From Frondihabitans peucedani (lineage in GTDB: Bacteria; Actinomycetota; Actinomycetes; Actinomycetales; Microbacteriaceae): 64,000 nt of DNA. Under the pieces are notes generated by a model. That model was given only the letters and a program-made list of their open reading frames with translations, was not told where the DNA came from and did not search any database. Every line of letters begins with the position of its first letter. Position 1 is the first letter of the stretch. Of this stretch, positions 1-64,000 are shown piece after piece. Position numbers and translations under genes: made by a program. The stretch is from assembly GCF_039537585.1 (NCBI RefSeq), contig NZ_BAABAU010000001.1, positions 930,001 through 994,000 of the forward strand, given 5' to 3'.

Positions 1-32
1 TCTCCTCTTTCGTGGGAGTGGACAGGGAAGAC

Positions 33-60
33 GGGGCGGCGGCCGATCGGCCGCCGCCCC
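33..60 (-). terminator. Perfect 28-base palindrome downstream of the sugar-binding protein gene
   Basis: The 28 bases read identically on both strands, with GATC at the centre, and could fold into a 12-base-pair GC stem. The palindrome lies 14 bases past the stop codon of the minus-strand substrate-binding gene. No T tract follows on either strand. In ABC sugar operons the binding-protein message is often separated from the ATPase and permease genes by such a stem, which stabilises or attenuates the transcript. That role is inferred here. Confidence 0.5.
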
Positions 61-74
61 GCCGACGAGGGGAC

Positions 75-1208
75 CTACTTGAGGTCGGCCTCGGTGTAGT
101 AGCCGGAGTCGATCAGGACGCTCTTGTAGTTGTCCTTCGTGACGACGGTCGGCTGGAACAGGTAGGTCGGGACGACCTTGACCTTGTTGTCGTAGCTCTT
201 GGTGTCGTTGACCTCGGGCTTCTTGCCGTTCAGCAGGTCGTCGGCCATCGACACGGACTCGGTCGCGAGCTTGCGGGTGTCCTTGTAGATGGTGGAGTAC
301 TGCTCACCGGCGACGATCGACTTGACCGAGGCGGCCTCGGCGTCCTGGCCGGTGATGGTCGGCAGGGGCTTCGAGCCGGTGCCGTAGCCGGCGCCCTGGA
401 GCGCCGAGATGATGCCGATCGACATGCCGTCGTAGGGCGACAGGACGCCGTTCAGCGTGGCGCCGTTCGAATACGACTTCGCGACGAGGTTCTGCATGCG
501 GGCCTTGGCGGTCGCCGGGTCCCACTGCAGGGTCGCGGCCTGGGTGAAGCCGGTCTGACCGGAGAGCACCTTGAGGGTGCCGTCGGCGATGTAGGGCTTC
601 AGGGTCGCCATGGCGCCGTTGAAGAAGAACGTCGCGTTGTTGTCGTCGGGGCTCCCGGCGAAGAGCTCGATGTTGAGGCCCTTCTTGCTGCCGGTCTTCT
701 TGCCGTCCTTGTCGAGGACGCCGAGGCCGGTCAGGAGGCTGTTCGCCTGGTCGACGCCGACCTTGTAGTTGTCGAACGAGACGTAGTAGTCGACGTTCTT
801 GTCGCCGGTGAGGAGACGGTCGTACGAGATGACCTTGATGCCGGCCTTCGCCGCCGCGTCGAGCTGGTCGCTGAGCGAGCCGCCGTCGATCGAGGCGATG
901 ATCAGGACCTTGGCGCCCTTGGTGATCATGTTGCTGACCTGCTGGGTCTGCGTGGGGATCTTGTTGTCGGCGTACTCGAGGTCGACCTTGTAGCCCTTGG
1001 CCTCGAGGTCCTTCTTGACCGCGTTGCCGTCCTTGATCCACCGCTCGGAGACCTTGGTGGGCATCGCGACGCCGACGAGGGCGCCCTTGTTCGAGCCGGC
1101 GGCGTCGGAGCCGGAGCCGGACGTCGCGCCTCGGCCGCCGGAGCAGGCTGCGAGCGACAGGGCGAGGCCGATGGCGGCCGCCCCGACGAAGAACTTCTTT
1201 GTCTTCAT
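75..1208 (-). CDS. chvE: ChvE-like multiple-monosaccharide ABC transporter substrate-binding lipoprotein
   Basis: The 377-residue product is a family 1/2 periplasmic-binding-type protein that would capture a pentose or hexose outside the membrane and deliver it to an ABC importer. The first 21 residues are a lipoprotein signal ending in the lipobox L-A-A-C, with Cys22 as the lipidated residue. A short Gly/Ser linker follows, then the binding fold starting near residue 45. The body is typical of ChvE ([13 protein letters not shown], a [11 protein letters not shown] segment, a SYDRLL segment), and its length matches the family. The ATG at 1208 has an AAAGGAA ribosome-binding site. The ATPase and permease genes (ggu/mmsAB type) should lie to the left of the window. 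A perfect LacI-type operator lies about 97 bases upstream. The exact sugar cannot be read from sequence. Confidence 0.88.
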
Positions 1209-1304
1209 GGTGTTCCTTTACGTCTTTGTGATCGTGATCGTGGTCGGGTTGCTCAGAACGAACCGGACGTCGAAATCGACACCGTCGTCATCCTGGCGTT
1301 CAGG

Positions 1305-1318
1305 TGTGAGCGCTCACA
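1305..1318 (-). promoter_or_regulatory. LacI/GalR-family operator with adjacent -10 element for the sugar transporter
   Basis: TGTGAGCGCTCACA is a perfect 14-base palindrome of the classic LacI/GalR type (TGTGAGCG half-site). On the minus strand the hexamer TATAGT (1328-1333) lies just upstream and is a good -10 box. This places the operator over the transcription start and early leader, where a bound repressor would block the chvE promoter. The repressor gene is not in the window. The operator is seen directly. Its regulator and inducer are inferred. Confidence 0.72.
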
Positions 1319-1369
1319 ACCTCGCACAACTATAAGGGGCGTCCGGAGACTCCCCCGTCGCCGCTGATT

Positions 1370-1861
1370 TCAGTTCGGTAACGACCGGGAGTTCCGGCGG
1401 ACGTCGTCCGGCCGGAACTTCGGCACGGCGCGGGCGACCGCCGCCTCCAGGGCCTCGAGGAAGGCGTCCCACTCCGACTCCGGCGTCAGCGGGCTCCGCG
1501 TCAGCGACGTCTCCGAGAAGAGGCTCGGCCGGGCCCTGCTCCCGCCCCGCGCGCCGACGAGCACGACGTCGAAGGCGCTCCCCCGACGCGACACCACGAT
1601 GCGCTCGACCGTGTGGAGGTCGATCCGCTGGAGCGGCGGCCGGTCGCGCTTCGACCGGTAGAGCAGGATCGAGCCCTCGATCTCGGCGAAGCCGGTGACG
1701 CCGCGGGCGACCAGGACGGCCGGGGCAGGCGACGTGTCGTCGCGATCCTGCTGCTCGCGGGTCTCTTCTGTCCACTGGTCGCCGTCCCAGCGGCGCTCCC
1801 GCCCGGCGACGCCGTCGGGGTACCAGCCGGCGGGGGTGCGGGGCGGAGGGAGGTCGGTCAT
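1370..1861 (-). CDS. DUF2510 domain protein of unknown function
   Basis: The 163-residue protein starts with a DUF2510 module (PAGWYPDGVAGRERRWDG followed by QWT, residues about 10-32). This short Trp/Gly-rich motif is found at the N terminus of many actinobacterial membrane or surface-associated proteins. The remaining 110 residues have a beta-rich pattern (EIEGSILLYRSKRD, ERIVVSRRGSAFDVVLVG) followed by a C-terminal helix, perhaps a PH-like or SHOCT-style accessory domain. No membrane segment is visible. It lies 46 bases downstream of otsB on the same strand and may be the last gene of that transcript. No function is known. Confidence 0.7.
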   Translation of the reverse strand: MTDLPPPRTPAGWYPDGVAGRERRWDGDQWTEETREQQDRDDTSPAPAVLVARGVTGFAEIEGSILLYRSKRDRPPLQRIDLHTVERIVVSRRGSAFDVVLVGARGGSRARPSLFSETSLTRSPLTPESEWDAFLEALEAAVARAVPKFRPDDVRRNSRSLPN

Positions 1862-1907
1862 GGCTGGTGTCGTCGTGCGCGGATCGGAGCGGGTGGCCAG
1901 GCGGCGG

Positions 1908-2741
1908 CTACGAGCGCCCGAGGTGGGCGCGGAGCTCGGCGAGGTCTTCGAGGAGGTGCGCCACCTCGGCGGGGCCTGCCACCCGGTAGGCGGCCGCCGT
2001 GTCGCCGCCGCCGCTCTTGAGCCCGAAGTCGGACTCCTCGAGCACGGCGAAGCCGTCTTCGTCGGTGACGTCGTCGCCGGCGAAGAACACGGCCGTCGAT
2101 CCGGTGATCTCGCGGAGGCGCACGACGGCGTCGCCCTTCGAGGCGCTCCGGACGGCGAACTCGAGCACGTTCTTGCCGACCCGCTCGGTCGCGGCCGGGG
2201 CCTCCTCGGCGACCCGGCGGCGCGCCTCGGCGAGGACCTCCTCGGTCACCGCCTCGTCGGCGAGGCGCGTGTGGAGCGCGAAGCCCGCGGGCTTCTCTTC
2301 CACGCGGACGGTGTCGTGCGGCGCGGCCGTCTCGGTGAGGATCGTCTCGAGCGTGTGGCGGAGCGCGGACTCGTCGTCGGTGAGGACGACCTCCGACTCG
2401 CCGCCGACGCGGTACTCGACGCCGTGCGACCCGACCAGGAGCACCTCGTCGGGCGCCTCGGCGACCTCGATCAGGCTCTCGAGCGACCGCCCGGAGACGA
2501 GCGCGACCGAGGTGTCGGGAAGGGCGATGAGGCGCAGGATCGCGGCGTGCGCCTCGGGCAGGGCCCTCGCCTGGAGCGGGTGGTCGACCTCCGGGGCGAG
2601 CGTGCCGTCGAAGTCGAGAGCGACAAGGAGGTGCGGGGTCGTCGCGATCCTGCCCAGGGCGTCGGCGAGGGCGGTCTCGTCGGCGGCCGATGTCGTGTCG
2701 GGGCCGGGCGCGCTGCCGGGGCCGGGCATCGGGGCGGTCAC
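1908..2741 (-). CDS. otsB: Trehalose-6-phosphate phosphatase
   Basis: The 277-residue HAD-superfamily enzyme dephosphorylates trehalose 6-phosphate to trehalose in the cytosol. Motif I is DFDGT with the nucleophile Asp43 and acid/base Asp45. Later come the SGR motif of the cap region, the KPAGFALHTR segment typical of OtsB, and GDDVTDEDGF, the metal-binding motif IV. The start is a GTG overlapping the otsA stop codon (GTGA), so translation is coupled to otsA and the two enzymes are made together. The first 25 residues are a Pro/Gly/Ala-rich tail outside the conserved fold. Confidence 0.93.
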   Translation of the reverse strand: MTAPMPGPGSAPGPDTTSAADETALADALGRIATTPHLLVALDFDGTLAPEVDHPLQARALPEAHAAILRLIALPDTSVALVSGRSLESLIEVAEAPDEVLLVGSHGVEYRVGGESEVVLTDDESALRHTLETILTETAAPHDTVRVEEKPAGFALHTRLADEAVTEEVLAEARRRVAEEAPAATERVGKNVLEFAVRSASKGDAVVRLREITGSTAVFFAGDDVTDEDGFAVLEESDFGLKSGGGDTAAAYRVAGPAEVAHLLEDLAELRAHLGRS

Positions 2742-4369
2742 GCGTTTGTCTCCGACGAGGGGGCCGCGGAGCCGGAGGCAGGAGCAGATGCCGACGAGGC
2801 CGTGCGGACGGCGATCCGGTGGGCGGCCGCCTCCGCCGCCTGGGCCGACGACGCCTGCCCGGAGGAGGTGACGGTCGAGCTCGACTTCGGCGGTGCGGCG
2901 ATGCGGTGACCGGGCCGGACGTCGGCGAGCGCCTCGAGGAACTTCGCCGACCAGCGGGCCACGTCGTTGTCGAGCACGCGCCTGCGGAGGGCGCGCATCC
3001 TGGTCACGCGGTCGCGACGCGGCATCTCGATGGCCCGCATGATCGTGTTCTTGAGGCCGCCGATGTCGTGCGGGTTGACCAGCAGGGCGCTCCGGAGCTC
3101 GTCGGCGGCGCCGGCGAACTCGCTCAGGATCAGGACGCCGTCGTTGTCGTGACGCACCGCCACGTACTCCTTCGCCACGAGGTTCATGCCGTCGCGGAGG
3201 GCCGTGACGAGCATGATGTCGGCGGCGAGGTACAGCGCGACCATCTCCTCGCGCGGGTAGCCGTGGTGGTGGTAGCTGATCGCGGTGTGGCTCATCGTGG
3301 CGTAGTCGCCGTTGATGCGGCCGACGGTGAGCTCGATCTCGTCGCGGAGGTCCATGTACGCCTCCACGCGTTCACGGGAGGGCGAGGCGACCTGCACGAG
3401 GGTGGCCTCCTCGACGCTCAGGCGCCCGTCGGCCAGCAGCTCGCCGAACGCCTTCATGCGGTGCCGGATGCCCTTGGTGTAGTCGAGGCGGTCGACGCCG
3501 AGGATCACCGTCTTCGGGTTGCCGAGCCCCTCGCGGATCTCGCGGGCGCGGGCCTGGATCTCGGGCCTCCGGGCGAGCTCCTCGAACCCGGCGGAGTCGA
3601 TCGAGATCGGGAAGTGCTTGGCGACCACGCGGCGGACCCTGCGGCCGCGGCGCGACAGGGACGCCGACTCGTCGTCGACCGGGACGTCGATGTAGGGGCG
3701 CGTCGTCGCGTAGCCGAGGAGGTGCCGGACGGAGCGCGAGAAGTTCGACGCGTCGTCGGCGCGCTGGAACCCGATGACGTCGGCGCCGAGGAGGCCCTCG
3801 AGGATCTTCTCGCGCCAGGGCAGCTGCGAGAAGATGCCGAGCGGCGGGAACGGGATGTGGTTGAAGAAGCCGATGGTGAGGTCGGGGCGGAGCTCGCGGA
3901 GGTACTGCGGGACGAGCTGGAGCTGGTAGTCCTGCACCCAGACGACGCCGTCCTTCTCGGCGACCTCGGCGGCACGCTCGGCGAAGCGGCGGTTGACGGT
4001 GACGTACGACTCCCACCAGAGCCGGTGGAACGTCGGCGCGGAGATGACGTCGTGGTATAGCGGCCAGAGGGTGTCGTTACTGAAGCCCTCGTAGTAGCAC
4101 TGCACCTCCTCTTCGCTGAGCGGCACCGGGACGATGTTGATGCCGTCGTTCTCGAACGGCTCGAACGTCAGGCCCGGCTTGCCGGCCCAGCCGATCCAGG
4201 CGCCGTCGTTGGCGCGCATGACCGGCTCGAGCGCGGTGACGAGACCGCCGGGCGAGTGCTGCCAGACGACCTGGCCGTCGTCGTCGACGGTGTGGTCGAC
4301 GGGCAGGCGGTTGGAGACGACGACGAAGCCGTAGGTCTCGTGGTCCGGTCGATCGGGCTGGTCTGACAT
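2738..4369 (-). CDS. otsA: Trehalose-6-phosphate synthase
   Basis: This GT20 glycosyltransferase makes trehalose 6-phosphate from a nucleotide-glucose and glucose 6-phosphate, the first step of the OtsAB route. Visible family motifs are SNRLPVDH near the start, SPGGLVTAL (phosphate/nucleotide loop), LWPLYHD, VWVQDYQLQLVP, the LGVDRLDYTKGI loop, and DGMNLVAKEYVA with LSEFAGAADEL. The window shows a GTG six codons earlier (4387), but the ATG at 4369 leaves a GGAG upstream and begins closer to the conserved core. About 55 C-terminal residues are a low-complexity Ala/Ser tail that otherwise typical OtsA proteins of about 470-490 residues lack. A GATAGT -10-like hexamer lies near 4420. otsB follows with a 4-base overlap. 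Confidence 0.93.
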   Translation of the reverse strand: MSDQPDRPDHETYGFVVVSNRLPVDHTVDDDGQVVWQHSPGGLVTALEPVMRANDGAWIGWAGKPGLTFEPFENDGINIVPVPLSEEEVQCYYEGFSNDTLWPLYHDVISAPTFHRLWWESYVTVNRRFAERAAEVAEKDGVVWVQDYQLQLVPQYLRELRPDLTIGFFNHIPFPPLGIFSQLPWREKILEGLLGADVIGFQRADDASNFSRSVRHLLGYATTRPYIDVPVDDESASLSRRGRRVRRVVAKHFPISIDSAGFEELARRPEIQARAREIREGLGNPKTVILGVDRLDYTKGIRHRMKAFGELLADGRLSVEEATLVQVASPSRERVEAYMDLRDEIELTVGRINGDYATMSHTAISYHHHGYPREEMVALYLAADIMLVTALRDGMNLVAKEYVAVRHDNDGVLILSEFAGAADELRSALLVNPHDIGGLKNTIMRAIEMPRRDRVTRMRALRRRVLDNDVARWSAKFLEALADVRPGHRIAAPPKSSSTVTSSGQASSAQAAEAAAHRIAVRTASSASAPASGSAAPSSETNA

Positions 4370-4474
4370 GGCGTGAGCTAACTCCACTCGGTCACCGGGA
4401 AGCGCTCCCCCGGGGCCTCCGACACTATCAGCGGACTGGCGGCGGGCTCTCGGACTCCCGTTCGGGCACCCGCG

Positions 4475-5248
4475 TCAGGAGGCGAGGTCGAGGGTGGCCC
4501 GGGCGGCCCGGACCAGAGCCACGCCGTAGCTCCGGCCGTGTCCGGCGGCGTGCACGGCGAGCGGGTGCAGCTGGTGGAGGGGGACGCGATCCTGCCGTCC
4601 GTGGCGGAGCGGGTGGGCCTCGTCGTAGCCGGCGAGCACCTCGTCGAGCCACGGGCAGCCGAAGAGCTCGAGCATGGCCAGGTCGGTCTCGCGGTGCCCG
4701 CCGTGCGCGGCCGGATCGATCAGGACGACGCCTCCCGGCGAGAACAGCACGTTGCCGTTCCACAGGTCGCCGTGGAGTCGGGCGGGCTGGTCGTCGTCGT
4801 CGAAGGCCCCGTCGGCGACGAGGCGGCAGGCGCGCAGGATCAGCCCGTGCTCCTCCCCCGAGAGCGTCCCGGCGCTGAGCGCGACCGCGGCGTACGGCTC
4901 GACCCGCTGGCTCGCGTAGAACGAGCCCCACGACTCCTCGGGCCTGGTCGACAGAGGGCGCCGGCCGATGAACGACGGGCCCTCCCAGCCGGACGGAGGT
5001 GCCCCGAACGCCTCGGCGCCGGCGTCGTGCGTCACCGCGAGCGCTCGGCCGAACGCACGGGCCGCCTCGGGAGTCGGCCGGGTCTCGCGGACCTCCTCGA
5101 GCGTGATCCTGCCGGGCTCGACCGCTTCGACGCCGACCACCCGGGCGCCGCCCGCTGCGGTCGCCTCCCCCAGCCAGCGGAGCCCGGCCGCCTCGGCCTC
5201 GAAGAAGCCCTCGGGGGCGTCGGGTCTGGTCTTCACGAAGCTGCTCAC
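4475..5248 (-). CDS. Fructosamine kinase family protein (ketosamine-3-kinase-like)
   Basis: The 257-residue protein belongs to the aminoglycoside-phosphotransferase/FN3K fold. It carries the catalytic loop LHGDLWNGNVLF (Asp and Asn of the HGDLWxGN motif) followed by the metal-binding VLIDPAAHGGHRE segment, both diagnostic of fructosamine kinases. FN3K enzymes phosphorylate sugar adducts on amines, which then decompose, so this is likely protein or metabolite deglycation. The GTG start is supported by CAGGAT, six bases, GTG, the leaderless arrangement seen repeatedly in this window. The substrate is not known for most bacterial members. Confidence 0.87.
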   Translation of the reverse strand: MSSFVKTRPDAPEGFFEAEAAGLRWLGEATAAGGARVVGVEAVEPGRITLEEVRETRPTPEAARAFGRALAVTHDAGAEAFGAPPSGWEGPSFIGRRPLSTRPEESWGSFYASQRVEPYAAVALSAGTLSGEEHGLILRACRLVADGAFDDDDQPARLHGDLWNGNVLFSPGGVVLIDPAAHGGHRETDLAMLELFGCPWLDEVLAGYDEAHPLRHGRQDRVPLHQLHPLAVHAAGHGRSYGVALVRAARATLDLAS

Positions 5249-5281
5249 GCGTCCATCCTGCGCCTGCCTGTCGGGGCAGCG

Positions 5282-5572
5282 TCAGCTCCCTACGGCGACG
5301 CGGATCGCGGTGAAGAGGGTCAGCGCGGCCCCGATGGCGAGGAAACCCGAGACGACCCGGCCCCGCCAGAGGCTGCAGGTGACGACGATCCCGGCCAGGG
5401 CGAGGACGCTCTCGAGCAGCAGCGTGCGATCCCACTCGCGGCCGAGCCGGATGCGGACGTCCGTCGTCGCGACGAGAGTCAGCACGGCCAGGAGCCACAT
5501 CCACCAGCGCTTCTCGAAGGTCCGGGTCGGTGCCGGCTCAGGATGCTCCTCACCAGCTTCTCGATCTGTCAT
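5282..5572 (-). CDS. Small three-span membrane protein, unknown function
   Basis: The 96-residue product has a polar N terminus of about 25 residues and three predicted membrane segments (WWMWLLAVLTLVATTDV, LLLESVLALAGIVVTCSLW, VVSGFLAIGAALTLFTAIRV). I chose the ATG at 5572 rather than an in-frame TTG at 5593, because GGGGAGGAG lies eight bases before the ATG and would be coding from the TTG. It ends 33 bases upstream of the fructosamine-kinase start on the same strand, so the two may be cotranscribed. No family was recognised. Confidence 0.6.
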   Translation of the reverse strand: MTDREAGEEHPEPAPTRTFEKRWWMWLLAVLTLVATTDVRIRLGREWDRTLLLESVLALAGIVVTCSLWRGRVVSGFLAIGAALTLFTAIRVAVGS

Positions 5573-5704
5573 CCGGCCGGCTCCTCCCCACAACGTCCAC
5601 CACCGTGGTCGATACGCAGTACGTAGAATGTTTCATTAAGCAGGGGAAGAGTCAAACGACGACGACCCACAGACTGCTCATGGCGGGGTGGATACGATCA
5701 GCCC

Positions 5705-6673
5705 ATGCACCGCACCCGCGCCTACCGCGACGGCAAGCTCGTCGGCGAGGACTTCCCGATCGACGACGTCAGCGACTACCTCGCCTCGGGCGACTGCATG
5801 ATCTGGGTCGACTTCGTCTCGCCGACGCAGGCCGACATGGACAAGGTCGGCGACGAGATGGACCTCCACGAGCTCGCCATCGAGGACGCCCTGGAGCACG
5901 GGCAGCGGCCGAAGCTCGACCGGTACGAGAACTTCCTCTTCGCCGTCATGTACGACACCGGCTTCGACGAGTCGACCGGAGAGCTCGCGACGCACGAGGT
6001 GAAGGCGTTCATCACGCACCGGGCGATGGTCACGATCCACGAGGACGACTTCGACATCGACCTGGTGAAGCGGACCTGGGACGACAACAGGGATCTCGCG
6101 GCGAAGGGCGTGGCGTTCCTCGTCTGGGGGCTCCTCGACCGGATCGTCGACAACCAGTACGACACCACGGACCGCCTGGACGACGCCATCGACGGCCTCG
6201 AGGAGCGCCTCTTCGACACGCGCCAGCAGACCATGGAGGTGCAGCGGCGCTCGTTCACGCTCCGCAAGAGCCTCGTGTCGCTCCGCCGCATCGTGAACCC
6301 GATGCGCGAGATCCTGAACACGCTGCTCCGCCGCGACGACGCGAAGTTCGCGCCCGACATGGAGCCGTACTTCCACGATGTCTACGACCACGTCCTGCGG
6401 GTGATCGAGCAGACCGACAGCCTCCGCGACCTCGTGTCGACGATCCTCGACACGAACCTCAGCATCCAGAGCAACCGGATGAACCTCGTGATGAAGAAGG
6501 TGACCAGCTGGGCGGCGATCATCGCCGTGCCGACCGCGATCACGGGCTTCTTCGGCCAGAACCTGCAGTTCCCGGGCTTCGGCACCTGGTGGGGCTTCGC
6601 CCTCTCGTGCGTCCTGATCGCGGTCGGCGGTGTCGTGCTGTACTCGTCGTTCAAGAAGCGCGACTGGCTCTGA
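5705..6673 (+). CDS. corA: CorA-family magnesium/cobalt transport protein with a GQN signature
   Basis: The 322-residue protein has the CorA layout: a long cytosolic alpha/beta domain (about 1-240), a long stalk helix, and two C-terminal membrane segments. The signature loop after the first membrane helix reads FFGQN instead of the canonical GMN of E. coli CorA, and a basic KKRDWL tail follows the second helix. GxN variants occur in actinobacterial paralogues, so transport is likely but ion preference may differ from Mg2+. The ATG is preceded by TACGAT and six bases, a leaderless start. The upstream stretch 5590-5690 is unusually AT-rich for this genome. Confidence 0.88.
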   Translation: MHRTRAYRDGKLVGEDFPIDDVSDYLASGDCMIWVDFVSPTQADMDKVGDEMDLHELAIEDALEHGQRPKLDRYENFLFAVMYDTGFDESTGELATHEVKAFITHRAMVTIHEDDFDIDLVKRTWDDNRDLAAKGVAFLVWGLLDRIVDNQYDTTDRLDDAIDGLEERLFDTRQQTMEVQRRSFTLRKSLVSLRRIVNPMREILNTLLRRDDAKFAPDMEPYFHDVYDHVLRVIEQTDSLRDLVSTILDTNLSIQSNRMNLVMKKVTSWAAIIAVPTAITGFFGQNLQFPGFGTWWGFALSCVLIAVGGVVLYSSFKKRDWL

Positions 6674-6757
6674 CCGACCCGTGATCGCCGCATGACATAT
6701 CGCAGCGGTCCACATCGCGTTCACGGGCGGGTCACCGCCCGCGCCTAGCCTCTGGCC

Positions 6758-7594
6758 ATGATCAGCGTCGGCATGAGCACCTCCAGCGCATTCCCTCTCG
6801 GTCTCGAGCAGGCGTTCCGCCTCTCCGCCGAGATCGGCTACGACGGCGTCGAGATCATGGTGACCAACGACGCCGCCACCCACAGCGCGTCTCGCCTGCT
6901 GGAGCTCGCGGCCGAGCACGGTCAGCCGATCCTGTCGATCCACGCCCCGGTGCTCCTCCTGACGCACTTCGTCTGGGGACGCGACCCGAAGGCGAAGCTG
7001 GAGCGGACGGCCGAGCTCGCCGTGGCGACCGGCGCCCCGACCGTCGTCGCGCACCCGCCATTCCGCTGGCAGTCCGGCTACGCGGAGCGGTTCCTCGACA
7101 TCGTGCGCGAGATCAGCGCCCGGCACGGCGTCACGATCGCGATCGAGAACATGTTCCCGTGGAAGATCGCCGGACGGTCGATGAAGATGTACGCGCCCGG
7201 CTGGGACCCGTCCGACATGGAGTGCGCAGCCGCCACGCTCGACTTCTCGCACGCGTCCCTCTCCGGCCGCGACTCCCTCGAGCTCGCCCGCGCGCTCGAC
7301 ACGCGCCTGCGGCACGTCCACCTCTGCGACGGCTCCAGGTCGTCGGACGACGGCGGCATCTTCGACGAGCACCTGGTGCCCGGCCGCGGCGTCGAGCCGG
7401 TCGCTGCGGTGCTCCGCGAGCTCGCCCTCCGCGACTGGTCGGGCTCCGTCGTGGCCGAGGTGAACACCAAGAAGGCAGGATCCCCCGACGCCCGCCTCGA
7501 GATGCTGACCGAGACCCTCGCATTCGCGCGCGACGCCCTCCGGGTGACGGGTGTGCGGCGGCTCCCGGCCCCGCAGGAGCGCCGCTCCGCCTGA
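6758..7594 (+). CDS. Sugar phosphate isomerase/epimerase (AP-endonuclease-2 TIM-barrel fold)
   Basis: The 278-residue protein is of the xylose-isomerase-like TIM-barrel superfamily. Metal-ligand segments are visible in order: GYDGVEIMV, SIHAPVLL, AHPPFRWQ, IAIENMFPW, TLDFSHASL, RHVHLCDG and a C-terminal VVAEVNTKK. This matches IolE/Hyi-like isomerases, and the true substrate cannot be told. The start is fixed by TAGCCT, six bases, ATG with no ribosome-binding site, indicating a leaderless message. It is not obviously in an operon. The next gene is convergent. Confidence 0.8.
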   Translation: MISVGMSTSSAFPLGLEQAFRLSAEIGYDGVEIMVTNDAATHSASRLLELAAEHGQPILSIHAPVLLLTHFVWGRDPKAKLERTAELAVATGAPTVVAHPPFRWQSGYAERFLDIVREISARHGVTIAIENMFPWKIAGRSMKMYAPGWDPSDMECAAATLDFSHASLSGRDSLELARALDTRLRHVHLCDGSRSSDDGGIFDEHLVPGRGVEPVAAVLRELALRDWSGSVVAEVNTKKAGSPDARLEMLTETLAFARDALRVTGVRRLPAPQERRSA

Positions 7595-7611
7595 GGCGGC
7601 CTCTCCCTCAG

Positions 7612-7626
7612 GGCGCCCGGAGCGCC
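7612..7626. terminator. Small GC hairpin between convergent genes
   Basis: GGCGC, five bases, GCGCC forms a short stem in the 36-base gap between the convergent isomerase and permease genes. It is a plausible bidirectional stop signal. The stem is only five pairs and there is no T tract, so support is weak. Confidence 0.3.
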
Positions 7627-7630
7627 GACC

Positions 7631-8782
7631 CTAGGCGAACGTCAGCGCCAGGATCGCCAGCGGCAGCGCCACGACAGTGATGAGCAGGCCGGCCAGGGCG
7701 AAGCGTCCCCAGGGCACCTCGACGCCGAGTCCGGTGAGACGGCCGTGCCAGAGGAGGGTGGCGAGCGACGCCCACGGCGTGACGATGCAGCCGACGTTGA
7801 CGCCGATGAGGATGGCCACCAGCCGGAGCGGCGAGCCGCCGACGGGCTCGAGCGCGAGGTAGGCGGGGAGGTTGTTGGCCACGTTGGCCGACAGCGCGGC
7901 GCCGCCGGAGAGGCGGAGGAGGTCGCCGAACGAGTCGCCGGTGCCGACGACGTCGCCGAGCACCCGGGCGAGTCCGAGGGCCTGCGCGGCCGCGACGACG
8001 AGGAAGAGGCCCGACGCGAACAGCAGCGTCCCCCAGGGCACGAGCGTGAGCCTCAGCGCCTCGCGGCGCCGGAGCGCGAACGTGACGATGAGCACGAGGG
8101 CGGCTGCCGCGGCGGGGATCCAGACGGCGACGCCGGTGACGAGGGCCGGGACGAGCAGGACGACGACGATCGCCGACACCCGGAACAGCACCGGGTCGGC
8201 GGCCGCGTCGACCGGGACCGGGGTGAAGGTCGCGGCGAGCTCCCGCCGGTAGCGGACGGCGATGGCGACGAGCGGGACGAGGACCGACACCGCTGCGGCC
8301 GGCGCGACGAGTGCGGCGTAGTCGAGCGGGTGCGGCGAGCCGAGCGCGTGGACGGCGAGGAGGTTCGTGAGGTTCGAGACCGGCAGCAGCATCGAGCCGC
8401 AGTTGGCGAGCCACACGGTGGTGAAGGCGAACGGCAGCGGCGACGCCCCGACCCGCCTGGCCACGAGCACGACCACCGGGGTGAGCAGGACGGCTGTCGT
8501 GTCGAGCGACAGGAAGATCGTGCAGAGCAGCGCCAGGACGACGACGAGGAGCCACAGGACCCAGACGCGGCCGAGCGAGAACCGCGCCGCGATCCCGGCG
8601 AGCCAGGAGAACAGTCCCGCCTCCGCGGCGAGGTCGGCCACGATGGTCAGGCCGATGACGAAGCCCAGGACGGGGGCGACGCGATCGAGGAGCTCGAGGA
8701 GGGCTTGGGGCGACAGGATGCCGACGACAGCGGCCACGAGGCCGATGATCGCGAGGCCTGCGCCGATGAGGGCTGTCTTCAC
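7631..8782 (-). CDS. ArsB/CitM (ion-transporter superfamily) SLC13-like permease
   Basis: The 383-residue integral membrane protein has about ten hydrophobic segments and the internal-repeat organisation of the IT superfamily. Segments such as SLDTTAVLLTPVVV, WLANCGSMLLPVSNLTN and SANVANNLPAYLALEP resemble ArsB/NhaD/CitM transporters, where the N-Asn-L-P loops form the substrate site. The cargo could be arsenite, citrate or another anion. No ArsR, ArsC or other arsenic gene is nearby, so arsenic export is not supported by context. The GTG start follows the GH16 stop codon with no gap, so translation is probably coupled to that gene. Confidence 0.75.
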   Translation of the reverse strand: MKTALIGAGLAIIGLVAAVVGILSPQALLELLDRVAPVLGFVIGLTIVADLAAEAGLFSWLAGIAARFSLGRVWVLWLLVVVLALLCTIFLSLDTTAVLLTPVVVLVARRVGASPLPFAFTTVWLANCGSMLLPVSNLTNLLAVHALGSPHPLDYAALVAPAAAVSVLVPLVAIAVRYRRELAATFTPVPVDAAADPVLFRVSAIVVVLLVPALVTGVAVWIPAAAAALVLIVTFALRRREALRLTLVPWGTLLFASGLFLVVAAAQALGLARVLGDVVGTGDSFGDLLRLSGGAALSANVANNLPAYLALEPVGGSPLRLVAILIGVNVGCIVTPWASLATLLWHGRLTGLGVEVPWGRFALAGLLITVVALPLAILALTFA

Positions 8783-9637
8783 CTACTTATATTGGACTAC
8801 CCAGTCGACCTGGATGTGACCGTGTGCCGAAGACGAGACGGCTTTGCCCTCGGTGTTCGTCTCGGCCTGCAGCGTCCAGCGCATCGGCTTGGTCGGCACG
8901 CCGCTCGGCTTCGTGGTCTGCCCGACCAGCTTCCCGTCCCAGTACCAGCGGACGTGGCCGGAGGTCCACTCGGTCACGGCCGTGTGCCATCCGGTGCCCA
9001 TCGTGGGCGCCGCGGTGACGGCCGGCTTGTCGAACTTCATGCCCGAGGCCGTCTGGGTGCCGACGATGGCCGAGGCCGGGTAGATCCTGCTGCCCAGGTT
9101 GCCGTCGGGCCAGTCGATCTCGCCGTCGTTCCACTTGTCGGAGGTCGGCCAGAGCAGAAACGCCATCTTGTAGCCGGCGACGGCGTCGGAGCGGAAGCGG
9201 ATGGCGTAGCGGCCGTAGGTCTGCGCCTTGTAGCCGTTGGGGAGCGGCGCCGCCACGACCGGGCGGCCGTTCCGCGTGCGGAGGTAGTAGTCGAGGTGGC
9301 CGGCAGCGACCGAGAGCACCCGGTTGGGGTCGTAGGTGCCCTTGCCCGAGGTGTCGCTGAAGCCCGAGTAGCCGGCCCAGGTCGAGCCGTAGGTCTTGAC
9401 GAAGGTGCCGAGAGGGGCGTTCTTCGAGAAGTTCTGCGACACCACCGGCTTCCACACGCGCCCGTTGGAGGTCACGTTGCCCGTGGGCATGGCCGTCGAG
9501 GCCGCGTCGGCGGGCTCGGGCACGTGTCCGACGCCGATCACGACCGTCGCAGCGGCCGCGACCGCGGTCAGGAGGGCCGCAGACCTCGCTCGGTGGTGCT
9601 TCTTGCCGCGGTGGTGACCTCGAGCCCGTATGCGCAT
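8783..9637 (-). CDS. Secreted glycoside hydrolase family 16 protein
   Basis: The 284-residue product begins with an Arg/His/Lys-rich n-region and a hydrophobic stretch ending near A-D-A-A, a Sec-type export signal. A GH16 beta-jelly-roll follows (FSKNAPLGTF, YGRYAIRFR, MAFLLWPTS, GWHTAVTEWTSGHVRWYWDG). The catalytic strand reads NDGEIDWPDG. The nucleophile Glu and the Asp helper are present, but the usual second Glu (ExDxxE) is Asp. The start is set by TACGGT, six bases, ATG, so eight codons further upstream (to 9661) are discarded. GH16 enzymes cut beta-1,3/1,4-glucans or galactans. The permease gene is fused head-to-tail behind it. Confidence 0.85.
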   Translation of the reverse strand: MRIRARGHHRGKKHHRARSAALLTAVAAAATVVIGVGHVPEPADAASTAMPTGNVTSNGRVWKPVVSQNFSKNAPLGTFVKTYGSTWAGYSGFSDTSGKGTYDPNRVLSVAAGHLDYYLRTRNGRPVVAAPLPNGYKAQTYGRYAIRFRSDAVAGYKMAFLLWPTSDKWNDGEIDWPDGNLGSRIYPASAIVGTQTASGMKFDKPAVTAAPTMGTGWHTAVTEWTSGHVRWYWDGKLVGQTTKPSGVPTKPMRWTLQAETNTEGKAVSSSAHGHIQVDWVVQYK

Positions 9638-9714
9638 TGCCCGACCGTACCGGCCGGGCACTCCGAGCAGAAGTCCCGTAAATTGAGGACACCGACAGCA
9701 AGGAGCCCCCCATC

Positions 9715-9897
9715 GTGCGCAAATTCCTCTTCAACGGAGCCATCATCTCGGCGGTCTTCAGCGGCATCAGCGCGCTGCGCGCCACCAAGAGCGGTCCGCG
9801 CGACTGGCGCCTCGCACTCCTCTGGCTCGCCTGGGCGGCCTCGACGGCCATCGCCGTCGGGAACGTCGCCGACGCGGCCAGCCACGCCGACGACTAG
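9715..9897 (+). CDS. Small membrane protein, 60 residues, unknown
   Basis: This short gene starts at GTG 9715, eight bases after AAGGAG, with a TAAATT -10-like box near 9678. The protein has a basic N terminus, one moderately hydrophobic stretch (FNGAIISAVFSGISAL) and a clear membrane segment (LALLWLAWAASTAIAVG). It is divergent from the GH16 gene and convergent with the MscS gene. The ribosome-binding site and promoter make it likely to be real. No family was recognised. Confidence 0.6.
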   Translation: MRKFLFNGAIISAVFSGISALRATKSGPRDWRLALLWLAWAASTAIAVGNVADAASHADD

Positions 9898-9909
9898 CCA
9901 CGCCGACGA

Positions 9910-11091
9910 CTATCCCCTGGGCTCGTCCCGTCCCTCCGGGTCGACGGTGGGGATCGACGTCGTGAAGAGCGCAGCGCGCTCGGAGTCCGCGTTCTCCCCG
10001 GTGAACAGCGCCGAGGCTGTGGCCGTAGATCGCTGACCCCGGCCGCCGACGGCCTTCTCGGCCTCGGTCAACTGCACCCGGGTGCGAGGCAGCGACTGCG
10101 GGCTGTGCTCGTGGAGCCACTCGATGAGCTCCTCCCGCACCAGGCAGCGCAGGTCGAACAGGTTCCCGGCGTCGTGGGCCGAGACCAGGATCCGCACGTG
10201 GACGAACCCGCCCACGGCGTCGGTCACCTGGAGTACCTTGACCCGTCCGTCCCAGAGGTCGGTCGCGTCGAGCACGGCGTCGAGTGCCTGGCGCATCCGC
10301 CCCGGCGTCACCCGCCAGTCGAGGTCGAAGTCGACGGCCCCGAGGAGCTCGGAGTTGCGCCTCGTCCAGTTCTCGAACGGCGTCGTGGTGAAGTAGGTCG
10401 AGGGGAGAACGAGGCGCCGGTCGTCCCACACGTGGACGACGATGTAGGTGAGGGTGATCTCCTCGATCCTGCCCCACTGCGTCTCGACGACCACGACGTC
10501 GTCGACCCGGATCGCGTCGCTGAAGGCGAGCTGGATCCCCGCGAAGACGTTCGCGAGCGTCGACTGCGCGGCGAGACCCGCGACCACCGAGACGAGCCCC
10601 GCGCTCGCCAGGACGCTCGCGCCCACGGCCTCCACGCCGGGGAAGCCGAGCAGGATCGCGCCGAGGCCGACGATCACGACCACCGCCACGGTCAGCCGCC
10701 AAATGATCAGGACCTGGGTCCGGACGCGTCTCGCGACCCGGTTGTCCGGCTGGTCGAGCCGGTACCTCGAGAGACCGAGGTCCTCGAGGAAGATGGCCAG
10801 CGACGCCACGAACCAGGCCAGCGCCGCGATGAAGACGCAGCGGAAGGCCTGCTCCACGTAGTCGTGGCCGGGGTACCGGGGCGCGATGTCGTCCATCGCG
10901 GTCGAGAAGGCGGCCCAGACGAGCCCCACGGCGAGGGCCGCCCGGAACGGCCTCCGCACCCTCAGGGTCAGGCGTCGCGCCCAGTCCTCGCGCTTGGCGA
11001 TGACGCGGAGGACGACCGACAGGATCGCCGACACCGCGAACGCGATGACGACGGCGGCGAGCACGGACAGGACGGGTTGGAGCCAGGGCAT
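9910..11091 (-). CDS. Mechanosensitive channel of the MscS family
   Basis: The 393-residue protein has about four to five N-terminal membrane segments. The pore-lining helix (SVLASAGLVSVVAGLAAQSTLANVFAGIQLAFSDAIRVDD has the Ala/Gly-rich MscS TM3 character) is followed by the beta domain (WGRIEEITLTYIVVHVWDDRRLVLPSTYF) and the alpha/beta cytosolic domain. The track-length start (TTG, 11109) is replaced by ATG 11091, which has GGAGG seven bases upstream. A polar tail of about 55 residues follows the conserved part. Such channels open on osmotic downshock. Confidence 0.88.
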   Translation of the reverse strand: MPWLQPVLSVLAAVVIAFAVSAILSVVLRVIAKREDWARRLTLRVRRPFRAALAVGLVWAAFSTAMDDIAPRYPGHDYVEQAFRCVFIAALAWFVASLAIFLEDLGLSRYRLDQPDNRVARRVRTQVLIIWRLTVAVVVIVGLGAILLGFPGVEAVGASVLASAGLVSVVAGLAAQSTLANVFAGIQLAFSDAIRVDDVVVVETQWGRIEEITLTYIVVHVWDDRRLVLPSTYFTTTPFENWTRRNSELLGAVDFDLDWRVTPGRMRQALDAVLDATDLWDGRVKVLQVTDAVGGFVHVRILVSAHDAGNLFDLRCLVREELIEWLHEHSPQSLPRTRVQLTEAEKAVGGRGQRSTATASALFTGENADSERAALFTTSIPTVDPEGRDEPRG

Positions 11092-11155
11092 CGACATGCC
11101 TCCAGCCAAGCAGACGCCCGGCCGTGCGATCGGGACGGGTGCCGAGCCGGGCCGG

Positions 11156-11392
11156 TCAGATGGAGCGGGGCCGCTGGCGGAGCGCTTCGAGGGCCAGGCC
11201 GTGCGTGGCGTAGCAGCCGACCTCGCGGGCCGCGGAGAGGTGCGTGCCGCGAAGGGCCGCGTAGCCGTTCCACTGGGTGCGGATGAAGCCGAGGACGGTG
11301 GGGCCGTTCTGCACCTGGGTCAGGCTGTCGGTCAGTGCTCTGGTGCTGATCTCCACCGGGCGGCGGAGCGGTTCGAATCGTGCGAGTGTCAC
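11156..11392 (-). CDS. Small conserved hypothetical protein
   Basis: The 78-residue soluble protein begins MTLARFEPLRRPVEIST and ends in a helical, Arg-rich tail. I place the start at GTG 11392, because TAGTTT lies seven bases upstream in the leaderless arrangement. The 15 codons further upstream look non-coding. It lies between the MscS gene (same strand) and the divergent permease gene. Composition is balanced rather than the Arg/Ala-rich pattern of shadow frames, which supports a real gene. Function is unknown. Confidence 0.5.
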   Translation of the reverse strand: MTLARFEPLRRPVEISTRALTDSLTQVQNGPTVLGFIRTQWNGYAALRGTHLSAAREVGCYATHGLALEALRQRPRSI

Positions 11393-11517
11393 GCAGACCA
11401 AACTATTCGTCTCGCCCCTGGGGCGACCGGCCGCCACCTGTCCATCCGCTGACGATTCGGCGAGGCCCCCGGAAGTGCCGACTGGCGGTCGGCTGTGAGG
11501 ACGGGTAGCGTGCCCGG

Positions 11518-13074
11518 ATGACGACCCCCACGACGGGGGGCGCGAGCGCCCCCGACACAGCCCCCGACGACTTCGTCGCGCAGGACTTCTCGCACGAGCA
11601 GAGCGGTTTCCAGCACGGTCTGAAGCCGCGTCAGCTGCAGATGATCGCGATCGGCGGCGCCATCGGCACAGGGCTCTTCCTCGGCGCCGGCGGGCGGCTG
11701 AACTCGGCCGGCCCGGCCCTCGCGATCGTGTTCGCCGTCTGCGGCGTCTTCGCGTTCTTCATCCTGCGCGCCCTCGGCGAGCTCGTCCTGCACCGCCCGT
11801 CGTCCGGATCGTTCGTGTCGTACGCACGCGAGTTCTTCGGCGAGAAGTTCGCCTATGCGGCGGGGTGGATGTACTTCCTGAACTGGGCGATGACCGCGAT
11901 CGTCGACACGACCGCGGTGGCGCTCTACCTCTACTACTGGAAGCCGTTCACCTCGGCGCCGCAGTGGCTGCTCGCCCTCGTCGCCCTCGCCGTCGTGCTG
12001 TCGGTCAATCTCCTGGCGGTCAAGGTCTTCGGCGAGCTCGAATTCTGGTTCGCCCTCATCAAGGTCACCGCCCTGGTGCTGTTCCTCGTCATCGGGGTCG
12101 TCTGGCTCGTGTTCGCGTTCCCGGTCACGCACGACGGAGACCCCGTGAACACGGGTCTCGCCGTGATCCGCGACACCGGTGTCTTCCCCCACGGGCTCCT
12201 GCCCGCGGTCATCGTCGTGCAGGGCGTCGTCTTCGCCTACGCCGCGATCGAGCTCGTCGGCACCGCCTCCGGCGAGACGCAGGACCCGGAGAAGGTCGTG
12301 CCCCGCGCCATCAACACGGTGATCATCCGGATCGCCGTCTTCTACGTCGGCTCGATCGTGCTGCTGTCGCTGCTGCTCCCGTACACCGCCTACAAGGCCG
12401 GGACGAGCCCGTTCGTCACGTTCTTCTCGAGCATCGGCAACCCGCACGTCGGTGCGATCGTCGGCTCGATCATGAACTTCGTCGTCCTGACGGCTGCGCT
12501 CTCCAGCCTCAACGCCGGCCTCTTCTCGACCGGCCGGGTGCTGCACTCGATGGGCATGAACGGCTCCGCGCCGAAGTTCACCACCGTCATGTCGAAGGGC
12601 GGGGTCCCGTACGGCGGCATCCTGCTGACCTCGGCGATCACGCTGCTCGGCGTCGCGCTCAACGCGATGGTCGGCGCCTCGACCGCGTTCGAGATCGTGC
12701 TCAACATCTCGGCGCTCGGCATCCTGACCGCGTGGGGCACGATCATCCTGTGCCAGATGCGCCTGCGGCGCTGGGCCAAGGAGGGCAAGGCAAAGGAGCC
12801 GAGGTTCCGCCTGCCCGGCGCGCCCTACACGAGCTGGCTGACGCTCGCGTTCCTCGTCGCGGTGCTCGTGCTCATGGCCATCGACTGGCCGATCGGGAGC
12901 ATCACGGTGGCGTCGCTCGTCATCATCATCCCGCTGCTCGTCCTGGGATGGTTCCTGCAGCGCGACCGGATCCTGCAGATCGCCTCGATCCGCGAGGGAG
13001 TGACCGGGCCGTTCCCGATCACCGGCCGCGACGCGGCGAACCAGGTGTCGCGCGAGGACGGCGACGAGGGCTAG
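11518..13074 (+). CDS. ansP: Amino acid permease, APC superfamily (L-asparagine permease type)
   Basis: The 518-residue protein has twelve predicted membrane segments and the AAT-family hallmark [20 protein letters not shown] at residues about 38-57. The unwound helix-1 motif is [12 protein letters not shown]. The following stretch [20 protein letters not shown] with [16 protein letters not shown] is very like AnsP of Streptomyces and Mycobacterium, so asparagine (or a related amide or neutral amino acid) is the likely substrate. The start is leaderless: TAGCGT, six bases, ATG. The neighbour on the left is divergent and the one on the right convergent, so it is monocistronic. Confidence 0.85.
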
Positions 13075-13086
13075 GCGGGCAGCCGC

Positions 13087-13641
13087 TCAGGCGTCGTCGG
13101 CGTCGTCGGCGACGTCCGCCCACGCCGCCAGGTGCTCCGCGGCGAGCGCGAGGTAGACCTCGGCGTTCGCCCGCACCTTCGCGACCTCGTCGTCGGTGAG
13201 GTCGCGACGCACCCGGCCCGGGACGCCGGCGACCAGCGAGCGCGGCGGGATCACGGTGCCCTCGAGGACGACCGTGCCCGCGGCGACGAGCGACTCGCGA
13301 CCGACGACGGCGCCGTTGAGGATCGTCGCACCCATGCCGACGAGCACGTCGTCCTCGATCGTGCAGCCGTGGACCACGGCGCCGTGTCCGACGCTCACGC
13401 CGCGGCCGAGCCGGGCGGGCTTCCCGGCGTCGCAGTGGACCGACACGTTGTCCTGGAGGTTCGTGCCCTCCCCCACCGTGATCGAGTCGACGTCCGCCCG
13501 CAGGACCGCGCCGTAGAAGACGCTCGCTCCGGCGGCGAGCGAGACCGCGCCCACGAGGGTGGCGCCCGGGGCGACGAAGGCGGTGGGGTCGATCGAGGGC
13601 GCACGGCCGCGGAAGGGCAGGACGTGGGAGTCGGTGTTCAT
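13087..13641 (-). CDS. Gamma-class carbonic anhydrase family protein
   Basis: The 184-residue left-handed beta-helix protein carries hexapeptide repeats throughout. The three metal-binding histidines are His69 (VSVHCD), His86 and His91 (SVGHGAVVHGC), as expected for the gamma-CA/YrdA/PaaY group. A C-terminal helix follows. Many YrdA-like members bind zinc or iron but show little CO2 hydration, so the activity is not certain. The start is CAGGCT, six bases, ATG. It is divergent from the glutathione peroxidase gene, 65 bases away. Confidence 0.9.
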   Translation of the reverse strand: MNTDSHVLPFRGRAPSIDPTAFVAPGATLVGAVSLAAGASVFYGAVLRADVDSITVGEGTNLQDNVSVHCDAGKPARLGRGVSVGHGAVVHGCTIEDDVLVGMGATILNGAVVGRESLVAAGTVVLEGTVIPPRSLVAGVPGRVRRDLTDDEVAKVRANAEVYLALAAEHLAAWADVADDADDA

Positions 13642-13706
13642 GCCGCCAGCCTGTCACTTTCCCGAGACGGGAGGTCGCTCCGGGGCCTCCGTCCTAGAGT
13701 TCCGGT

Positions 13707-14192
13707 ATGAGCCTCGACGACATCGAACTGACCACCCTCCGCGGCGACGAGACCACGTTCGGGGAGTTCTCCGACAAGGTCGTGCTCGTCGTGAACGTCG
13801 CCTCGCGATGCGGCCTGGCGCCGCAGTACGAGAAGCTCGAGGCGCTGCAGAAGGAGTACGGCGAGCGCGGGTTCACGGTCATCGGGTTCCCGAGCAACCA
13901 GTTCCTGCAGGAGCTCGGCACGGCCGAGAAGATCGAGGAGTACTGCTCGGCGACCTGGGGCGTCACCTTCCCGATGATGGAGAAGGTCAAGGTCAACGGC
14001 CGGTCGGAGCACCCGCTCTACACGGAGCTGAAGAAGACGCCCGACGCGTCCGGCAAGGCCGGCCGGGTGTCGTGGAACTTCGAGAAGTTCCTCGTGACGC
14101 CCGACGGCACCGTCCGGCGCTTCCGGCCGACGACCGAGCCCGACGCCCCCGAGATCGTGTCGGCCATCGAAGAGGCGCTCGTCACGGCGTAG
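13707..14192 (+). CDS. Glutathione peroxidase family thiol peroxidase
   Basis: The 161-residue thioredoxin-fold peroxidase has catalytic Cys35 in NVASRCG, the conserved FPSNQF segment (Gln65), and WNFEKFLV with the catalytic Trp and Asn. The loop after NQF is a few residues shorter than in the canonical GGQEPG form. Members with Cys in place of selenocysteine usually use thioredoxin, or mycothiol/mycoredoxin in actinobacteria, rather than glutathione. It reduces organic and lipid hydroperoxides in the cytosol. The start is TAGAGT, six bases, ATG. Confidence 0.92.
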   Translation: MSLDDIELTTLRGDETTFGEFSDKVVLVVNVASRCGLAPQYEKLEALQKEYGERGFTVIGFPSNQFLQELGTAEKIEEYCSATWGVTFPMMEKVKVNGRSEHPLYTELKKTPDASGKAGRVSWNFEKFLVTPDGTVRRFRPTTEPDAPEIVSAIEEALVTA

Positions 14193-14247
14193 CCCTCCGA
14201 GAAGGGCGTAGCCCCGCCTGCCGCGCCCGCGGCACTACCATTCGGGC

Positions 14248-15570
14248 ATGGAACCGAGCGCCGTCGAGAGGCTCCAGGCTCTGATCAGGATCCCCACGGT
14301 CTCGTCGAGAGACCCTGAGGCGGTCGACCACGCCTCCTTCGACGCCTTCCTCCGCACCCTGCGCGAGCTCTACCCGAGGCTGCACGCCGACCTCGAGGTG
14401 ACGTCCGTCGAGCGGCACGGACTCCTCGTCCGCTGGCCGGGTCGCTCCTCGGAGGCGCCCGTCGTCCTGATGGCGCACCTCGACGTGGTGCCTGTCGCCG
14501 ACACCGACCCGTGGACGAGGCCCGCGTTCGGCGGCGACCTCGTCGACGGCGCGGTCTGGGGCCGCGGGACCCTCGACGACAAGGGTGCCCTGACCGCGAT
14601 CTGCGAGGCGGTCGAGGCGCTCCTCGAGGAGGGCTTCGTGCCCGCTCGCGACGTCTGGCTGTCGTTCGGCTGCGACGAGGAGGTCTCGGGCAGCGCCGCC
14701 CGGGCCGCGGCCGTCCGGTTGACCTCTCGCGGTGTGCGGCCGTGGTTCGTCCTCGACGAGGGCGGTGCCGTGGCGCACGGGGCGTTCCCCGGCGTCGGGA
14801 CGCCCGTCGCGGTGATCGGCGTCGCCGAGAAGGGGACGACGTCGCTCCTGCTGCGCGCGACCGGCCGCGGGGGCCACGCCTCCACGCCGCGACGACTCGG
14901 CCCGACGGCCAGGATCGCGCGCGCCGTGTCGAGGCTCGACGCCTCCCCGATGCCGTCCCGCCTTCCCGACACCACGGCCGTGATGCTGGCCCGGCTGGCC
15001 CCGCATGCGAAGCTGCCGCTCCGCAGCCTCCTGGCCCGGGCGGGCAGGATCGGGCCCGTCGTCGCCCGAGCCCTCGTCGCGGCCGGCCCGGAGTCGGCGG
15101 CCATGACCCGCACGACCTTCGCCCTCACGACCCTGGAGGGGTCCCCCGCCCTCAACGTCATCGCGGCGACCGCGACTGCGGGAGTGAACGTCCGCATCCT
15201 GGTGGGCGACACGGTGGACGACGCCGTGCGGCACGTCCGGCGGGCGATCGCCGACCGCCGCGTCGAGATCGAGGTGGTGGAGCGGGGCGAGCCGAGCCCG
15301 GTGTCGCCGCTCGATGACGCCTTCCGGCTGCTCGAACGGACCGTCGCCGGTGTCTTCCCGGACGCCGTCCCGGCGCCGTACATCATGATGGCGGCGACCG
15401 ACTCGCAGTTCTTCACCGGCCTCTGCGACCGGGTGTACCGCTTCGTGCCGTTCCGGATGACGAAGGAGCAGCGGGCCTCGATCCACTCGTTCGACGAGCA
15501 CCTGGAGGTCGAGGCGTTCCTCGACGGGATCACCTGGTACCGGCGCCTCCTCGAGGGGCTCCCGTCGTGA
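14248..15570 (+). CDS. M20-family zinc metallopeptidase (dipeptidase/carboxypeptidase type)
   Basis: The 440-residue two-domain enzyme has zinc ligands and catalytic residues in order: His77 and Asp79 (MAHLDVVPV), Asp110/Asp111 (GTLDDKGAL), Glu144/Glu145 (CDEEVSGS) and a late histidine. The dimerisation domain sits around residues 200-330. It resembles PM20D1/CPS1-like M20 peptidases that hydrolyse N-acylated amino acids or dipeptides. No signal peptide is visible, so it is probably cytosolic. The start is TACCAT, six bases, ATG. The last codon overlaps the start of the following MFS gene (GTGA), suggesting a shared task such as uptake or export of its product. Confidence 0.85.
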   Translation: MEPSAVERLQALIRIPTVSSRDPEAVDHASFDAFLRTLRELYPRLHADLEVTSVERHGLLVRWPGRSSEAPVVLMAHLDVVPVADTDPWTRPAFGGDLVDGAVWGRGTLDDKGALTAICEAVEALLEEGFVPARDVWLSFGCDEEVSGSAARAAAVRLTSRGVRPWFVLDEGGAVAHGAFPGVGTPVAVIGVAEKGTTSLLLRATGRGGHASTPRRLGPTARIARAVSRLDASPMPSRLPDTTAVMLARLAPHAKLPLRSLLARAGRIGPVVARALVAAGPESAAMTRTTFALTTLEGSPALNVIAATATAGVNVRILVGDTVDDAVRHVRRAIADRRVEIEVVERGEPSPVSPLDDAFRLLERTVAGVFPDAVPAPYIMMAATDSQFFTGLCDRVYRFVPFRMTKEQRASIHSFDEHLEVEAFLDGITWYRRLLEGLPS

Positions 15571-17024
15571 CCGCGTCCGCCGGGCCCCGGCTGGCGAGAC
15601 CCGCGTCGGGCCTCGTCGCCGTGGTCGGGTTCCTCGTCTGCGTGGAGGTGGCGAGCGGGGTCCTGCAGGGCTTCTACACGCCGGTCTGGCGGGAGGTCGC
15701 CGACCACCTCGACATCCGCGCGGGAGACGTCAACTGGTTCGAGGCGGCCCAGCTCATCGTGTCGGCCCTCGCCGTCCCGTTCCTCGCCCTGCTCGGCGAC
15801 ATCGTCGGCCACAAGAGGGTCCTCCTGATCGCGACCGCGGCGACCGCGCTCGGATCGTGGATCCTCGTGGTCAGTCCGACCTTCACGGCGTTCCTCGTCG
15901 GCTACGCGATCCAGGGCGCGTACGTCGTCTGGCTCCCGCTCGAGGTGGCGATCGTGTACCGGCGGACGGCCGGGAGCGGAGCGCAGGACCGCCTCACCAG
16001 GCGGGCCGCGGCGATCCTGGTGGTCGCCCTCTACGTCGCGATCATCGCCGCGTCGCTCGCCTCGGGGAACCTCGCGGACGTCCTGCCCGTCGCCGGCATG
16101 CTGGCGATCCCGGCCGGCGTCGTGACGATCTGCCTGGTGCTGGTGTGGGTGGGCGTCGAGGACCGGCCGGGCACGCACGACGCCGGGTTCGACCGGGCGG
16201 GGCTCGCGCTCCTGACGCTGCTGCTCGGCCTCGTGATGGCGGCTCTGATCGTGATCCGGGTGCTCGGGCCGGGGTTCTGGCCCGCCTGGCTCCTGCTCGC
16301 CGCGGGGATCGCGGTGGTGGTCCCGTTCGCGCGGTACGAGCGGCGGCTGGCCGAGCCGCTCATCGACGTCGACCTCCTGCTGTCGAAGCGGCAGTGGCCG
16401 CTGCAGGCGGCGTCGTTCCTGCTCGGGGTGTCGGTGCTCGGGGCGCAGGTGCCGCTGTCGACGTTCGCCCGCACCGACCCGGCCGAGGCGGGCTACGGGC
16501 TCGGGCTCCGCGCGTCCGCGGTGTCGATCCTGATCGCCGTCTACATCCTGATGGCCATCGTCGGGGCGGCCCTGCTGCCGGTCGCCTCCAGGATCCTCGG
16601 CCCCCGCGTCGCCCTCATCGTCGCCGCGCTCCTGGTCGGGCTCGGCTACGGGCTGTTCGTGCCCTCCCACGGCAGCCCCGGCGGAGTGCTGGTCAACATG
16701 ATGATCGCCGGCGTCGGAACCGGCCTGCTCGTCGCGGCGCTCCCCGCGGCTGCGGCCTCCGCGGCACCCGCCGACCGCACCGGGTTCGCGACCGGCATGA
16801 CCAACACGGTGAAGACCGTCGGCGGGGCCATCGCCTCGGCGGTGTTCGCGATCTCGCTCGCCTCCACCGGGGTGTCGACCGACCCGGCCGTCGTCGACAC
16901 CTCGACGCCGACGCCGCTGTCGGGCTACCTCGCCGCGTGGTCGGTCTGCGCGGTCACGGCCGTGCTCGCCGGGGTCGTGCTGGCCGCCCTGCCGCGGAAG
17001 CCCGCGCCGGCAGAGCGCGCCTGA
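15567..17024 (+). CDS. MFS transporter, 14-helix (DHA2-like)
   Basis: The 485-residue protein has about 14 hydrophobic segments. MFS motif A-like residues occur after helix 2 (LALLGDIVGHKRVLL, the GDxxGxxR pattern). The long form and the conserved late segment (AAASAAPADRTGFATGMTNTVKTVGGA has the motif-C-like SAAxxxR/TGxATGxxN flavour of drug-H+ antiporters) suggest an exporter of the DHA2 type. Its GTG start overlaps the peptidase stop by four bases, so it is translationally coupled. The cargo is unknown. Confidence 0.85.
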   Translation: MTASAGPRLARPASGLVAVVGFLVCVEVASGVLQGFYTPVWREVADHLDIRAGDVNWFEAAQLIVSALAVPFLALLGDIVGHKRVLLIATAATALGSWILVVSPTFTAFLVGYAIQGAYVVWLPLEVAIVYRRTAGSGAQDRLTRRAAAILVVALYVAIIAASLASGNLADVLPVAGMLAIPAGVVTICLVLVWVGVEDRPGTHDAGFDRAGLALLTLLLGLVMAALIVIRVLGPGFWPAWLLLAAGIAVVVPFARYERRLAEPLIDVDLLLSKRQWPLQAASFLLGVSVLGAQVPLSTFARTDPAEAGYGLGLRASAVSILIAVYILMAIVGAALLPVASRILGPRVALIVAALLVGLGYGLFVPSHGSPGGVLVNMMIAGVGTGLLVAALPAAAASAAPADRTGFATGMTNTVKTVGGAIASAVFAISLASTGVSTDPAVVDTSTPTPLSGYLAAWSVCAVTAVLAGVVLAALPRKPAPAERA

Positions 17025-17031
17025 AGCGCTC

Positions 17032-17853
17032 CTACTGCCACCAGGAGTCGAACGGCGTCACCGGCAGCTCGCGCTTGTGGCGGGTCTGCAGGTAGCGCGT
17101 CTCGAGCGCCTCGGCGGCGGTCTCGTCGACGTCCTTCCCCTCGAGGTAGTCGTCGATCACGTCGTAGGTCAGCCCGAGGTTGTCCTCGTCGGTCTGCCCC
17201 GGGTTCTCGTCGAGCAGGTCGGCGGTCGGGGCCTTCAGGTACAGCCGCTCGGGCGCGTCGAGGTGGCGGAGGAGCTCCTTGCCCTGGCGCTTCGAGAGGC
17301 CGGTGAGCGGCAGGATGTCGGCGCCGCCGTCGCCGAACTTGGTGAAGAAGCCCGTCACGGCCTCGGCGGCGTGGTCGGTGCCGACCACGAGCATCCTGCT
17401 CTGGCCCGCCAGGGCGTACTGCGCGATCATCCGCGACCGCGCCTTCACGTTGCCCTTGTTGAAGTCGGAGATGCCGGTGCCGGTCGCGCGCAGGAACTCG
17501 GCCTGGAAGCCGTCGACGGCGCCCTTGATGTCGAAGGTGACGGTCTGCTGCGGGCGGATGAACGACAGCGCGAGGACGGCGTCCTCCTCGTCGGCCTGCA
17601 CCCCGTGAGGCAGCCGCACGGCGACGAAGGAGACCTCGTGGCCCCGGTCGGCGAGCCGCTCGACCGCGAGCTGGCAGAGGCGCCCGGCGAGGGAGGAGTC
17701 CTGACCGCCGCTGATGCCGAGCACGAGGCCCGCGGCGCCGGTCGACTCGATGTAGGAGGTGAGGAAGGTCACGCGGCGCTCGATCTCGGCCGCCGGATCG
17801 ACGGTCGGTGCGACGTGGAGTTCTTCGACGATGTGCTTCTGCAGTGGCCTCAT
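17032..17853 (-). CDS. nadE: Ammonia-dependent NAD+ synthetase
   Basis: The 273-residue enzyme amidates nicotinic acid adenine dinucleotide with ATP and ammonia. The PP-loop SGGQDSS (about residue 45-51) binds the pyrophosphate of ATP. Other NadE signatures are the [10 protein letters not shown] segment, [26 protein letters not shown], and [15 protein letters not shown]. There is no glutaminase domain, so it is the short, NH3-dependent form. The start lies 10 bases after the GntR gene, and the TAG stop of that gene doubles as the first three bases of a TAGCGT -10 element seven bases before the ATG. The gene may therefore have its own leaderless promoter. Confidence 0.95.
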
Positions 17854-17863
17854 GGGGTCAACG

Positions 17864-18583
17864 CTAGCCCGGGCGGCCCGGCACGTCGCCGACGATCGCG
17901 AGACCGCTGCCGCGGAACCGTCGCCGCTCGGCCGTGAGGGCCTCGATCAGCCGCTCGTTCGTGCCGTGGATGTGCCGCTCGACGAGGGCTGCGGCCGCGT
18001 CGGCGTCGCGCCTCGCGATGGCGTCGACGATGGCGAGGTGGTCGTCCCACGCGGCCTGACGCGCCTCGGGGGTCCGCACCTCGAGCCAGCGGGTCCGTTC
18101 GAGGCGGGTGAGCGCATCCTGCACCGTCTGCGTCATCACGGCGTTGCCCGACAGGCGGGTCAGCTCGGCGTGGAAGTTGGTCCCGGCGCGCACGACGCGC
18201 GCCTCGCTGTCGCGGCCCGGCCCCTCGTCGGCCTCCAGCAGCGCCCGGAGCGCCGCGACGTCCGCGGGAGCGGCACGCTCGACGGCGTACCGCACGGCCG
18301 CCGACTCGACGGCGGCGCGCATCTCCGAGATGGCGTGGACCTCCCCGAGGTCGATCGGGCTGACGATCCAGCCGCGGCCCTCCCGGGCGACGAGGCCCTC
18401 CGCCTCCAGCCTCATGAGCGCGGCTCGCGCCGGGGTGCGCGACGCCCCGTACGCGGTCTCGAGGCCGCGCTCGCTCAGCCGCTCCCCGGGGGAGGTCTCG
18501 AGGCTCAGGATCGCCGCCCGCAGGCTCGCGTACACCTGGTGCGTCTGCGACGGCGCAGGATCCATTCGCGTCTCCGGACTCAT
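17864..18583 (-). CDS. GntR-family transcriptional regulator with FCD ligand domain
   Basis: The 239-residue regulator has an N-terminal winged helix ([26 protein letters not shown] through [22 protein letters not shown], residues about 15-75). An all-helical FCD domain of the FadR subfamily follows, with conserved Asp/His positions near [18 protein letters not shown] and the final [26 protein letters not shown]. The ATG at 18583 has TACCAT six bases upstream, an arrangement identical over 15 bases to the start of the M20 peptidase gene. FCD ligands are usually small carboxylates or sugar acids. The neighbouring glucodextranase gene points to a carbohydrate role, but no operator was recognised. 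Confidence 0.88.
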
Positions 18584-18630
18584 GCCCGAATGGTATGCCA
18601 CCTCGGGGTGCCGAAGCGCTGGCCCTCCCC

Positions 18631-21600
18631 CTACGGGAGCGGCACCCCCTGCAGCACCACCGGGCCCGCCGTGTAGTCGAGCTCGTCGGCCTGGGCGACG
18701 CCCGCCGGGGTCAGGGTGTCGAGCACCTTCGGCACACTGCCCGGATCGGCGGAGCAGAGCGCTGACGCCGGGGCACCGTCGGCGCAGACGCCGAAGGAGT
18801 ACGCGCCGGGGGTCTGGCTGAAGGCGCGGGTCTGGTCGATGCCGTGCGTGCCGTCCTGGCCGGTCAGCGCCACGGTGAAGGCCCAGCCCGCGCCGGGCGT
18901 CCCGCCGAGCGCCGCCTTGTCGACGCTGAAGGTGATGTACCTCGTCACCGAGTTCGCGCTCGACGTCACCGTGCCGAGCGACGCGCCGGACGCGCTGGCG
19001 AAGGTCCCGGCTGTGAAGCCGTTGACCTCGATCCGGCTCGACCAGGCGTCGTCCGGGCTCACGGAGTAGTTCATGCCCGGGTAGGCGGCCGCCGTCGAGG
19101 TGGGAGCACCCCCGGGCGTGTGCACGTACAGGTCGACCAGCTGCGCGCCGTTCGTCGAGCCGAAGGTGCCGGTGAGGTCGGCCGTCTGCACCCGGAAGGT
19201 GACGGTCGACCCGGTGTCGTAGACCTGGAACTGCCGGAGGTCGAACGCTCCCGAGTGGAAGTCGGAGGCGGTCGGGTAGGCGTAGTTCCCCGGGCCGGAG
19301 TCGTCGCCGGCCGGGTCGGCCTGGCTGAAGAGCAGCGTGCCCGCGACCTGGTCGTTGATGAGGGCGCGGGTCAGCTGCGCGGTGGCCCCGGCCTTCGTCG
19401 TCGCCGAGACGACGAGCTGGTTGCCGCCGGGCAGCGAGGTCACCTGGACGCTCCAGGTGCCGGACGCCGAGGCGGTGGTGGTCGCCGTGGACGCGGCCGA
19501 GTCGCCGTCGGTGGCGATGTCGGAGACGTCCACCGTCGATCCTGCGGCCGCCGTCCCCGTCACGGTGACCTTCCCGCCCGTCGCCGAACCGACGACGGCG
19601 CCCTCCGCCGGAGACGTGATCGTCAGAGTTGTCGCGCCCTGCGTGCGCGTCACGTACCGGTTCCGCACCTCGAGCGGCTGCTCGATCGAGCGGCCGGCGC
19701 CGAGGTCGGCGGTGAGGCGCACCTGCGAGGCGGAGCCCCAGCTGAGCGGCGAGGCGCTGCCGTCCGCCTCGCCGTTCACGAAGCCGATCGACGCCGTGGC
19801 CGGATCGGTCCCGAAGGGCGACGCGGCGACGTCCGGGTGGTCCCAGACCTGCTCGGGGACGAGCCCCGGGCCGGAGTTCTGACGGTTGAGCGTCGCGAGC
19901 TGCGCCGTCGCGCTTCTCAGCTGACCGGTCGCGAGGTACTGCTGCGCCCGCTCCACTCCGAGCACCGGCCACGGGTGCCCCGTGCCGACGTTCCCGTTCG
20001 TCCAGGGAGCCCCGGTCGTCGTGCAGGTCGAGTCGCTCGGCTGGAAGCAGTCGCCGTAGCCGTCGCCGTTGTAGCGGAGCCAGCCCGGCCCGGTCGCGGT
20101 CTGCTTCATCAGGGTCGTGTCGGCCACCTTCAGAGAGGCGGCGACGGTCGGGTCGGAGGCCGGCAGGATCCCGAGGCGCACGTACTCCAGGAAGCCCAGG
20201 TCGACGACGTCCCGCTGGTCGAGCGTCGGACCCCCGTTGCCGAGGTTGTAGCTGATCGCCGCGTCCGGATCGCCGGTCTTGGAGAGCCGGATGAAGTACG
20301 GGTCGGCGCTCAGCGAGCCGGTCGTCGTGACACCCCACGCCTTGATGGTGCGCTGGTACTGGTCGGCCGTGGCGAGGTAGAGCCGCTGCGCCGCTGCGTC
20401 GTGGTGCTGCCCGGCGATGGTGCCGGCCGCGACGAGGCCCGCGATCTCGGCCGCGATGGTCGAGGGCGAGTAGCCGGTCTGCTCCTCCCAGCGCTCCACG
20501 CCGAAGCTCGGGCCGTGGCTGACCAGGAAGTCGGCGGCCTTCTTCACGTGCGGCCACAGGGCGTCGTCGCCGCCGAGGCCGGACTGGAGGGCCATCAGGA
20601 TCGGGTAGCTCGACTCGTCGAGCTGGTCGTTGAACGAGTCGGCGGCCTTCGTGCCGTCGAGGTAGGAGTTGCGCGGCTGCGAGCCGTTCGCCTGCTGCGA
20701 CCTCGTCAGGAGGTAGCGGACGGTGTCTCTCGCGGTCGCGGTGTCGCCGTCGGTGTAGAGCGCGGTCCAGGCCTCGAAGAGGTCTCGCGCGAACACCTCG
20801 CCGTAGCCGGCGTGGAACTGGTCGCCCGGGTCGGTCGCCGAGACGCTCTGCCCCCACGGGGCGTCGAGCCCGGCGACGATCGCGCCCGGGAACGTCTTGT
20901 CCTCCGAGGCCTTGACCACGTTGGCGGAGCGGTAGTAGTCGGCGGCGGCGGTCAGCTTCTGGGCGGTCGTCAGGCCGGTGAGCGAGAAGCTCGGGTGCCG
21001 GAGCCGGGAGTCGTAGGCGAGCCACTCGGCGGCATACCGGGCGAGCATGCCGCCGGTCGCGGTCGAGCTCGTCCTCGTCGCGGTCGCGACGGCCTGCGCC
21101 CGGGTCGTGCCGAAGCCGAGGCTCAGCGTCGCGGTCCTGCTCCCCGGCGCGAGGGTCACCTCGGCGGTCTGCTCGACGTTGCCGTCCGTCGCGGTCGCGG
21201 TCGGCGTGGCGAGCCGGTGCGCGGCGTCGAGCTGCGTCAGCCCGTCGCTCGCGGTGCCGACGAAGCCGCTGCTGACAGCACCGAACGGGCGGTCGGCGCT
21301 CAGGGCGAGGTAGCTCGGGACGGCGTACGCGCGGTTCGCCTGACTCGTGGTCTTCGTGTCGAACGAGACGGGGATGCTCGACCCGGTCGAGGTGTCGATC
21401 GTCGCCGTGTCCCCTCCGGCGTTGGTCGTCCCTCCCCCGCCGTTCCCGCCGGCGGTCGCGTCGAGGCGCGCGTAGAGCCGGTACGCCTTCGCGGCCTTCG
21501 TGAGCGGGAAGTAGGCGGTCTTCGCGACCACGCTGTCGCGCGACGGGTCGGCGAAGTAGGTGGTCGTGATCCTGTACGCCTTCGACTTCGCGGTGCTGGT

Positions 21601-21996
21601 GACGGTGCAGGCCATCCCGGTCGCGTCGCTCGCCACCGTGTAGGTCGTGTCGCGGGTCTGCAGGTCGGTGAAGGTCGACCCGTCGGTGACGAGGAACTGC
21701 AGGCTCTTCACGTTCGTCGCGTCGACGGTGGGTGCGTAGACGTCGGAGAGCACGCCGTCGGCGACCGTGAACCAGATCCTGCTGGTGGTGTTGCGGGCCG
21801 TGCCGACGCAGTCCTTCCGCGACAGGCCGTGCGTCGACCCAGTGCCCGGGGCGCCGGCGGCTTCGCCCGTCGGTGCCGGAGCAGGACGCGCAGCAGGGGC
21901 CGCCTGGGCCGGCGTCGACGAGAGGGCGAGGGCTGCCACGACGGCGGCGGAGGTGATGATCGGGACGATTCTGCTTGCTCGGCGCTGAGGCAGCAC
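18631..21996 (-). CDS. Secreted glucodextranase-like GH15 enzyme
   Basis: The 1,121-residue protein matches the multi-domain glucodextranase of Arthrobacter globiformis (1,6-alpha-glucosidase). A signal peptide ends near residue 32 (PAQA). The N domain (about 60-310) is followed by the GH15 alpha/alpha barrel (about 325-760) with acid Glu505 in RWEEQTGYSPST and base Glu715 in VPEQVWD. Then come an Ig-like B domain (about 790-885) and a C-terminal DOMON-like carbohydrate-binding domain (about 890-1121). It would release glucose from dextran or isomalto-oligosaccharides outside the cell. The GTG start has GAGGAG five bases upstream. No SLH or LPXTG anchor is seen, so it is probably free or held by its binding domain. 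Confidence 0.9.
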   Translation of the reverse strand: MLPQRRASRIVPIITSAAVVAALALSSTPAQAAPAARPAPAPTGEAAGAPGTGSTHGLSRKDCVGTARNTTSRIWFTVADGVLSDVYAPTVDATNVKSLQFLVTDGSTFTDLQTRDTTYTVASDATGMACTVTSTAKSKAYRITTTYFADPSRDSVVAKTAYFPLTKAAKAYRLYARLDATAGGNGGGGTTNAGGDTATIDTSTGSSIPVSFDTKTTSQANRAYAVPSYLALSADRPFGAVSSGFVGTASDGLTQLDAAHRLATPTATATDGNVEQTAEVTLAPGSRTATLSLGFGTTRAQAVATATRTSSTATGGMLARYAAEWLAYDSRLRHPSFSLTGLTTAQKLTAAADYYRSANVVKASEDKTFPGAIVAGLDAPWGQSVSATDPGDQFHAGYGEVFARDLFEAWTALYTDGDTATARDTVRYLLTRSQQANGSQPRNSYLDGTKAADSFNDQLDESSYPILMALQSGLGGDDALWPHVKKAADFLVSHGPSFGVERWEEQTGYSPSTIAAEIAGLVAAGTIAGQHHDAAAQRLYLATADQYQRTIKAWGVTTTGSLSADPYFIRLSKTGDPDAAISYNLGNGGPTLDQRDVVDLGFLEYVRLGILPASDPTVAASLKVADTTLMKQTATGPGWLRYNGDGYGDCFQPSDSTCTTTGAPWTNGNVGTGHPWPVLGVERAQQYLATGQLRSATAQLATLNRQNSGPGLVPEQVWDHPDVAASPFGTDPATASIGFVNGEADGSASPLSWGSASQVRLTADLGAGRSIEQPLEVRNRYVTRTQGATTLTITSPAEGAVVGSATGGKVTVTGTAAAGSTVDVSDIATDGDSAASTATTTASASGTWSVQVTSLPGGNQLVVSATTKAGATAQLTRALINDQVAGTLLFSQADPAGDDSGPGNYAYPTASDFHSGAFDLRQFQVYDTGSTVTFRVQTADLTGTFGSTNGAQLVDLYVHTPGGAPTSTAAAYPGMNYSVSPDDAWSSRIEVNGFTAGTFASASGASLGTVTSSANSVTRYITFSVDKAALGGTPGAGWAFTVALTGQDGTHGIDQTRAFSQTPGAYSFGVCADGAPASALCSADPGSVPKVLDTLTPAGVAQADELDYTAGPVVLQGVPLP

Positions 21997-22090
21997 GGTT
22001 CTCCTCGGTGGTTCCGGCGCCCGGATCAGTGGGCGCGCACCCGCCTCTTCGAGGGTGCTGTGGGGAGCCTAAGAGCCGCGGAGCCCGTCG

Positions 22091-22810
22091 TCAACGGGGT
22101 CGCGCCGACGCCAGCACCGAGAGCACGACCTCGGCGGACCGCTCCGCCGCCGCGGGCGCGTTGGAGTCGAACTCGTCGGCTCCGGTCGGACCGGCGAGGT
22201 CGGAGATCCCCCGGATCGACACAAACGGGACGCCGTGCACGTGGCAGGTCTGGGCGATCGCGATCGACTCCATGTCGGTGGCCGTGATCCCCGGGAAGTC
22301 GTGCTCGATGCGCGCGAACTTCCCCGGCGTCATGAACGAGTCGCTCGACGCGAACAGGCCGGAGTGCACCGACCAGGAGGCGCCGGCCCGCGCGGCCCCC
22401 GACAGCGCGCGGGCGTGCAGCGCCGCGTCGCCGACGTAGGAGGCCGGCATCCCGGGGACCTGCCCGATCCGGTAGCCGAAGACACGGGCATCGGCGTCGA
22501 GGTTGACGTACTCCGCACCCACGGCGACGTCGCCGACCCGGAGCCCCGGCCCGAGTCCCCCGGCGGTGCCGGCGCTGATGACGGCCTCCACGCGGCCCCC
22601 GATGAGCTCCGCGCGCAGGATCGCCGACGTCGCCGCGCCGGCCGCGTTCACGAACCCGATGCCGCTCTGCACGAGCAGGATCGACGTGCCGTCGATCACG
22701 ACGTCGCGGTGCAGCGACCCGCCGACCGGGACCGCCTCGTCGATGTCGGAGGCCCGCTCGAGGAACGGAGCGGCCTCCTCCTCCATGGCCACCAGCACGA
22801 TCCGTCTCAT
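22091..22810 (-). CDS. mtnN: 5'-methylthioadenosine/S-adenosylhomocysteine nucleosidase
   Basis: The 239-residue enzyme hydrolyses the glycosidic bond of MTA and SAH in the methionine-recycling and methylation clean-up pathway. Family residues are the catalytic Glu in MEEEAAPF near the N terminus, SAGTAGGLGP (phosphate/ribose loop), ATDMESIAIAQ with the ribose-binding Met-Glu pair, and the catalytic Asp in RGISDLAG. The start is ATG 22810, preceded by CAGGCT and six bases. An upstream in-frame extension to 22876 has no such support. It is convergent with nothing and stands 94 bases from the glucodextranase gene start. Confidence 0.92.
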   Translation of the reverse strand: MRRIVLVAMEEEAAPFLERASDIDEAVPVGGSLHRDVVIDGTSILLVQSGIGFVNAAGAATSAILRAELIGGRVEAVISAGTAGGLGPGLRVGDVAVGAEYVNLDADARVFGYRIGQVPGMPASYVGDAALHARALSGAARAGASWSVHSGLFASSDSFMTPGKFARIEHDFPGITATDMESIAIAQTCHVHGVPFVSIRGISDLAGPTGADEFDSNAPAAAERSAEVVLSVLASARPR

Positions 22811-22897
22811 GCCGCCAGCCTGCCCGATCCTGCGAGCCGAGGTCGCCCGGCGGGCCGGGGGATGCCATAGTGGCACTTCGACGAGAGGAATGACGCC

Positions 22898-22990
22898 GTG
22901 GTTGTTGCCCTGTGGGTCCTGATCGGGATCATCGCGCTGTCCGGCTTCGTGCTGACGGTGTCCGCGTTCGTGGCGCTCGCCAAGCAGTAG
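22898..22990 (+). CDS. 30-residue single-span membrane peptide
   Basis: This very small gene encodes a peptide that starts MVVALWVLIGIIALSGF and ends in AKQ. It is almost entirely one membrane helix with a short basic C terminus. The GTG start has AGAGGA nine bases upstream and a CATAGT hexamer near 22865 as a possible -10. It lies between the nucleosidase gene (divergent) and the MMPL gene (convergent). Small hydrophobic peptides of this kind often modulate membrane complexes. Nothing here tells which one. Confidence 0.45.
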   Translation: MVVALWVLIGIIALSGFVLTVSAFVALAKQ

Positions 22991-23002
22991 CCGGCCCGGC
23001 TG

Positions 23003-25546
23003 CTAGGCGGTCGTCCGCGCGGCGTGCGCGCCGTGGACGTGCTCTGCGGCGCCCTCCGGCTCGTGCCGCTCGAGCTTCGCGCCCTCCACGTCGACGTCGG
23101 GCAGGATGCGGTCGAGCCACTTCGGGAACCACCAGGCCGACGCGCCGAGAAGGTGCATCGCGGCGGGGATCAGCAGCATCCGGACGACGAAGGCGTCGAC
23201 GAGCACGCCGAAGGCCAGGCCGAAGCCGATCGGCCGGATGGTCGAGGACTCCGAGAAGATGAAGCCGGCGAACACGCTCATCATGATGATCGCGGCGGCC
23301 GTCACCACGGGGCGCCCGGCGCGGAGACCGCGCTGCACGGCGATCTTCGCCGGCGCGCCGTGGGCGAAGGCCTCGCGCATCCCCGACACCAGGAAGAGCT
23401 GGTAGTCCATCGCGAGCCCGAACAGCACGCCGACCTCGATGATCGGCAGGAAGCTCAGGATCGGGCCCGGGTCGTGCACGCCGAAGACGGCGTCGAGCCA
23501 GCCCCACTGGTAGATCGCGGTCAGGCCGCCGAACGTCGCCAGGAGCGACAGGACGAAGCCCGCGGTCGCGGTGAGCGGCACGAGGAACGACCGGAACACC
23601 AGGATCAGGATGATCAGCGACAGGCCGACGACGACCACCAGGTAGAGCGGCAGCACCTTGGCGAGGTTCTCGGACACGTCGATCTGCGCGCTGGCGTTGC
23701 CGGCCACGCCGAGGGTCGCCTTCCCGCTCGGCGTCGAGACGCCGGGCAGATCGCGGAGCGCGTGGACGAGGTCCTCGGTGGAGACGCTCGAGGGGCCGCC
23801 GGTCGGGATCACCTGGAAGGCCACGACGGTGCCGTCGGTCGAGGCGCCGATCGGGGCGACGGCGCTGACGTGATCCTGCGCCCGGATCTTCTGCCCGACA
23901 GCGATCTCGACCTCCGTCAGCGAGTCGCCGGACACCTTCTGCGGCAGGTCGGCCACCACCAGGAGCGGGCCGTTCTGACCGGCGCCGAACTTCTTCTCGA
24001 CCGTCTTGAAGGCGAGGTACTGGCTGGAGTCGGTCGCCTCCGAGGCGCCGTCGGGGAGGCCGAGGCGCATCTGCATGGCGGGGAGGGCGATGGTGCCGAG
24101 GACGGCCACGCCGACGACGATCGTGATGATCGCGCGGAGAGTCGACATCGGCTTGTTCGGCACCCGGGTCGACGCCGTGTTGCCGATCGAGCCGCGCTCC
24201 TTCTTCCGCAGGATCCGCATGCCCACGATCGACAGCATCGCCGGCGTGAAGCTGATGGCCACCAGGATCGCGACGGCCACCGCCACGGCTCCGACCGTGC
24301 CCATGAGGCCGAGGAAGGGGATGCCGGTGATGTTGAGCGCGAGGAGCGCCACGATGACGGTGGTGCCGGCGAAGACGACCGCGTTGCCGGAGGTGCCGTT
24401 GGCGAGCCCGATCGACTCGTGGAGGCCCATGCCCTGCTTCAGCTGCGACCGGTGCCGGTTCAGGATGAAGAGCGAGTAGTCGATCCCGACCGCCAGCCCC
24501 AGCATGATGCCGAGGACGGTCGTGACGGAGTTGAACTCGACGAGCCCGGAGAACGCCATGGCTCCGAGGACGCTGGCGCCGAGGCCGACGACGGCGCTCA
24601 GGAGCGGAAGCCCCGCGCCGATGATCGTGCCGAGCATGACGAGCAGGACGATGGCGGCGACGATGAGGCCGATCACCTCGCCGGGGCCGACGATGCTCGG
24701 GACGCCCTGGGCGATGTCGTTCGAGACGTAGACCTTCACGCCCGAGATGCCGGAGTCGTCGGCCGCGTCGACGACCTTCGTCTTGAGGGTCTGGGGCACC
24801 GCGATGGTGGCCTTCTGGAACTGCACGCTGCCGACCGCCGCGCTGCCGTCCTTCGAGACGAAGCGGATGTTCGACGACAGGTCGAGGAGCTTCGAGCCGT
24901 TCTCGAGGGTCGTGCTCTGCGTCTCGAGCTTCTTCGTGTTGGCGTCGATCGTCGCCTGGCCCTGGTCGATCGTCTTCTGCTGGGCGTCGATCTGGGCTTG
25001 CTGAGCCGCGAGCTGCGCCTGCGCCGCGGCGAGCTGACCGGCGGCCTCGGCCTGGGCCTTCGCCGCGTCCAGCTGCGCCTGGCCGGCGTCGAGCTGCTTC
25101 TTTCCGGCGTCGAGCTGCGCCTGCGCCTGCGCGATCTTCGTCTTCGCGTCGGCGATCTGCTTCCGGCCGTCGACGACCTTCTGCTCCTGATCGTCGAGCT
25201 GCTTCTGCGTCGCGAACGGGTCGGTCGTCGCGCGGACGCCCGAGTAGCCGTCGATCCGGTCGAGGAGGTCGGAGACCCCCTTCTCCTGCGCGTCCGTGAA
25301 GGCGTCGCCGGAGGTCGTCGCGAAGACGAGGCTGCCGGAGCCGCCGCTCGCCTTCGGGAACTTGGCGGCGAGCTCGTCGGTCACCTTCTCGGTCGCGGTG
25401 CCCGGGATCGAGATCGACGACGAGACGGGGCCCTTGAAGAGCGAGAAGCCGACTCCGGCGAGGGCGATGATGACCACCCAGGCGATGATGACGGTCCATC
25501 GGCGGCGCGCCGAGAATCGTCCGAGACGGTAGAGGAGACCGGCCAT
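23003..25546 (-). CDS. MMPL/RND-family transporter with a coiled-coil insert
   Basis: The 847-residue protein has two homologous halves of about six membrane segments each and a large extracytoplasmic loop after helix 1. Functional segments include DYSLFILNRHR (the MmpL proton-relay Asp-Tyr pair) and the matching DYQLFLVSGMREA in the second half. Residues about 110-215 form an Ala/Gln/Lys-rich heptad region that should be a long coiled coil projecting outside. This feature is found in YdfJ-type and some mycobacterial MmpL proteins that move lipids or drugs. An AAAGGAA lies 12 bases before the ATG. It is directly downstream of a TetR gene on the same strand, so the pair is probably an autoregulated export operon. 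Confidence 0.9.
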   Translation of the reverse strand: MAGLLYRLGRFSARRRWTVIIAWVVIIALAGVGFSLFKGPVSSSISIPGTATEKVTDELAAKFPKASGGSGSLVFATTSGDAFTDAQEKGVSDLLDRIDGYSGVRATTDPFATQKQLDDQEQKVVDGRKQIADAKTKIAQAQAQLDAGKKQLDAGQAQLDAAKAQAEAAGQLAAAQAQLAAQQAQIDAQQKTIDQGQATIDANTKKLETQSTTLENGSKLLDLSSNIRFVSKDGSAAVGSVQFQKATIAVPQTLKTKVVDAADDSGISGVKVYVSNDIAQGVPSIVGPGEVIGLIVAAIVLLVMLGTIIGAGLPLLSAVVGLGASVLGAMAFSGLVEFNSVTTVLGIMLGLAVGIDYSLFILNRHRSQLKQGMGLHESIGLANGTSGNAVVFAGTTVIVALLALNITGIPFLGLMGTVGAVAVAVAILVAISFTPAMLSIVGMRILRKKERGSIGNTASTRVPNKPMSTLRAIITIVVGVAVLGTIALPAMQMRLGLPDGASEATDSSQYLAFKTVEKKFGAGQNGPLLVVADLPQKVSGDSLTEVEIAVGQKIRAQDHVSAVAPIGASTDGTVVAFQVIPTGGPSSVSTEDLVHALRDLPGVSTPSGKATLGVAGNASAQIDVSENLAKVLPLYLVVVVGLSLIILILVFRSFLVPLTATAGFVLSLLATFGGLTAIYQWGWLDAVFGVHDPGPILSFLPIIEVGVLFGLAMDYQLFLVSGMREAFAHGAPAKIAVQRGLRAGRPVVTAAAIIMMSVFAGFIFSESSTIRPIGFGLAFGVLVDAFVVRMLLIPAAMHLLGASAWWFPKWLDRILPDVDVEGAKLERHEPEGAAEHVHGAHAARTTA

Positions 25547-25651
25547 GAGCTGTGCCCCGTTCCTTTCGTGTGCCTGAGGAGGCGTGTGGAGGGGGTGCGC
25601 CGGTGGACCCCGTGACTGCGGTGGATGGTGCTGGATTCGTGGGTGCTGGGT

Positions 25652-26299
25652 TCAGGGGGCGGCGTCGTAGCCGCTTCGGACGCTGTCGATCAGCCGCGAG
25701 AGGAGGGCCTGCCAGGCGGCACGGCCCTCGTCGTCGAGACGCACGCCCGTCTCGAGGATCCAGTGCCTGGCGATGACGATGACGCCGCTCATGAGGGCAC
25801 CGACCAGGAACGCGATCTCGAGCGAGTCGGCGTCGGGGTGACGGCCCTTCACCTCGGTCTGGAGCCGGTCGGCGGCGCGCGCGAAGGCCTCGTCGCTGAG
25901 CGCCCGGCCTCGGGGGTCGTCGATGTCGTCGGGCTCGCCGAGGATCCTGGCGATCATCGCGATGGCGCCCGGCAGATCGGCCGACCGGAGGCTCTGCGCG
26001 ATCTCGTCGAACATCGACGACCGGCTGCCGTCGCCGAGCGGGGCCGCCGCGACGACGCCCACGAAGTCGTCGATCAGGACCTCGAGCGCGTGGGCGCAGA
26101 GCGAGAGGAGGATCTCGTCGATGGAGGCGAAGTGGTTGAAGACCGTGCGGCGGGCGACGTCCGCGCGCTCGGCGAGCTCCTCGACGCTGAAGGTGCGCCC
26201 GTCGTGCTCGTCGACCAGCTCCTGTGCCGCATCCAGGATCGCCTGGCGGTGCTTCGCCTTGAGGGCGGCGCGGCGGTCGGGGGTCGCGGTCTGGAGCAC
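25652..26299 (-). CDS. TetR-family regulator of the MMPL operon
   Basis: The 215-residue protein has an N-terminal TetR helix-turn-helix (KHRQAILDAAQELVDEHDGRTFSVEELAERADVARRTVFNHF, residues about 16-57, with the T-V-F-N-H-F recognition helix end). A helical ligand domain follows. The GTG start lies six bases after the -10 box TAGTGT, so the message is leaderless. Transcription continues into the MMPL transporter 105 bases downstream. A perfect operator sits in its own promoter, so the protein most likely represses itself and the exporter. Confidence 0.9.
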   Translation of the reverse strand: MLQTATPDRRAALKAKHRQAILDAAQELVDEHDGRTFSVEELAERADVARRTVFNHFASIDEILLSLCAHALEVLIDDFVGVVAAAPLGDGSRSSMFDEIAQSLRSADLPGAIAMIARILGEPDDIDDPRGRALSDEAFARAADRLQTEVKGRHPDADSLEIAFLVGALMSGVIVIARHWILETGVRLDDEGRAAWQALLSRLIDSVRSGYDAAP

Positions 26300-26305
26300 G
26301 TCCTC

Positions 26306-26335
26306 ACACTAGGTGCATCGATGCACCCAGTGCAA
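26306..26335 (-). promoter_or_regulatory. TetR operator filling the spacer of its own promoter
   Basis: Read on the minus strand, TTGCAC (-35, 26330-26335) and TAGTGT (-10, 26306-26311) are separated by exactly 18 bases. A perfect 16-base palindrome, GGTGCATCGATGCACC (26312-26327), occupies almost the whole spacer. The start codon begins six bases after the -10. A repressor on this palindrome would exclude RNA polymerase. The elements are seen directly. The bound protein is inferred to be the adjacent TetR. Confidence 0.78.
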
Positions 26336-26377
26336 AGACGCTCAGCGACATCTCAGCGATCCCGCCGGGTGGCGAGA

Positions 26378-27319
26378 TCAGAGCAGATGTCGCCGACGGG
26401 CAGCCCGAGGCGACGACGAGTGCGACGTCGCGGCGTAGGCACCGGCGTCGAGGTCCTCCACGAGGGTGGGGCCGGTCGGCGTCCAGCCGAGGAACGAACG
26501 CGTCGCCTCGCTCGAGGCGGCGATGTCCATCGAGAAGAAGCCGCCGAGGAAGCCGAAGTGGCCGACCGCGTCGGCAGCGTCGATGGACCTCGTCGGAACG
26601 CCCACGCTCCGGCCGATGGCCTCGGCGATCTCGCGGGTGGCGACGCCCTCCTCGGCGACGGCGTGCAGGATCCTCCCCGGCTCGGCCTTCTCGAGCGCCA
26701 GGGCGACGAGGCGGCCGGCATCCGAGATGTGCACCGCGGGCCAGCGGTTCGAGCCGTCGCCGACGTACGCCGAGACCCCGGTGCGCCGTGCGACGCCGCT
26801 CAGGATCGCGATGAAGCCGTGATCGCCGACGCCGTGGACGGTCGGGGCGAAGCGGAGGCTGACCGTCGCGACCTGCTGGTCGACGAACTCGAGGGAGCGG
26901 TTCTCGCTGCCGCCCCGGGCGGAGTCGAGCCCGTGCGCGGGCGACGCGTCGGCCTCCGTCAGCATCGCGCCGGGCGCCACGATCGCGGTCCCCGAGGCGA
27001 GGAGGAACGGGCGGCCCGATCCGGCGAGCGCCGTCCCGATCGTCTCGACGGCGTTCCGCTCGGCGAGGTTCGACGCCTGGGGGTCTGACCAGTCGTGCTT
27101 GTTGGCGAGATGCAGGACCGCGTCGGCCTCCTCCGATCCTGCGCGGAGGCTGTCGAGGTCGTCGAGGTCGCCCCGCCGGACGGTGACGCCGCGGGCCTCG
27201 AGGGCGGCGGCCGACGAGTCGGAGCGAGCGAGGCCGGTGACGTCGTGCCCGGCGGCGAGGAGCTCGGTGACGGCGGCGGAGCCGATCCAGCCGGAGGCTC
27301 CGGTGATGAAGACGCGCAT
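26378..27319 (-). CDS. NAD(P)-dependent epimerase/SDR-family oxidoreductase
   Basis: The 313-residue protein is an atypical extended SDR: TGASGWIG is the dinucleotide loop at residues 7-14, LHLAN follows the fourth strand, and later segments FAPTVHGVGDHGFI and HISDAGRLVALALE match the WcaG/YbjS-like group. The catalytic Tyr-x-x-x-Lys motif is not obvious; around residues 110-155 the sequence reads ASGTAIVAPG and ENRSLEFVDQQ, so some members are NAD-binding without classical chemistry. AGGAGAA sits seven bases before the ATG. The gene is divergent from a TetR gene and shares an operator region with it, which makes it that regulator's likely target. Confidence 0.85.
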   Translation of the reverse strand: MRVFITGASGWIGSAAVTELLAAGHDVTGLARSDSSAAALEARGVTVRRGDLDDLDSLRAGSEEADAVLHLANKHDWSDPQASNLAERNAVETIGTALAGSGRPFLLASGTAIVAPGAMLTEADASPAHGLDSARGGSENRSLEFVDQQVATVSLRFAPTVHGVGDHGFIAILSGVARRTGVSAYVGDGSNRWPAVHISDAGRLVALALEKAEPGRILHAVAEEGVATREIAEAIGRSVGVPTRSIDAADAVGHFGFLGGFFSMDIAASSEATRSFLGWTPTGPTLVEDLDAGAYAATSHSSSPRAARRRHLL

Positions 27320-27363
27320 GGTGTTCTCCTGGGGTGGTGAGCGGGCGGTGTCGGAGACTGATG

Positions 27364-27410
27364 TCAGCGACTGCTGTCACGCTACACCTCCACGTCAGCC
27401 ACTGCCATCA
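27364..27410. promoter_or_regulatory. Two direct operator-like repeats between divergent SDR and TetR genes
   Basis: TCAGCGACTGCTGTCA (27364-27379) recurs as TCAGCCACTGCCATCA (27395-27410) with 13 of 16 bases equal. The copies are spaced 31 bases apart, about three helical turns. Each copy has partial dyad character (CAGC...GCTG in the first). A minus-strand -10 candidate (TAGCGT, 27379-27384) abuts the first copy, and the TetR gene's own -10 (TAGGCT, 27426-27431) follows the second. The arrangement suits a TetR dimer pair controlling both genes. Confidence 0.5.
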
Positions 27411-27437
27411 CTGCCCCGGCATCGGTAGGCTGGGCGG

Positions 27438-28058
27438 ATGCGCTGGGAACCCGGGACGCCCGAGAGGCTGCAGGCCGCCGCCCTCGACCTCTTCGAGAGC
27501 CGCGGCTTCGACGAGACGACCGCCGCTGACATCGCCGCCGCGGTCGGCGTCACCGAGCGCACCTTCTTCCGGCACTTCGTCGACAAGCGCGAGGTGCTCT
27601 TCGGCGGTCGCGAGTTCTTCGAGGGGGCGTTCCTGCGAGGCGTGGCGGACGCTCCGGCCGACGCCGGCGCGCTCGACATCATGACTCTCGCGATCGAGGG
27701 CGCCGCCGAGTTCTTCCCGGACGAGCGGCGCGAGCACTCCCGGAAGCGCCAGCGGATCATCGTCCGGCACCCGGCCCTGCAGGAGCGCGAGCTGCTGAAG
27801 ATGGCCGGTCTCTCGAAGACGCTGGCGGCGGCCCTCCGCGACCGCGGGATCGCCGATCCGCAGGCGACGCTGGCCGCTCACAGCGGCACCACCGTCTTCA
27901 GCGTCTCGTTCCAGACCTGGGTCGGCGAGGGCGAGACGCGCGGGTTCCTCGAGATCGAGGGGGACGTCCTCCGCGAGCTCACCTCGATGGCCGCATCCGG
28001 CCCACGTAGGCCGTGGGAGGGGTACACGACTGACCCGTCGCCGAGAAGCCCGGGGTAA
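27438..28058 (+). CDS. TetR-family regulator
   Basis: The 206-residue protein carries a TetR DNA-binding domain at residues about 9-54 (RLQAAALDLFESRGFDETT, then DIAAAVGVTERTFFRHFVDK). The C-terminal ligand domain has no recognisable subfamily. The start is leaderless: TAGGCT, six bases, ATG. It is divergent from the epimerase-like SDR and lies 38 bases upstream of another SDR gene on its own strand, so either or both may be its targets. Inducers of such TetR/SDR pairs are often electrophiles or quinones, which is only a guess here. Confidence 0.88.
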   Translation: MRWEPGTPERLQAAALDLFESRGFDETTAADIAAAVGVTERTFFRHFVDKREVLFGGREFFEGAFLRGVADAPADAGALDIMTLAIEGAAEFFPDERREHSRKRQRIIVRHPALQERELLKMAGLSKTLAAALRDRGIADPQATLAAHSGTTVFSVSFQTWVGEGETRGFLEIEGDVLRELTSMAASGPRRPWEGYTTDPSPRSPG

Positions 28059-28096
28059 CGTCCCAGGCGCAGCCCACCCCCTACGAGAGGAACACC

Positions 28097-28897
28097 GTGG
28101 ATCTCGGCATCTCAGGCAAGAAGGCCCTCGTCACCGGAGCCGACTCCGGCATCGGCTGGCACACCGCCAGGCAGCTCCTCTCGGAGGGCGTGACCGTCGT
28201 CATCAGCGATCGCGACCAGGAGAAGCTCGACGCTGCAGCCGCGGCGCTCGGCGCGAGCGACGGCCGCCTGTTCGCCTTCGCCGCCGACATCCGGAGCACG
28301 GACGACCTCGCGGCCCTGCACGGGCGGGTCGCCGAGGCGGTCGGCGAGATCGACATCCTGGTGCAGTCGGCCGGGATCACGGGCGCGCAGGGACTCTTCC
28401 ACGAGATCGACGACGAGGGCTGGACCTCGACCCTCGAGACCGACCTGCTCGGGCCGGTCCGCCTCGTCCGCGAGTTCCTCCCCGACCTCCGCTCCGGCGG
28501 CTGGGGCCGCCTGGTGCTCGTCGCCTCGGAGGACGCGCTGCAGCCCTACGACGACGAGCTGCCCTACTGCGCCGCCAAGGCCGGGGTGATGTCGTTCGCC
28601 AAGGGCCTCTCGCGCTCCTACGCGACCGAGGGCCTCCTCGTGAACACCGTCGGGCCGGCCTTCATCAACACGCCGATGACCGACGCGATGATGACGAAGC
28701 GCTCCGAGCAGCGAGGCTCGTCGTTCGACGAGGCCATCGACTCGTTCCTCGAGGAGGAGCGGCCGTACATGGAGCTGAAGCGCCGCGGCGAGCCCGACGA
28801 GGTCGCGAGCGTCATCACGTTCCTCTGCTCCGAGGCCGCCAGCTTCGTCAACGGCAGCAACTACCGGGTCGACTCCGGCTCGGTCGCGACGATCTGA
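28097..28897 (+). CDS. Short-chain dehydrogenase/reductase
   Basis: The 266-residue classical SDR has TGADSGIG (cofactor loop, residues about 13-20), the D-I-R segment after beta 3, S-A-G in place of the common N-A-G, a catalytic Ser in VASED, and the YCAAK catalytic motif. The closing VNGSNYRVDSGS segment is typical of this family. The GTG start follows GAGAGGAAC. It begins 38 bases after the TetR gene and could be cotranscribed with it. The substrate is unknown. Sugar alcohol or sugar acid oxidation would agree with the adjacent SMP-30 lactonase gene. Confidence 0.88.
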   Translation: MDLGISGKKALVTGADSGIGWHTARQLLSEGVTVVISDRDQEKLDAAAAALGASDGRLFAFAADIRSTDDLAALHGRVAEAVGEIDILVQSAGITGAQGLFHEIDDEGWTSTLETDLLGPVRLVREFLPDLRSGGWGRLVLVASEDALQPYDDELPYCAAKAGVMSFAKGLSRSYATEGLLVNTVGPAFINTPMTDAMMTKRSEQRGSSFDEAIDSFLEEERPYMELKRRGEPDEVASVITFLCSEAASFVNGSNYRVDSGSVATI

Positions 28898-28898
28898 G

Positions 28899-29753
28899 TC
28901 AGCCGAACAGGCGCGGCGGGAGGCCCTTCCGGTCGAGGGCGCAGGTGAAGATGCCGCCCGAGAGCGGGTGCTCCTCGAGGTCCTCCTCGGTCGCGTTCTC
29001 GCGGGCCGAGCAGACGAACAGCGTCGACCCGTCTGGGCCCCCGATCGTCACGCCGGTGACGTTCTTCACCGGGAACGCGATCCGCTCGAGCTCCTCGCCG
29101 GTCGCTCCGAGGTGCACGACGACCCCCTCGCCGTAGAGGGCGCTCCAGAACTCGCCCCGTTCATCCTGCACGAGGCCGTCGTGCGGCCCGCCGCTCGTCC
29201 ACGGCACGAGCTCGCCCAGGGTGCCCTCCGCGTTCCAGGGCGCCCGGAAGATCGTCGAGACCGCCGTGTCGGTGACCCAGATCGCGCTGCCGTCGACGGC
29301 GAACTCGATGCCGTTGGCCGTGCCGAAGCCGCCCGCCAGCACGGTCATCTCTCCGTCCGGCGCGATGCGGTAGAGACCCGCGTCGGGCTCGTGCGACACG
29401 AAGTCCATGCCGCCGACGACGAAGGCGCCGAACGGGTCGCACTTGCCCTCGTTGAAGCGGATGCCGGGGTCGGAGTGCCGGATCCGGGCGACCTCCCCCG
29501 TGATCCTGCCCTCGCCGTCGAGCGACACCACGGAGTCGCCGAGCGCCGCGACGAATCCGCCGCCGCGCTGGGGCTGGATCGACGCCAGCGGCGGGGGCAC
29601 GGCGACCGCCCGATCGGCGGATCCGTCGGCCGAGATCCGGTGGAGGAGGCCTGCGGTGATGTCGCACCAGACGAGCTCCTGCGCGTCGTCGTCCCAGACG
29701 GGAGACTCGGCGAGGATGGCGCGGGCATCGGTGAACAGCTGAACGTCGGTCAT
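28899..29753 (-). CDS. SMP-30/gluconolactonase-type protein
   Basis: The 284-residue six-bladed beta-propeller protein carries the family landmarks: ESPVWDD (metal-ligand Glu), RFNEGKCDPFGAFVVGGM with the metal-binding Asn, GTANGIEF (second Asn), and GGPHDGLVQDERGEFWSALYGEG containing the catalytic Asp. It would hydrolyse a sugar lactone such as gluconolactone in an oxidative sugar pathway. It is tail-to-tail with the SDR gene, with one base between the stops, and the two enzymes could act in sequence (dehydrogenation, then lactone opening), although they are transcribed from opposite strands. Confidence 0.87.
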   Translation of the reverse strand: MTDVQLFTDARAILAESPVWDDDAQELVWCDITAGLLHRISADGSADRAVAVPPPLASIQPQRGGGFVAALGDSVVSLDGEGRITGEVARIRHSDPGIRFNEGKCDPFGAFVVGGMDFVSHEPDAGLYRIAPDGEMTVLAGGFGTANGIEFAVDGSAIWVTDTAVSTIFRAPWNAEGTLGELVPWTSGGPHDGLVQDERGEFWSALYGEGVVVHLGATGEELERIAFPVKNVTGVTIGGPDGSTLFVCSARENATEEDLEEHPLSGGIFTCALDRKGLPPRLFG

Positions 29754-29792
29754 CCGGCCGGTCTATCAGCATCCGAGGAGCACCGTAGAGGG

Positions 29793-31649
29793 GTGACTAC
29801 GCAACTCGAATCGATTACTGTGCAGGGCTTCCACGCCCCCTTCGAGCGGGACGGCGGCTACGTCCCGCTCCGCGCCTACGCCGGCATCGGCGACGGCCGG
29901 ACGATCGCGCTCATCGCCGACGACGGCCAGATCGACTGGCTGCCGCTGCCCGAGATGAACACCGAGCCGGTCATCGCCGGCCTCGTCGACGCCTCGTCGG
30001 GCGGCCGATTCGAGCTGCGCCCGACCGCTGACTTCGAGGTCGAGCGGTCGTACATCGAGGGGTCGAACGTCCTGACCACCCGCTTCCGCACCGAGACCGG
30101 CACCGTCGAGATCACCGACGCGCTCGTCACGGGCGTCGCCGGCCGCCTCCCCTGGGCCGAGCTGGTGCGCAGGATCGTGGGGCTCGAGGGCTCTGTCGAC
30201 CTGACCTGGGCCGTCGTGCCCGGCAACAACTTCGGCACCGAGCCGGTCACCCGGGTCGACACGGTCCACGGGCCGCTCCTCCGCGCCGGCGACATCAACC
30301 TGGTGCTGATCGGGTCCGACCACGGCCGGACCGACCCGACCGAGGAGGGCGACGGCGAGGTCGAAGGGCCGCTGGAGTTCCGCGGGGCGTTCACGACCGC
30401 AGAGGGATCCCGGCACATCCTCTGCCTCTGCGGCACCGACGACGAGCCGATCCACCTTCCCAACGCCGACGTCGTCGACCAGGGAATCGACCGCACGGTC
30501 GACAACTGGGAGCTGTGGTCGAAGAACTTCCACTGGGACGGCCCGTGGTCGGAGACCGTCACCCGGTCGATGCTCGCTCTCAAGCTCCTGATCTACAGCC
30601 CCACCGGCGCGATCGCGGCGGCGGCGACGGCCGGCCTCCCCGAAGACAGGACCGGCGACAAGAACTGGGACTACCGGTACGCGTGGGTGCGCGACCTCGC
30701 CTACACGGTCGGCGCCCTGCTCGACTTCGGCCTCCGCGAGGAGCCGCACGCCGCCGTGTCGTGGATCCTGAACTGCCTCAAGGAGCACGGCCGCGAGATG
30801 CACATCTTCTTCGGCCTCGACGGCTCGCTGCCGGACGGCACCCACGAGACCGGCTCCGAGGGCTGGCGCGGGATCGGGCCGGTGTACTCCGGCAACCCGG
30901 CCTCCGACCAGCTGCAGCTCGGCGTCTACGCCGACATCCTGGCGATCCTGAGCCGCTACGCGTCCGGCGGCAACATCATCGACGCCTCGACCGACCGGCT
31001 GCTCTGCTCGTTCGCCGACGACGCGTGCCGGCGCTGGGAGGAGAAGGACAGCGGGATGTGGGAGCTGAAGGACCTCCAGCACTACACCTCGAGCAAGATG
31101 GGCTGCTGGCAGGCGATCGACTCCGCCGTGCACCTCGCGGAGATCGGGCAGCTCCACCCGGACCCCGACGACCTCGAGGCCTGGAAGCGCAACAAGACGC
31201 TCATCGAGGAGTGGGTCTCCGAGAACGCCTGGTCGGAGGAGCGGGGCGCGTACCTCATGCACCCGGGGTCCGACCGGCTCGACGCGTCCGTGCTGCTGCA
31301 CGCGCCCACCGGCTTCGACCGCGGCGAGCGCATGTCGCGCACGATCGACGCCATCCGCGCCGAGCTCGGCCGCGGCTCCCTCCTCTACCGCTACAGCGGC
31401 ATGCCCGACGAGGAGAGCACGTTCGTGGCCTGCGCCTTCTGGTGCGCGTCCGCGCTCGCCTGCGTCGGCCGGGTCGACGAGGCCGTCGAGATGATGGACG
31501 ACCTGGTCGGGCAGGTGAACGACGTGGGCATGCTGGCGGAGATGATCTCCGAGGACGGCGACTTCATGGGCAACCTGCCGCAGGGCCTCAGCCACCTCGC
31601 CCTGGTCAACGCCGCGATCACGATCTCGCAGCTGACGGAGAAGGACTGA
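29793..31649 (+). CDS. Cytosolic glycoside hydrolase family 15 protein (trehalase/glucoamylase-like)
   Basis: The 618-residue enzyme has an N-terminal beta-sandwich (begins VTTQLESITVQG, with RAYAGIGDGRTIALIADDGQIDWL) and a C-terminal alpha/alpha barrel. Barrel motifs are YRYAWVRDLAYTV, GWRGIGPVYSGNPASDQLQLG, MWELKDLQHYTSSKMGCW with acid Glu424, and DEESTFVACAFW with Glu541. No signal peptide is visible. Actinobacterial GH15 members of this length include the mycobacterial trehalase as well as isomaltose-type glucosidases. The otsAB genes elsewhere in the window make trehalose turnover plausible. The open frame runs another 275 codons upstream, but that stretch is antisense to the lactonase gene, so the GTG at 29793 is chosen. 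Confidence 0.87.
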   Translation: MTTQLESITVQGFHAPFERDGGYVPLRAYAGIGDGRTIALIADDGQIDWLPLPEMNTEPVIAGLVDASSGGRFELRPTADFEVERSYIEGSNVLTTRFRTETGTVEITDALVTGVAGRLPWAELVRRIVGLEGSVDLTWAVVPGNNFGTEPVTRVDTVHGPLLRAGDINLVLIGSDHGRTDPTEEGDGEVEGPLEFRGAFTTAEGSRHILCLCGTDDEPIHLPNADVVDQGIDRTVDNWELWSKNFHWDGPWSETVTRSMLALKLLIYSPTGAIAAAATAGLPEDRTGDKNWDYRYAWVRDLAYTVGALLDFGLREEPHAAVSWILNCLKEHGREMHIFFGLDGSLPDGTHETGSEGWRGIGPVYSGNPASDQLQLGVYADILAILSRYASGGNIIDASTDRLLCSFADDACRRWEEKDSGMWELKDLQHYTSSKMGCWQAIDSAVHLAEIGQLHPDPDDLEAWKRNKTLIEEWVSENAWSEERGAYLMHPGSDRLDASVLLHAPTGFDRGERMSRTIDAIRAELGRGSLLYRYSGMPDEESTFVACAFWCASALACVGRVDEAVEMMDDLVGQVNDVGMLAEMISEDGDFMGNLPQGLSHLALVNAAITISQLTEKD

Positions 31650-31683
31650 TCGGGCGAGGCGTCGTGGGCGTACCGTCTGCAGC

Positions 31684-31974
31684 ATGGCAGCGAAAGCGAC
31701 GAAGGCCGAGAAAGACAACCCGGCTCTCAAAGACCCCGACCTCTACGCCGAGCTGAAGGCCGACGGCAACTCGTCCGAGAAGGCGGCCAGGATCTCGAAC
31801 GCGGCCGCGAAGAAGGGCAGCAGCCGGTCCGAGATCGGCCGGAAGGGCGGCGAGAGCGGCTCGTACGACGACTGGACCGTCGCAGATCTGCGGAAGCGCG
31901 CCAAGGAGCTCGGCCTCACGGGCTACTCCGGCAAGAAGAAGGCCGACCTGGTGAAGGCGCTCCGTGACCGCTGA
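31684..31974 (+). CDS. Rho-N/SAP-like domain small basic protein
   Basis: The 96-residue protein has a charged N-terminal half (KATKAEKDNPALKDPDLYAELKADG, then a Ser/Lys-rich link). The C-terminal helix-extended-loop-helix of the Rho termination factor N-domain/SAP type follows (DWTVADLRKRAKELGLTGYSGKKKADLVKAL, residues about 61-92). Such domains bind nucleic acid. Proteins of this arrangement are common in actinobacteria next to DNA-repair genes, and ku and ligD lie 1-3 kb downstream here. TACCGT lies seven bases upstream of the ATG. Confidence 0.85.
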   Translation: MAAKATKAEKDNPALKDPDLYAELKADGNSSEKAARISNAAAKKGSSRSEIGRKGGESGSYDDWTVADLRKRAKELGLTGYSGKKKADLVKALRDR

Positions 31975-32010
31975 GTCTCCGATCGATTCCGACAGAATGA
32001 GACTCACCCC

Positions 32011-32934
32011 ATGACCCGCACCATCCTCCTCGCCGGCGCCACCGGCGATCTCGGCCAGCGCGTCGTCCGCGAGCTCCTGCAGCACGACGTCCGCCTCCGG
32101 GTCCTCACGCGGCAAGGCAGCGCGACGGCCACGGCGGTCTTCGGCGACGACGACCGAGTCGAGGTCGTGCGGGCCTCGTACTCCGACCACGCCGCGTTGA
32201 CGAGAGCCGCTGCGGGCGCGGACGTCGTCGTGTCGACCGTCAGCGGAATCCGACCCGTGATCGTCGATGCACAGCGCGCCCTGTTGAGGGCGGCCGTCGC
32301 GGCAGGAGTGCCCCGGTTCATCCCGTCGGACTACTCGGCCGACTACCGCTCGATCGCCCCGGGCACCAACCGCAACTTCGAGCTCCGACGGGAGTTCGCC
32401 GCCGACGTCGACGCAGCTCCCGTCCAGGCGACCTCCATCCTCAACGGGATGTTCACCGACCTGCTCACCGACCAGGCGCCCATGATCCTGTTCGACCGTC
32501 GACGAGTCCTCTTCTGGTCGTCCGCCGACCAGATCCTCGACTTCACGACCAAAGACGACGTCGCCCGGGTCACTGCCCGTGTCGCGCTCGACGACGACGC
32601 TACCCGCGTCGTGGAGATCGCCGGCTCGCAGGTGACCGCCCGGGAAGTCGCCCGGACGATGACCGACCTCACCGGGAAACCGTTCAAGCCGCAGTGGGCC
32701 GGCACCACCGGGACGCTGTCCGCGATGAGCACGGTCGTCCGGCGCCTGTCCCAGAGCGGAGACGAGACGTTCCCGGCCTGGCAGGGCATGCAGTACTTCG
32801 TCAGCATGTTCAGCGGGCAGGCGCAGCTGCGGCACGTCGACAACGACCGCTACGGCCCGCACGCCTGGACCACGGTCCGAGACGTCCTGCAGGAGCACCT
32901 CACCCCGAAGAAGGAGTCACCGGCGGCTCCGTAG
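32011..32934 (+). CDS. NmrA-like NAD(P)-binding protein
   Basis: The 307-residue protein is an atypical SDR of the NmrA/isoflavone-reductase type. It has an N-terminal GATGDLGQRV dinucleotide loop, VVSTVSG after strand four and the PRFIPSDYSADYRS segment. The C-terminal part FTTKDDVARVTARVALDD, then ATRVVEIAGSQVTAREVARTM, is typical of the group. Substrate and reaction are unknown, and some relatives act as redox sensors. It ends 40 bases before the convergent ku gene. A CAGAAT hexamer 12 bases before the ATG may be its -10. Confidence 0.83.
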   Translation: MTRTILLAGATGDLGQRVVRELLQHDVRLRVLTRQGSATATAVFGDDDRVEVVRASYSDHAALTRAAAGADVVVSTVSGIRPVIVDAQRALLRAAVAAGVPRFIPSDYSADYRSIAPGTNRNFELRREFAADVDAAPVQATSILNGMFTDLLTDQAPMILFDRRRVLFWSSADQILDFTTKDDVARVTARVALDDDATRVVEIAGSQVTAREVARTMTDLTGKPFKPQWAGTTGTLSAMSTVVRRLSQSGDETFPAWQGMQYFVSMFSGQAQLRHVDNDRYGPHAWTTVRDVLQEHLTPKKESPAAP

Positions 32935-32974
32935 AGCCGCCCGAACTCCTGCGGCCGAGACGCCGACGACCGGC

Positions 32975-33847
32975 TCAGCCGGCCTTGGGAGTCGACTTCG
33001 TCGGCTTGGACTTCGCGGCCGAGTGCGACTTCTTCGCGGCGCCCGCCTTCGAGCGGTTCTTCTCGACGCTCGCCCGCAGCGCCGACATCAGGTCGATGAC
33101 CTCGCCGCCGTCGTCGTCCTTCTCGTCGTCCTCCTCCGACTCGCCGAAGGTGGCCTCGGTGTCGATCGACTCGCCCTCCTTCAGCTTGGCGTCGATCAGC
33201 TGCTGCAGCTCGCGCTGGTAGTCGTCGCTGAAGTCCGCCGGCTCGAAGTCGTCCGAGAGGTTGTCGACGAGGCTGGCCGAGAGGTCGAGCTCCTTGTCGC
33301 TGATCCGGGTGCTCTTGCTGAGGGCGGGGAAGTCGGCCTCCCGGACCTCGTCGTCCCAGAGGAGCGACTGCAGCATCAGGACCTTGCCGCGGACGCGGAG
33401 GGCGCCGAGGCGCGTCTTCTGCCGCAGCGAGAAGTGGACGATCGCCGTGCGGTCGGTCTCCTCGAGGGTGCGGCGGAGCAGGACGTACGCCTTGGGCGAC
33501 GACCCGTCGGGCTCCAGGAAGTACGAGCGGTCGAACATGATCGGATCGAGCTGGTCGCTCGGGACGAACTCGAGGACGTCGATCTCGCGACTCTTCTCCT
33601 CGGGCAGCGACTTGAGGTCGTCGGCGGTCAGCACCACCGTGCGGTCGCCGTCGTCGTAGGCCTTGTCGATGTGCTCGTAGTCGACGACCTTGCCGCACAC
33701 CTCGCACCGCCGCTGGTAGCGGATCCTGCCGCCGTCCTTGTCGTGCACCTGGTGCAGCGAGATGTCGTGGTCTTCCGTCGCGCTGTAGACCTTCACCGGC
33801 ACGTTGACCAGGCCGAAGGTGATGGCGCCTCTCCAAATCGATCGCAT
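32975..33847 (-). CDS. ku: Ku DNA-end-binding protein of bacterial NHEJ
   Basis: The 290-residue homodimeric Ku begins MRSIWRGAITFGLVNVPVK, the bacterial Ku signature, and keeps the ring-forming core through about residue 255. A zinc-hook-like CEVC pair sits near residues 48-51. The tail is acidic (EEDDEKDDD) and then Lys/Ala/Ser-rich (AAKKSHSAAKSKPTKSTPKAG), the type of basic extension that helps Ku thread along DNA and recruit LigD. It loads on double-strand ends and recruits LigD, encoded 1 kb away on the other strand. The start is AACAAT, six bases, ATG. Confidence 0.96.
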   Translation of the reverse strand: MRSIWRGAITFGLVNVPVKVYSATEDHDISLHQVHDKDGGRIRYQRRCEVCGKVVDYEHIDKAYDDGDRTVVLTADDLKSLPEEKSREIDVLEFVPSDQLDPIMFDRSYFLEPDGSSPKAYVLLRRTLEETDRTAIVHFSLRQKTRLGALRVRGKVLMLQSLLWDDEVREADFPALSKSTRISDKELDLSASLVDNLSDDFEPADFSDDYQRELQQLIDAKLKEGESIDTEATFGESEEDDEKDDDGGEVIDLMSALRASVEKNRSKAGAAKKSHSAAKSKPTKSTPKAG

Positions 33848-33927
33848 GCCGCCATTGTTCTCCGCCCCTCGCCGACGGGGTACAAATCGACAGCGCGCCC
33901 AGCGTCCGGACGAGTTTGCTGGTCGGC

Positions 33928-34815
33928 ATGAGCCAGTACGACAAGAAGGACCCGATCAGCCTCTACCCGCAGCCGCCGTTCCCGGAGCAGGATCAGTCGC
34001 TCCCCGGGCGCGCGTCGAAGATGGACCCGAAGCCCGACCACGGCGAGGAGAGCTACGTCGGCCGCGAGCGCCTCACCGGATTCCGCGGGATCGTCACGGG
34101 AGCCGACTCCGGGATCGGTCGCGCCGCCGCGATCGCCCTCTCCCGCGAGGGCGCCGACCTCGTGCTCACGTACCTCCCCGAGGAGCAGCCCGACGCCGAG
34201 GAGGTGCGCGACCTGCTCGAGAACGAGGGCCGTCGCGCGATCCTGGTGCCCGGAGACCTGTCGGACGAGGCGTTCTGCTTCGAGCTCGTGAAGCGCGCCG
34301 TCGAGGAGCTCGGCGGACTCGACACCCTGGTGATGGTCGCCGGCCACCAGGAGAGCCACGACGACATCCTCGAGATGACGACCGAGGGCATCGACAACAC
34401 CTTCAAGACCAACATCTACTCGCTGTTCTGGCTGAGCCAGGCCGTCATCCCGCACCTCGAACCCGGCTCGTCGATCGTGACGACGGGATCGATCCAGGGC
34501 AACCAGCCCTCCCCCGACAAGCTCGACTACGCCGTGTCGAAGGGCGCCATCGGCGTCTTCACGGCGGCGCTCGCCCAGCAGCTCGCGCCGAAGGGGATCC
34601 GCGTGAACTCGGTCGCCCCCGGCCCGATCTGGACGCCGCTCCAGCCCGCGTCGAGCGATCCCGAGACCGTGTCGCACTTCGGCGAGGACTCCCCCTACGG
34701 CCGCCCCGGGCAGCCCGCCGAGCTCGGCGCCGCCTACGTCCACCTGGTCAGCCCCGAGTCGAGCTACACCTCGGGCACGACGATCACGATCGCCGGAGCG
34801 ACGCCGGCCTACTGA
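33928..34815 (+). CDS. SDR-family oxidoreductase, general-stress (YghA/YdaD) type
   Basis: The product from ATG 33928 is 295 residues. A 45-residue N-terminal arm (KKDPISLYPQPPFPEQ and later GRASKMDPKPDHGEE) is characteristic of the YghA/general stress protein 39 subgroup. The classical SDR core follows with TGADSGIGRA, the VAG motif replacing NAG, catalytic Ser in TTGSIQG and the YAVSK motif. The C-terminal SSYTSGTTITIAGA closes the tetramer interface. An in-frame TTG four codons upstream (33916) is a poorer choice. It sits between divergent ku and codirectional ligD, 32 bases before the latter, so it may be expressed with the repair ligase under stress. Confidence 0.87.
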   Translation: MSQYDKKDPISLYPQPPFPEQDQSLPGRASKMDPKPDHGEESYVGRERLTGFRGIVTGADSGIGRAAAIALSREGADLVLTYLPEEQPDAEEVRDLLENEGRRAILVPGDLSDEAFCFELVKRAVEELGGLDTLVMVAGHQESHDDILEMTTEGIDNTFKTNIYSLFWLSQAVIPHLEPGSSIVTTGSIQGNQPSPDKLDYAVSKGAIGVFTAALAQQLAPKGIRVNSVAPGPIWTPLQPASSDPETVSHFGEDSPYGRPGQPAELGAAYVHLVSPESSYTSGTTITIAGATPAY

Positions 34816-34847
34816 CACGGACGCGGTCAGGAGAGCAGGATCGCAGC

Positions 34848-37373
34848 ATGGCGACGAGATCCCGGGGCGAGCGCGTCTCGGTGGGCGGGCACGTGCTGCA
34901 GCTCACCAACCTCGACAAGGTGCTGTACCCCGAGACGGGAACCACGAAGCGCGACGTGATGGCGTACTACGCCGCGATCGCGGAGTGGATGATCCCGCAC
35001 ACCGAAGGACGCCCGGCGACCCGCAAGCGCTGGGTGAACGGGGTCGACGGGGAGGTCTTCTTCGAGAAGAACCTCCCCGAGTCGGCTCCGTCGTGGGTTC
35101 CGCGGCACGCGATCGAGCACAGGGATCACGAGAACGTGTACCCGATGGTCGACGATCTCGCCACACTGACCTGGCTCGCGCAGGTCGCCGCTCTCGAGAT
35201 CCACGTGCCGCAGTGGCGGTTCGGCCCGCGCGGGGCGCAGCGGAACCCCGACCGGATCGTTCTCGACCTCGACCCGGGCGAGGGGGTCGGGCTCGCCGAG
35301 TGCGTCTTCGTGGCGCAGGAGATGCGCGGGATCCTGGGCGACATGGGTCTCGATCCCGTTCCCGTCACCAGTGGGAGCAAGGGCATCCACGTCTACGCGG
35401 CCCTCGACGGCCGCCAGACGAGCGCCCAGGTGAGCGAGGTCGCGCACGAGCTCGCGCGCGCCCTCGAGGCCGACCACCCCGATCTCGTGCTGTCGACCAT
35501 GGGCAGGCAGGATCGCCGCGGCAAGGTCTTCGTCGACTGGTCGCAGAACAACGGGAACAAGACGACGATCGCGCCGTACTCGCTGCGCGGCCGGTCGAGG
35601 CCGATGGTGGCGGCCCCGCGCACCTGGCGGGAGCTCGCCTCGACCTCGCTGCACCACCTGGAGCCGGACGAGGTCCTCAAGGCGCTGAAGCGGCGCGGCG
35701 ACCCGATGCAGGGTCTGTCGTCGGGGACGCCGGTGCCGCCCGGCGAGCTCGGCCCCGACCACCGCAACACCGAGAACCCCGTCGCGGTCGGCGAGACGAG
35801 CGCCGAAGGCACGCCGGGCCGGCCCGACCGGCTCGCGGTCTACCGGTCGAAGCGAGACCCGTCGAAGACCCGGGAGCCCGTCCCCGCCGAGGCGCCCGCC
35901 CCGACCGACGGCCGGAGCTTCGTGATCCAGGAGCACCACGCCCGGCGCCTGCACTGGGACTTCCGGCTCGAGCACGACGGCGTCCTGGTCAGCTGGGCCC
36001 TGCCGAAGGGCGAGCCGCAGGACACGAAGCAGAACCACCTCGCTGTCCAGACCGAGGACCACCCGCTCGAGTACGGCACCTTCGAGGGCACGATCGCGAA
36101 GGGCGAGTACGGCGCCGGCGAGGTCACGATCTGGGACTCCGGCACGTACGACCTCGAGAAGTGGCGAGACGGCAAGGAGGTCATCGTCGTCCTCCACGGC
36201 GAGCAGCGCGGTGCGCGGCGGCTGGCGCTGATCCACACCGGGCACGGCGATCGCGATGCGAAGAACTGGCTGATCCACCGGATGCAGGACGACGACGAGC
36301 ACGTCGACGCCCCGCGCGACGAGCAGGGCGGCGCGCAGGATCAGGCGGCCCCCGGTCAGGGCGACGGGTCCCCCGCGCCAGCCCGTCGCCCGAAGCCGGA
36401 GCGCGCGCCGCTCCGCAGCGCCGAGCCGATGCTCGCGAGCCCCGGCGCCGCGTCCGACGTGGGCGACAGCGACGAGTGGGCCGTCGAGATGAAGTGGGAC
36501 GGGGTCCGGGCGATCGTCACTGTGAAGGACGGCCAGGTGACGCTGACGAGCCGGAACGGCCACGACCTGACGCCGTCGTACCCGGAGTTCGCCGAGCTGC
36601 CCGACCGGCTGGGCGGCGTCCGAGACGCCGTCCTCGACGGCGAGATCGTGGCCGTCGACCGCGGGGGCCGCCCCGACTTCGGGCTGCTCCAGACCAGGAT
36701 GAAGCTCACCCGGCCCCGCGACGTCGAGCGGGTCAGGGCGACCGCACCCGTCCGCCTCCTCCTCTTCGACGTGCTGTCGCTCGGCGGCGTTCCGCTCGTC
36801 GACGAGCCGTACGACGCACGCCGCGAGGCCCTCGTCGACGCGGTCGACGCGGACCAGGTCGTCGACGTCCCGCCCGCGTTCGAGGGCGGGCTCGACGAGG
36901 CCGTCGCCTTCTCGAAGGAGCTCCGCCTCGAGGGCGTCGTCGCCAAGCGCCGCGACAGCACCTACTCGACCGGCAGGCGGAGCCGCGCCTGGATCAAGAT
37001 CAAGCACCACGCGACCCAGGAGGTCGTCGTCGCCGGCTGGCGTCCGGGAACCGGTCGGCGCGCCGACGGGGTGGGGTCGCTCCTCCTCGGGATCCCCGCG
37101 GACGACGGGCTCCGCTACGTCGGCCGGGTGGGCACCGGGTTCACCGACCGCGACCTCGACGAGCTGCTGGCGTCGTTCCGGGCCTCCGCGCGGAAGACGT
37201 CGCCGCTCGTGGACGTCCCGCGGGTGGACGCGCGCGACGCGCACTGGGTCACGCCGTCGCGGGTCGGCGAGGTGGAGTTCGCCGAGTGGACCTCGACCGG
37301 GCGCCTGCGACAGCCGACCTGGCGCGGCTGGCGGCCGGACAAGGATCCTGCGGACGTGGTCCGGGAGTCCTGA
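34848..37373 (+). CDS. ligD: LigD, multifunctional NHEJ polymerase-nuclease-ligase
   Basis: The 841-residue protein has the order POL, PE, LIG, as in mycobacterial LigD. The polymerase/primase domain (about 1-295) contains the DLDPG metal site. The phosphoesterase domain (about 355-490) starts EHHARRLHWDFRLEH with the histidine/Arg cluster. The ligase domain (about 530-835) has catalytic Lys549 in EMKWDGVRA and motifs LDGEIVAVD, EGVVAKR and WIKIKH. It fills, trims and seals broken ends held by Ku. The ATG at 34848 is preceded by CAGGAT and six bases. A longer open frame reaching 33804 overlaps the SDR gene and is not coding. The PE-LIG linker is Pro/Gln-rich. Confidence 0.97.
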   Translation: MATRSRGERVSVGGHVLQLTNLDKVLYPETGTTKRDVMAYYAAIAEWMIPHTEGRPATRKRWVNGVDGEVFFEKNLPESAPSWVPRHAIEHRDHENVYPMVDDLATLTWLAQVAALEIHVPQWRFGPRGAQRNPDRIVLDLDPGEGVGLAECVFVAQEMRGILGDMGLDPVPVTSGSKGIHVYAALDGRQTSAQVSEVAHELARALEADHPDLVLSTMGRQDRRGKVFVDWSQNNGNKTTIAPYSLRGRSRPMVAAPRTWRELASTSLHHLEPDEVLKALKRRGDPMQGLSSGTPVPPGELGPDHRNTENPVAVGETSAEGTPGRPDRLAVYRSKRDPSKTREPVPAEAPAPTDGRSFVIQEHHARRLHWDFRLEHDGVLVSWALPKGEPQDTKQNHLAVQTEDHPLEYGTFEGTIAKGEYGAGEVTIWDSGTYDLEKWRDGKEVIVVLHGEQRGARRLALIHTGHGDRDAKNWLIHRMQDDDEHVDAPRDEQGGAQDQAAPGQGDGSPAPARRPKPERAPLRSAEPMLASPGAASDVGDSDEWAVEMKWDGVRAIVTVKDGQVTLTSRNGHDLTPSYPEFAELPDRLGGVRDAVLDGEIVAVDRGGRPDFGLLQTRMKLTRPRDVERVRATAPVRLLLFDVLSLGGVPLVDEPYDARREALVDAVDADQVVDVPPAFEGGLDEAVAFSKELRLEGVVAKRRDSTYSTGRRSRAWIKIKHHATQEVVVAGWRPGTGRRADGVGSLLLGIPADDGLRYVGRVGTGFTDRDLDELLASFRASARKTSPLVDVPRVDARDAHWVTPSRVGEVEFAEWTSTGRLRQPTWRGWRPDKDPADVVRES

Positions 37374-37389
37374 CGCGGCCGTCGCCGCG
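37374..37389. terminator. GC hairpin between convergent ligD and TspO-like genes
   Basis: CGCGGC, four bases, GCCGCG starts immediately after the ligD stop codon and lies five bases before the stop of the convergent gene. It is a compact candidate for a shared terminator without a T tract. Confidence 0.4.
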
Positions 37390-37393
37390 GAGA

Positions 37394-38212
37394 TCAGGCG
37401 CGGACGGCGCTTCCCGCCGACGCCGTGGACCGCGGGCTCCGCACGGACCGGAGCCGGATCACGAGCGTGACGACGACGAGCACGACAGTCGTCACGACGG
37501 CCGCGACCGCCACGGGGACCGAGACGAGGTCGCCCGAGAAGCGTGCGATCGCGATCCAGCCGAGTCCCCAGGCCAGCGAGAGCATCGGGGCGATCCTGCC
37601 GCGTCCCGCGATGGCGAGCGCGATCCCCGCGATCCCCGCCAGCGCGACGAGGGCGATCCCCCACGCGGCACCGACGATCCCGAACCCGTCGAAGCCGTTC
37701 GCGACGAGCAGCGCGGTCACGTTCGCGACCGTGGCGACGGAGACCCAGCCGAGGTAGAGGCCGATGGTGCCGTCGGTGATCACCGCGTCGAGGGCGCTCG
37801 TCGGCGTGGAGCGGACCGCGCGGAGGAACGCCACCACGAGCACCGCGAGCAGGGCCGCGATCACGGGGACGCTGAGGGCGAGGAGACCGAACTGGATGCT
37901 CAGGATCCAGGCGGCGTTGAGGAGCAGCGACAGGGCGACCGGGTAGCCGAGGCGGCGGTGGCGCTCGGCCCTCCGCTGCCCGGGCAGGAACTGCCAGACG
38001 GCGTAGGCGACGAGTCCGAGGTAGATGATCCCCCAGATCTGGAACGCGCCCGTTCCGGGGGCGACGAGGGTCGCGTCGGCGGCGAGCGCCCCGCCGGCCG
38101 CCTGAGCGATCGGCGTGCCGACGACCGCCCCCGAGCCGATGAACGAGCCGATGATCGCGATCACCGCGCTCACCGCCACGGTGATCCGCCTGCGCCGGTC
38201 GGTGGTGTCCAT
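37394..38212 (-). CDS. TspO/MBR-like tryptophan-rich sensory-family membrane protein
   Basis: The 272-residue protein has about eight hydrophobic segments. TspO-like landmarks include FQIWGIIYLGLVAYAVWQ in the first half, with NAAWILSIQF and LYLGWVSVATVANVTALL. It is longer than five-helix TspO and resembles the actinobacterial proteins annotated as tryptophan-rich sensory proteins. A role in tetrapyrrole or stress signalling is known for TspO but only inferred here. ATG 38212 has GAGGAGA six bases upstream. The 31 codons further upstream have no start signal. Confidence 0.75.
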   Translation of the reverse strand: MDTTDRRRRITVAVSAVIAIIGSFIGSGAVVGTPIAQAAGGALAADATLVAPGTGAFQIWGIIYLGLVAYAVWQFLPGQRRAERHRRLGYPVALSLLLNAAWILSIQFGLLALSVPVIAALLAVLVVAFLRAVRSTPTSALDAVITDGTIGLYLGWVSVATVANVTALLVANGFDGFGIVGAAWGIALVALAGIAGIALAIAGRGRIAPMLSLAWGLGWIAIARFSGDLVSVPVAVAAVVTTVVLVVVTLVIRLRSVRSPRSTASAGSAVRA

Positions 38213-38324
38213 GGTCGTCTCCTCGTGAACCGTGCTGCCGCACCGCGGGGTCCTGGCGGTGTCGCGGGGAACGCTACACGCCCGCGCCGAGGGGACCGTG
38301 AGCACGAGTGGCTAGGGTCGGAGC

Positions 38325-39068
38325 ATGAGCGCGAGCATCCCCGTCGACCCGGTCTCGAGGATCGCGCCGCACCTCCCCGGCCGGCCCGTCATCTCGCAGT
38401 TCTGGGGCGACCTTGCCTTCCTGCACTGGCGAGTCGATCCTGCGCTCGTCGCCCCTCACCTGCCGCCTCGCGTCGAGCCGGACGTCTACGACGGGTCGAG
38501 CTGGGTGGGCCTGATCCCGTTCGAGCTGTCGCGCTCGGCGTTCGGGCCCCTGCCGCACGTGCCGTACTTCGGGCGGTTCGCGGAGACGAACGTGCGCCTC
38601 TACGGCGTGGGGGCGGACGGACGGCGCAGCGTGGTCTTCCGGACCCTGGAGGCCTCGAAGCTGCTGCCGGTGCTCACCGCTCGGCTCGGCCTCGGACTCC
38701 CGTACACCTGGGCGCGCATGTCGATCGTCCGCGGTGGCGGCACGATCGACTACGCCAGCACGAGGCGCTGGCCGGCTGTCGGAGGGAGACTCCCCTCGAC
38801 GCATGTCCGCATCCGGCCGAGCCGCACGCCGGTCGAGGACGATCCTCTGGCCGACTTCCTGACGGCCCGGTGGGGCATGCACGTCGGCCGGTTCGGGCAG
38901 ACCCGCTTCTGGCCGAACGAGCACGACTCGTGGCCGCTCTTCTCCGCGGAGCTCGTCGAGCTCGACGACGAGCTGCTCGCCGCGACGGGATTCCCCGGCC
39001 TCGCGTCACGGGCGCCCGACTCGGTGCTGTACTCCCCCGGCGTGGCGACGCGCTTCGCCCGGCCCTGA
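38325..39068 (+). CDS. DUF2071 family protein (YqjF-like)
   Basis: The 247-residue protein begins the conserved part with SQFWGDLAFLHWRVDPALVAPHLPP, followed by DGSSWVGLIPFELS, ETNVRLYG and RTLEASKLLPVLTARLGLGLPYTWA, the DUF2071 pattern. The fold is related to acetoacetate decarboxylase-like proteins. Its biochemical role is not known. The start is TAGGGT, six bases, ATG, the leaderless arrangement. It is divergent from the TspO-like gene. Confidence 0.85.
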   Translation: MSASIPVDPVSRIAPHLPGRPVISQFWGDLAFLHWRVDPALVAPHLPPRVEPDVYDGSSWVGLIPFELSRSAFGPLPHVPYFGRFAETNVRLYGVGADGRRSVVFRTLEASKLLPVLTARLGLGLPYTWARMSIVRGGGTIDYASTRRWPAVGGRLPSTHVRIRPSRTPVEDDPLADFLTARWGMHVGRFGQTRFWPNEHDSWPLFSAELVELDDELLAATGFPGLASRAPDSVLYSPGVATRFARP

Positions 39069-39341
39069 GCGCTGACCGATCTCACGCAGGATCCCCAGCG
39101 GCCGTGTCTGTCGGGACGGCCCCGGCCGGGCGCCCTGCTCCCTCAGCGATGAGGAAGCAGGACGAGGACCATGGCGGGTGTTCATCGACGGCCCGTGTTG
39201 CAGAGCGGCCGGACAAGCCCGGGCAGGGCACCTTCTGGAGGATCCGGCGGGATCATCCCGACACCTGAACCCAACCGCACACCCCTGACATTCGCATGCG
39301 TCCGCGGGGTACAGCGAGGACGTCCCGCACCGCCCGGCGGC
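39069..39341. other. 273-base gap with no supported gene
   Basis: The region lies between convergent genes. It contains one GCAGGATC octamer copy near 39085 but no credible promoter, tRNA or coding frame. Open frames crossing it are Arg/Pro-rich shadows. I see no strong hairpin. Confidence 0.6.
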
Positions 39342-40268
39342 TCAGTGCACCTTGGTCCAGGAGCCGCAGCCACGGGTCCAGAAGACGAAGGTGCTCTTCG
39401 TGACCACCGCCGTCAGCCGGTCGCCGTGACCGATGCTCTCGTCGTAGTCACCGACCTCGTTGGCCTCGGACCGGTACTCGAAAGCGCACTGGCCGCCCTG
39501 CTTCTTGTCGGTCACGTACGTGCCGACGGCGAGCTGCGACCCCACTCGGTACGAGCCGTCCCCGGGAATGGAGGTGTGTGCCGGCCCGGCGGTGCCGATG
39601 GGGTACCACGGTCCGCAGCCTTCGACGCCCCAGTACTTGTCGCCCTTCTTCACCTCCATGATGAGCTGGCCGCTCATGTAGCTGAAGTAGCGCTCGCCGT
39701 CCCAACTGGGTGTCGTCGACTCCCCCACCCCGCAGTCGGCGGCATTGGGCAGCATCTGCATGTAGTAGACGCCGATGGGCACGCCGCCCGGGACGTTCAC
39801 CTTGAAGAACCCCGATCCGCTGAACACGGGCTGCGGGGCCGCGATGCTGCCCGTCGTCGGAGTCTGCGCGAGAGCGGAGGCGTAGCCGGACTTCGAGACC
39901 CGGACGCGCGCCATCAGCGTGTGCCCGGTGTCCCAGCCGCTCAGCGCGTAGTGCGGAGACGACGACTCGAGGACGACCCGACCCGAGCGGTACCAGATGA
40001 AGTGGTAGTGGAGGTCGGGGACGCTCCAGGTGCCGAGTGTGGCGGTGAGCGTCTTGCCGTCACGGGCGATTCCGACGAGGGTCGGCTTCGTCACCAGGCG
40101 CGGGGCGGGCGCGACGGTCGCGGAGGCCGCGGCTGCGGGTGCCGCGGATGCCGCGGGTGCCGCCGGTGCTGCGGTAGCCGCTCCGGGCAGAGCCACAGCG
40201 AGCCCGACGAGGAGCGCGACCGATCCGGCGGCCAGAAGACGAGAACGAGAGCGGGAGAGAAGGCGCAC
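39342..40268 (-). CDS. Secreted protein with Ig-like and tandem Cys-containing modules
   Basis: From GTG 40268 the product is 308 residues with an ideal Sec signal (Arg-rich n-region, AAGSVALLVGLAVAL, cleavage after PGAATA). An in-frame GTG at 40355, seven bases after TACGGT, or one at 40364, would add about 30 residues ahead of the signal. After an Ala-rich linker comes one cell-surface Ig-like repeat (GKTLTATLGTWS and YHFIWYRSG). Two similar modules of about 70 residues follow, each with a G-x-Y segment, then a Cys and a closing C-G-x-W pair (VEGCGPWYPI, TRGCGSWTKV). That module is common in actinobacterial exported proteins of unknown function. Disulfides within each module are likely. Confidence 0.72.
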   Translation of the reverse strand: MRLLSRSRSRLLAAGSVALLVGLAVALPGAATAAPAAPAASAAPAAAASATVAPAPRLVTKPTLVGIARDGKTLTATLGTWSVPDLHYHFIWYRSGRVVLESSSPHYALSGWDTGHTLMARVRVSKSGYASALAQTPTTGSIAAPQPVFSGSGFFKVNVPGGVPIGVYYMQMLPNAADCGVGESTTPSWDGERYFSYMSGQLIMEVKKGDKYWGVEGCGPWYPIGTAGPAHTSIPGDGSYRVGSQLAVGTYVTDKKQGGQCAFEYRSEANEVGDYDESIGHGDRLTAVVTKSTFVFWTRGCGSWTKVH

Positions 40269-40382
40269 GGTGATCCGATCCGGGCCCGCGAGCAGGCCCG
40301 ACGAGCTCGGCGCGGCGTCGTCCCCCGGCGCCGCACCGGTGCCCGGTCGGGGCACTGGGCTCACCGTAGCGGACAGCGCTGC

Positions 40383-40598
40383 TCAGGTCGACGCGCCGCT
40401 CTCGATCTCGTCGGCGAGGTCGTCGAGCCGCTCGGGCCGGACGCTGACGCCGCACTCCGCCAGGCGCTCGTCGAGCACGTGACCGGTGTCGCCCTCGAAG
40501 TTGCCGTGGACGATCTCGTCGCGCATCTCCTCGACGATCCTGGTGACGGTCTCCTCCTCGGACTCGTCGGGGACCGGGCCCCTCGGCTCGACCGTCAC
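40383..40598 (-). CDS. Small acidic protein coupled to the Vms1-like gene
   Basis: The 71-residue protein is strongly acidic (DESEEETVTRIVEEMRDEI, later DERLAECG and DDLADEIESG). Its GTG start overlaps the stop of the upstream gene as GTGA, a coupling that implies joint expression. No domain was recognised. The helical pattern with an HGNFEGDTGHVLDERL core suggests a small folded partner rather than a shadow frame. It may bind or regulate the Vms1/Rv2629-like protein. Confidence 0.62.
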   Translation of the reverse strand: MTVEPRGPVPDESEEETVTRIVEEMRDEIVHGNFEGDTGHVLDERLAECGVSVRPERLDDLADEIESGAST

Positions 40599-41737
40599 GC
40601 CGTGCCCCCCGCCGAGGGCGTCGCGGGGCCGATGGGCCAGCGGAGCAGGGCGCCGACACCGCTGTCGCCCGGCATCGATCCGGCGCTCGCCAGGACGACG
40701 GCGGCGTCGGTCAGGACGGCGGCCCGCACGAGGGCGGGAGCGGCCGGGGCCTCGCCCAGGACCGCCGCGCCGAGCGCCTCCTCCGGAGACGTCGCGACCC
40801 ACGGCACGTCGCCGAGCGCCAGGAGCGTCCGGTCCCCGAGCGCCTGCGGGTCGATGAGGAGGGTGTCGACCTGCGCCGCACCGAGCGCCGTCACGACCTC
40901 GCCGAGGCGCGAGGCGGCGGTGGCGTCTCCCCGGTTGAGGTGCGTGCGCAGGAGGTCGAGCGCGTCGTGGACGCGCGTGGCGAGAAGCCGGGCCAGGGCG
41001 ATGTCGACCTGCTCGACGAGCGCGTCGCTCGCCCGGGTGTCGGCGTCGACCATCGACAGGAGCGGCACGGTGGCCGGAGCCAGCTGCTCCGCGAGCAGCT
41101 GCCGGGCCTGGATGTCTCCGGCGACGACGACCAGCCGCGCCCTCGTCCGGCGGACGGCGTCGTCGATGGCGGTCGCCACCTCCTTGAGGTTCTGCCGCCA
41201 GAGCTCCTCCACGTGGTGCTGCACCCGGAGGCTGTCCCAGCCGCCGCTCGGCGACAGGTGCAGCGTGTCGGTGCGGCCCTGCACGTGCTGCTCCTCGTCG
41301 ACGCCCTCGTGTCCGAAGCGGTAGACGCGGAACCCGCCGCCGCCCTTGCCGACCTCGACCACGAGGAAGGCGACGTCCAGGGGCCGGTGAGCCAGCAGCG
41401 GCAGGACGTCGAGGACGGGGCCGTGCCCGAGGGTGTCGGGGAGCTTGGGCGGCCCCGGGAGGATCTCGTCGACGACGACCGCCCCCTCCTGCGCCACCAG
41501 GAACCGGCTCACCGGGGCGGCCACCCCGGGAGGCTCGATGAGCGCGTCGGCGACCACCTCGGCGTCCTGCTGCGGTGCGCCCGCCCGGGTCAGCGCCTCG
41601 ACGGCGCTCGTGCGGCGGCTGGACGCCAGACGCTGCGGGTCCTCGCGGTCCTCCGAGACGTCGGCGTAGGCCCAGGTCACGGCGGTCCCCTCGCGGAGCA
41701 GTCGGACGACGTCGGTCGTGGACAGGGCTGGGATCAC
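40595..41737 (-). CDS. Vms1/Ankzf1-like (Rv2629 family) putative peptidyl-tRNA hydrolase
   Basis: The 380-residue protein matches the actinobacterial Rv2629-like family, which is related to the eRF1-fold release factor domain of Vms1/ANKZF1. The central segment RRTRARLVVVAGDIQARQLLAEQL and later VDTLLIDPQALGDRTLLALGDV correspond to the release-factor-like core. The last 60 residues pair the AAVLTDAAVVLASAGSMPGD strand with GVGALLRW, the usual ending. In eukaryotes Vms1 frees stalled nascent chains from tRNA. The bacterial role, probably in dormancy or ribosome rescue, is inferred. GTG 41737 has GAGGAGGAAC directly upstream. A longer frame to 42160 overlaps the pectinesterase promoter and is rejected. 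Confidence 0.8.
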   Translation of the reverse strand: MIPALSTTDVVRLLREGTAVTWAYADVSEDREDPQRLASSRRTSAVEALTRAGAPQQDAEVVADALIEPPGVAAPVSRFLVAQEGAVVVDEILPGPPKLPDTLGHGPVLDVLPLLAHRPLDVAFLVVEVGKGGGGFRVYRFGHEGVDEEQHVQGRTDTLHLSPSGGWDSLRVQHHVEELWRQNLKEVATAIDDAVRRTRARLVVVAGDIQARQLLAEQLAPATVPLLSMVDADTRASDALVEQVDIALARLLATRVHDALDLLRTHLNRGDATAASRLGEVVTALGAAQVDTLLIDPQALGDRTLLALGDVPWVATSPEEALGAAVLGEAPAAPALVRAAVLTDAAVVLASAGSMPGDSGVGALLRWPIGPATPSAGGTA

Positions 41738-41858
41738 GGTTCCTCCTCGAGCGTTCGTGCGTGACACCCAACGCCCTGCGGGAGGACGCGGACCGGGCTT
41801 GACAAACGCGAGGAGGACCGTCTCGCCGGGAGGCACTGACGGGGCCGAGAGGTGAGGG

Positions 41859-41887
41859 TTGCTTCTGAGGCGGGCGTCCTCCATTAT
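41859..41887 (+). promoter_or_regulatory. Sigma-70-type promoter of the pectinesterase locus
   Basis: TTGCTT (41859-41864) and CATTAT (41882-41887) are separated by 17 bases, an optimal spacing for a housekeeping promoter. This places transcription start near 41894, leaving a leader of about 160 bases before ATG 42055. A consensus TTGACA also occurs near 41800 without a matching -10. The copies of GTCCTCC near 41875, 41896 and 41973 flank the start region and may be activator or repressor contacts. Confidence 0.6.
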
Positions 41888-41936
41888 GGGGACACGTCCT
41901 CCGCTTACCCGAGTCACGAGGACGAGATCACCCGAA

Positions 41937-41957
41937 TCAGCGATACCCGATCGCTGA
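41937..41957. promoter_or_regulatory. Inverted repeat in the leader of the giant pectinesterase gene
   Basis: TCAGCGAT, five bases, ATCGCTGA is a perfect 8+8 dyad about 45 bases after the predicted transcription start. It could be a repressor operator acting as a roadblock or a small RNA hairpin in the leader. The rest of 41738-42054, a 317-base stretch, holds only this element and the promoter. Confidence 0.5.
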
Positions 41958-42054
41958 GTGCGCCCTGTGGCACGCGTGTCCTCCACCCCGGAGGCAGGCG
42001 CAGTCCGGCGCGCTCTCGCTCGGTCGCCGCGCCTACCCGAAGGCACACTCCGCC

Positions 42055-45000
42055 ATGCCCGGACGCTCCTCCATGCCGTCTTCCCCCGCCCACGAGAACG
42101 ACGCGTCGCCCGCAAGCGATCCGACCGCACCGGTCCGCAGCGGTCGCCGACGGGCAGCACGCCCGTCCGGTCTCACCAGGCGGCGCGGTCTCGTCGTCGG
42201 CTCGGCGGTCGGCATCGCCGCTCTCGCCGGTGTCGCGATCCCGCTGCAGTCCGCGCTCGGTGCGCCGGACACGACGGCACCGTCGGCCCCGAGCAGCCTG
42301 GCGGCCTCCTACTTCGGCGGCGTCGGCACGATCCTGACCTGGGGCAGGGTGTCGGCCTCCGACCTCGCCACCTACCGCGTCTACCGCTCGTCGTCGACGA
42401 CCGTCACGACGGCGTCGACCCTCGTCTCGACCACCACGAGCCTCAAGATCACCGACCCCGCGGCCAGCGGCGGCTCGTCCTTCTCGTACGCGGTCGCCGC
42501 CGTCGACAAGACCGGCAACGTCTCGAAGCTCTCGAGCGTCAAGACGATCGTCGCGAAGGACACCACGAAGCCCGCGTCGCCGTCGAGCGTCAAGGCGACC
42601 GTCTCGGCATCCGGTGTCTCGCTCGACTGGGCCGACAACGACGAGCCCGATCTCAAGGGCTACTCCGTCTCGCGCAGCACCTCGTCGAGCGGCACCTACA
42701 CGCTCCTCACCGGCACCCTGCTCCAGACGTCGCAGTTCACCGACACGCAGGCTCCGTCGGGCGCGAAGTCGTACTACCGGATCACCGCGACCGACCTCAC
42801 CGGCAACGCCTCCTCGGCGGCGAGCACCAGCGCCACCCGTCCTGCCGGCGCCCCCGTCGCCCCTGCCGCGCCCTCGGGCTTCACGGCGAAGCTCGGCTCG
42901 AACGGCGTGCCGACCCTCTCGTGGAGCGCGTCGAGCGGCGCCACCGCGTACGTCCTCTCGCGCGGTGCGTCCACCACCGGACCCTTCACCCGCATCAACG
43001 CCTCCTCGGCCACCGCCACGACCTTCACCGACGCCGCAGCCCCCGCCGGCGCGACGGTCTTCTACACGCTCACCGCGCAGAACACGGTCGGCGTCAGCGC
43101 CGCCGTGACCGCGAGCATCGCCGTCCCCGGCGACACCACCCCGCCGAAGACCCCGTCGAGCCCCAAGGTCGTCGTCCTCGCCACCGGCGGCGTCACCGTC
43201 TCGTGGAAGGCCAACACCGAGGCCGACCTCGCCGGCTACCTGGTGACCAAGCGGAACGGCGACGAGGTCTACGTCCCCTACCTGCCGACGGGCGCGCAGA
43301 AGGCCCTGGTCGCGACCACCTTCACCGACGCCACCGTCGTCGAGGGCGACACCGACTACTACCGCATCCGCGCCGTCGACACCTCCGGGAACGCGTCCAG
43401 CTACCTCGCGGTCACGGCGAACAACCCGAACGTCGCCCCCGGCGCACCCGCCTCGCTCAAGGTGACGCAGGATGCCGCGGCCGGCCTCGACCTCGCCTGG
43501 ACGGCCCCGAAGGACCTCGACCTCGCCGGGTACTCGGTGTCGCGGAGCACGACCTCGTCGGGCACCTACGTGCTCCTCAAGACGATCTCGACGGCCGACG
43601 CGGGCGCCTCGCCGCGCTTCGTCGACACCAGCGCCCCGAAAGGCGTCACGGTCTACTACCGCGTGACCGCGCAGGATGCCACGGGCAACGTCTCGAAGGC
43701 CAGCAGCACCGTCTCGGGCACCTCGCTCACGACCCCCGTCCCGCTCCCGCTCGTGCAGACGGTCCTGACCGTCGGCCCGCAGGGCACCTTCTCGACCATC
43801 ACCGCCGCCCTGGCGTCGATCCCCTCCTCGTCGCTCGCCAACTACCGCATCGACATCGCCCCCGGCACCTACGACGAGTCGTTCGAGATCGACCAGCCGA
43901 ACGTGACCCTGCACGGCACGGGCGCAGCTCCCGGCGACGTCGTCATCAGCTCGGCACGCGCCTCCGGCAGCTCCGACCCCGACGAGCCCGAGGCCACCCT
44001 CGGCACCGCAGGCAGCGCCGTCGTCTACGTCACCGGCTCGAACGTCACGCTCGACCACCTGACCGTCGCCAACACCTTCGACGAGGCGGCGAACCCGCAG
44101 ATCACCAGTGCCCAGGCCGTCGCGCTCCGCGTCGAGGGCGACCGCTTCACGGCCGACACGGTCCGCCTCCTCGGCAACCAGGACACCCTGCTCGCCGACA
44201 CCCCGAAGCCCACCACCCGCATCCGCCAGTACTACGTCGACAGCTACCTCGAGGGCGACGTCGACTACCTGTTCGGCGCCGGCACCGCGGTGTTCCAGCG
44301 CGACACCTTCAAGTCGCTCGACCGCGGCAAGAGCAACAACGGCTACCTCACCGCCGCCAGCACCGACAAGGGCAGCAAGTACGGCTTCCTGATCACCGAC
44401 AGCAAGGTCGTGAGCAACGCCGCGGCCGGCACGATCAACCTCGGTCGCCCGTGGCACCCGAGCGCCGACCCCGACGCCCTGGCCTCCGTCGTCATCATGA
44501 ACACCTGGCTGCCGAAGGCCGTCGACACGGCCGCGCCCTGGGACGACATGGCCTCGACCAACAGCGCCGGCGTCAAGGTGAACTTCACCTGGCAGAGCGC
44601 CCGCTTCGCCGAGTTCGGCAACAGCGGCCCCGGAGCCACCGTCAACGCCAACCGTCCGCAGCTCTCCGCGAAGGACGCAGCGAACGCGACGCCTGAGAAG
44701 TACCTCGCCGGCAAGGACGGCTGGGACCCGGTGACCGCGGCCTCGACCGCCGTCCCGACGACCCCGACGAGCCTCGTCGCGGCCCCGGACTCCCGCGTCG
44801 TGCACCTCACCTGGAGCGACGACACCTCGGCCGCCGTGACCTCGTGGAACGTCTTCCGAGCCGACGAGACCGGAGCGTTCTCGAAGATCGCCTCCGTCGA
44901 CACCCCGACCTTCAGCGACACCTCCGTCGACAACGGCGCCACCTACCGCTACTACGTCGCCGCGGTCTCGCGCACCGGCGTCTCGTCGCTGCCCTCCGCC

Positions 45001-48000
45001 GAGGTCACCGCCGTCGTCGCCGCCGCGCCCCTCGTCACCGACATCACCGTCGACCCGAAGGGGACCTCCGACGGATCGACCCGCTTCACCTCGCTCGGCG
45101 ACGCGCTGGCAGCAGCGCCCGCCGGGACCGCCACCGACCCGACCGTCATCTCGCTCGCGGCCGGCCGCTACGCCGAGTACGACACGATCTCGAAGCCGTA
45201 CACGATCGTCGTCGGCGCCACCGGCCACGCCTCCGACGTGGTCATCACGGGCAACCGCGCCGCGGGCACCCCGACGGGCACCACGACGGCCGGCGTCGCC
45301 GACACCTACGGCACCTCCGGCAGCGCCACGCTCGTGATCACGGGCAACAACGTGCAGCTCCGGAGCCTCACGGTCGAGAACGCCTACGTCGAGGGCACCT
45401 ACCCCAACGGCCAGGCCGTCGCGCTCCGCACCACCGGCGACCGGCTGACCTACGAGAACGTCCGCCTCCTCGGCAACCAGGACACCTGGTACGCCAACAG
45501 CCCCTCCACCACGCAGCCCGCCCGCTCGTACTTCCACGGCGGCTACGTCGAGGGCGACGTCGACTTCGTCTTCGGGCGCGGGACCGTCGTCATCGACGAC
45601 TCGACGCTCAAGGCGCTCGACCACGGCACCTCGCCGAACGGCGCCGTCACCGCGGCCAGCACCGACCTGTCGCAGAGGTTCGGCTTCCTGATCACGGGCA
45701 GCCGCATCATCGGCAGCGCCCCCGACGGGTCGCAGAACCTCGGGCGCCCCTGGCAGCCCGGCAAGGCGCAGGCCGACGGCACCTCGGTCGCCGACACGAA
45801 CGCCGTCGCCCAGGTCGTCGTGCGCGACACCTGGCTCGGACCGGTCGTGAGCTCCACCCAGACCTGGACCAACATGGTCAACAGCGGGATCACGACGACC
45901 TGGCAGAGCGCGCGCTTCGCCGAGTACGACAACTCGGGCCCCGGGGCCGGAGTCTCCGCCACGAGGCCCCAGCTGACCGACGCTCAGGCGCCGGGCTACA
46001 CGCAGGCGACCTACCTGGCCGGGACGGACGGCTGGAACCCCGTCGCCGATCCTGCTGCCGACGCCGCGCCCTCGACCGTCACCGGTCTCGTGGCGACGCC
46101 CGCCGAGAAGCAGGTCGGCCTCTCGTGGGACGACTCGGTCGAGGCCGACGTCACCGGCTACCGCGTCTACCGCGCGGCAGGATCCGACACGGTGTCCGCC
46201 GACACGGCCCACCTCGTCGCCGAGGTCGCCAAGCCGACCTTCCTCGACAAGGGCCTCGTGAACGGCACCGAGTACCACTACCTCGTCGTCGCGGTGACCC
46301 GCACCGGTCTCCCCTCCGACCCGGCGGCCGCCCAGGCGACCCCCGCCGTCACGCCGCTCGTCGCCGACCTCACGGTCGCCGCCGACGGATCCGGCGACTA
46401 CACGACGCTCCAGCAGGCCCTCACCGCGATCCCGGCCGGGACGTCGACGAAGCCGAAGGTCATCCTCGTGAAGCCCGGCACGTACAAGGGCGTGGCCACG
46501 TCGGCCAAGGCCAACGTCATCATCGCCGGTACCACAGGCGACGCCCGCGACGTCGTCCTGACCTTCGACAACGCCAACGGCACCGCCTCCTCCGCGGCCA
46601 CCTGCCCGACGGTCACCGCCGCGACCTGCGGCACGGCCGGCAGCGCGACCGTCACCCTCACCGGTGCCGGTGTGCAGGTGCGCGACCTGACGATCCGCAA
46701 CTCGTTCGACAGCGCCTCGCACCCCGAGATCGGCAACTTCAACACGCAGGCCGTGGCTCTCCGCGCGACCGGCGACCGGCAGGTCTTCTCGAACGTCCGC
46801 CTGCTCGGCGTCCAGGACACCCTGAACGCCGACGCCAACGGCAACATCTCGGCGGACGGCTCGGGCTACCCGCGCCAGTACTACGTGAACAGCTTCATCG
46901 AGGGCAACGTCGACTTCGTCTTCGGGCGGGCCACCGCGGTCTTCGACCGGACGACGTTCCACGCGACCGCTCACAACGGAGGCACGATCTTCGCGCCGAG
47001 CACGGCGAGCAAGGCGCACGGCTACCTGGTCGTCGACAGCAGGATCGCCAGCGACAACGACGGCTCCTTCGCCCTCGGTCGTCCGTGGCGATCCTGGAGC
47101 GACGGCGTCTACGCCGACATCTCCCGCGGCGAGACGACGATCAAGAACACCTGGATGTCCGCGGGCATCTCGACCTCGCAGCCCTGGGTCGACTTCGCCC
47201 CGAACGTCTGGACCGACGGCCGCGTCGCCGAGTACGGCACCACCGGCCCCGGCGCGACGATCACGCCGAACCGCCCGCAGCTGACGGCGGCCGCGGCCGC
47301 CCAGGCCACCCCGGCGGCGTACCTCGCCGGGACGGACGGCTGGAGCCCCCTCGTCGACGCCGCCACCGCCGACACCGCACCGACCGCTCCGGTCGGCCTC
47401 GCGGCCGGCGCGGGCAGCTCGCAGGCGGTCCTCACCTGGCAGGAGAACACGGAGGCCGACGTGGTCGGCTACCGGGTCTACCGCCAGGGCACCGTGATCG
47501 CGACGACGAGCACGGCCGGCTACACGGCCACCGGTCTCACGAACGGTCAGGCGTACGACTTCCAGGTCACGGCGATCGACGCCGCGGGCCACGAGTCGGC
47601 TGCCTCTGCCGCCGTCACCGTGACTCCGAGCCTCAGGATCGACGCCACCGTCCAGGCGGGCGGCACCTATCCGACCCTCCAGTCGGCGGTCGACGCCGCG
47701 ACGGGCAGCTCGCCCTGGGTGATCAAGGTCGCGCCGGGCACCTACACCGGCACCACGACGATCGCCCGGTCGAACGTCACGATCCTCGGCGGCGGCACCT
47801 CCTCGTCCGACGTGACCCTCACGAACCCGACCGCCACCGCGACCCTCAGCATCACCGGGTCGAACGTGACCGTGTCGAACCTCGCGGTCGAGAACACCTC
47901 CGGCGTCAGCAACGGGCCGGCCGTGTCGATGACGGGCGACAAGATCCTGTTCACCGGCACGTCGCTCACGGCGACCGACCGAACCGTCTGGGCCGATGTG

Positions 48001-50316
48001 CCCACCGCGGGTGCGACCAGCCGCCAGATGATCGAGTCCTCGACGATCCGGGGCGCGACGAACATCGTGCTCGGCCGGGCGACCCTCGTCATCCACTCCA
48101 CGACGATCACGCCCACCCGCACCTCGGGCACGGTCTTCATCCCGTCGACGACGGCCACCGGAGGCAACGGGTTCCTCGTGATCGGCTCCTCGATCACCCC
48201 GGCGGCCGGTGTCAGCGACGTCCGTCTCGGCGGTCCCTACGCGCAGGGAACGACGACATCGACCAACGCGCCGCAGACGGTCATCCGCGACTCGACCCTC
48301 GCTGCGGGCATCAAGTCGGCTCCCTGGCAGGACTTCAACGGGTATGCCTGGGTCAACGCGCGGTTCGCCGAGTACGGCAACACGGGTGCCGGCTCGACCG
48401 TCACTGCGTCGAGGCCGCAGCTCTCCCCCGCCGACTCCGTGAGCGTCACGGTCGCGAACTGGCTCGGGGCCGCCACCTGGTACCCGGCCGTCGCCGATCC
48501 TGCGACGCCCGCCGACGTCACGGCCCCCGCGCCCGTCTCGGGCCTGACCTCGTCGACCGGCGACCGGAGCGCCACGCTCACGTGGACCGCTCCCGCCGAC
48601 GCGGACCTCGCCGGCTACTCGGTGTACCGGGCGACCGGCTCCTCGGTCACGCCCTCGCAGGCCACCCTCGTCGGCTCGGTCGGCCTCGTGTCGACCTTCA
48701 CCGACACCGGCCTCGCGAACGGCACCGCCTACACCTACGCCGTCGTGGCGCAGGATGCGTCGGGCAACCGGGCGACACCGGTCACCGTGGGCGCCGCTCC
48801 CGCCGACACCGCTCCCCCGGCCGTCCCGAAGGGCCTGGCCGGCGCGGCCGCCGACACCAAGGCGATCCTGTCGTGGACGGCGGACACCGACTCCGACCTC
48901 GCCGGCTACGCGGTGTACCGCGACGGCGTCAGGATCTCGTCCGGTCTCCTGACCGCGACGACGCTCACCGACACCGGCCTCGCGAACGGCACCGACTACT
49001 CGTACCGGGTGACGGCCGTCGACACGGCGGGCAACGAGTCGGCGCAGTCGGCTCCGGTCGTGGTGACGCCGGCACCCGGCGACAACGTCGCCCCCGCCGT
49101 GCCGTCGAAGGTCACGACGACGCTCGGCCGCGGCTCCGTCACGGTCGGCTGGGCCGCCGACACCGACTCGGACCTCGCGGGCTACGACGTCTACCGCACG
49201 ACGTCGAGCCTCGGGGCCTCCAGCCTCGTCGGCTCGGTCGGCGCCGGTGCGACCTCGTACACCGACCCGTCGGTGCTGATCGGCACGACGTACTCGTACT
49301 CGGTCGTCGCGAAGGACGGCTCCGGCAACGCCTCGGCAGCCTCGGCGACCGCGCAGGCCACGCCGATCAAGGTCGACTACGTCGTCGCGGCCGACGGATC
49401 GGGCGACGCCACGACCCTCCAGGCCGTCCTCGGTCAGGTCGACGCGAACGGCGCGCTCGTCGCAGCGAGCCCCGGACTCCTGGCGAACAACGCCGACTAC
49501 GCGAGCCAGGGCTACCGCACGATCCTCGTCGAGCCGGGCACCTACACCGGCCCGGTAGTCAGCGGAAACCGCTACGGGGTCAACATCGTCGGCGCGACCG
49601 GCAACCCCTCCGACGTGGTCATCACCGCGCCGGGCGGCACGGTCGCCGCGATGACCGTGTCGGGCAACCAGTGGACCTTCCGGGCCCTGACCCTGAAGAG
49701 CGTCGCCGCGACCGCGGGCGCGCAGGCCACGGCGATCCAGATCAAGTCGGGCGACAGGCAGATACTCGACAACGTCCGGCTCCTCGGCGACAAGCAGACG
49801 ATCCTCGCCTCCACGGCGAACTCGACGACGTTCAGCCGGATCTACATCACCGGCTCGTACATCGAGGGCGGCGCCGACCTCCTGCTCGGCCGCGCTGTCA
49901 CCGTCGTCGATCGGAGCACGATCCACGTGCTCGATCGACCCGGAGCCTCGCTGACCGACTCGTCGGTCGCGAGCGCCTCGCCGTTCGGATTCCTCGTCAC
50001 CGACAGCAGGATCGTCACGGACGGAGCCGCGAACACCATCTCGCTCGGTCGCCCGTACTCGACCCAGGGCCAGGCGCAGGTCGTCGTCCGCAACACCGAC
50101 CTCGGCGCCGGAATCATCCAGAACAAGACCTGGAACGACTGGGACGCCGTGACGACCTGGACCGCAGGGCGCTTCTCGGAGTACCAGAACACCGGCCCGG
50201 GTGCCGCGATCGTCATGCCGTCGCTCCGCCCCCAGCTGTCGGACGCTCAGGCGCGGGGCTTCACGGCTCAGACGTACCTCGCGGGCACCGACTCCTGGAA
50301 CCCGACCGGCCGATGA
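42055..50316 (+). CDS. Giant secreted protein with five pectin methylesterase and eleven FN3 modules
   Basis: The 2,753-residue protein begins with a long basic region (TRRRGLVVG, Tat-like) and a hydrophobic export segment near residues 45-65. Five FN3-like modules (about 70-560) precede PME1 (570-895). Then follow FN3, PME2 (993-1325), FN3, PME3 (1440-1765), FN3, PME4 (1863-2145), three FN3 and PME5 (2441-2753). Catalytic Asp, Asp, Arg are complete in PME1 (710, 737, 798), PME2 (1143, 1170, 1231) and PME3 (1588, 1620, 1676). PME4 has Arg1976, Asn2003, Gly2060 instead. PME5 has Gln2581 but keeps Asp2608 and Arg2666. PME removes methyl esters from homogalacturonan, preparing pectin for lyases. 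Its stop overlaps the start of the anchored protein gene. Confidence 0.93.
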   Translation: MPGRSSMPSSPAHENDASPASDPTAPVRSGRRRAARPSGLTRRRGLVVGSAVGIAALAGVAIPLQSALGAPDTTAPSAPSSLAASYFGGVGTILTWGRVSASDLATYRVYRSSSTTVTTASTLVSTTTSLKITDPAASGGSSFSYAVAAVDKTGNVSKLSSVKTIVAKDTTKPASPSSVKATVSASGVSLDWADNDEPDLKGYSVSRSTSSSGTYTLLTGTLLQTSQFTDTQAPSGAKSYYRITATDLTGNASSAASTSATRPAGAPVAPAAPSGFTAKLGSNGVPTLSWSASSGATAYVLSRGASTTGPFTRINASSATATTFTDAAAPAGATVFYTLTAQNTVGVSAAVTASIAVPGDTTPPKTPSSPKVVVLATGGVTVSWKANTEADLAGYLVTKRNGDEVYVPYLPTGAQKALVATTFTDATVVEGDTDYYRIRAVDTSGNASSYLAVTANNPNVAPGAPASLKVTQDAAAGLDLAWTAPKDLDLAGYSVSRSTTSSGTYVLLKTISTADAGASPRFVDTSAPKGVTVYYRVTAQDATGNVSKASSTVSGTSLTTPVPLPLVQTVLTVGPQGTFSTITAALASIPSSSLANYRIDIAPGTYDESFEIDQPNVTLHGTGAAPGDVVISSARASGSSDPDEPEATLGTAGSAVVYVTGSNVTLDHLTVANTFDEAANPQITSAQAVALRVEGDRFTADTVRLLGNQDTLLADTPKPTTRIRQYYVDSYLEGDVDYLFGAGTAVFQRDTFKSLDRGKSNNGYLTAASTDKGSKYGFLITDSKVVSNAAAGTINLGRPWHPSADPDALASVVIMNTWLPKAVDTAAPWDDMASTNSAGVKVNFTWQSARFAEFGNSGPGATVNANRPQLSAKDAANATPEKYLAGKDGWDPVTAASTAVPTTPTSLVAAPDSRVVHLTWSDDTSAAVTSWNVFRADETGAFSKIASVDTPTFSDTSVDNGATYRYYVAAVSRTGVSSLPSAEVTAVVAAAPLVTDITVDPKGTSDGSTRFTSLGDALAAAPAGTATDPTVISLAAGRYAEYDTISKPYTIVVGATGHASDVVITGNRAAGTPTGTTTAGVADTYGTSGSATLVITGNNVQLRSLTVENAYVEGTYPNGQAVALRTTGDRLTYENVRLLGNQDTWYANSPSTTQPARSYFHGGYVEGDVDFVFGRGTVVIDDSTLKALDHGTSPNGAVTAASTDLSQRFGFLITGSRIIGSAPDGSQNLGRPWQPGKAQADGTSVADTNAVAQVVVRDTWLGPVVSSTQTWTNMVNSGITTTWQSARFAEYDNSGPGAGVSATRPQLTDAQAPGYTQATYLAGTDGWNPVADPAADAAPSTVTGLVATPAEKQVGLSWDDSVEADVTGYRVYRAAGSDTVSADTAHLVAEVAKPTFLDKGLVNGTEYHYLVVAVTRTGLPSDPAAAQATPAVTPLVADLTVAADGSGDYTTLQQALTAIPAGTSTKPKVILVKPGTYKGVATSAKANVIIAGTTGDARDVVLTFDNANGTASSAATCPTVTAATCGTAGSATVTLTGAGVQVRDLTIRNSFDSASHPEIGNFNTQAVALRATGDRQVFSNVRLLGVQDTLNADANGNISADGSGYPRQYYVNSFIEGNVDFVFGRATAVFDRTTFHATAHNGGTIFAPSTASKAHGYLVVDSRIASDNDGSFALGRPWRSWSDGVYADISRGETTIKNTWMSAGISTSQPWVDFAPNVWTDGRVAEYGTTGPGATITPNRPQLTAAAAAQATPAAYLAGTDGWSPLVDAATADTAPTAPVGLAAGAGSSQAVLTWQENTEADVVGYRVYRQGTVIATTSTAGYTATGLTNGQAYDFQVTAIDAAGHESAASAAVTVTPSLRIDATVQAGGTYPTLQSAVDAATGSSPWVIKVAPGTYTGTTTIARSNVTILGGGTSSSDVTLTNPTATATLSITGSNVTVSNLAVENTSGVSNGPAVSMTGDKILFTGTSLTATDRTVWADVPTAGATSRQMIESSTIRGATNIVLGRATLVIHSTTITPTRTSGTVFIPSTTATGGNGFLVIGSSITPAAGVSDVRLGGPYAQGTTTSTNAPQTVIRDSTLAAGIKSAPWQDFNGYAWVNARFAEYGNTGAGSTVTASRPQLSPADSVSVTVANWLGAATWYPAVADPATPADVTAPAPVSGLTSSTGDRSATLTWTAPADADLAGYSVYRATGSSVTPSQATLVGSVGLVSTFTDTGLANGTAYTYAVVAQDASGNRATPVTVGAAPADTAPPAVPKGLAGAAADTKAILSWTADTDSDLAGYAVYRDGVRISSGLLTATTLTDTGLANGTDYSYRVTAVDTAGNESAQSAPVVVTPAPGDNVAPAVPSKVTTTLGRGSVTVGWAADTDSDLAGYDVYRTTSSLGASSLVGSVGAGATSYTDPSVLIGTTYSYSVVAKDGSGNASAASATAQATPIKVDYVVAADGSGDATTLQAVLGQVDANGALVAASPGLLANNADYASQGYRTILVEPGTYTGPVVSGNRYGVNIVGATGNPSDVVITAPGGTVAAMTVSGNQWTFRALTLKSVAATAGAQATAIQIKSGDRQILDNVRLLGDKQTILASTANSTTFSRIYITGSYIEGGADLLLGRAVTVVDRSTIHVLDRPGASLTDSSVASASPFGFLVTDSRIVTDGAANTISLGRPYSTQGQAQVVVRNTDLGAGIIQNKTWNDWDAVTTWTAGRFSEYQNTGPGAAIVMPSLRPQLSDAQARGFTAQTYLAGTDSWNPTGR
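48698..48994 (+). repeat. Recent FN3 module duplication within the pectinesterase gene
   Basis: Thirty consecutive bases at 48698-48727 recur exactly at 48965-48994, an offset of 267 bases or 89 codons, equal to one FN3 module. The neighbouring A-D-L-A-G-Y segments are also nearly the same at DNA level. This marks a recent tandem duplication of the linker modules between PME4 and PME5. Confidence 0.8.
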
Positions 50317-51779
50317 GAGTGACGAAGACGCTCCTCCGGCTCGCCACGGCGACGATCACCGTCGTCGTGGCGTCCGGACTGGCTCTGACCACCGCCTCCG
50401 CGGCGAAGGCCGAGGTCGTCTCCGGCCCCACGCCCGGAGTCTCGTCCTCCTGCTCGACCCTCACGGTGAAGCCGAAGGGCTTCGTCGACAAGGGCGAGGT
50501 CAGGGTCGTCGTCGACGGCGAGGTCCAGACCGACGGCTCCGCGCAGCGCGATTCGACCGGCGACGACTGGCGCGTCTTCAAGGGCAGCTTCCCGGGCGTC
50601 TACGACTTCGACCCGCGGGTGACGCACCGCTACTCCGTCGAGGTCAACTCGTGGGGCGGCGACTCCGACGGCCGGAGCTTCACGCCGGGCCGCGGGTCCG
50701 ACCTCAGCGTCACAGGAACGACGACGCCGTGCTCGCCGGTCGCCCTGCGGGTGACGCCGACGAACTGCACCTCGCCGAGCCGGGTCGACAAGCAGGGCCT
50801 CGACCTGACCGTGGGTGCCCTCCGTCGCAGCACCACCTATCTGGTGGAGGTGTCCTCGGGCGGGACGGTCGTCAAGCACTTCCAGTTCCGGACGCAGCCC
50901 GAGATCAGCAAGCACTTCTCCGGGCTGACCGCCGGGCGCGACTACGACGTCCGCGTCACCGATCAGTCGGACGACTCCCTCTCGACGACCCGGCAGGTGG
51001 CCATCCCAGGATGCGCGGCGAGAGTCGGGCTCCGGGCCGCCGTCTCCGAGTGCGCCGCCGACGGGTCCACGCGGACTGTCACGGCCGACATCGACTCCCT
51101 GGTCGAGGGCCGCGGATACGACCTCGCCCTCACGTCCGAGACGGCATCGGCTCTGCCGGTCGTGTCGTTCGTCGGAGACGGAGCCAGCCACTCGGTGGCC
51201 TTCTCGGGGGTCTCCCCCGGGTCGTACCGCCTCAGCGTCAGTGACGATGCCGCCCCCAGGACCACGAGGACCGGCCCGATCGTCGTTGCGTCCTGCTCGG
51301 CGGCACCCGGCTCGTCGGTGCCTCCCGTCTCGTCCGGGCCTCCCGGCACGTCCGCGCCGGCCCCGGGCGCGACCGCGCCGGTCACCGGCCCGGGGTCCGG
51401 ATCGTCCGGCGGCGGCGCCGGCGGCTCGGCTGGCGGCAGCGCCGGCGGCTCGTCTGGCGGCGCGACCGCAGGGTCGACGGCGTCGCACGACCGGTCGCCC
51501 GGCCTCGGGGCGTCCTGGGCCTCGCATCCTGCTCAGGAGCGCGCCTCCGTCGTCGCGGTCACCGCCGACGGGTCCCCGGTCGCGGTCGCTCGTCCGGGGC
51601 ACAGGAGCGCGCCCCGTCCGGGATCCCCCGCCGCGGTCGCCGCGCCGTCTCGGTCGGCCCCGTCCCCGCTCGTGGCCGCACTCCTCTGGACCGGAGGCGG
51701 CCTGGCCGCGGTCGGTGCCGGCGGAGGGGCCCTGCTGCTCCGCCGCCGCGTGCTCGCGCGACCCGGGCGCCTCCTGTAG
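50313..51779 (+). CDS. Wall-spanning, membrane-anchored protein coupled to the pectinesterase gene
   Basis: The 488-residue protein has a Sec signal (TLLRLATATITVVVASGLAL, cleavage near AAKA). Three beta-rich modules of about 90 residues, each with cysteines (SSCSTLTVKP, PTNCTSP, VSECAADG), follow. Next is a long Pro/Ser/Gly linker of about 120 residues including Gly-Gly-Ser repeats. The protein ends with a membrane helix (LVAALLWTGGGLAAVGAGG region) and a basic LLLRRRVLARPGRLL end. There is no LPXTG, so anchoring is by the membrane, with the linker crossing the wall. Its ATG overlaps the pectinesterase stop (ATGA). That coupling suggests it holds or displays the giant enzyme, which has no anchor of its own. 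The family is unknown. Confidence 0.8.
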   Translation: MRVTKTLLRLATATITVVVASGLALTTASAAKAEVVSGPTPGVSSSCSTLTVKPKGFVDKGEVRVVVDGEVQTDGSAQRDSTGDDWRVFKGSFPGVYDFDPRVTHRYSVEVNSWGGDSDGRSFTPGRGSDLSVTGTTTPCSPVALRVTPTNCTSPSRVDKQGLDLTVGALRRSTTYLVEVSSGGTVVKHFQFRTQPEISKHFSGLTAGRDYDVRVTDQSDDSLSTTRQVAIPGCAARVGLRAAVSECAADGSTRTVTADIDSLVEGRGYDLALTSETASALPVVSFVGDGASHSVAFSGVSPGSYRLSVSDDAAPRTTRTGPIVVASCSAAPGSSVPPVSSGPPGTSAPAPGATAPVTGPGSGSSGGGAGGSAGGSAGGSSGGATAGSTASHDRSPGLGASWASHPAQERASVVAVTADGSPVAVARPGHRSAPRPGSPAAVAAPSRSAPSPLVAALLWTGGGLAAVGAGGGALLLRRRVLARPGRLL

Positions 51780-51985
51780 GGGCTCCTCTCCACGGGTGCT
51801 CGCGACACGCAGTCCGGCTCGGGTCAAGGGTCGTTCTGCGTGACCTCCGCCGGAATGCGTGTCTCCGCGAGGCCGGGATCCTGCCACCCCAGGGGGTCTC
51901 GCCAGTGCCTCCCTCCTCCGAGGCGACGCGAGCATGATCGAGGAGGCCGGCCGCACGGCCTGCCACGTTCGAGAAAGGACACCCC

Positions 51986-52972
<987 letters not shown>

Positions 52973-53013
52973 TCCTTCTGTCGGTCGTGCGCTGCAGTGG
53001 GCGGGTGCTCGCA

Positions 53014-53047
53014 GCAGTGGGCGGGTCTCCGGAGGCCCGCCCGCTGC
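53014..53047. terminator. Strong hairpin after the aldo/keto reductase gene
   Basis: Arms 53014-53025 (GCAGTGGGCGGG) and 53036-53047 pair over 12 bases with a single G-U, and the loop CTCCGGAG is itself self-complementary. The left arm is repeated at 52994-53005, so alternative pairings exist. A second stem (GGCGCCCGC, eight bases, GCGGGCGCC at 53052-53077) follows directly. The double hairpin without a T tract fits an actinobacterial terminator. Confidence 0.65.
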
Positions 53048-53111
53048 GATAGGCGCCCGCCCACGCGAGCGGGCGCCCTCAGCGACGCTCACTGATCGGT
53101 AGGCTGCACTC

Positions 53112-53648
53112 ATGAGCCGGATGTCGATCACACTGAGCCCCGGCCGCGGGGGCGCCGGAGGCGTGTCGGGCGACGACGGCTGGATCTCGACCTCGAGCAC
53201 GGCCTCGACCTCCACCGCGGTGCGAGATGCCCCGACGCCGCGAGCGTCTACCCTGACAGCGACCCTCCTCGCCCCGTCCGCCCGCCGCAGCGCCTGCCCG
53301 CTCGCGTCGAGCTGCTCCTGCGTCTTTCAGCCCGCGGCCGACGGAGCCATGACTGTCGCCACGCTCGAGCGCACGCTCGGCACCGCGCTGCAGTCCGACC
53401 TGCACGACGAGCTGACCCGCTGGACCGACCTCGGCTACGCCGTCACCCAGGCCACCGACACGACCGTGGTGCTCGAGCGTCGCCGACTGCTCGGCTTCTG
53501 CGTCAACGCGGCGCTGACGGCGGTCACCGGCCTGCTGTGGCTGGCCTACTGGATCCCCCGCACCCGGCACCCGCGCTTCGACGTCGTCACGCTGACGTCT
53601 GCCGACGACGGCTCGGTCGTCAGTGAGCACCGCCTCGACCGGCGCTGA
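53112..53648 (+). CDS. Small membrane protein with uncertain N terminus
   Basis: The open frame from ATG 53112 encodes 178 residues, and TAGGCT plus six bases precedes this ATG as in many genes here. The first 80 residues are Ser/Thr/Ala-rich and look weakly coding. The last 99 residues, from ATG 53349 (MTVATLERTLGTALQ), look real, with a soluble segment, a membrane helix (LLGFCVNAALTAVTGLLWLAYWI) and a basic tail. The 3' end overlaps the convergent MFS gene by 29 bases. Function is unknown. The true start may be either site. Confidence 0.5.
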   Translation: MSRMSITLSPGRGGAGGVSGDDGWISTSSTASTSTAVRDAPTPRASTLTATLLAPSARRSACPLASSCSCVFQPAADGAMTVATLERTLGTALQSDLHDELTRWTDLGYAVTQATDTTVVLERRRLLGFCVNAALTAVTGLLWLAYWIPRTRHPRFDVVTLTSADDGSVVSEHRLDRR

Positions 53649-54858
53649 CTCGCAGCACGGCCAGTGCCACCACCGGCACCAGTGTCAACGCGGCGAACCC
53701 GGTTCCGACCAGGATCGGGCCCACCACTCCGAGGGATGACTCGAGCGCCAGCCCGGCGACGCCCGTCCCGACCGCCGTCCCCACGTTGAACGCCGACACC
53801 GTGAGCGACGACCCGAGCGTCGCGGCCTGCCCGGCGGCCCGGACGGCGAGCAGCGTCAGCACGCTGTTCGCGCTGAAGCCGAACAGCCCGAGCAGCACCA
53901 CGACGGCGATCGTCGCCGCCGGCGCGCCCGTGATCACGGCGAGCAGCCCGAGCAGGACGCAGGTGACGGCAGGGGTGACCACCGTCACCGCGTGCGGCCT
54001 CGCGTCGCCGAGACGGCTGGCGAGGAGGGTGCCGGAGAGACTCCCCACCCCGAAGCAGGTGAGCACCAGCGGCACGAAGCCGATCGCGATCCCCGCGTGA
54101 TCGGTGAGGATCGGCGAGATGAAGGCGTAAGCGGAGAGCATCGCGGCGTTGGTGGTCGCGCAGGCGACGAGGGCGATCCAGAGGCGCGGTGCCCGGAGTC
54201 CTCGGAGCTCCCCGCGGATCGTCGCGCCCTCGGTGGCCCCGGCGTCGTGCGGCACGAACCGAGCGATCATCGCTGCTGCCACCACGGCGAGGACCGCGAT
54301 CGACCAGAAGGTGCCGCGCCAGCCGAGCGTCTGCCCGACGAACGCCCCGAGGGGGACGCCCGCGACGCCCGCGAGAGCGCCGCCCGCGCCGACGACGCCG
54401 AGTGCTCTCGATCCTGAGCCGGTTCCTGCCAGGCGCACCGCGAGCACGGAGGCGACCGCCCAGAACGCGCCCGTCGCGAGAGCGGTGAGGAAGCGCGCGG
54501 CCAAGAGGATCGTGAAGTCCGAGGCGAGGGCGACGATCACGTGCCCGACGATGAAGACGGCGAGCGCCAGCAGCAGGGTCGACCGCTTCGACAGCCGCAG
54601 GGTCACCAGGGTCATCGTCGGGGCCCCGACGATCATGCCGATGGCGAAGACGGTGATCAGGAGTCCGGCGTGCGCGAGCGAGACGCTCAGGTCGCCGGCG
54701 ATCTCGGGGAGGACGCCCGCCACGACGAACTCGCTCGTGACCATGAGGAAGGTCCCGAGGGCGAGGACGAAGACGACGAGCGGGAGCGGCTGGCGTGATC
54801 CTGCCGGGGCCTGCTGCCGGACGGAGCCCGTTGCCGGGCCGGCGGTGGAGCCCGTCAC
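53620..54858 (-). CDS. MFS transporter, DHA1 type
   Basis: The 412-residue protein has twelve predicted membrane segments. DHA1-like features are FLMVTSEFVVAGVLPEIAGDL in helix 1, the GAPTMTLVTLRLSKR loop between helices 2 and 3, and GALAGVAGVPLGAFVGQTLGWRGTFW with the motif C-type GxxxGxPxG and the RxxFW end. It resembles AraJ/Cmx-like exporters of sugars or drugs. The GTG start overlaps the preceding gene's stop (GTGA), so it is coupled to the small membrane protein gene. Confidence 0.88.
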   Translation of the reverse strand: MTGSTAGPATGSVRQQAPAGSRQPLPLVVFVLALGTFLMVTSEFVVAGVLPEIAGDLSVSLAHAGLLITVFAIGMIVGAPTMTLVTLRLSKRSTLLLALAVFIVGHVIVALASDFTILLAARFLTALATGAFWAVASVLAVRLAGTGSGSRALGVVGAGGALAGVAGVPLGAFVGQTLGWRGTFWSIAVLAVVAAAMIARFVPHDAGATEGATIRGELRGLRAPRLWIALVACATTNAAMLSAYAFISPILTDHAGIAIGFVPLVLTCFGVGSLSGTLLASRLGDARPHAVTVVTPAVTCVLLGLLAVITGAPAATIAVVVLLGLFGFSANSVLTLLAVRAAGQAATLGSSLTVSAFNVGTAVGTGVAGLALESSLGVVGPILVGTGFAALTLVPVVALAVLRVSAGRGGAH

Positions 54859-55349
54859 GCGGTCGCCTTCCAGCGGAAGTACCGGGCGCGCTGCGCCGTG
54901 AAGACGAACGCCGGGACGACGACGATGCCGAGACCGGCGCCGAGCAGCCAGGCGTCGGCGGCGGACGGGGTGCCGAACACCCGCAGCACGAGGAGCACCT
55001 GCAGGATCGCCCACGCGATCACGACCCCGAGGCTCACGAGGCTCCGCGTCTTCTCGGCTCGCGTCGGGGTCGGCTGCGCGTGGATCCGGGAGAAGAGGCG
55101 GAAATCGATGAAGATGGCCGCCTGGACCAGCAGAGGAAGCCAGGAGGAACGTCCGTCCGGGTGGCGCTCCATCCCGGCGAGCGCGATCAGGCAGACGACC
55201 AGGATGGCAGCCTGGATGCAGCGCAGGATGAGGAACGAGCGTCTGCTCACGGGCTCGTTGGAGTCCGGGATCTCGGCGTTCGGATCCTCGATGTACGACC
55301 GCGACGCCCCCTGCTGCCACACCGGCGGGCGCGGCTTCCTCTTCTGCAC
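54855..55349 (-). CDS. Four-span membrane protein of unknown function
   Basis: The 164-residue protein has a soluble N terminus of about 38 residues and four membrane segments (LRCIQAAILVVCLIALAG, SWLPLLVQAAIFIDFRLF, VSLGVVIAWAILQVLLVLRVF, AWLLGAGLGIVVVPAFVFTA) with a basic C terminus. The GTG start follows CAGGGT and six bases. It is the first gene of a two-gene transcript with the MFS exporter, overlapping by four bases. No family was recognised. Confidence 0.7.
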   Translation of the reverse strand: MQKRKPRPPVWQQGASRSYIEDPNAEIPDSNEPVSRRSFLILRCIQAAILVVCLIALAGMERHPDGRSSWLPLLVQAAIFIDFRLFSRIHAQPTPTRAEKTRSLVSLGVVIAWAILQVLLVLRVFGTPSAADAWLLGAGLGIVVVPAFVFTAQRARYFRWKATA

Positions 55350-55377
55350 ACTCCGACCCTGCCACCGAACGGCGGGT

Positions 55378-55803
55378 TCAGTCCTGTCGTGTCCGGGCGA
55401 ATTCGAGACTCTCTCGGACGAATCCGACGACGGTGGCCAGTTCGTCGGCGTCGCGCGGGCCGTATACCAGGAACTCCGTGCCGAAGTCCTCGTACTGGTG
55501 CGGCTCCGTCCAGCCGGCCTCGGTCAGCTCTCGACCCCGGTCGGCGGGCAGGCACAGGTGAAGGCTCGTGTCGTGGACACCGTGCAGGTGGACGGGCTCC
55601 GGCCGCTGCCCCGGCGCGAGCGACGTCTCGGGTGCGGCCTCGACCGTCACGTCGTCGAGGAAGACGGCGCGGGACGACGGCGGCGACACCTGGCTGTGGC
55701 CCTCCCTCGCCTGAGGCAGGTCGAAGACCGTGGCGACGAGCTCGCCCCAGAGGGCCGGCGACGACCGCTGGCTCAACTGCGTCTGGGGGCCCTCCGTGGA
55801 CAC
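55378..55803 (-). CDS. DUF5519 (luciferase-domain-like) family protein
   Basis: The 141-residue protein has VHLHGVHDTSLHLCLPADRGRELTEAGW and the later PHQYEDFGTEFLVYGPRD, the conserved part of proteins named luciferase family/DUF5519. They are not bacterial luciferase alpha/beta chains, and their function is unknown. The GTG start has GGGAG at a normal distance. It ends 28 bases upstream of the four-span membrane protein gene, so cotranscription is possible. Confidence 0.7.
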   Translation of the reverse strand: MSTEGPQTQLSQRSSPALWGELVATVFDLPQAREGHSQVSPPSSRAVFLDDVTVEAAPETSLAPGQRPEPVHLHGVHDTSLHLCLPADRGRELTEAGWTEPHQYEDFGTEFLVYGPRDADELATVVGFVRESLEFARTRQD

Positions 55804-55923
55804 CCGGGGTCGTTCTCCCGGACGTGCGCGACCTGCATCCGGCCATGGTGGTGAGCGGCACTCCCCCGCCGCCCTGCTGCGCTCTGCGCCGGCCGCGCGG
55901 CCGCCCTGCCGCCCTGCCGCAGA

Positions 55924-55981
55924 AGTACGTTCTCACGTCGGAAGTACGTCCTCGAGCGCACTTCCGACGTCAGAACGTACT
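55924..55981. terminator. 58-base inverted repeat with 22-base arms
   Basis: Arms 55924-55945 and 55960-55981 are complementary at 21 of 22 positions, with a 14-base loop. Both arms carry AGTACGT or its complement, and an extra copy of AGTACGT sits at 55943-55949. The element begins 14 bases beyond the stop of the minus-strand PadR-partner gene, the place for a terminator, but the stem is far longer and less GC-rich than the others in the window and has no T tract. A mobile-element remnant or protein-binding site is the alternative. Confidence 0.6.
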
Positions 55982-55994
55982 CGCCGGTCTCAGG

Positions 55995-56936
55995 TCAGTC
56001 CAGAGCGGTCCCACGCCGCGAGGGGCGGAGGTCGAGCCGACCGCTGCTGGAGAGGACGAGCAGGACGACGCCGAGAGCGACGGGCAAGGCGACCATCAAG
56101 GCCGAACCATTCTCGTAGAGGTCGCCGGTCAGACGCGCGACGACGAACGTGGTCGTGAGAGGCACGAGGGCCAGGATGATCGTGAAGCCCGCGCGCCAGA
56201 GTCGAGCGACCGCGAGTCCGACGGCCACCACGATGGTCGCCGCTGCGGCGTACCAGATGGCCGCGATCGCGCCCCAGAGACTGCTCGTCTGCGGGTAGGC
56301 GGCCGACCATTCGAACGATCCCAGGAAGAGGACGACGGCCACTGCGGCCCAACCGAGTGCGGCGAGCGCGGTGACGTTCCGTCCGGCGGGCCTGCCGATC
56401 ACGGCGAGGAGCGCGCACGCGGAGAGGAAGACCAGGGTGGGGCGGTCGCCGAAGAAGATCTCGGGAGCCAGGGCGGTGACTGCTGTGAACACGAGCGACA
56501 GGCCGAGAACCACTCGACCGACGAGCCACCGCCGCCCGACGGCGAGCGCGAGCGCGGCGAGCCAGAGGACCGCGAGGACCAGGCTCGGGTTCAGGAGCGA
56601 AGCGGCGCTCGATGGATACGCGCTGAGCCCCGGCCCCCTCGTCCCCCACGGGACCCACGTGCCCATCACGAACGAGGCCGCGGCGAGGCCTGCGCCGAGC
56701 GTGAGGGCGACCGTGCTCGCGGCATTCCGCACTGCGGGCTCGACGAGGAGGTCGAGGCGCGCGCTGCTGCCGTGGACCCGGATGGAGGCGGCCTCGCCCC
56801 GGGCGGGCAGGCTCCGGCCCTGGGCCTCGGCGACGCCGAGGAGCGTGCCGAGGAGCACGTCGCCGTTCCGCGCCCGCCACGACCGCGGGTACCAGCGCAG
56901 GAGGCGGCGGTAGGTCTCGTCGAGCGACGTCATCAC
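55995..56936 (-). CDS. PadR-linked multi-span membrane protein
   Basis: The 313-residue protein begins with a cytosolic head YRRLLRWYPRSWRARNGDVLLGTLLGVAEA, a segment characteristic of membrane proteins encoded next to PadR regulators in actinobacteria. About seven to eight membrane helices follow. The ATG overlaps the PadR stop (ATGA), so the two are coupled. The function of this class is unknown. A sensor or efflux accessory role is often suggested. The operon ends at the 58-base inverted repeat. Confidence 0.78.
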   Translation of the reverse strand: MMTSLDETYRRLLRWYPRSWRARNGDVLLGTLLGVAEAQGRSLPARGEAASIRVHGSSARLDLLVEPAVRNAASTVALTLGAGLAAASFVMGTWVPWGTRGPGLSAYPSSAASLLNPSLVLAVLWLAALALAVGRRWLVGRVVLGLSLVFTAVTALAPEIFFGDRPTLVFLSACALLAVIGRPAGRNVTALAALGWAAVAVVLFLGSFEWSAAYPQTSSLWGAIAAIWYAAAATIVVAVGLAVARLWRAGFTIILALVPLTTTFVVARLTGDLYENGSALMVALPVALGVVLLVLSSSGRLDLRPSRRGTALD

Positions 56937-57295
56937 GCGATCCCTCCCGTCGCGGCAGGCCGTACCGGGCGCGACGTGCGGCCGGAGAGCTGTCGGCGCA
57001 CGACGGCCACTTTCTGCTCGAGACGCTCCGCCTCGGCCTGGAGGCGCGCCCTGCCCTCCGGGGTCGCGACGAAGTAGCGTCGCAGCCGCCCGTCGACGAC
57101 CTCGTCGCCGTCGGTGCTGACGAGCCCCTCGTCGACGAGTCGGTCGAGGGACGCGTAGAGGGTGGTGACCGCCAGCGAGACGGCCCCTCCGCTCAGGGCC
57201 GACGTCTCGCGGATCAGCGCGTAGCCGTGCTGCCGCCCTTCGGCCAGGGCGGCGAGGATCCAGAAGGCGGGCTCCCGCAGGTCGGTTGTCTCCAT
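56933..57295 (-). CDS. PadR-family transcriptional regulator
   Basis: The 120-residue protein is a short PadR winged helix: REPAFWILAALAEGRQHGYALI at the start, LAVTTLYASLDRLVDEGLV as recognition helix and wing, and RRYFVATPEGRARLQAEAERL leading into the dimerisation helix. The start is TATGCT, six bases, ATG. An imperfect dyad over its promoter suggests autoregulation together with the coupled membrane protein gene. Confidence 0.9.
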   Translation of the reverse strand: METTDLREPAFWILAALAEGRQHGYALIRETSALSGGAVSLAVTTLYASLDRLVDEGLVSTDGDEVVDGRLRRYFVATPEGRARLQAEAERLEQKVAVVRRQLSGRTSRPVRPAATGGIA

Positions 57296-57303
57296 GACTA
57301 GAG

Positions 57304-57326
57304 CATATGCCCGTGGCGGGAATATG
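57304..57326. promoter_or_regulatory. PadR operator candidate over the padR promoter
   Basis: CATATGCCCG, three bases, CGGGAATATG forms a 10+10 dyad with one mismatch. Its left part overlaps the -10 hexamer TATGCT (302-307 on the minus strand), so binding would block the promoter. PadR proteins commonly bind AT-flanked dyads of this size next to their own gene. Confidence 0.6.
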
Positions 57327-57381
57327 ACCAGGAGGGTAGATGCTCTCGCCGACTATCGACTGCCGCGAAGGGGCCGACCGG

Positions 57382-57867
57382 CTAGACCACGCCGTCCGAA
57401 CCAGCCGCGACGGCGCCGACCACCGGGTCCTCCGGCCCGCCGAGCATCGGCCGGAGACTCGCGACGACCGCCTCCGTCGCGGCAGGATCGTCGCCGAACC
57501 AGCTGTTGCTCGCGAGCACCACGGGATACGCCTCCGCCAGCAGCGCCAGCCCGTCGTCGGTCAGGTGGATCCGCGAGTGGCGGCCCCGGCCGCGATCGGC
57601 CCCGCGGGTCAGGAGCGCCCGTGCGTCGAGCCCGCCGACGAGCCCGGTCATGCTCTGCGGCCGGACTCCCACGGCGCGAGCGAGGTCGGCCTGGCTGAGG
57701 CCGTCGGCCGCGGCGAGCTGCACGAGGACGCCGAACTCGACCGGGGTCAGTCCCAGCGGCTCGAGGGAGTCGGCGAGGCGGCGGGCGAGTTCGCGGGCGG
57801 CTCGGATGACCGTCCAGGCGGCGATGGCGTCGATGTCGCCGCGCGTCGGGGAGATCCGTTCAGACAT
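57382..57867 (-). CDS. MarR-family transcriptional regulator
   Basis: The 161-residue winged-helix protein has helix-turn-helix residues around QADLARAVGVRPQSMTGLVGGLDARALLTR and a wing RHSRIHLTDDGLALL. The start is TACGAT, six bases, ATG. It is divergent from an NmrA-type reductase gene and the two share a perfect 8+8 dyad in a 56-base intergenic space, so the reductase is the probable target. The ligand is unknown. Such pairs frequently sense quinones or electrophiles. Confidence 0.9.
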   Translation of the reverse strand: MSERISPTRGDIDAIAAWTVIRAARELARRLADSLEPLGLTPVEFGVLVQLAAADGLSQADLARAVGVRPQSMTGLVGGLDARALLTRGADRGRGRHSRIHLTDDGLALLAEAYPVVLASNSWFGDDPAATEAVVASLRPMLGGPEDPVVGAVAAGSDGVV

Positions 57868-57893
57868 GTCCCGATCGTATCGGAGTAGGGTTC

Positions 57894-57913
57894 AGTATCA
57901 GTTAGCTGATACT
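57894..57913. promoter_or_regulatory. MarR operator between divergent regulator and reductase genes
   Basis: AGTATCAG, four bases, CTGATACT is a perfect dyad of 20 bases. It covers the position where the marR promoter's -35 would lie, and its right half (GATACT) could be the -10 of the reductase gene. It ends just before AGGAGGA of that gene. One bound dimer could therefore control both genes. Confidence 0.72.
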
Positions 57914-57923
57914 AGGAGGAACC

Positions 57924-58802
57924 ATGAGCGAACTCATCGCGATCACGGGTGTGACCGGCGACGTCGGCGGCAAGACCCTCGAGAAGCTGCGGGCCGCGGG
58001 CGCCCCGGTGCGGGCCGTCGTCCGCCGCCGCGAGCAGGCCGAGGCGCTGCAGGCCCGAGGCGTCGATGCCAGGATCGCCGACCTCGGCGACCGCACGGCC
58101 CTCGCCGCGGCGCTCGACGGCGTCGACCAGCTGTTCCTGGTCACGGCCGCGACCCAGAAGCAGGCCGAGCACGGGGCGAACGGCGTGTGGGCGGCGAAGG
58201 AGGCCGGCGTCCGGGCGATCGTGCAGCTCTCCGGCGGCGACGCGGCCGAGCACTCGCCGATGCCCTGGGCCAGCGCCATCTGGCAGATCGACGAGCTGGT
58301 GCGCGCGAGCGGTCTGGAGCGGACGATCCTGCACCCGTCCGGGTTCATGACGAACCTCGAGTCGTCGGGGCCGGCGATCCGGAAGGGGCTGTTCCCGCAG
58401 ACCATGGGCCGCGGCCGGATCGGCTGGATCGACACCGACGACATCGCCCGGGTCGCCGCCCACGTGCTTCGCGAAGGCGTCCACGTCGGTGCGGAGCCCG
58501 TGCTGACCGGGCCGGAGCTCCTCGACGGCCGCGGCGTCGCGCGGGGCCTCGCGGAGGGGCTCGGGCGCGGGGTGCGGTACGTGCATGTGCCCAGCAGGGT
58601 GTTCGCCGTGATCCTGCGAGCCAACGGCGTCCCTGCCTGGCAGGCGGAGGGCCTCCGGCAGCAGTTCGGCGTCGTGGCCCGCCGCGGGCTCGACGGGGTC
58701 GACCTGCTCACCACCGACGTCGAGCGGATCACCGGCGAGCCCGCGCGGTCGCTCGCCGCCTGGGCTCGTTCGCGGCGGGCGGTGCTGCTCGGCGAGGGGT
58801 GA
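57924..58802 (+). CDS. NmrA/QOR-like NAD(P)-binding reductase
   Basis: The 292-residue atypical SDR has GVTGDVGGKTLEKL as dinucleotide loop, VVRRREQAEALQARGVDARIADL for NADP discrimination, and VDQLFLVTAA, VQLSGGDAA and ERTILHPSGFMTN typical of the NmrA/YtfG-type quinone oxidoreductase group. AGGAGGA precedes the ATG by four bases. Divergent MarR and the shared operator suggest induction by a small reactive compound, perhaps its own substrate. Confidence 0.87.
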   Translation: MSELIAITGVTGDVGGKTLEKLRAAGAPVRAVVRRREQAEALQARGVDARIADLGDRTALAAALDGVDQLFLVTAATQKQAEHGANGVWAAKEAGVRAIVQLSGGDAAEHSPMPWASAIWQIDELVRASGLERTILHPSGFMTNLESSGPAIRKGLFPQTMGRGRIGWIDTDDIARVAAHVLREGVHVGAEPVLTGPELLDGRGVARGLAEGLGRGVRYVHVPSRVFAVILRANGVPAWQAEGLRQQFGVVARRGLDGVDLLTTDVERITGEPARSLAAWARSRRAVLLGEG

Positions 58803-58870
58803 GCGCCGCCGGTCACCCCCGTGCGGGAGCTCGGCGTCCGATGTCGGCCTCCGCCCGCTACACGACCGAG

Positions 58871-58912
58871 GACACCCGGGTCACAACCGCGGACACCCGG
58901 GTCACAACCGCG
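58871..58912. repeat. Perfect 21-base tandem duplication across the pnkp stop codon
   Basis: Two identical 21-base units (58871-58891 and 58892-58912) abut each other, with a partial third copy before them. The unit is seven codons long and includes the pnkp stop, so a second in-frame stop lies 21 bases after the first. The core ACCCGGGT is palindromic. Replication slippage is the simplest origin. Confidence 0.85.
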
Positions 58913-61457
58913 GATCCACCGGCTCCGACTCCATGGCGAGCACCCCGAACACGGCCTGGTGCACGCGCCACACCGGCTCCTCGGCGACGAAGCGCTCGAC
59001 GGCCTCGACTCCGAGGGCGTACTCGCGGAGAGCCATCGATCTCTTGTGCCCCACGTCGCGGTCGCGGAGGCGTGCGAGGTTCGCCGGCTCCAGGTAGTCG
59101 GGCCCGTAGATGATCCGGAGATACTCGGCCCCTCGCACCTTGATCCCCGGCTGGGCGAGCGAGCGGGTGCCTCGAGTGAGACCCACCGCCGGCTTCACCA
59201 CCATGCCCTCGCCGCCGTCCGCCGTGAGTGCCTCCCACCAGTCCGTTGCCGCAGCCTCCGACTCGGGGACGGCGAGGTCGACCTCGATCCGGCGGGTGCG
59301 TCGGATGAAGGCCTCGTCGGCCTCCGCGAGCCGGTCGGCGAGCGCGAGGTGCCACGCGTGCTCCTGGCCGAGGTGGCTGGCCCCCTCGGACGCGAGCAGT
59401 TGGAAGGGCGCGAGCTGGACGCCGTCGAGACCCGAGACGGGGGCGCTGTAGCGACGGTACGCGTCGCGGTACGCCTCCGCGTTCGCTGCGCGGCTCTCGG
59501 TGCGCGCGAGGAGGTCGCCGACGTCGACGCCCCGGTCGAGGGCGGTCTGCAGGATCGCGGCCGCGGCCGGAAGCGCAGCAGTCGCCGCCGCTGCGACGCT
59601 CGCGTACTGCTCGCGGATCATCGCGCCCGCCTTGAGAGACCACGGCAGGAGCTCGGCGTCGAAGAGGAGCCAGGAGGTCTCGAGCTCCTCCCACAGGCCT
59701 GCAGCGGCCGCTGCTCGGTCGAGCCGCTCGAGGAACGCCTCGCCGGTGGCGTCGTCGAAGAACGGGCGGCCGGTCCGGGTGTGGACCGCACCCCTCCAGC
59801 CGGAGGGTGCACCGAATCGCGCGGGGTCGCGGGTGAGCAGCACGACAGCTCGCGAGCCCATGTGCTTCTCCTCGCAGAGGACACGCTCGACGCCCTCTCT
59901 CCGGTACGAGGCGAACGCCTCGGCGGGGTGCTCCAGGACCCCGGGGCGGCTCGAGACGTGCGGCGGACTCATGGTCGGCGGCAGGTAGACGAGGCGTCGA
60001 GGGTCGGTGGCGAAGCGGCTCATGACCTCCAGAGCGCCGGCGGCGCTGTCCTCGCGGATGCCCACCTTCCCGAACGCGCGGGTCTCGACGACCTGCTTGC
60101 CGAGGACGTCGTCGATGCGGAGGAGGCCCGGGTCGCGCGGGGGCGCCGTGCCGGTGGTACCCGTCGCGGATCCTGCTCGCCCGAGCGGAGCGGCCGGCTC
60201 GTACCAGACCTTCTCGGCCGGCACGCTGACGACCTCCTTCTCGGGGTAGCGCAGTGCGCTGAGCCTCCCGCCGAACACGCAGCCCGTGTCGAGGCACATG
60301 GTGCCGTTGACCCACTCCGCCTCGAGGGTCGGGACGTGCCCGTAGAGCACCGTCGCCGAGCCGCGGTAGTCGTCCGCCCACGGGAGCCGGACCGGGAGGC
60401 CGTACTCGTCGGTCTCGCCGGTGGTGTCGCCGAACAGGGAGAAGGCGCGGACCCTGCCGGAGGCGCGGCCGTGGTACTTCTCGATCAGTCCGGCGTGGGC
60501 GACGACGAGGCGCCCGTCGTCGAGGACGAGGTGCGAGACGAGATCGCGGCAGAACGTCAGGACCCTGTGGCGGAACTCGGCGCTCTCCTCCGAGAGCTGC
60601 GCGAGGGTCTCCGCGAGACCGTGACTCGCCTGGACCTTCTTGCCCTCGAGAGCGCGCACGAGCTTCGCCTCGTGGTTCCCCGGGACAGCCAGGGCGTGCC
60701 CGGCCTCGACCATGCCCATGGCCAGCCGCAGGACGCCCGGCGTGTCCGGGCCGCGGTCGACGAGGTCGCCGAGGAAGACGACGCGACGCCCGTCGGGATG
60801 CGCGGCGTCGACGGGTCTCCCCTCGTCGTCCCGCTCGATCTCGTAGCCGAGAGCACCGAGGAGCGACTCGAGCTCCGAGCGGCAGCCGTGCACGTCGCCG
60901 ATCGCATCGAACGGTCCGGTCTCGCCCCGCCGATCGTTGAGGAGCGGCTCGCGGACGAACTGGGCCTCCGCCACCGCATCCACGCCCGACAGGACGTGCA
61001 CGCGCCGGAAGCCCTCCTTGCCGAGGAACTTCAGCGAGCGGCGCAGCTGATCGTGCTGACGCTTGACGACGGACGCGCCGAAGGTGCGGTCGGCGCGGCT
61101 CGCGTTGCGCTCGACACACACGCTCTGCGGCACGTCGAGGACGACTGCGACCGGGAGCACGTCGTGCTCACGGGCGAGCTCGACGAGCGAGCGGCGCGAC
61201 TCGGGCTGGACGTTGGTCGCGTCGATGACCGTCAGGAGCCCGGCCTCGAGACGCTTGGCCGCGACGAAACGGAGGGCCTCGAAAGCGGCCTTCGTCGCCG
61301 CCTGGTCGTTCTCGTCGTTCGACACCAGGCCGCGGAACCAGTCGCTCGAGAGCGTCTCGAACGGGCCGAAGTGCTGCGCGGCGAAGGTCGACTTGCCGGA
61401 CCCGGAGGCGCCGACGAGGACGACGAGCGACATGTCGGGAAGGGCGAGCGGGGGCAT
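58902..61457 (-). CDS. pnkp: Polynucleotide kinase-phosphatase with ligase domain (RNA repair)
   Basis: The 851-residue protein has the three modules of bacterial Pnkp. The 5'-kinase (1-165) has P-loop GASGSGKST at 16-24. The binuclear-metal phosphatase (180-420) has GDVHG (187), GDLVDRG (230) and GNHE (260). The C-terminal adenylyltransferase/ligase-like domain (about 470-851) has nucleophile Lys531 in EEKHMGSRA and closing EGMVVKP. With Hen1 it repairs RNAs, notably tRNAs cut by ribotoxins, healing ends and sealing them. The ATG shares one base with the hen1 stop (TGATG), so the pair is translationally coupled. The full length agrees with the family. Confidence 0.96.
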   Translation of the reverse strand: MPPLALPDMSLVVLVGASGSGKSTFAAQHFGPFETLSSDWFRGLVSNDENDQAATKAAFEALRFVAAKRLEAGLLTVIDATNVQPESRRSLVELAREHDVLPVAVVLDVPQSVCVERNASRADRTFGASVVKRQHDQLRRSLKFLGKEGFRRVHVLSGVDAVAEAQFVREPLLNDRRGETGPFDAIGDVHGCRSELESLLGALGYEIERDDEGRPVDAAHPDGRRVVFLGDLVDRGPDTPGVLRLAMGMVEAGHALAVPGNHEAKLVRALEGKKVQASHGLAETLAQLSEESAEFRHRVLTFCRDLVSHLVLDDGRLVVAHAGLIEKYHGRASGRVRAFSLFGDTTGETDEYGLPVRLPWADDYRGSATVLYGHVPTLEAEWVNGTMCLDTGCVFGGRLSALRYPEKEVVSVPAEKVWYEPAAPLGRAGSATGTTGTAPPRDPGLLRIDDVLGKQVVETRAFGKVGIREDSAAGALEVMSRFATDPRRLVYLPPTMSPPHVSSRPGVLEHPAEAFASYRREGVERVLCEEKHMGSRAVVLLTRDPARFGAPSGWRGAVHTRTGRPFFDDATGEAFLERLDRAAAAAGLWEELETSWLLFDAELLPWSLKAGAMIREQYASVAAAATAALPAAAAILQTALDRGVDVGDLLARTESRAANAEAYRDAYRRYSAPVSGLDGVQLAPFQLLASEGASHLGQEHAWHLALADRLAEADEAFIRRTRRIEVDLAVPESEAAATDWWEALTADGGEGMVVKPAVGLTRGTRSLAQPGIKVRGAEYLRIIYGPDYLEPANLARLRDRDVGHKRSMALREYALGVEAVERFVAEEPVWRVHQAVFGVLAMESEPVDPRL

Positions 61458-62875
61458 CAGGAGGCCTTCTTCCGGAAGAGTGCGAGCTGCGTCGGTGAAC
61501 CGTGGCGGGCGTCGACGTCGCCGACGGGCCGGTACTCGACCGTGTAGCCCCGGCGGTCCGCGACCCCGTCCGCCCACGCGGCGAACTCCTCGCGCGACCA
61601 CTCGAAGCGGTGGTCCGGGTGCCGGAACGCACCGGCGGACAGAGTCTCGAACAGAGTGTTGTAGTCGGCGTTCGGAGTCGTCACGACGACCGATCGCGGG
61701 GCGGCGGCTCCGAAGACAGACGCCTCGAGAGCAGGGAGGCGCTCCTCGTCGACGTGCTCGACGACCTCCATCAGCACGACGGCGTCGAGGCCGCTGATCC
61801 TGTCGTCCTGGTAGGTCGCCGACGACTGCAGCAGTCGCACGCGCTCCCGCTGCCGATCGCCCGCCTCGCGCAGGTTCAGCGCGCGCTCCGCCCTCGCCAG
61901 GACACCGGCGGAGACATCCGTGCCGATGATCGTCGTGAATGCAGGATCCGCGAGCAGCCGCCGGAGCAGCGCTCCCTCGCCGCAGCCGACGTCGGCGACC
62001 GTGCGGGCCCCGACGTCTCGGAGTGCCCGCAGCACCGCCTCCGCGCGCTGCGGAGCGAGGGGTGCCGGTCGGACGGCGGCGGGCTCGACATCCGAGGGCT
62101 CCGACGGGAGGTCCTTCAGCGCGGCGATCCTGACTTCGGCGCCGAGGAGTCCTTCAGCCTCTTCGACCATGGAACGCTGGTGGGCGAGGTAGCGCCGCGT
62201 GATGAGCTCGCGCTCGGGGTGCTCGGGCAGCCATCCCTCGCCGGCGCGGAGCAGCTTGCCGACCTCGTCGTCCGACACCCAGTAGTGCTTGGCGTCGTCG
62301 AGGACCGGGAGCAGGACGTAGAGGTGACGGAGGGCCTCTCCGAGACGGACTTCACCCCGGAGGACGAGGTCGACGTAGGCGGAGTCGCCCCACTCCGGGA
62401 ACGCAGGATCGAGCGGGATCGGCTTCGCGACGACGGTCCACCCGAGCGGCTCGAACAGTCGCGCCACGAGGTCGTCCGAGTCGCGTCCTCGAGCCGGCAG
62501 GGCCGCCACGGTGATCTCGAGGGGCAGGGCTGACGCCGCGAGCTCGGGGAAGGACTCGCTCGTGCCGTTCATCGCTGTCCGGAACACCTGGCCGAGAGCG
62601 ACGGCGACCATCGACGAGGAGGCGTACGGGCGGTCGTTCACGTAGCGCGCGAGGGTTGCCGCGTCGCTGCCGCGGAAGCGCTTGTCGCGGACGAGCCCTA
62701 CGGGGTCGACCTCCAGCAGGAGCGCCACGGTGCACCTGTCGTCGGACACCTCGGGGTAGAAGACGTGAGCCGTGCCGACGCTGAGCGAGAAGGCCTGAGC
62801 GCGGTCGGGGTGCTTGCGCAGGAGGTGGCTCAGATCGGACGCGGAGGGCGCGGTCGAGGTCACGGTGACCAGCAC
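61457..62875 (-). CDS. hen1: Hen1, 3'-terminal RNA ribose 2'-O-methyltransferase
   Basis: The 472-residue protein has the bacterial Hen1 N-terminal domain (about 1-265), which helps activate the ligase, and a C-terminal methyltransferase. SAM binding is VADVGCGEG at 293-301. The metal-binding, SAM-dependent active site is Glu370, Glu373, His374 (MEVVEH) and His422 (HPDHRFEW), aligning with the Clostridium thermocellum enzyme. It methylates the 2'-OH at the break before ligation, making the repaired RNA immune to the same cut. GTG 62875 has AAGGAGA upstream, and TACCGT near 62896 is a -10 candidate in the gap to the MOSC gene. Confidence 0.96.
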   Translation of the reverse strand: MLVTVTSTAPSASDLSHLLRKHPDRAQAFSLSVGTAHVFYPEVSDDRCTVALLLEVDPVGLVRDKRFRGSDAATLARYVNDRPYASSSMVAVALGQVFRTAMNGTSESFPELAASALPLEITVAALPARGRDSDDLVARLFEPLGWTVVAKPIPLDPAFPEWGDSAYVDLVLRGEVRLGEALRHLYVLLPVLDDAKHYWVSDDEVGKLLRAGEGWLPEHPERELITRRYLAHQRSMVEEAEGLLGAEVRIAALKDLPSEPSDVEPAAVRPAPLAPQRAEAVLRALRDVGARTVADVGCGEGALLRRLLADPAFTTIIGTDVSAGVLARAERALNLREAGDRQRERVRLLQSSATYQDDRISGLDAVVLMEVVEHVDEERLPALEASVFGAAAPRSVVVTTPNADYNTLFETLSAGAFRHPDHRFEWSREEFAAWADGVADRRGYTVEYRPVGDVDARHGSPTQLALFRKKAS

Positions 62876-62935
62876 GGGTCTCCTTCAATCGGCGGACGGT
62901 AGCCGATCAGTCTAGGGCCGGCGGCGACCAGCCCC

Positions 62936-63493
62936 TCACACCGGCTGCAGCGCGACCGTCTCCCCCGCGGGCAGCTCGACACGGATCGGATCGCCGGCCC
63001 GGAGCACACCGCCCGTGACGACGACCGACATGACGCCGCCCTTCCGCTCGACCTCGCCGTCCTGCGAGTGCCCGAGCACCTCCTTCAGGAGGCCCGGCTC
63101 GAAGCCGTTGATCTGCTGGCACGGGTTGCGGAGGCCGGTCACGCGGACCACGGCCTCCTCGCCGAGGTGCAGGAGCGTGTCGGCAGGGAGCCGCAGCAGG
63201 TCTACGCCGCGCGTGGTGACATTCTCGCCGAGCTGCCCGGGTGCGACCTCGTAGCCCCGCTCGCCGACCTCGTCGAAGAGCTCGGCGTGGATCAGGTGCA
63301 CCTGCCGCAGGTTCGGCTGCGCAGGATCACGGGCAACCCTCGACAGGTGCTGCACGGTCACGCCCGCGTGCGCGTCGCCCTCCACCCCGAGGCCTGCGAC
63401 CAGCAGGATCTCGTCGACGACGTCCTTGCTGAAGCGGTGCTGCCCGTCTCGGCTGACGGCCACCACGGATCCTGCCTGTTCGCTCTGTGCCAT
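62936..63493 (-). CDS. MOSC domain-containing protein
   Basis: The 185-residue protein carries the MOSC fold: HAGVTVQHLSR, the RQVHLIHAELFDEV segment, PGQLGENVTTRGVDLLRLPADTLLHLG and the conserved Cys in LRNPCQQIN. MOSC proteins bind sulfur carriers or molybdenum cofactor and often reduce N-hydroxylated compounds (YiiM-type). I take ATG 63493 as start, because an A-rich GAGAAT lies five bases upstream and the 22 extra codons are Arg-rich. It is upstream of hen1 on the same strand, about 60 bases away. Confidence 0.85.
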   Translation of the reverse strand: MAQSEQAGSVVAVSRDGQHRFSKDVVDEILLVAGLGVEGDAHAGVTVQHLSRVARDPAQPNLRQVHLIHAELFDEVGERGYEVAPGQLGENVTTRGVDLLRLPADTLLHLGEEAVVRVTGLRNPCQQINGFEPGLLKEVLGHSQDGEVERKGGVMSVVVTGGVLRAGDPIRVELPAGETVALQPV

Positions 63494-63549
63494 GCCCGAT
63501 TCTCTCGCACCGACCCGCTCGGCGCGCATCGACGCACGCCGCTCCCATA

Positions 63550-63593
63550 ATCGCGACATGAAACCACTGCGCGCGGTGGTTTCTTGTCGCGAT
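63550..63593. terminator. 44-base inverted repeat between MOSC and SDR genes
   Basis: Arms 63550-63569 and 63574-63593 are complementary at 18 of 20 positions with a four-base CGCG loop. On the minus strand it lies about 40 bases after the SDR stop and 56 before the MOSC start, so it fits a terminator of the SDR transcript. There is no T tract. Confidence 0.65.
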
Positions 63594-63596
63594 CTC

Positions 63597-63623
63597 GGGC
63601 GAGGGCGCGGGCGAGGGCGCGGG
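63597..63623 (+). other. G-quadruplex motif: five GGG runs with three-base loops
   Basis: Five GGG triplets alternate with three-base loops CGA and CGC on the plus strand (hexamer repeats). It is a textbook intramolecular G4 sequence, located between the SDR stop and the adjacent hairpin. For the minus-strand transcript the G-rich strand is the template strand. Folding is inferred, sequence is seen. Confidence 0.6.
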
Positions 63624-63633
63624 CCCGGTGCCG

Positions 63634-64000
63634 CTAGGCCCGGCCAGCAGCGGCGCGGCGCGCGACCACGACCGCACCGGCCGCGAGCGCCCCGACGAGC
63701 AGGAGGTTCCGCGAGATCGTCCGGCGGCGCCCCTTCCAGCCGCCGGTGGTGGTCGCATCGGCAGGATCCGCGCTCGGCTCGAACAGGGCGCCGGACGTGT
63801 CGGGCGCCGACTCCTTTCTCGACAGGTGCGTCTTCTCCGTTTGCAGGGCCATCTGCGCCTCCACCGCAGCGGGCGTCATGCGGTGCTGCCGGACGAGGGC
63901 CCTGCCGATCCTGCCGACCGCGATCTCGGTGCCCTTGCCCGGAGCAGTCGCCGCCTTGACGACGGCGGCGGCCACCTGCTCGACCGGGTACACCGGCGGC
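63634..64000 (-). CDS. C-terminal part of an SDR-family protein, runs off the window
   Basis: Reading inward from the window edge gives PPVYPVEQVAAAVVKAA, the typical C-terminal cofactor-site segment of a long SDR protein. A tail (APDTSGALFEPSADPADATTT) and one hydrophobic segment (NLLLVGALAAGAVVVARR) before a basic end follow. This looks like the extension found in actinobacterial SDR proteins of the DltE/SDR type with a C-terminal membrane helix. The start lies beyond 64000, so the catalytic part is not seen. Confidence 0.7.
   Translation of the reverse strand, partial: PPVYPVEQVAAAVVKAATAPGKGTEIAVGRIGRALVRQHRMTPAAVEAQMALQTEKTHLSRKESAPDTSGALFEPSADPADATTTGGWKGRRRTISRNLLLVGALAAGAVVVARRAAAGRA

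Follow-up and report, generated by a model that had tools for sequence, protein, structure and literature searches.

One gene in the window (the whole stretch of 64,000 nucleotides that was analysed) encodes an array of five pectin methylesterase (PME) modules. Three of these, PME1-3, are apparently working modules; the other two, PME4 and PME5, have lost the catalytic acid and are most likely not enzymes. PME4 and PME5 belong to an old, retained, non-catalytic lineage derived from PME which, in the sampled genomes, was found only inside PME arrays. The lineage arose before the host genera separated and has been kept in PME arrays since.

The array gene, its neighbours and its orthologues

The array gene is a single stop-free frame of 2753 codons. 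A Pfam scan of its product returned five separate Pectinesterase stretches (CE8/PF01095; E 4e-115 for the protein) together with FN3 domains, of which 11 were counted using a profile built from the protein's own FN3 domains (Table 1). Each of PME1-3 scored 99-109 bits against PF01095, and PME4 and PME5 scored 55 and 57 bits, with a cut-off of 27. In a profile search of the 3.69-Mb genome, PF01095 matches were confined to this gene.

Table 1. Features of the array gene and of the gene that overlaps its end (window coordinates unless residues are given)
Feature	Position	Strand	Basis
Five-module pectin methylesterase array, 2753 aa	42055..50316	+	Open frame, five PF01095 stretches, FN3, nine orthologues
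Secretion-signal-like stretch, N-terminal	array protein, about residues 40-70	+	By eye from sequence
FN3 domains 1-5	42271..43722	+	FN3 profile, 71-97 bits
PME1, catalytic set complete: Q709 D710 D737 R798 W800	43753..44736	+	Alignment
FN3 domain 6	44746..45009	+	FN3 profile
PME2, catalytic set complete: Q1142 D1143 D1170 R1231 W1233	45037..46047	+	Alignment
FN3 domain 7	46063..46338	+	FN3 profile
PME3, catalytic set complete: Q1587 D1588 D1620 R1676 W1678	46351..47355	+	Alignment
FN3 domain 8	47374..47622	+	FN3 profile
PME4, putatively non-catalytic, R-type: D1975 R1976, N2003, G2060, Y2062; T109 loop deleted	47632..48492	+	Alignment, AF2
FN3 domains 9-11	48520..49350	+	FN3 profile
PME5, putatively non-catalytic, K-type: K2580 Q2581, Y2668; D2608 and R2666 kept; T109 loop deleted	49360..50310	+	Alignment, AF2
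Probable partner gene, 488 aa	50313..51779	+	ATG overlaps array stop by 4 bases (ATGA)

The sequence-only reading of this DNA had proposed one open frame with five PME modules, of which PME1-3 keep QDT, DxxFG and LGRPW with both aspartates and the arginine, and FN3 domains acting as spacers. The frame and the modules were recovered as described, with QDT at residues 709, 1142 and 1587 and LGRPW at 796, 1229 and 1674. FN3 domains do lie between modules (PME1-3 are each followed by one, and three separate PME4 from PME5), but a role as spacers only does not hold, since five of the eleven are N-terminal of PME1.

On the opposite strand of the array a 2670-codon open frame (41914-49926) was noted, almost certainly a by-product of the high G+C coding sequence. 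Just upstream, also on the minus strand, lies a gene for a bacterial archaeo-eukaryotic release factor family protein (baeRF_family2; 40595-41764). No pectin-degradation cluster was seen around the array in the window; its neighbours include a DUF2071 protein, the baeRF-family protein and an aldo/keto-reductase-like protein. Neither PL1 (PF00544) nor GH28 (PF00295) was detected in the genome to which the window belongs, with controls that worked; the bacterium may therefore free methanol and alter the wall instead of breaking pectin down.

The gene overlapping the array stop encodes a product with a signal-like N-terminus, a Ser/Gly/Pro-rich linker and a C-terminal hydrophobic segment followed by a basic tail, for which a Pfam search gave no family. 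It is a probable membrane-anchored partner and a good candidate for anchoring at the cell surface. Close homologues (E<1e-50) were present in 6 of 300 genomes surveyed within the family, each of which has the five-module array; in five of them the homologue follows the array immediately, and in Amnibacterium flavum it is about 7 kb off. The partner is not essential for the array, because four of the ten array genomes lack it. The genes next to the homologue in G048 showed no clear second polysaccharide system.

PME was present in 15 of the 300 Microbacteriaceae genomes surveyed, and five PME matches were present in ten of these, including that of the window. Nine of the arrays are in one frame of about 2700-2960 codons; the tenth (G034) has an in-frame TGA. 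Named carriers are Frondihabitans sp. Leaf304, A. flavum, Frigoribacterium endophyticum and Amnibacterium kyonggiense, with Leaf304 the closest named relative (84% identity in the best segment). Module order is identical in the nine other genomes, which represent several genera, and several of these assemblies consist of only one or two contigs. The sequence-only reading had named a frameshift or an assembly artefact in the repeats as what would overturn it. Given an identical arrangement of the five modules in nine other assemblies, with a TGA in only one of them, the gene is neither frameshifted nor a mis-assembled repeat.

The TGA of G034 (L038) takes precisely the place of the Trp of LGRPW in PME3 and splits an array that is intact in all else, in a genome of one contig; the arrays of its close relatives G167 and G260 are intact. 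In a search of plasmid records 68 had PME matches; among the best matches listed these were single places of about 900-1800 bases, and no array was seen.

Residue losses and the lineage of PME4 and PME5

Residues are numbered below as in PemA, and subsites were mapped using the PemA subsites in Table 3 of PMC10530356. Gln153, Gln177, Asp178, Asp199 and Arg267 are kept in each of PME1-3 in 10/10 orthologues, aligned over their full length, as is Trp269 apart from PME3 of G034, the site of the TGA; in all orthologues these modules also retain most of the -1 subsite alongside the catalytic residues.

The catalytic Asp178 with Gln177 is found in none of the ten PME4 modules and in none of the ten PME5 modules. 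In PME4, Asp178 is replaced by Arg and Trp269 by Tyr, while Gln153, Arg219 and the T109 loop are missing, in all ten orthologues; Asp199 to Asn and Arg267 to Gly occur in four, only in Frondihabitans, Frigoribacterium and A. flavum. In PME5, residues 177-178 read Lys-Gln, Gly-Arg or Gln-Lys, so that the position and kind of the basic residue vary while its basic character is constant; Tyr stands at 269 and the T109 loop is absent. The losses claimed by the sequence-only reading (Arg1976, Asn2003 and Gly2060 in PME4, Gln2581 for the first Asp in PME5) were found at exactly those residues, and the absence of Asp178 from these two modules in every orthologue lends support to its view that both are catalytically dead. 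PME5 of the window departs further than had been noted, with Gln177 replaced by Lys2580 and Trp269 by Tyr2668; its second Asp (2608) and its Arg (2666) are intact.

Searches of the family and of the order gave three more arrays with dead modules. That of G758 (L095), from another family of the order, has PME1-4 without PME5, and its modules place in or beside position clades 1-4 in the tree. In G810 (L096), of the same genus, two active modules precede a C-terminal dead module of the K-type. Within the family, G134 has a K-type dead module first, two active modules, and then one with Asp178 replaced by Asn. The G134 protein (L039; 725-9211) is 2828 aa long with, by eye, PA14-like repeats, FN3 and a C-terminal SGNH-type esterase-like domain among its non-PME parts. 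In G165 (L046) and G177 (L047), a single PME appears by eye to be fused to a C-terminal SGNH-type (rhamnogalacturonan acetylesterase-like) domain.

Each array position from 1 to 5 formed its own clade in the module trees (SH-aLRT 98-100), which places the divergence of the five modules before that of the host genera; homogenisation of the modules by gene conversion was ruled out by the same separation. The dead modules fall into an R-type clade (PME4 with that of G758; support 100/100) and a K-type clade (PME5, G810 and G134; 100/97). The two types share one branch (bootstrap 94, SH-aLRT 81), a join whose support long-branch attraction could inflate. Two side observations concern G758: it and G810 are two species of one genus with differently built arrays, and its module 3 is nested inside Microbacteriaceae PME3, which hints at horizontal transfer.

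Lys or Arg at 177 or 178 was found in 23/23 dead modules of the R- and K-types and in 0/58 active modules, and the same counts apply to Tyr in place of Trp269. The T109 loop has 5-7 residues in the 23 dead modules and 13-28 in the 58 active ones, with no overlap. Asp178 is missing from all 23, and Asp199 and Arg267 are both kept in 19. Loss was therefore stepwise, the acid going first and in common and the rest later, in one PME4 branch. Outside arrays no dead PME domain was found: the 25 full-length PME modules taken from other parts of the order all keep Gln-Asp, Asp and Arg.

These data bear on a rival reading, in which tandem duplication left behind dead modules that are now decaying and are tolerated beside three active copies. 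The dead modules are more divergent than the active ones (121 and 153 columns conserved in at least nine of ten orthologues, against 200-229), as decay would have it, and one lineage went on to lose Asp199 and Arg267 in PME4 after Asp178. Between the window and Leaf304, dN in PME4 and PME5 (0.095-0.12) is about twice the 0.05 of the active modules, offset by a higher dS. Yet dN/dS of PME4 and PME5 was far under 1 in all six pairwise Nei-Gojobori comparisons (0.16-0.35), within the range of PME1-3 and mostly under that of the FN3 parts. Both modules are kept in 10/10 arrays across several genera with no stop inside either, and the dead types are common to the differently built arrays of G134, G758 and G810. 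PME4 and PME5 are under purifying selection and are retained rather than decaying; recent decay was ruled out by dN/dS together with the shared, old loss, and the leftover reading is considered highly improbable.

Predicted fold and possible role of the dead modules

PME4 and PME5 are predicted still to fold as complete PME beta-helices, as the sequence-only reading had expected. AlphaFold2 gave a full beta-helix for each (pLDDT 93.1 and 90.3), a fold call that leans on the active modules, because the input alignments held active PMEs and modules and so favoured the PME fold. The best solved match to both models was PDB 2nsp, by its title the PemA D178A mutant crystallised with a bound hexasaccharide; carrot and tomato PME were also among the best matches.

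The groove itself has fared differently in the two modules. Nearly every canonical pectin subsite is gone from PME4 (T109, Q153, F202, R219 and W269), so any contact of PME4 with pectin would have to be new. About half of the groove is kept in PME5, where T109, F202 and W269 are gone and the rest is largely present (Gln153 8/10, Asp199 10/10, Arg219 8/10, Arg267 10/10). It is improbable that these modules are changed rather than dead, with PME5 and the PME4 forms that have Asp199 and Arg267 hydrolysing an ester by another mechanism or on another substrate. The retention of Asp199 and Arg267 in 19 of 23 dead modules, and of Gln153 and Arg219 in most PME5 modules, would suit such an activity; against it, the catalytic acid is gone from every one, PME4 of the window also lacks Asp199 and Arg267, and the hexasaccharide held by the PemA mutant fits a dead enzyme.

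By sequence, the dead modules are non-catalytic modules joined to a carbohydrate-active enzyme. Loss of Asp178 alone does not abolish binding, because PemA D178A holds its hexasaccharide. Pectin binding by the dead modules, the role suggested in the sequence-only reading as a means of keeping the active modules on the polymer, cannot be assumed, however, because beetle polygalacturonases that are catalytically dead proved unable to bind it (PMC8213348). Net charge across the orthologues is +3 to -9 in PME4 and PME5 against -5 to -19 in PME1-3, a change that would fit modules binding de-esterified pectin. Alternatively, the basic residue gained may simply form a salt bridge with Asp199 where that remains (6/10 PME4, 10/10 PME5). 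The case that PME4 and PME5 bind pectin, with some preference for the de-esterified chain, is judged about evenly balanced.

De-esterification of wall pectin controls both the methanol supply on leaves and the stiffness of the wall. In the mechanism proposed here, the array would be a secreted multimodular pectin methylesterase of a leaf-associated bacterium in which PME1-3 remove methyl groups from pectin while PME4 and PME5 hold the array on the polymer or orient it there. Contact would be made through the former active-site cleft, where the Gln-Asp pair now carries Lys or Arg, with acidic galacturonan. The active modules could then work along the tethered chain with the FN3 rods as spacers, and the overlapping downstream gene would provide a membrane-anchored partner at the cell surface. 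On plant surfaces the likely outcome would be methanol release and exposed carboxylates, with no depolymerisation. Taken whole, the model of three de-esterifying modules and an old non-catalytic lineage that holds or orients the array on acidic, de-esterified galacturonan is given an even chance. A more specific form of it, a charge swap, would make the dead modules a new, CE8-derived class of carbohydrate-binding module whose Lys/Arg-bearing old active site binds the carboxylates made by PME1-3, the array anchoring on de-esterified stretches and working outward in blocks; this form is regarded as unlikely.

The dead modules might also be structural: as stiff beta-helix rods they could set the spacing or presentation of the active modules and lend stability to the C-terminal half, or they could dock the membrane-anchored partner, in each case without touching pectin. 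In keeping with such a role, the predicted PME fold is whole although the pectin groove, above all in PME4, is not; FN3 domains already serve as spacers; and the array gene is overlapped by the gene for the putative membrane-anchored partner, which co-occurs with it. A plain spacer, by contrast, needs neither the Lys/Arg and Tyr replacements seen in all 23 modules nor separate R- and K-types, and the four array genomes without the partner still keep PME4 and PME5. A structural role is possible, though somewhat unlikely.

Least probable is that the dead modules are decoys for a plant PME inhibitor or for defence proteins. No plant PME inhibitor is known to act on a bacterial PME, and nothing in the sequence points to a decoy. 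The dead polygalacturonases of beetles do play a part in the digestion of pectin and bind PGIP-like proteins of plants, as a decoy might, but classical inhibitors did not target the beetle pseudoenzyme (PMC8213348).

With this array it can be asked directly whether an esterase that has lost its activity can turn into the binding component of an active one. The three-part signature (Lys/Arg at 177/178, Tyr at 269 and a short T109 loop) provides a handle for finding more dead modules, and the PF01095 profile keeps labelling modules like PME4 and PME5 as pectinesterase, though they are most likely non-enzymes.

Comparison with known systems

A search of the open-licence literature gave no account of CE8 domains arrayed in tandem, nor of a dead CE8 lineage that is conserved. 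PemA of Dickeya dadantii (CE8; PDB 1qjv, 2nsp, 2ntb) belongs to the same family and has the same beta-helix fold, and PME1-3 resemble it in having Gln153, Gln177, Asp178, Asp199, Arg267 and Trp269. PemA is a single catalytic domain, whereas the array has five modules per chain, two of them without Asp178 and the T109 loop. YbhC of E. coli (3grh), a non-canonical CE8 relative, was the fourth fold match for both PME4 and PME5; it differs in being a single-domain outer-membrane lipoprotein outside any array.

The leaf-beetle polygalacturonase pseudoenzymes are likewise dead relatives of pectinases kept alongside active ones, but they are separate insect proteins of GH28 without pectin binding, and here the dead modules share a chain with the active copies (PMC8213348). 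The PmeC5-type PMEs of Butyrivibrio resemble the array as large secreted multidomain PMEs (about 2000-2200 aa) with extra domains that are thought to bind the wall; they combine a PME domain with a PL9 lyase and wall-binding domains, and tandem or dead PME modules are not described in the available part of the source (PMC12109409). AlgE1, a mannuronan C-5 epimerase of Azotobacter, has two catalytic modules per secreted chain acting on one uronan chain, and its non-catalytic binding modules (R-modules) raise activity; the analogy is functional only, as the enzyme family is another one and the R-modules are not dead copies of catalytic modules (PMC12269086). Multidomain PMEs (PMC12109409) and multi-module uronan enzymes with binding modules (PMC12269086) are already known.
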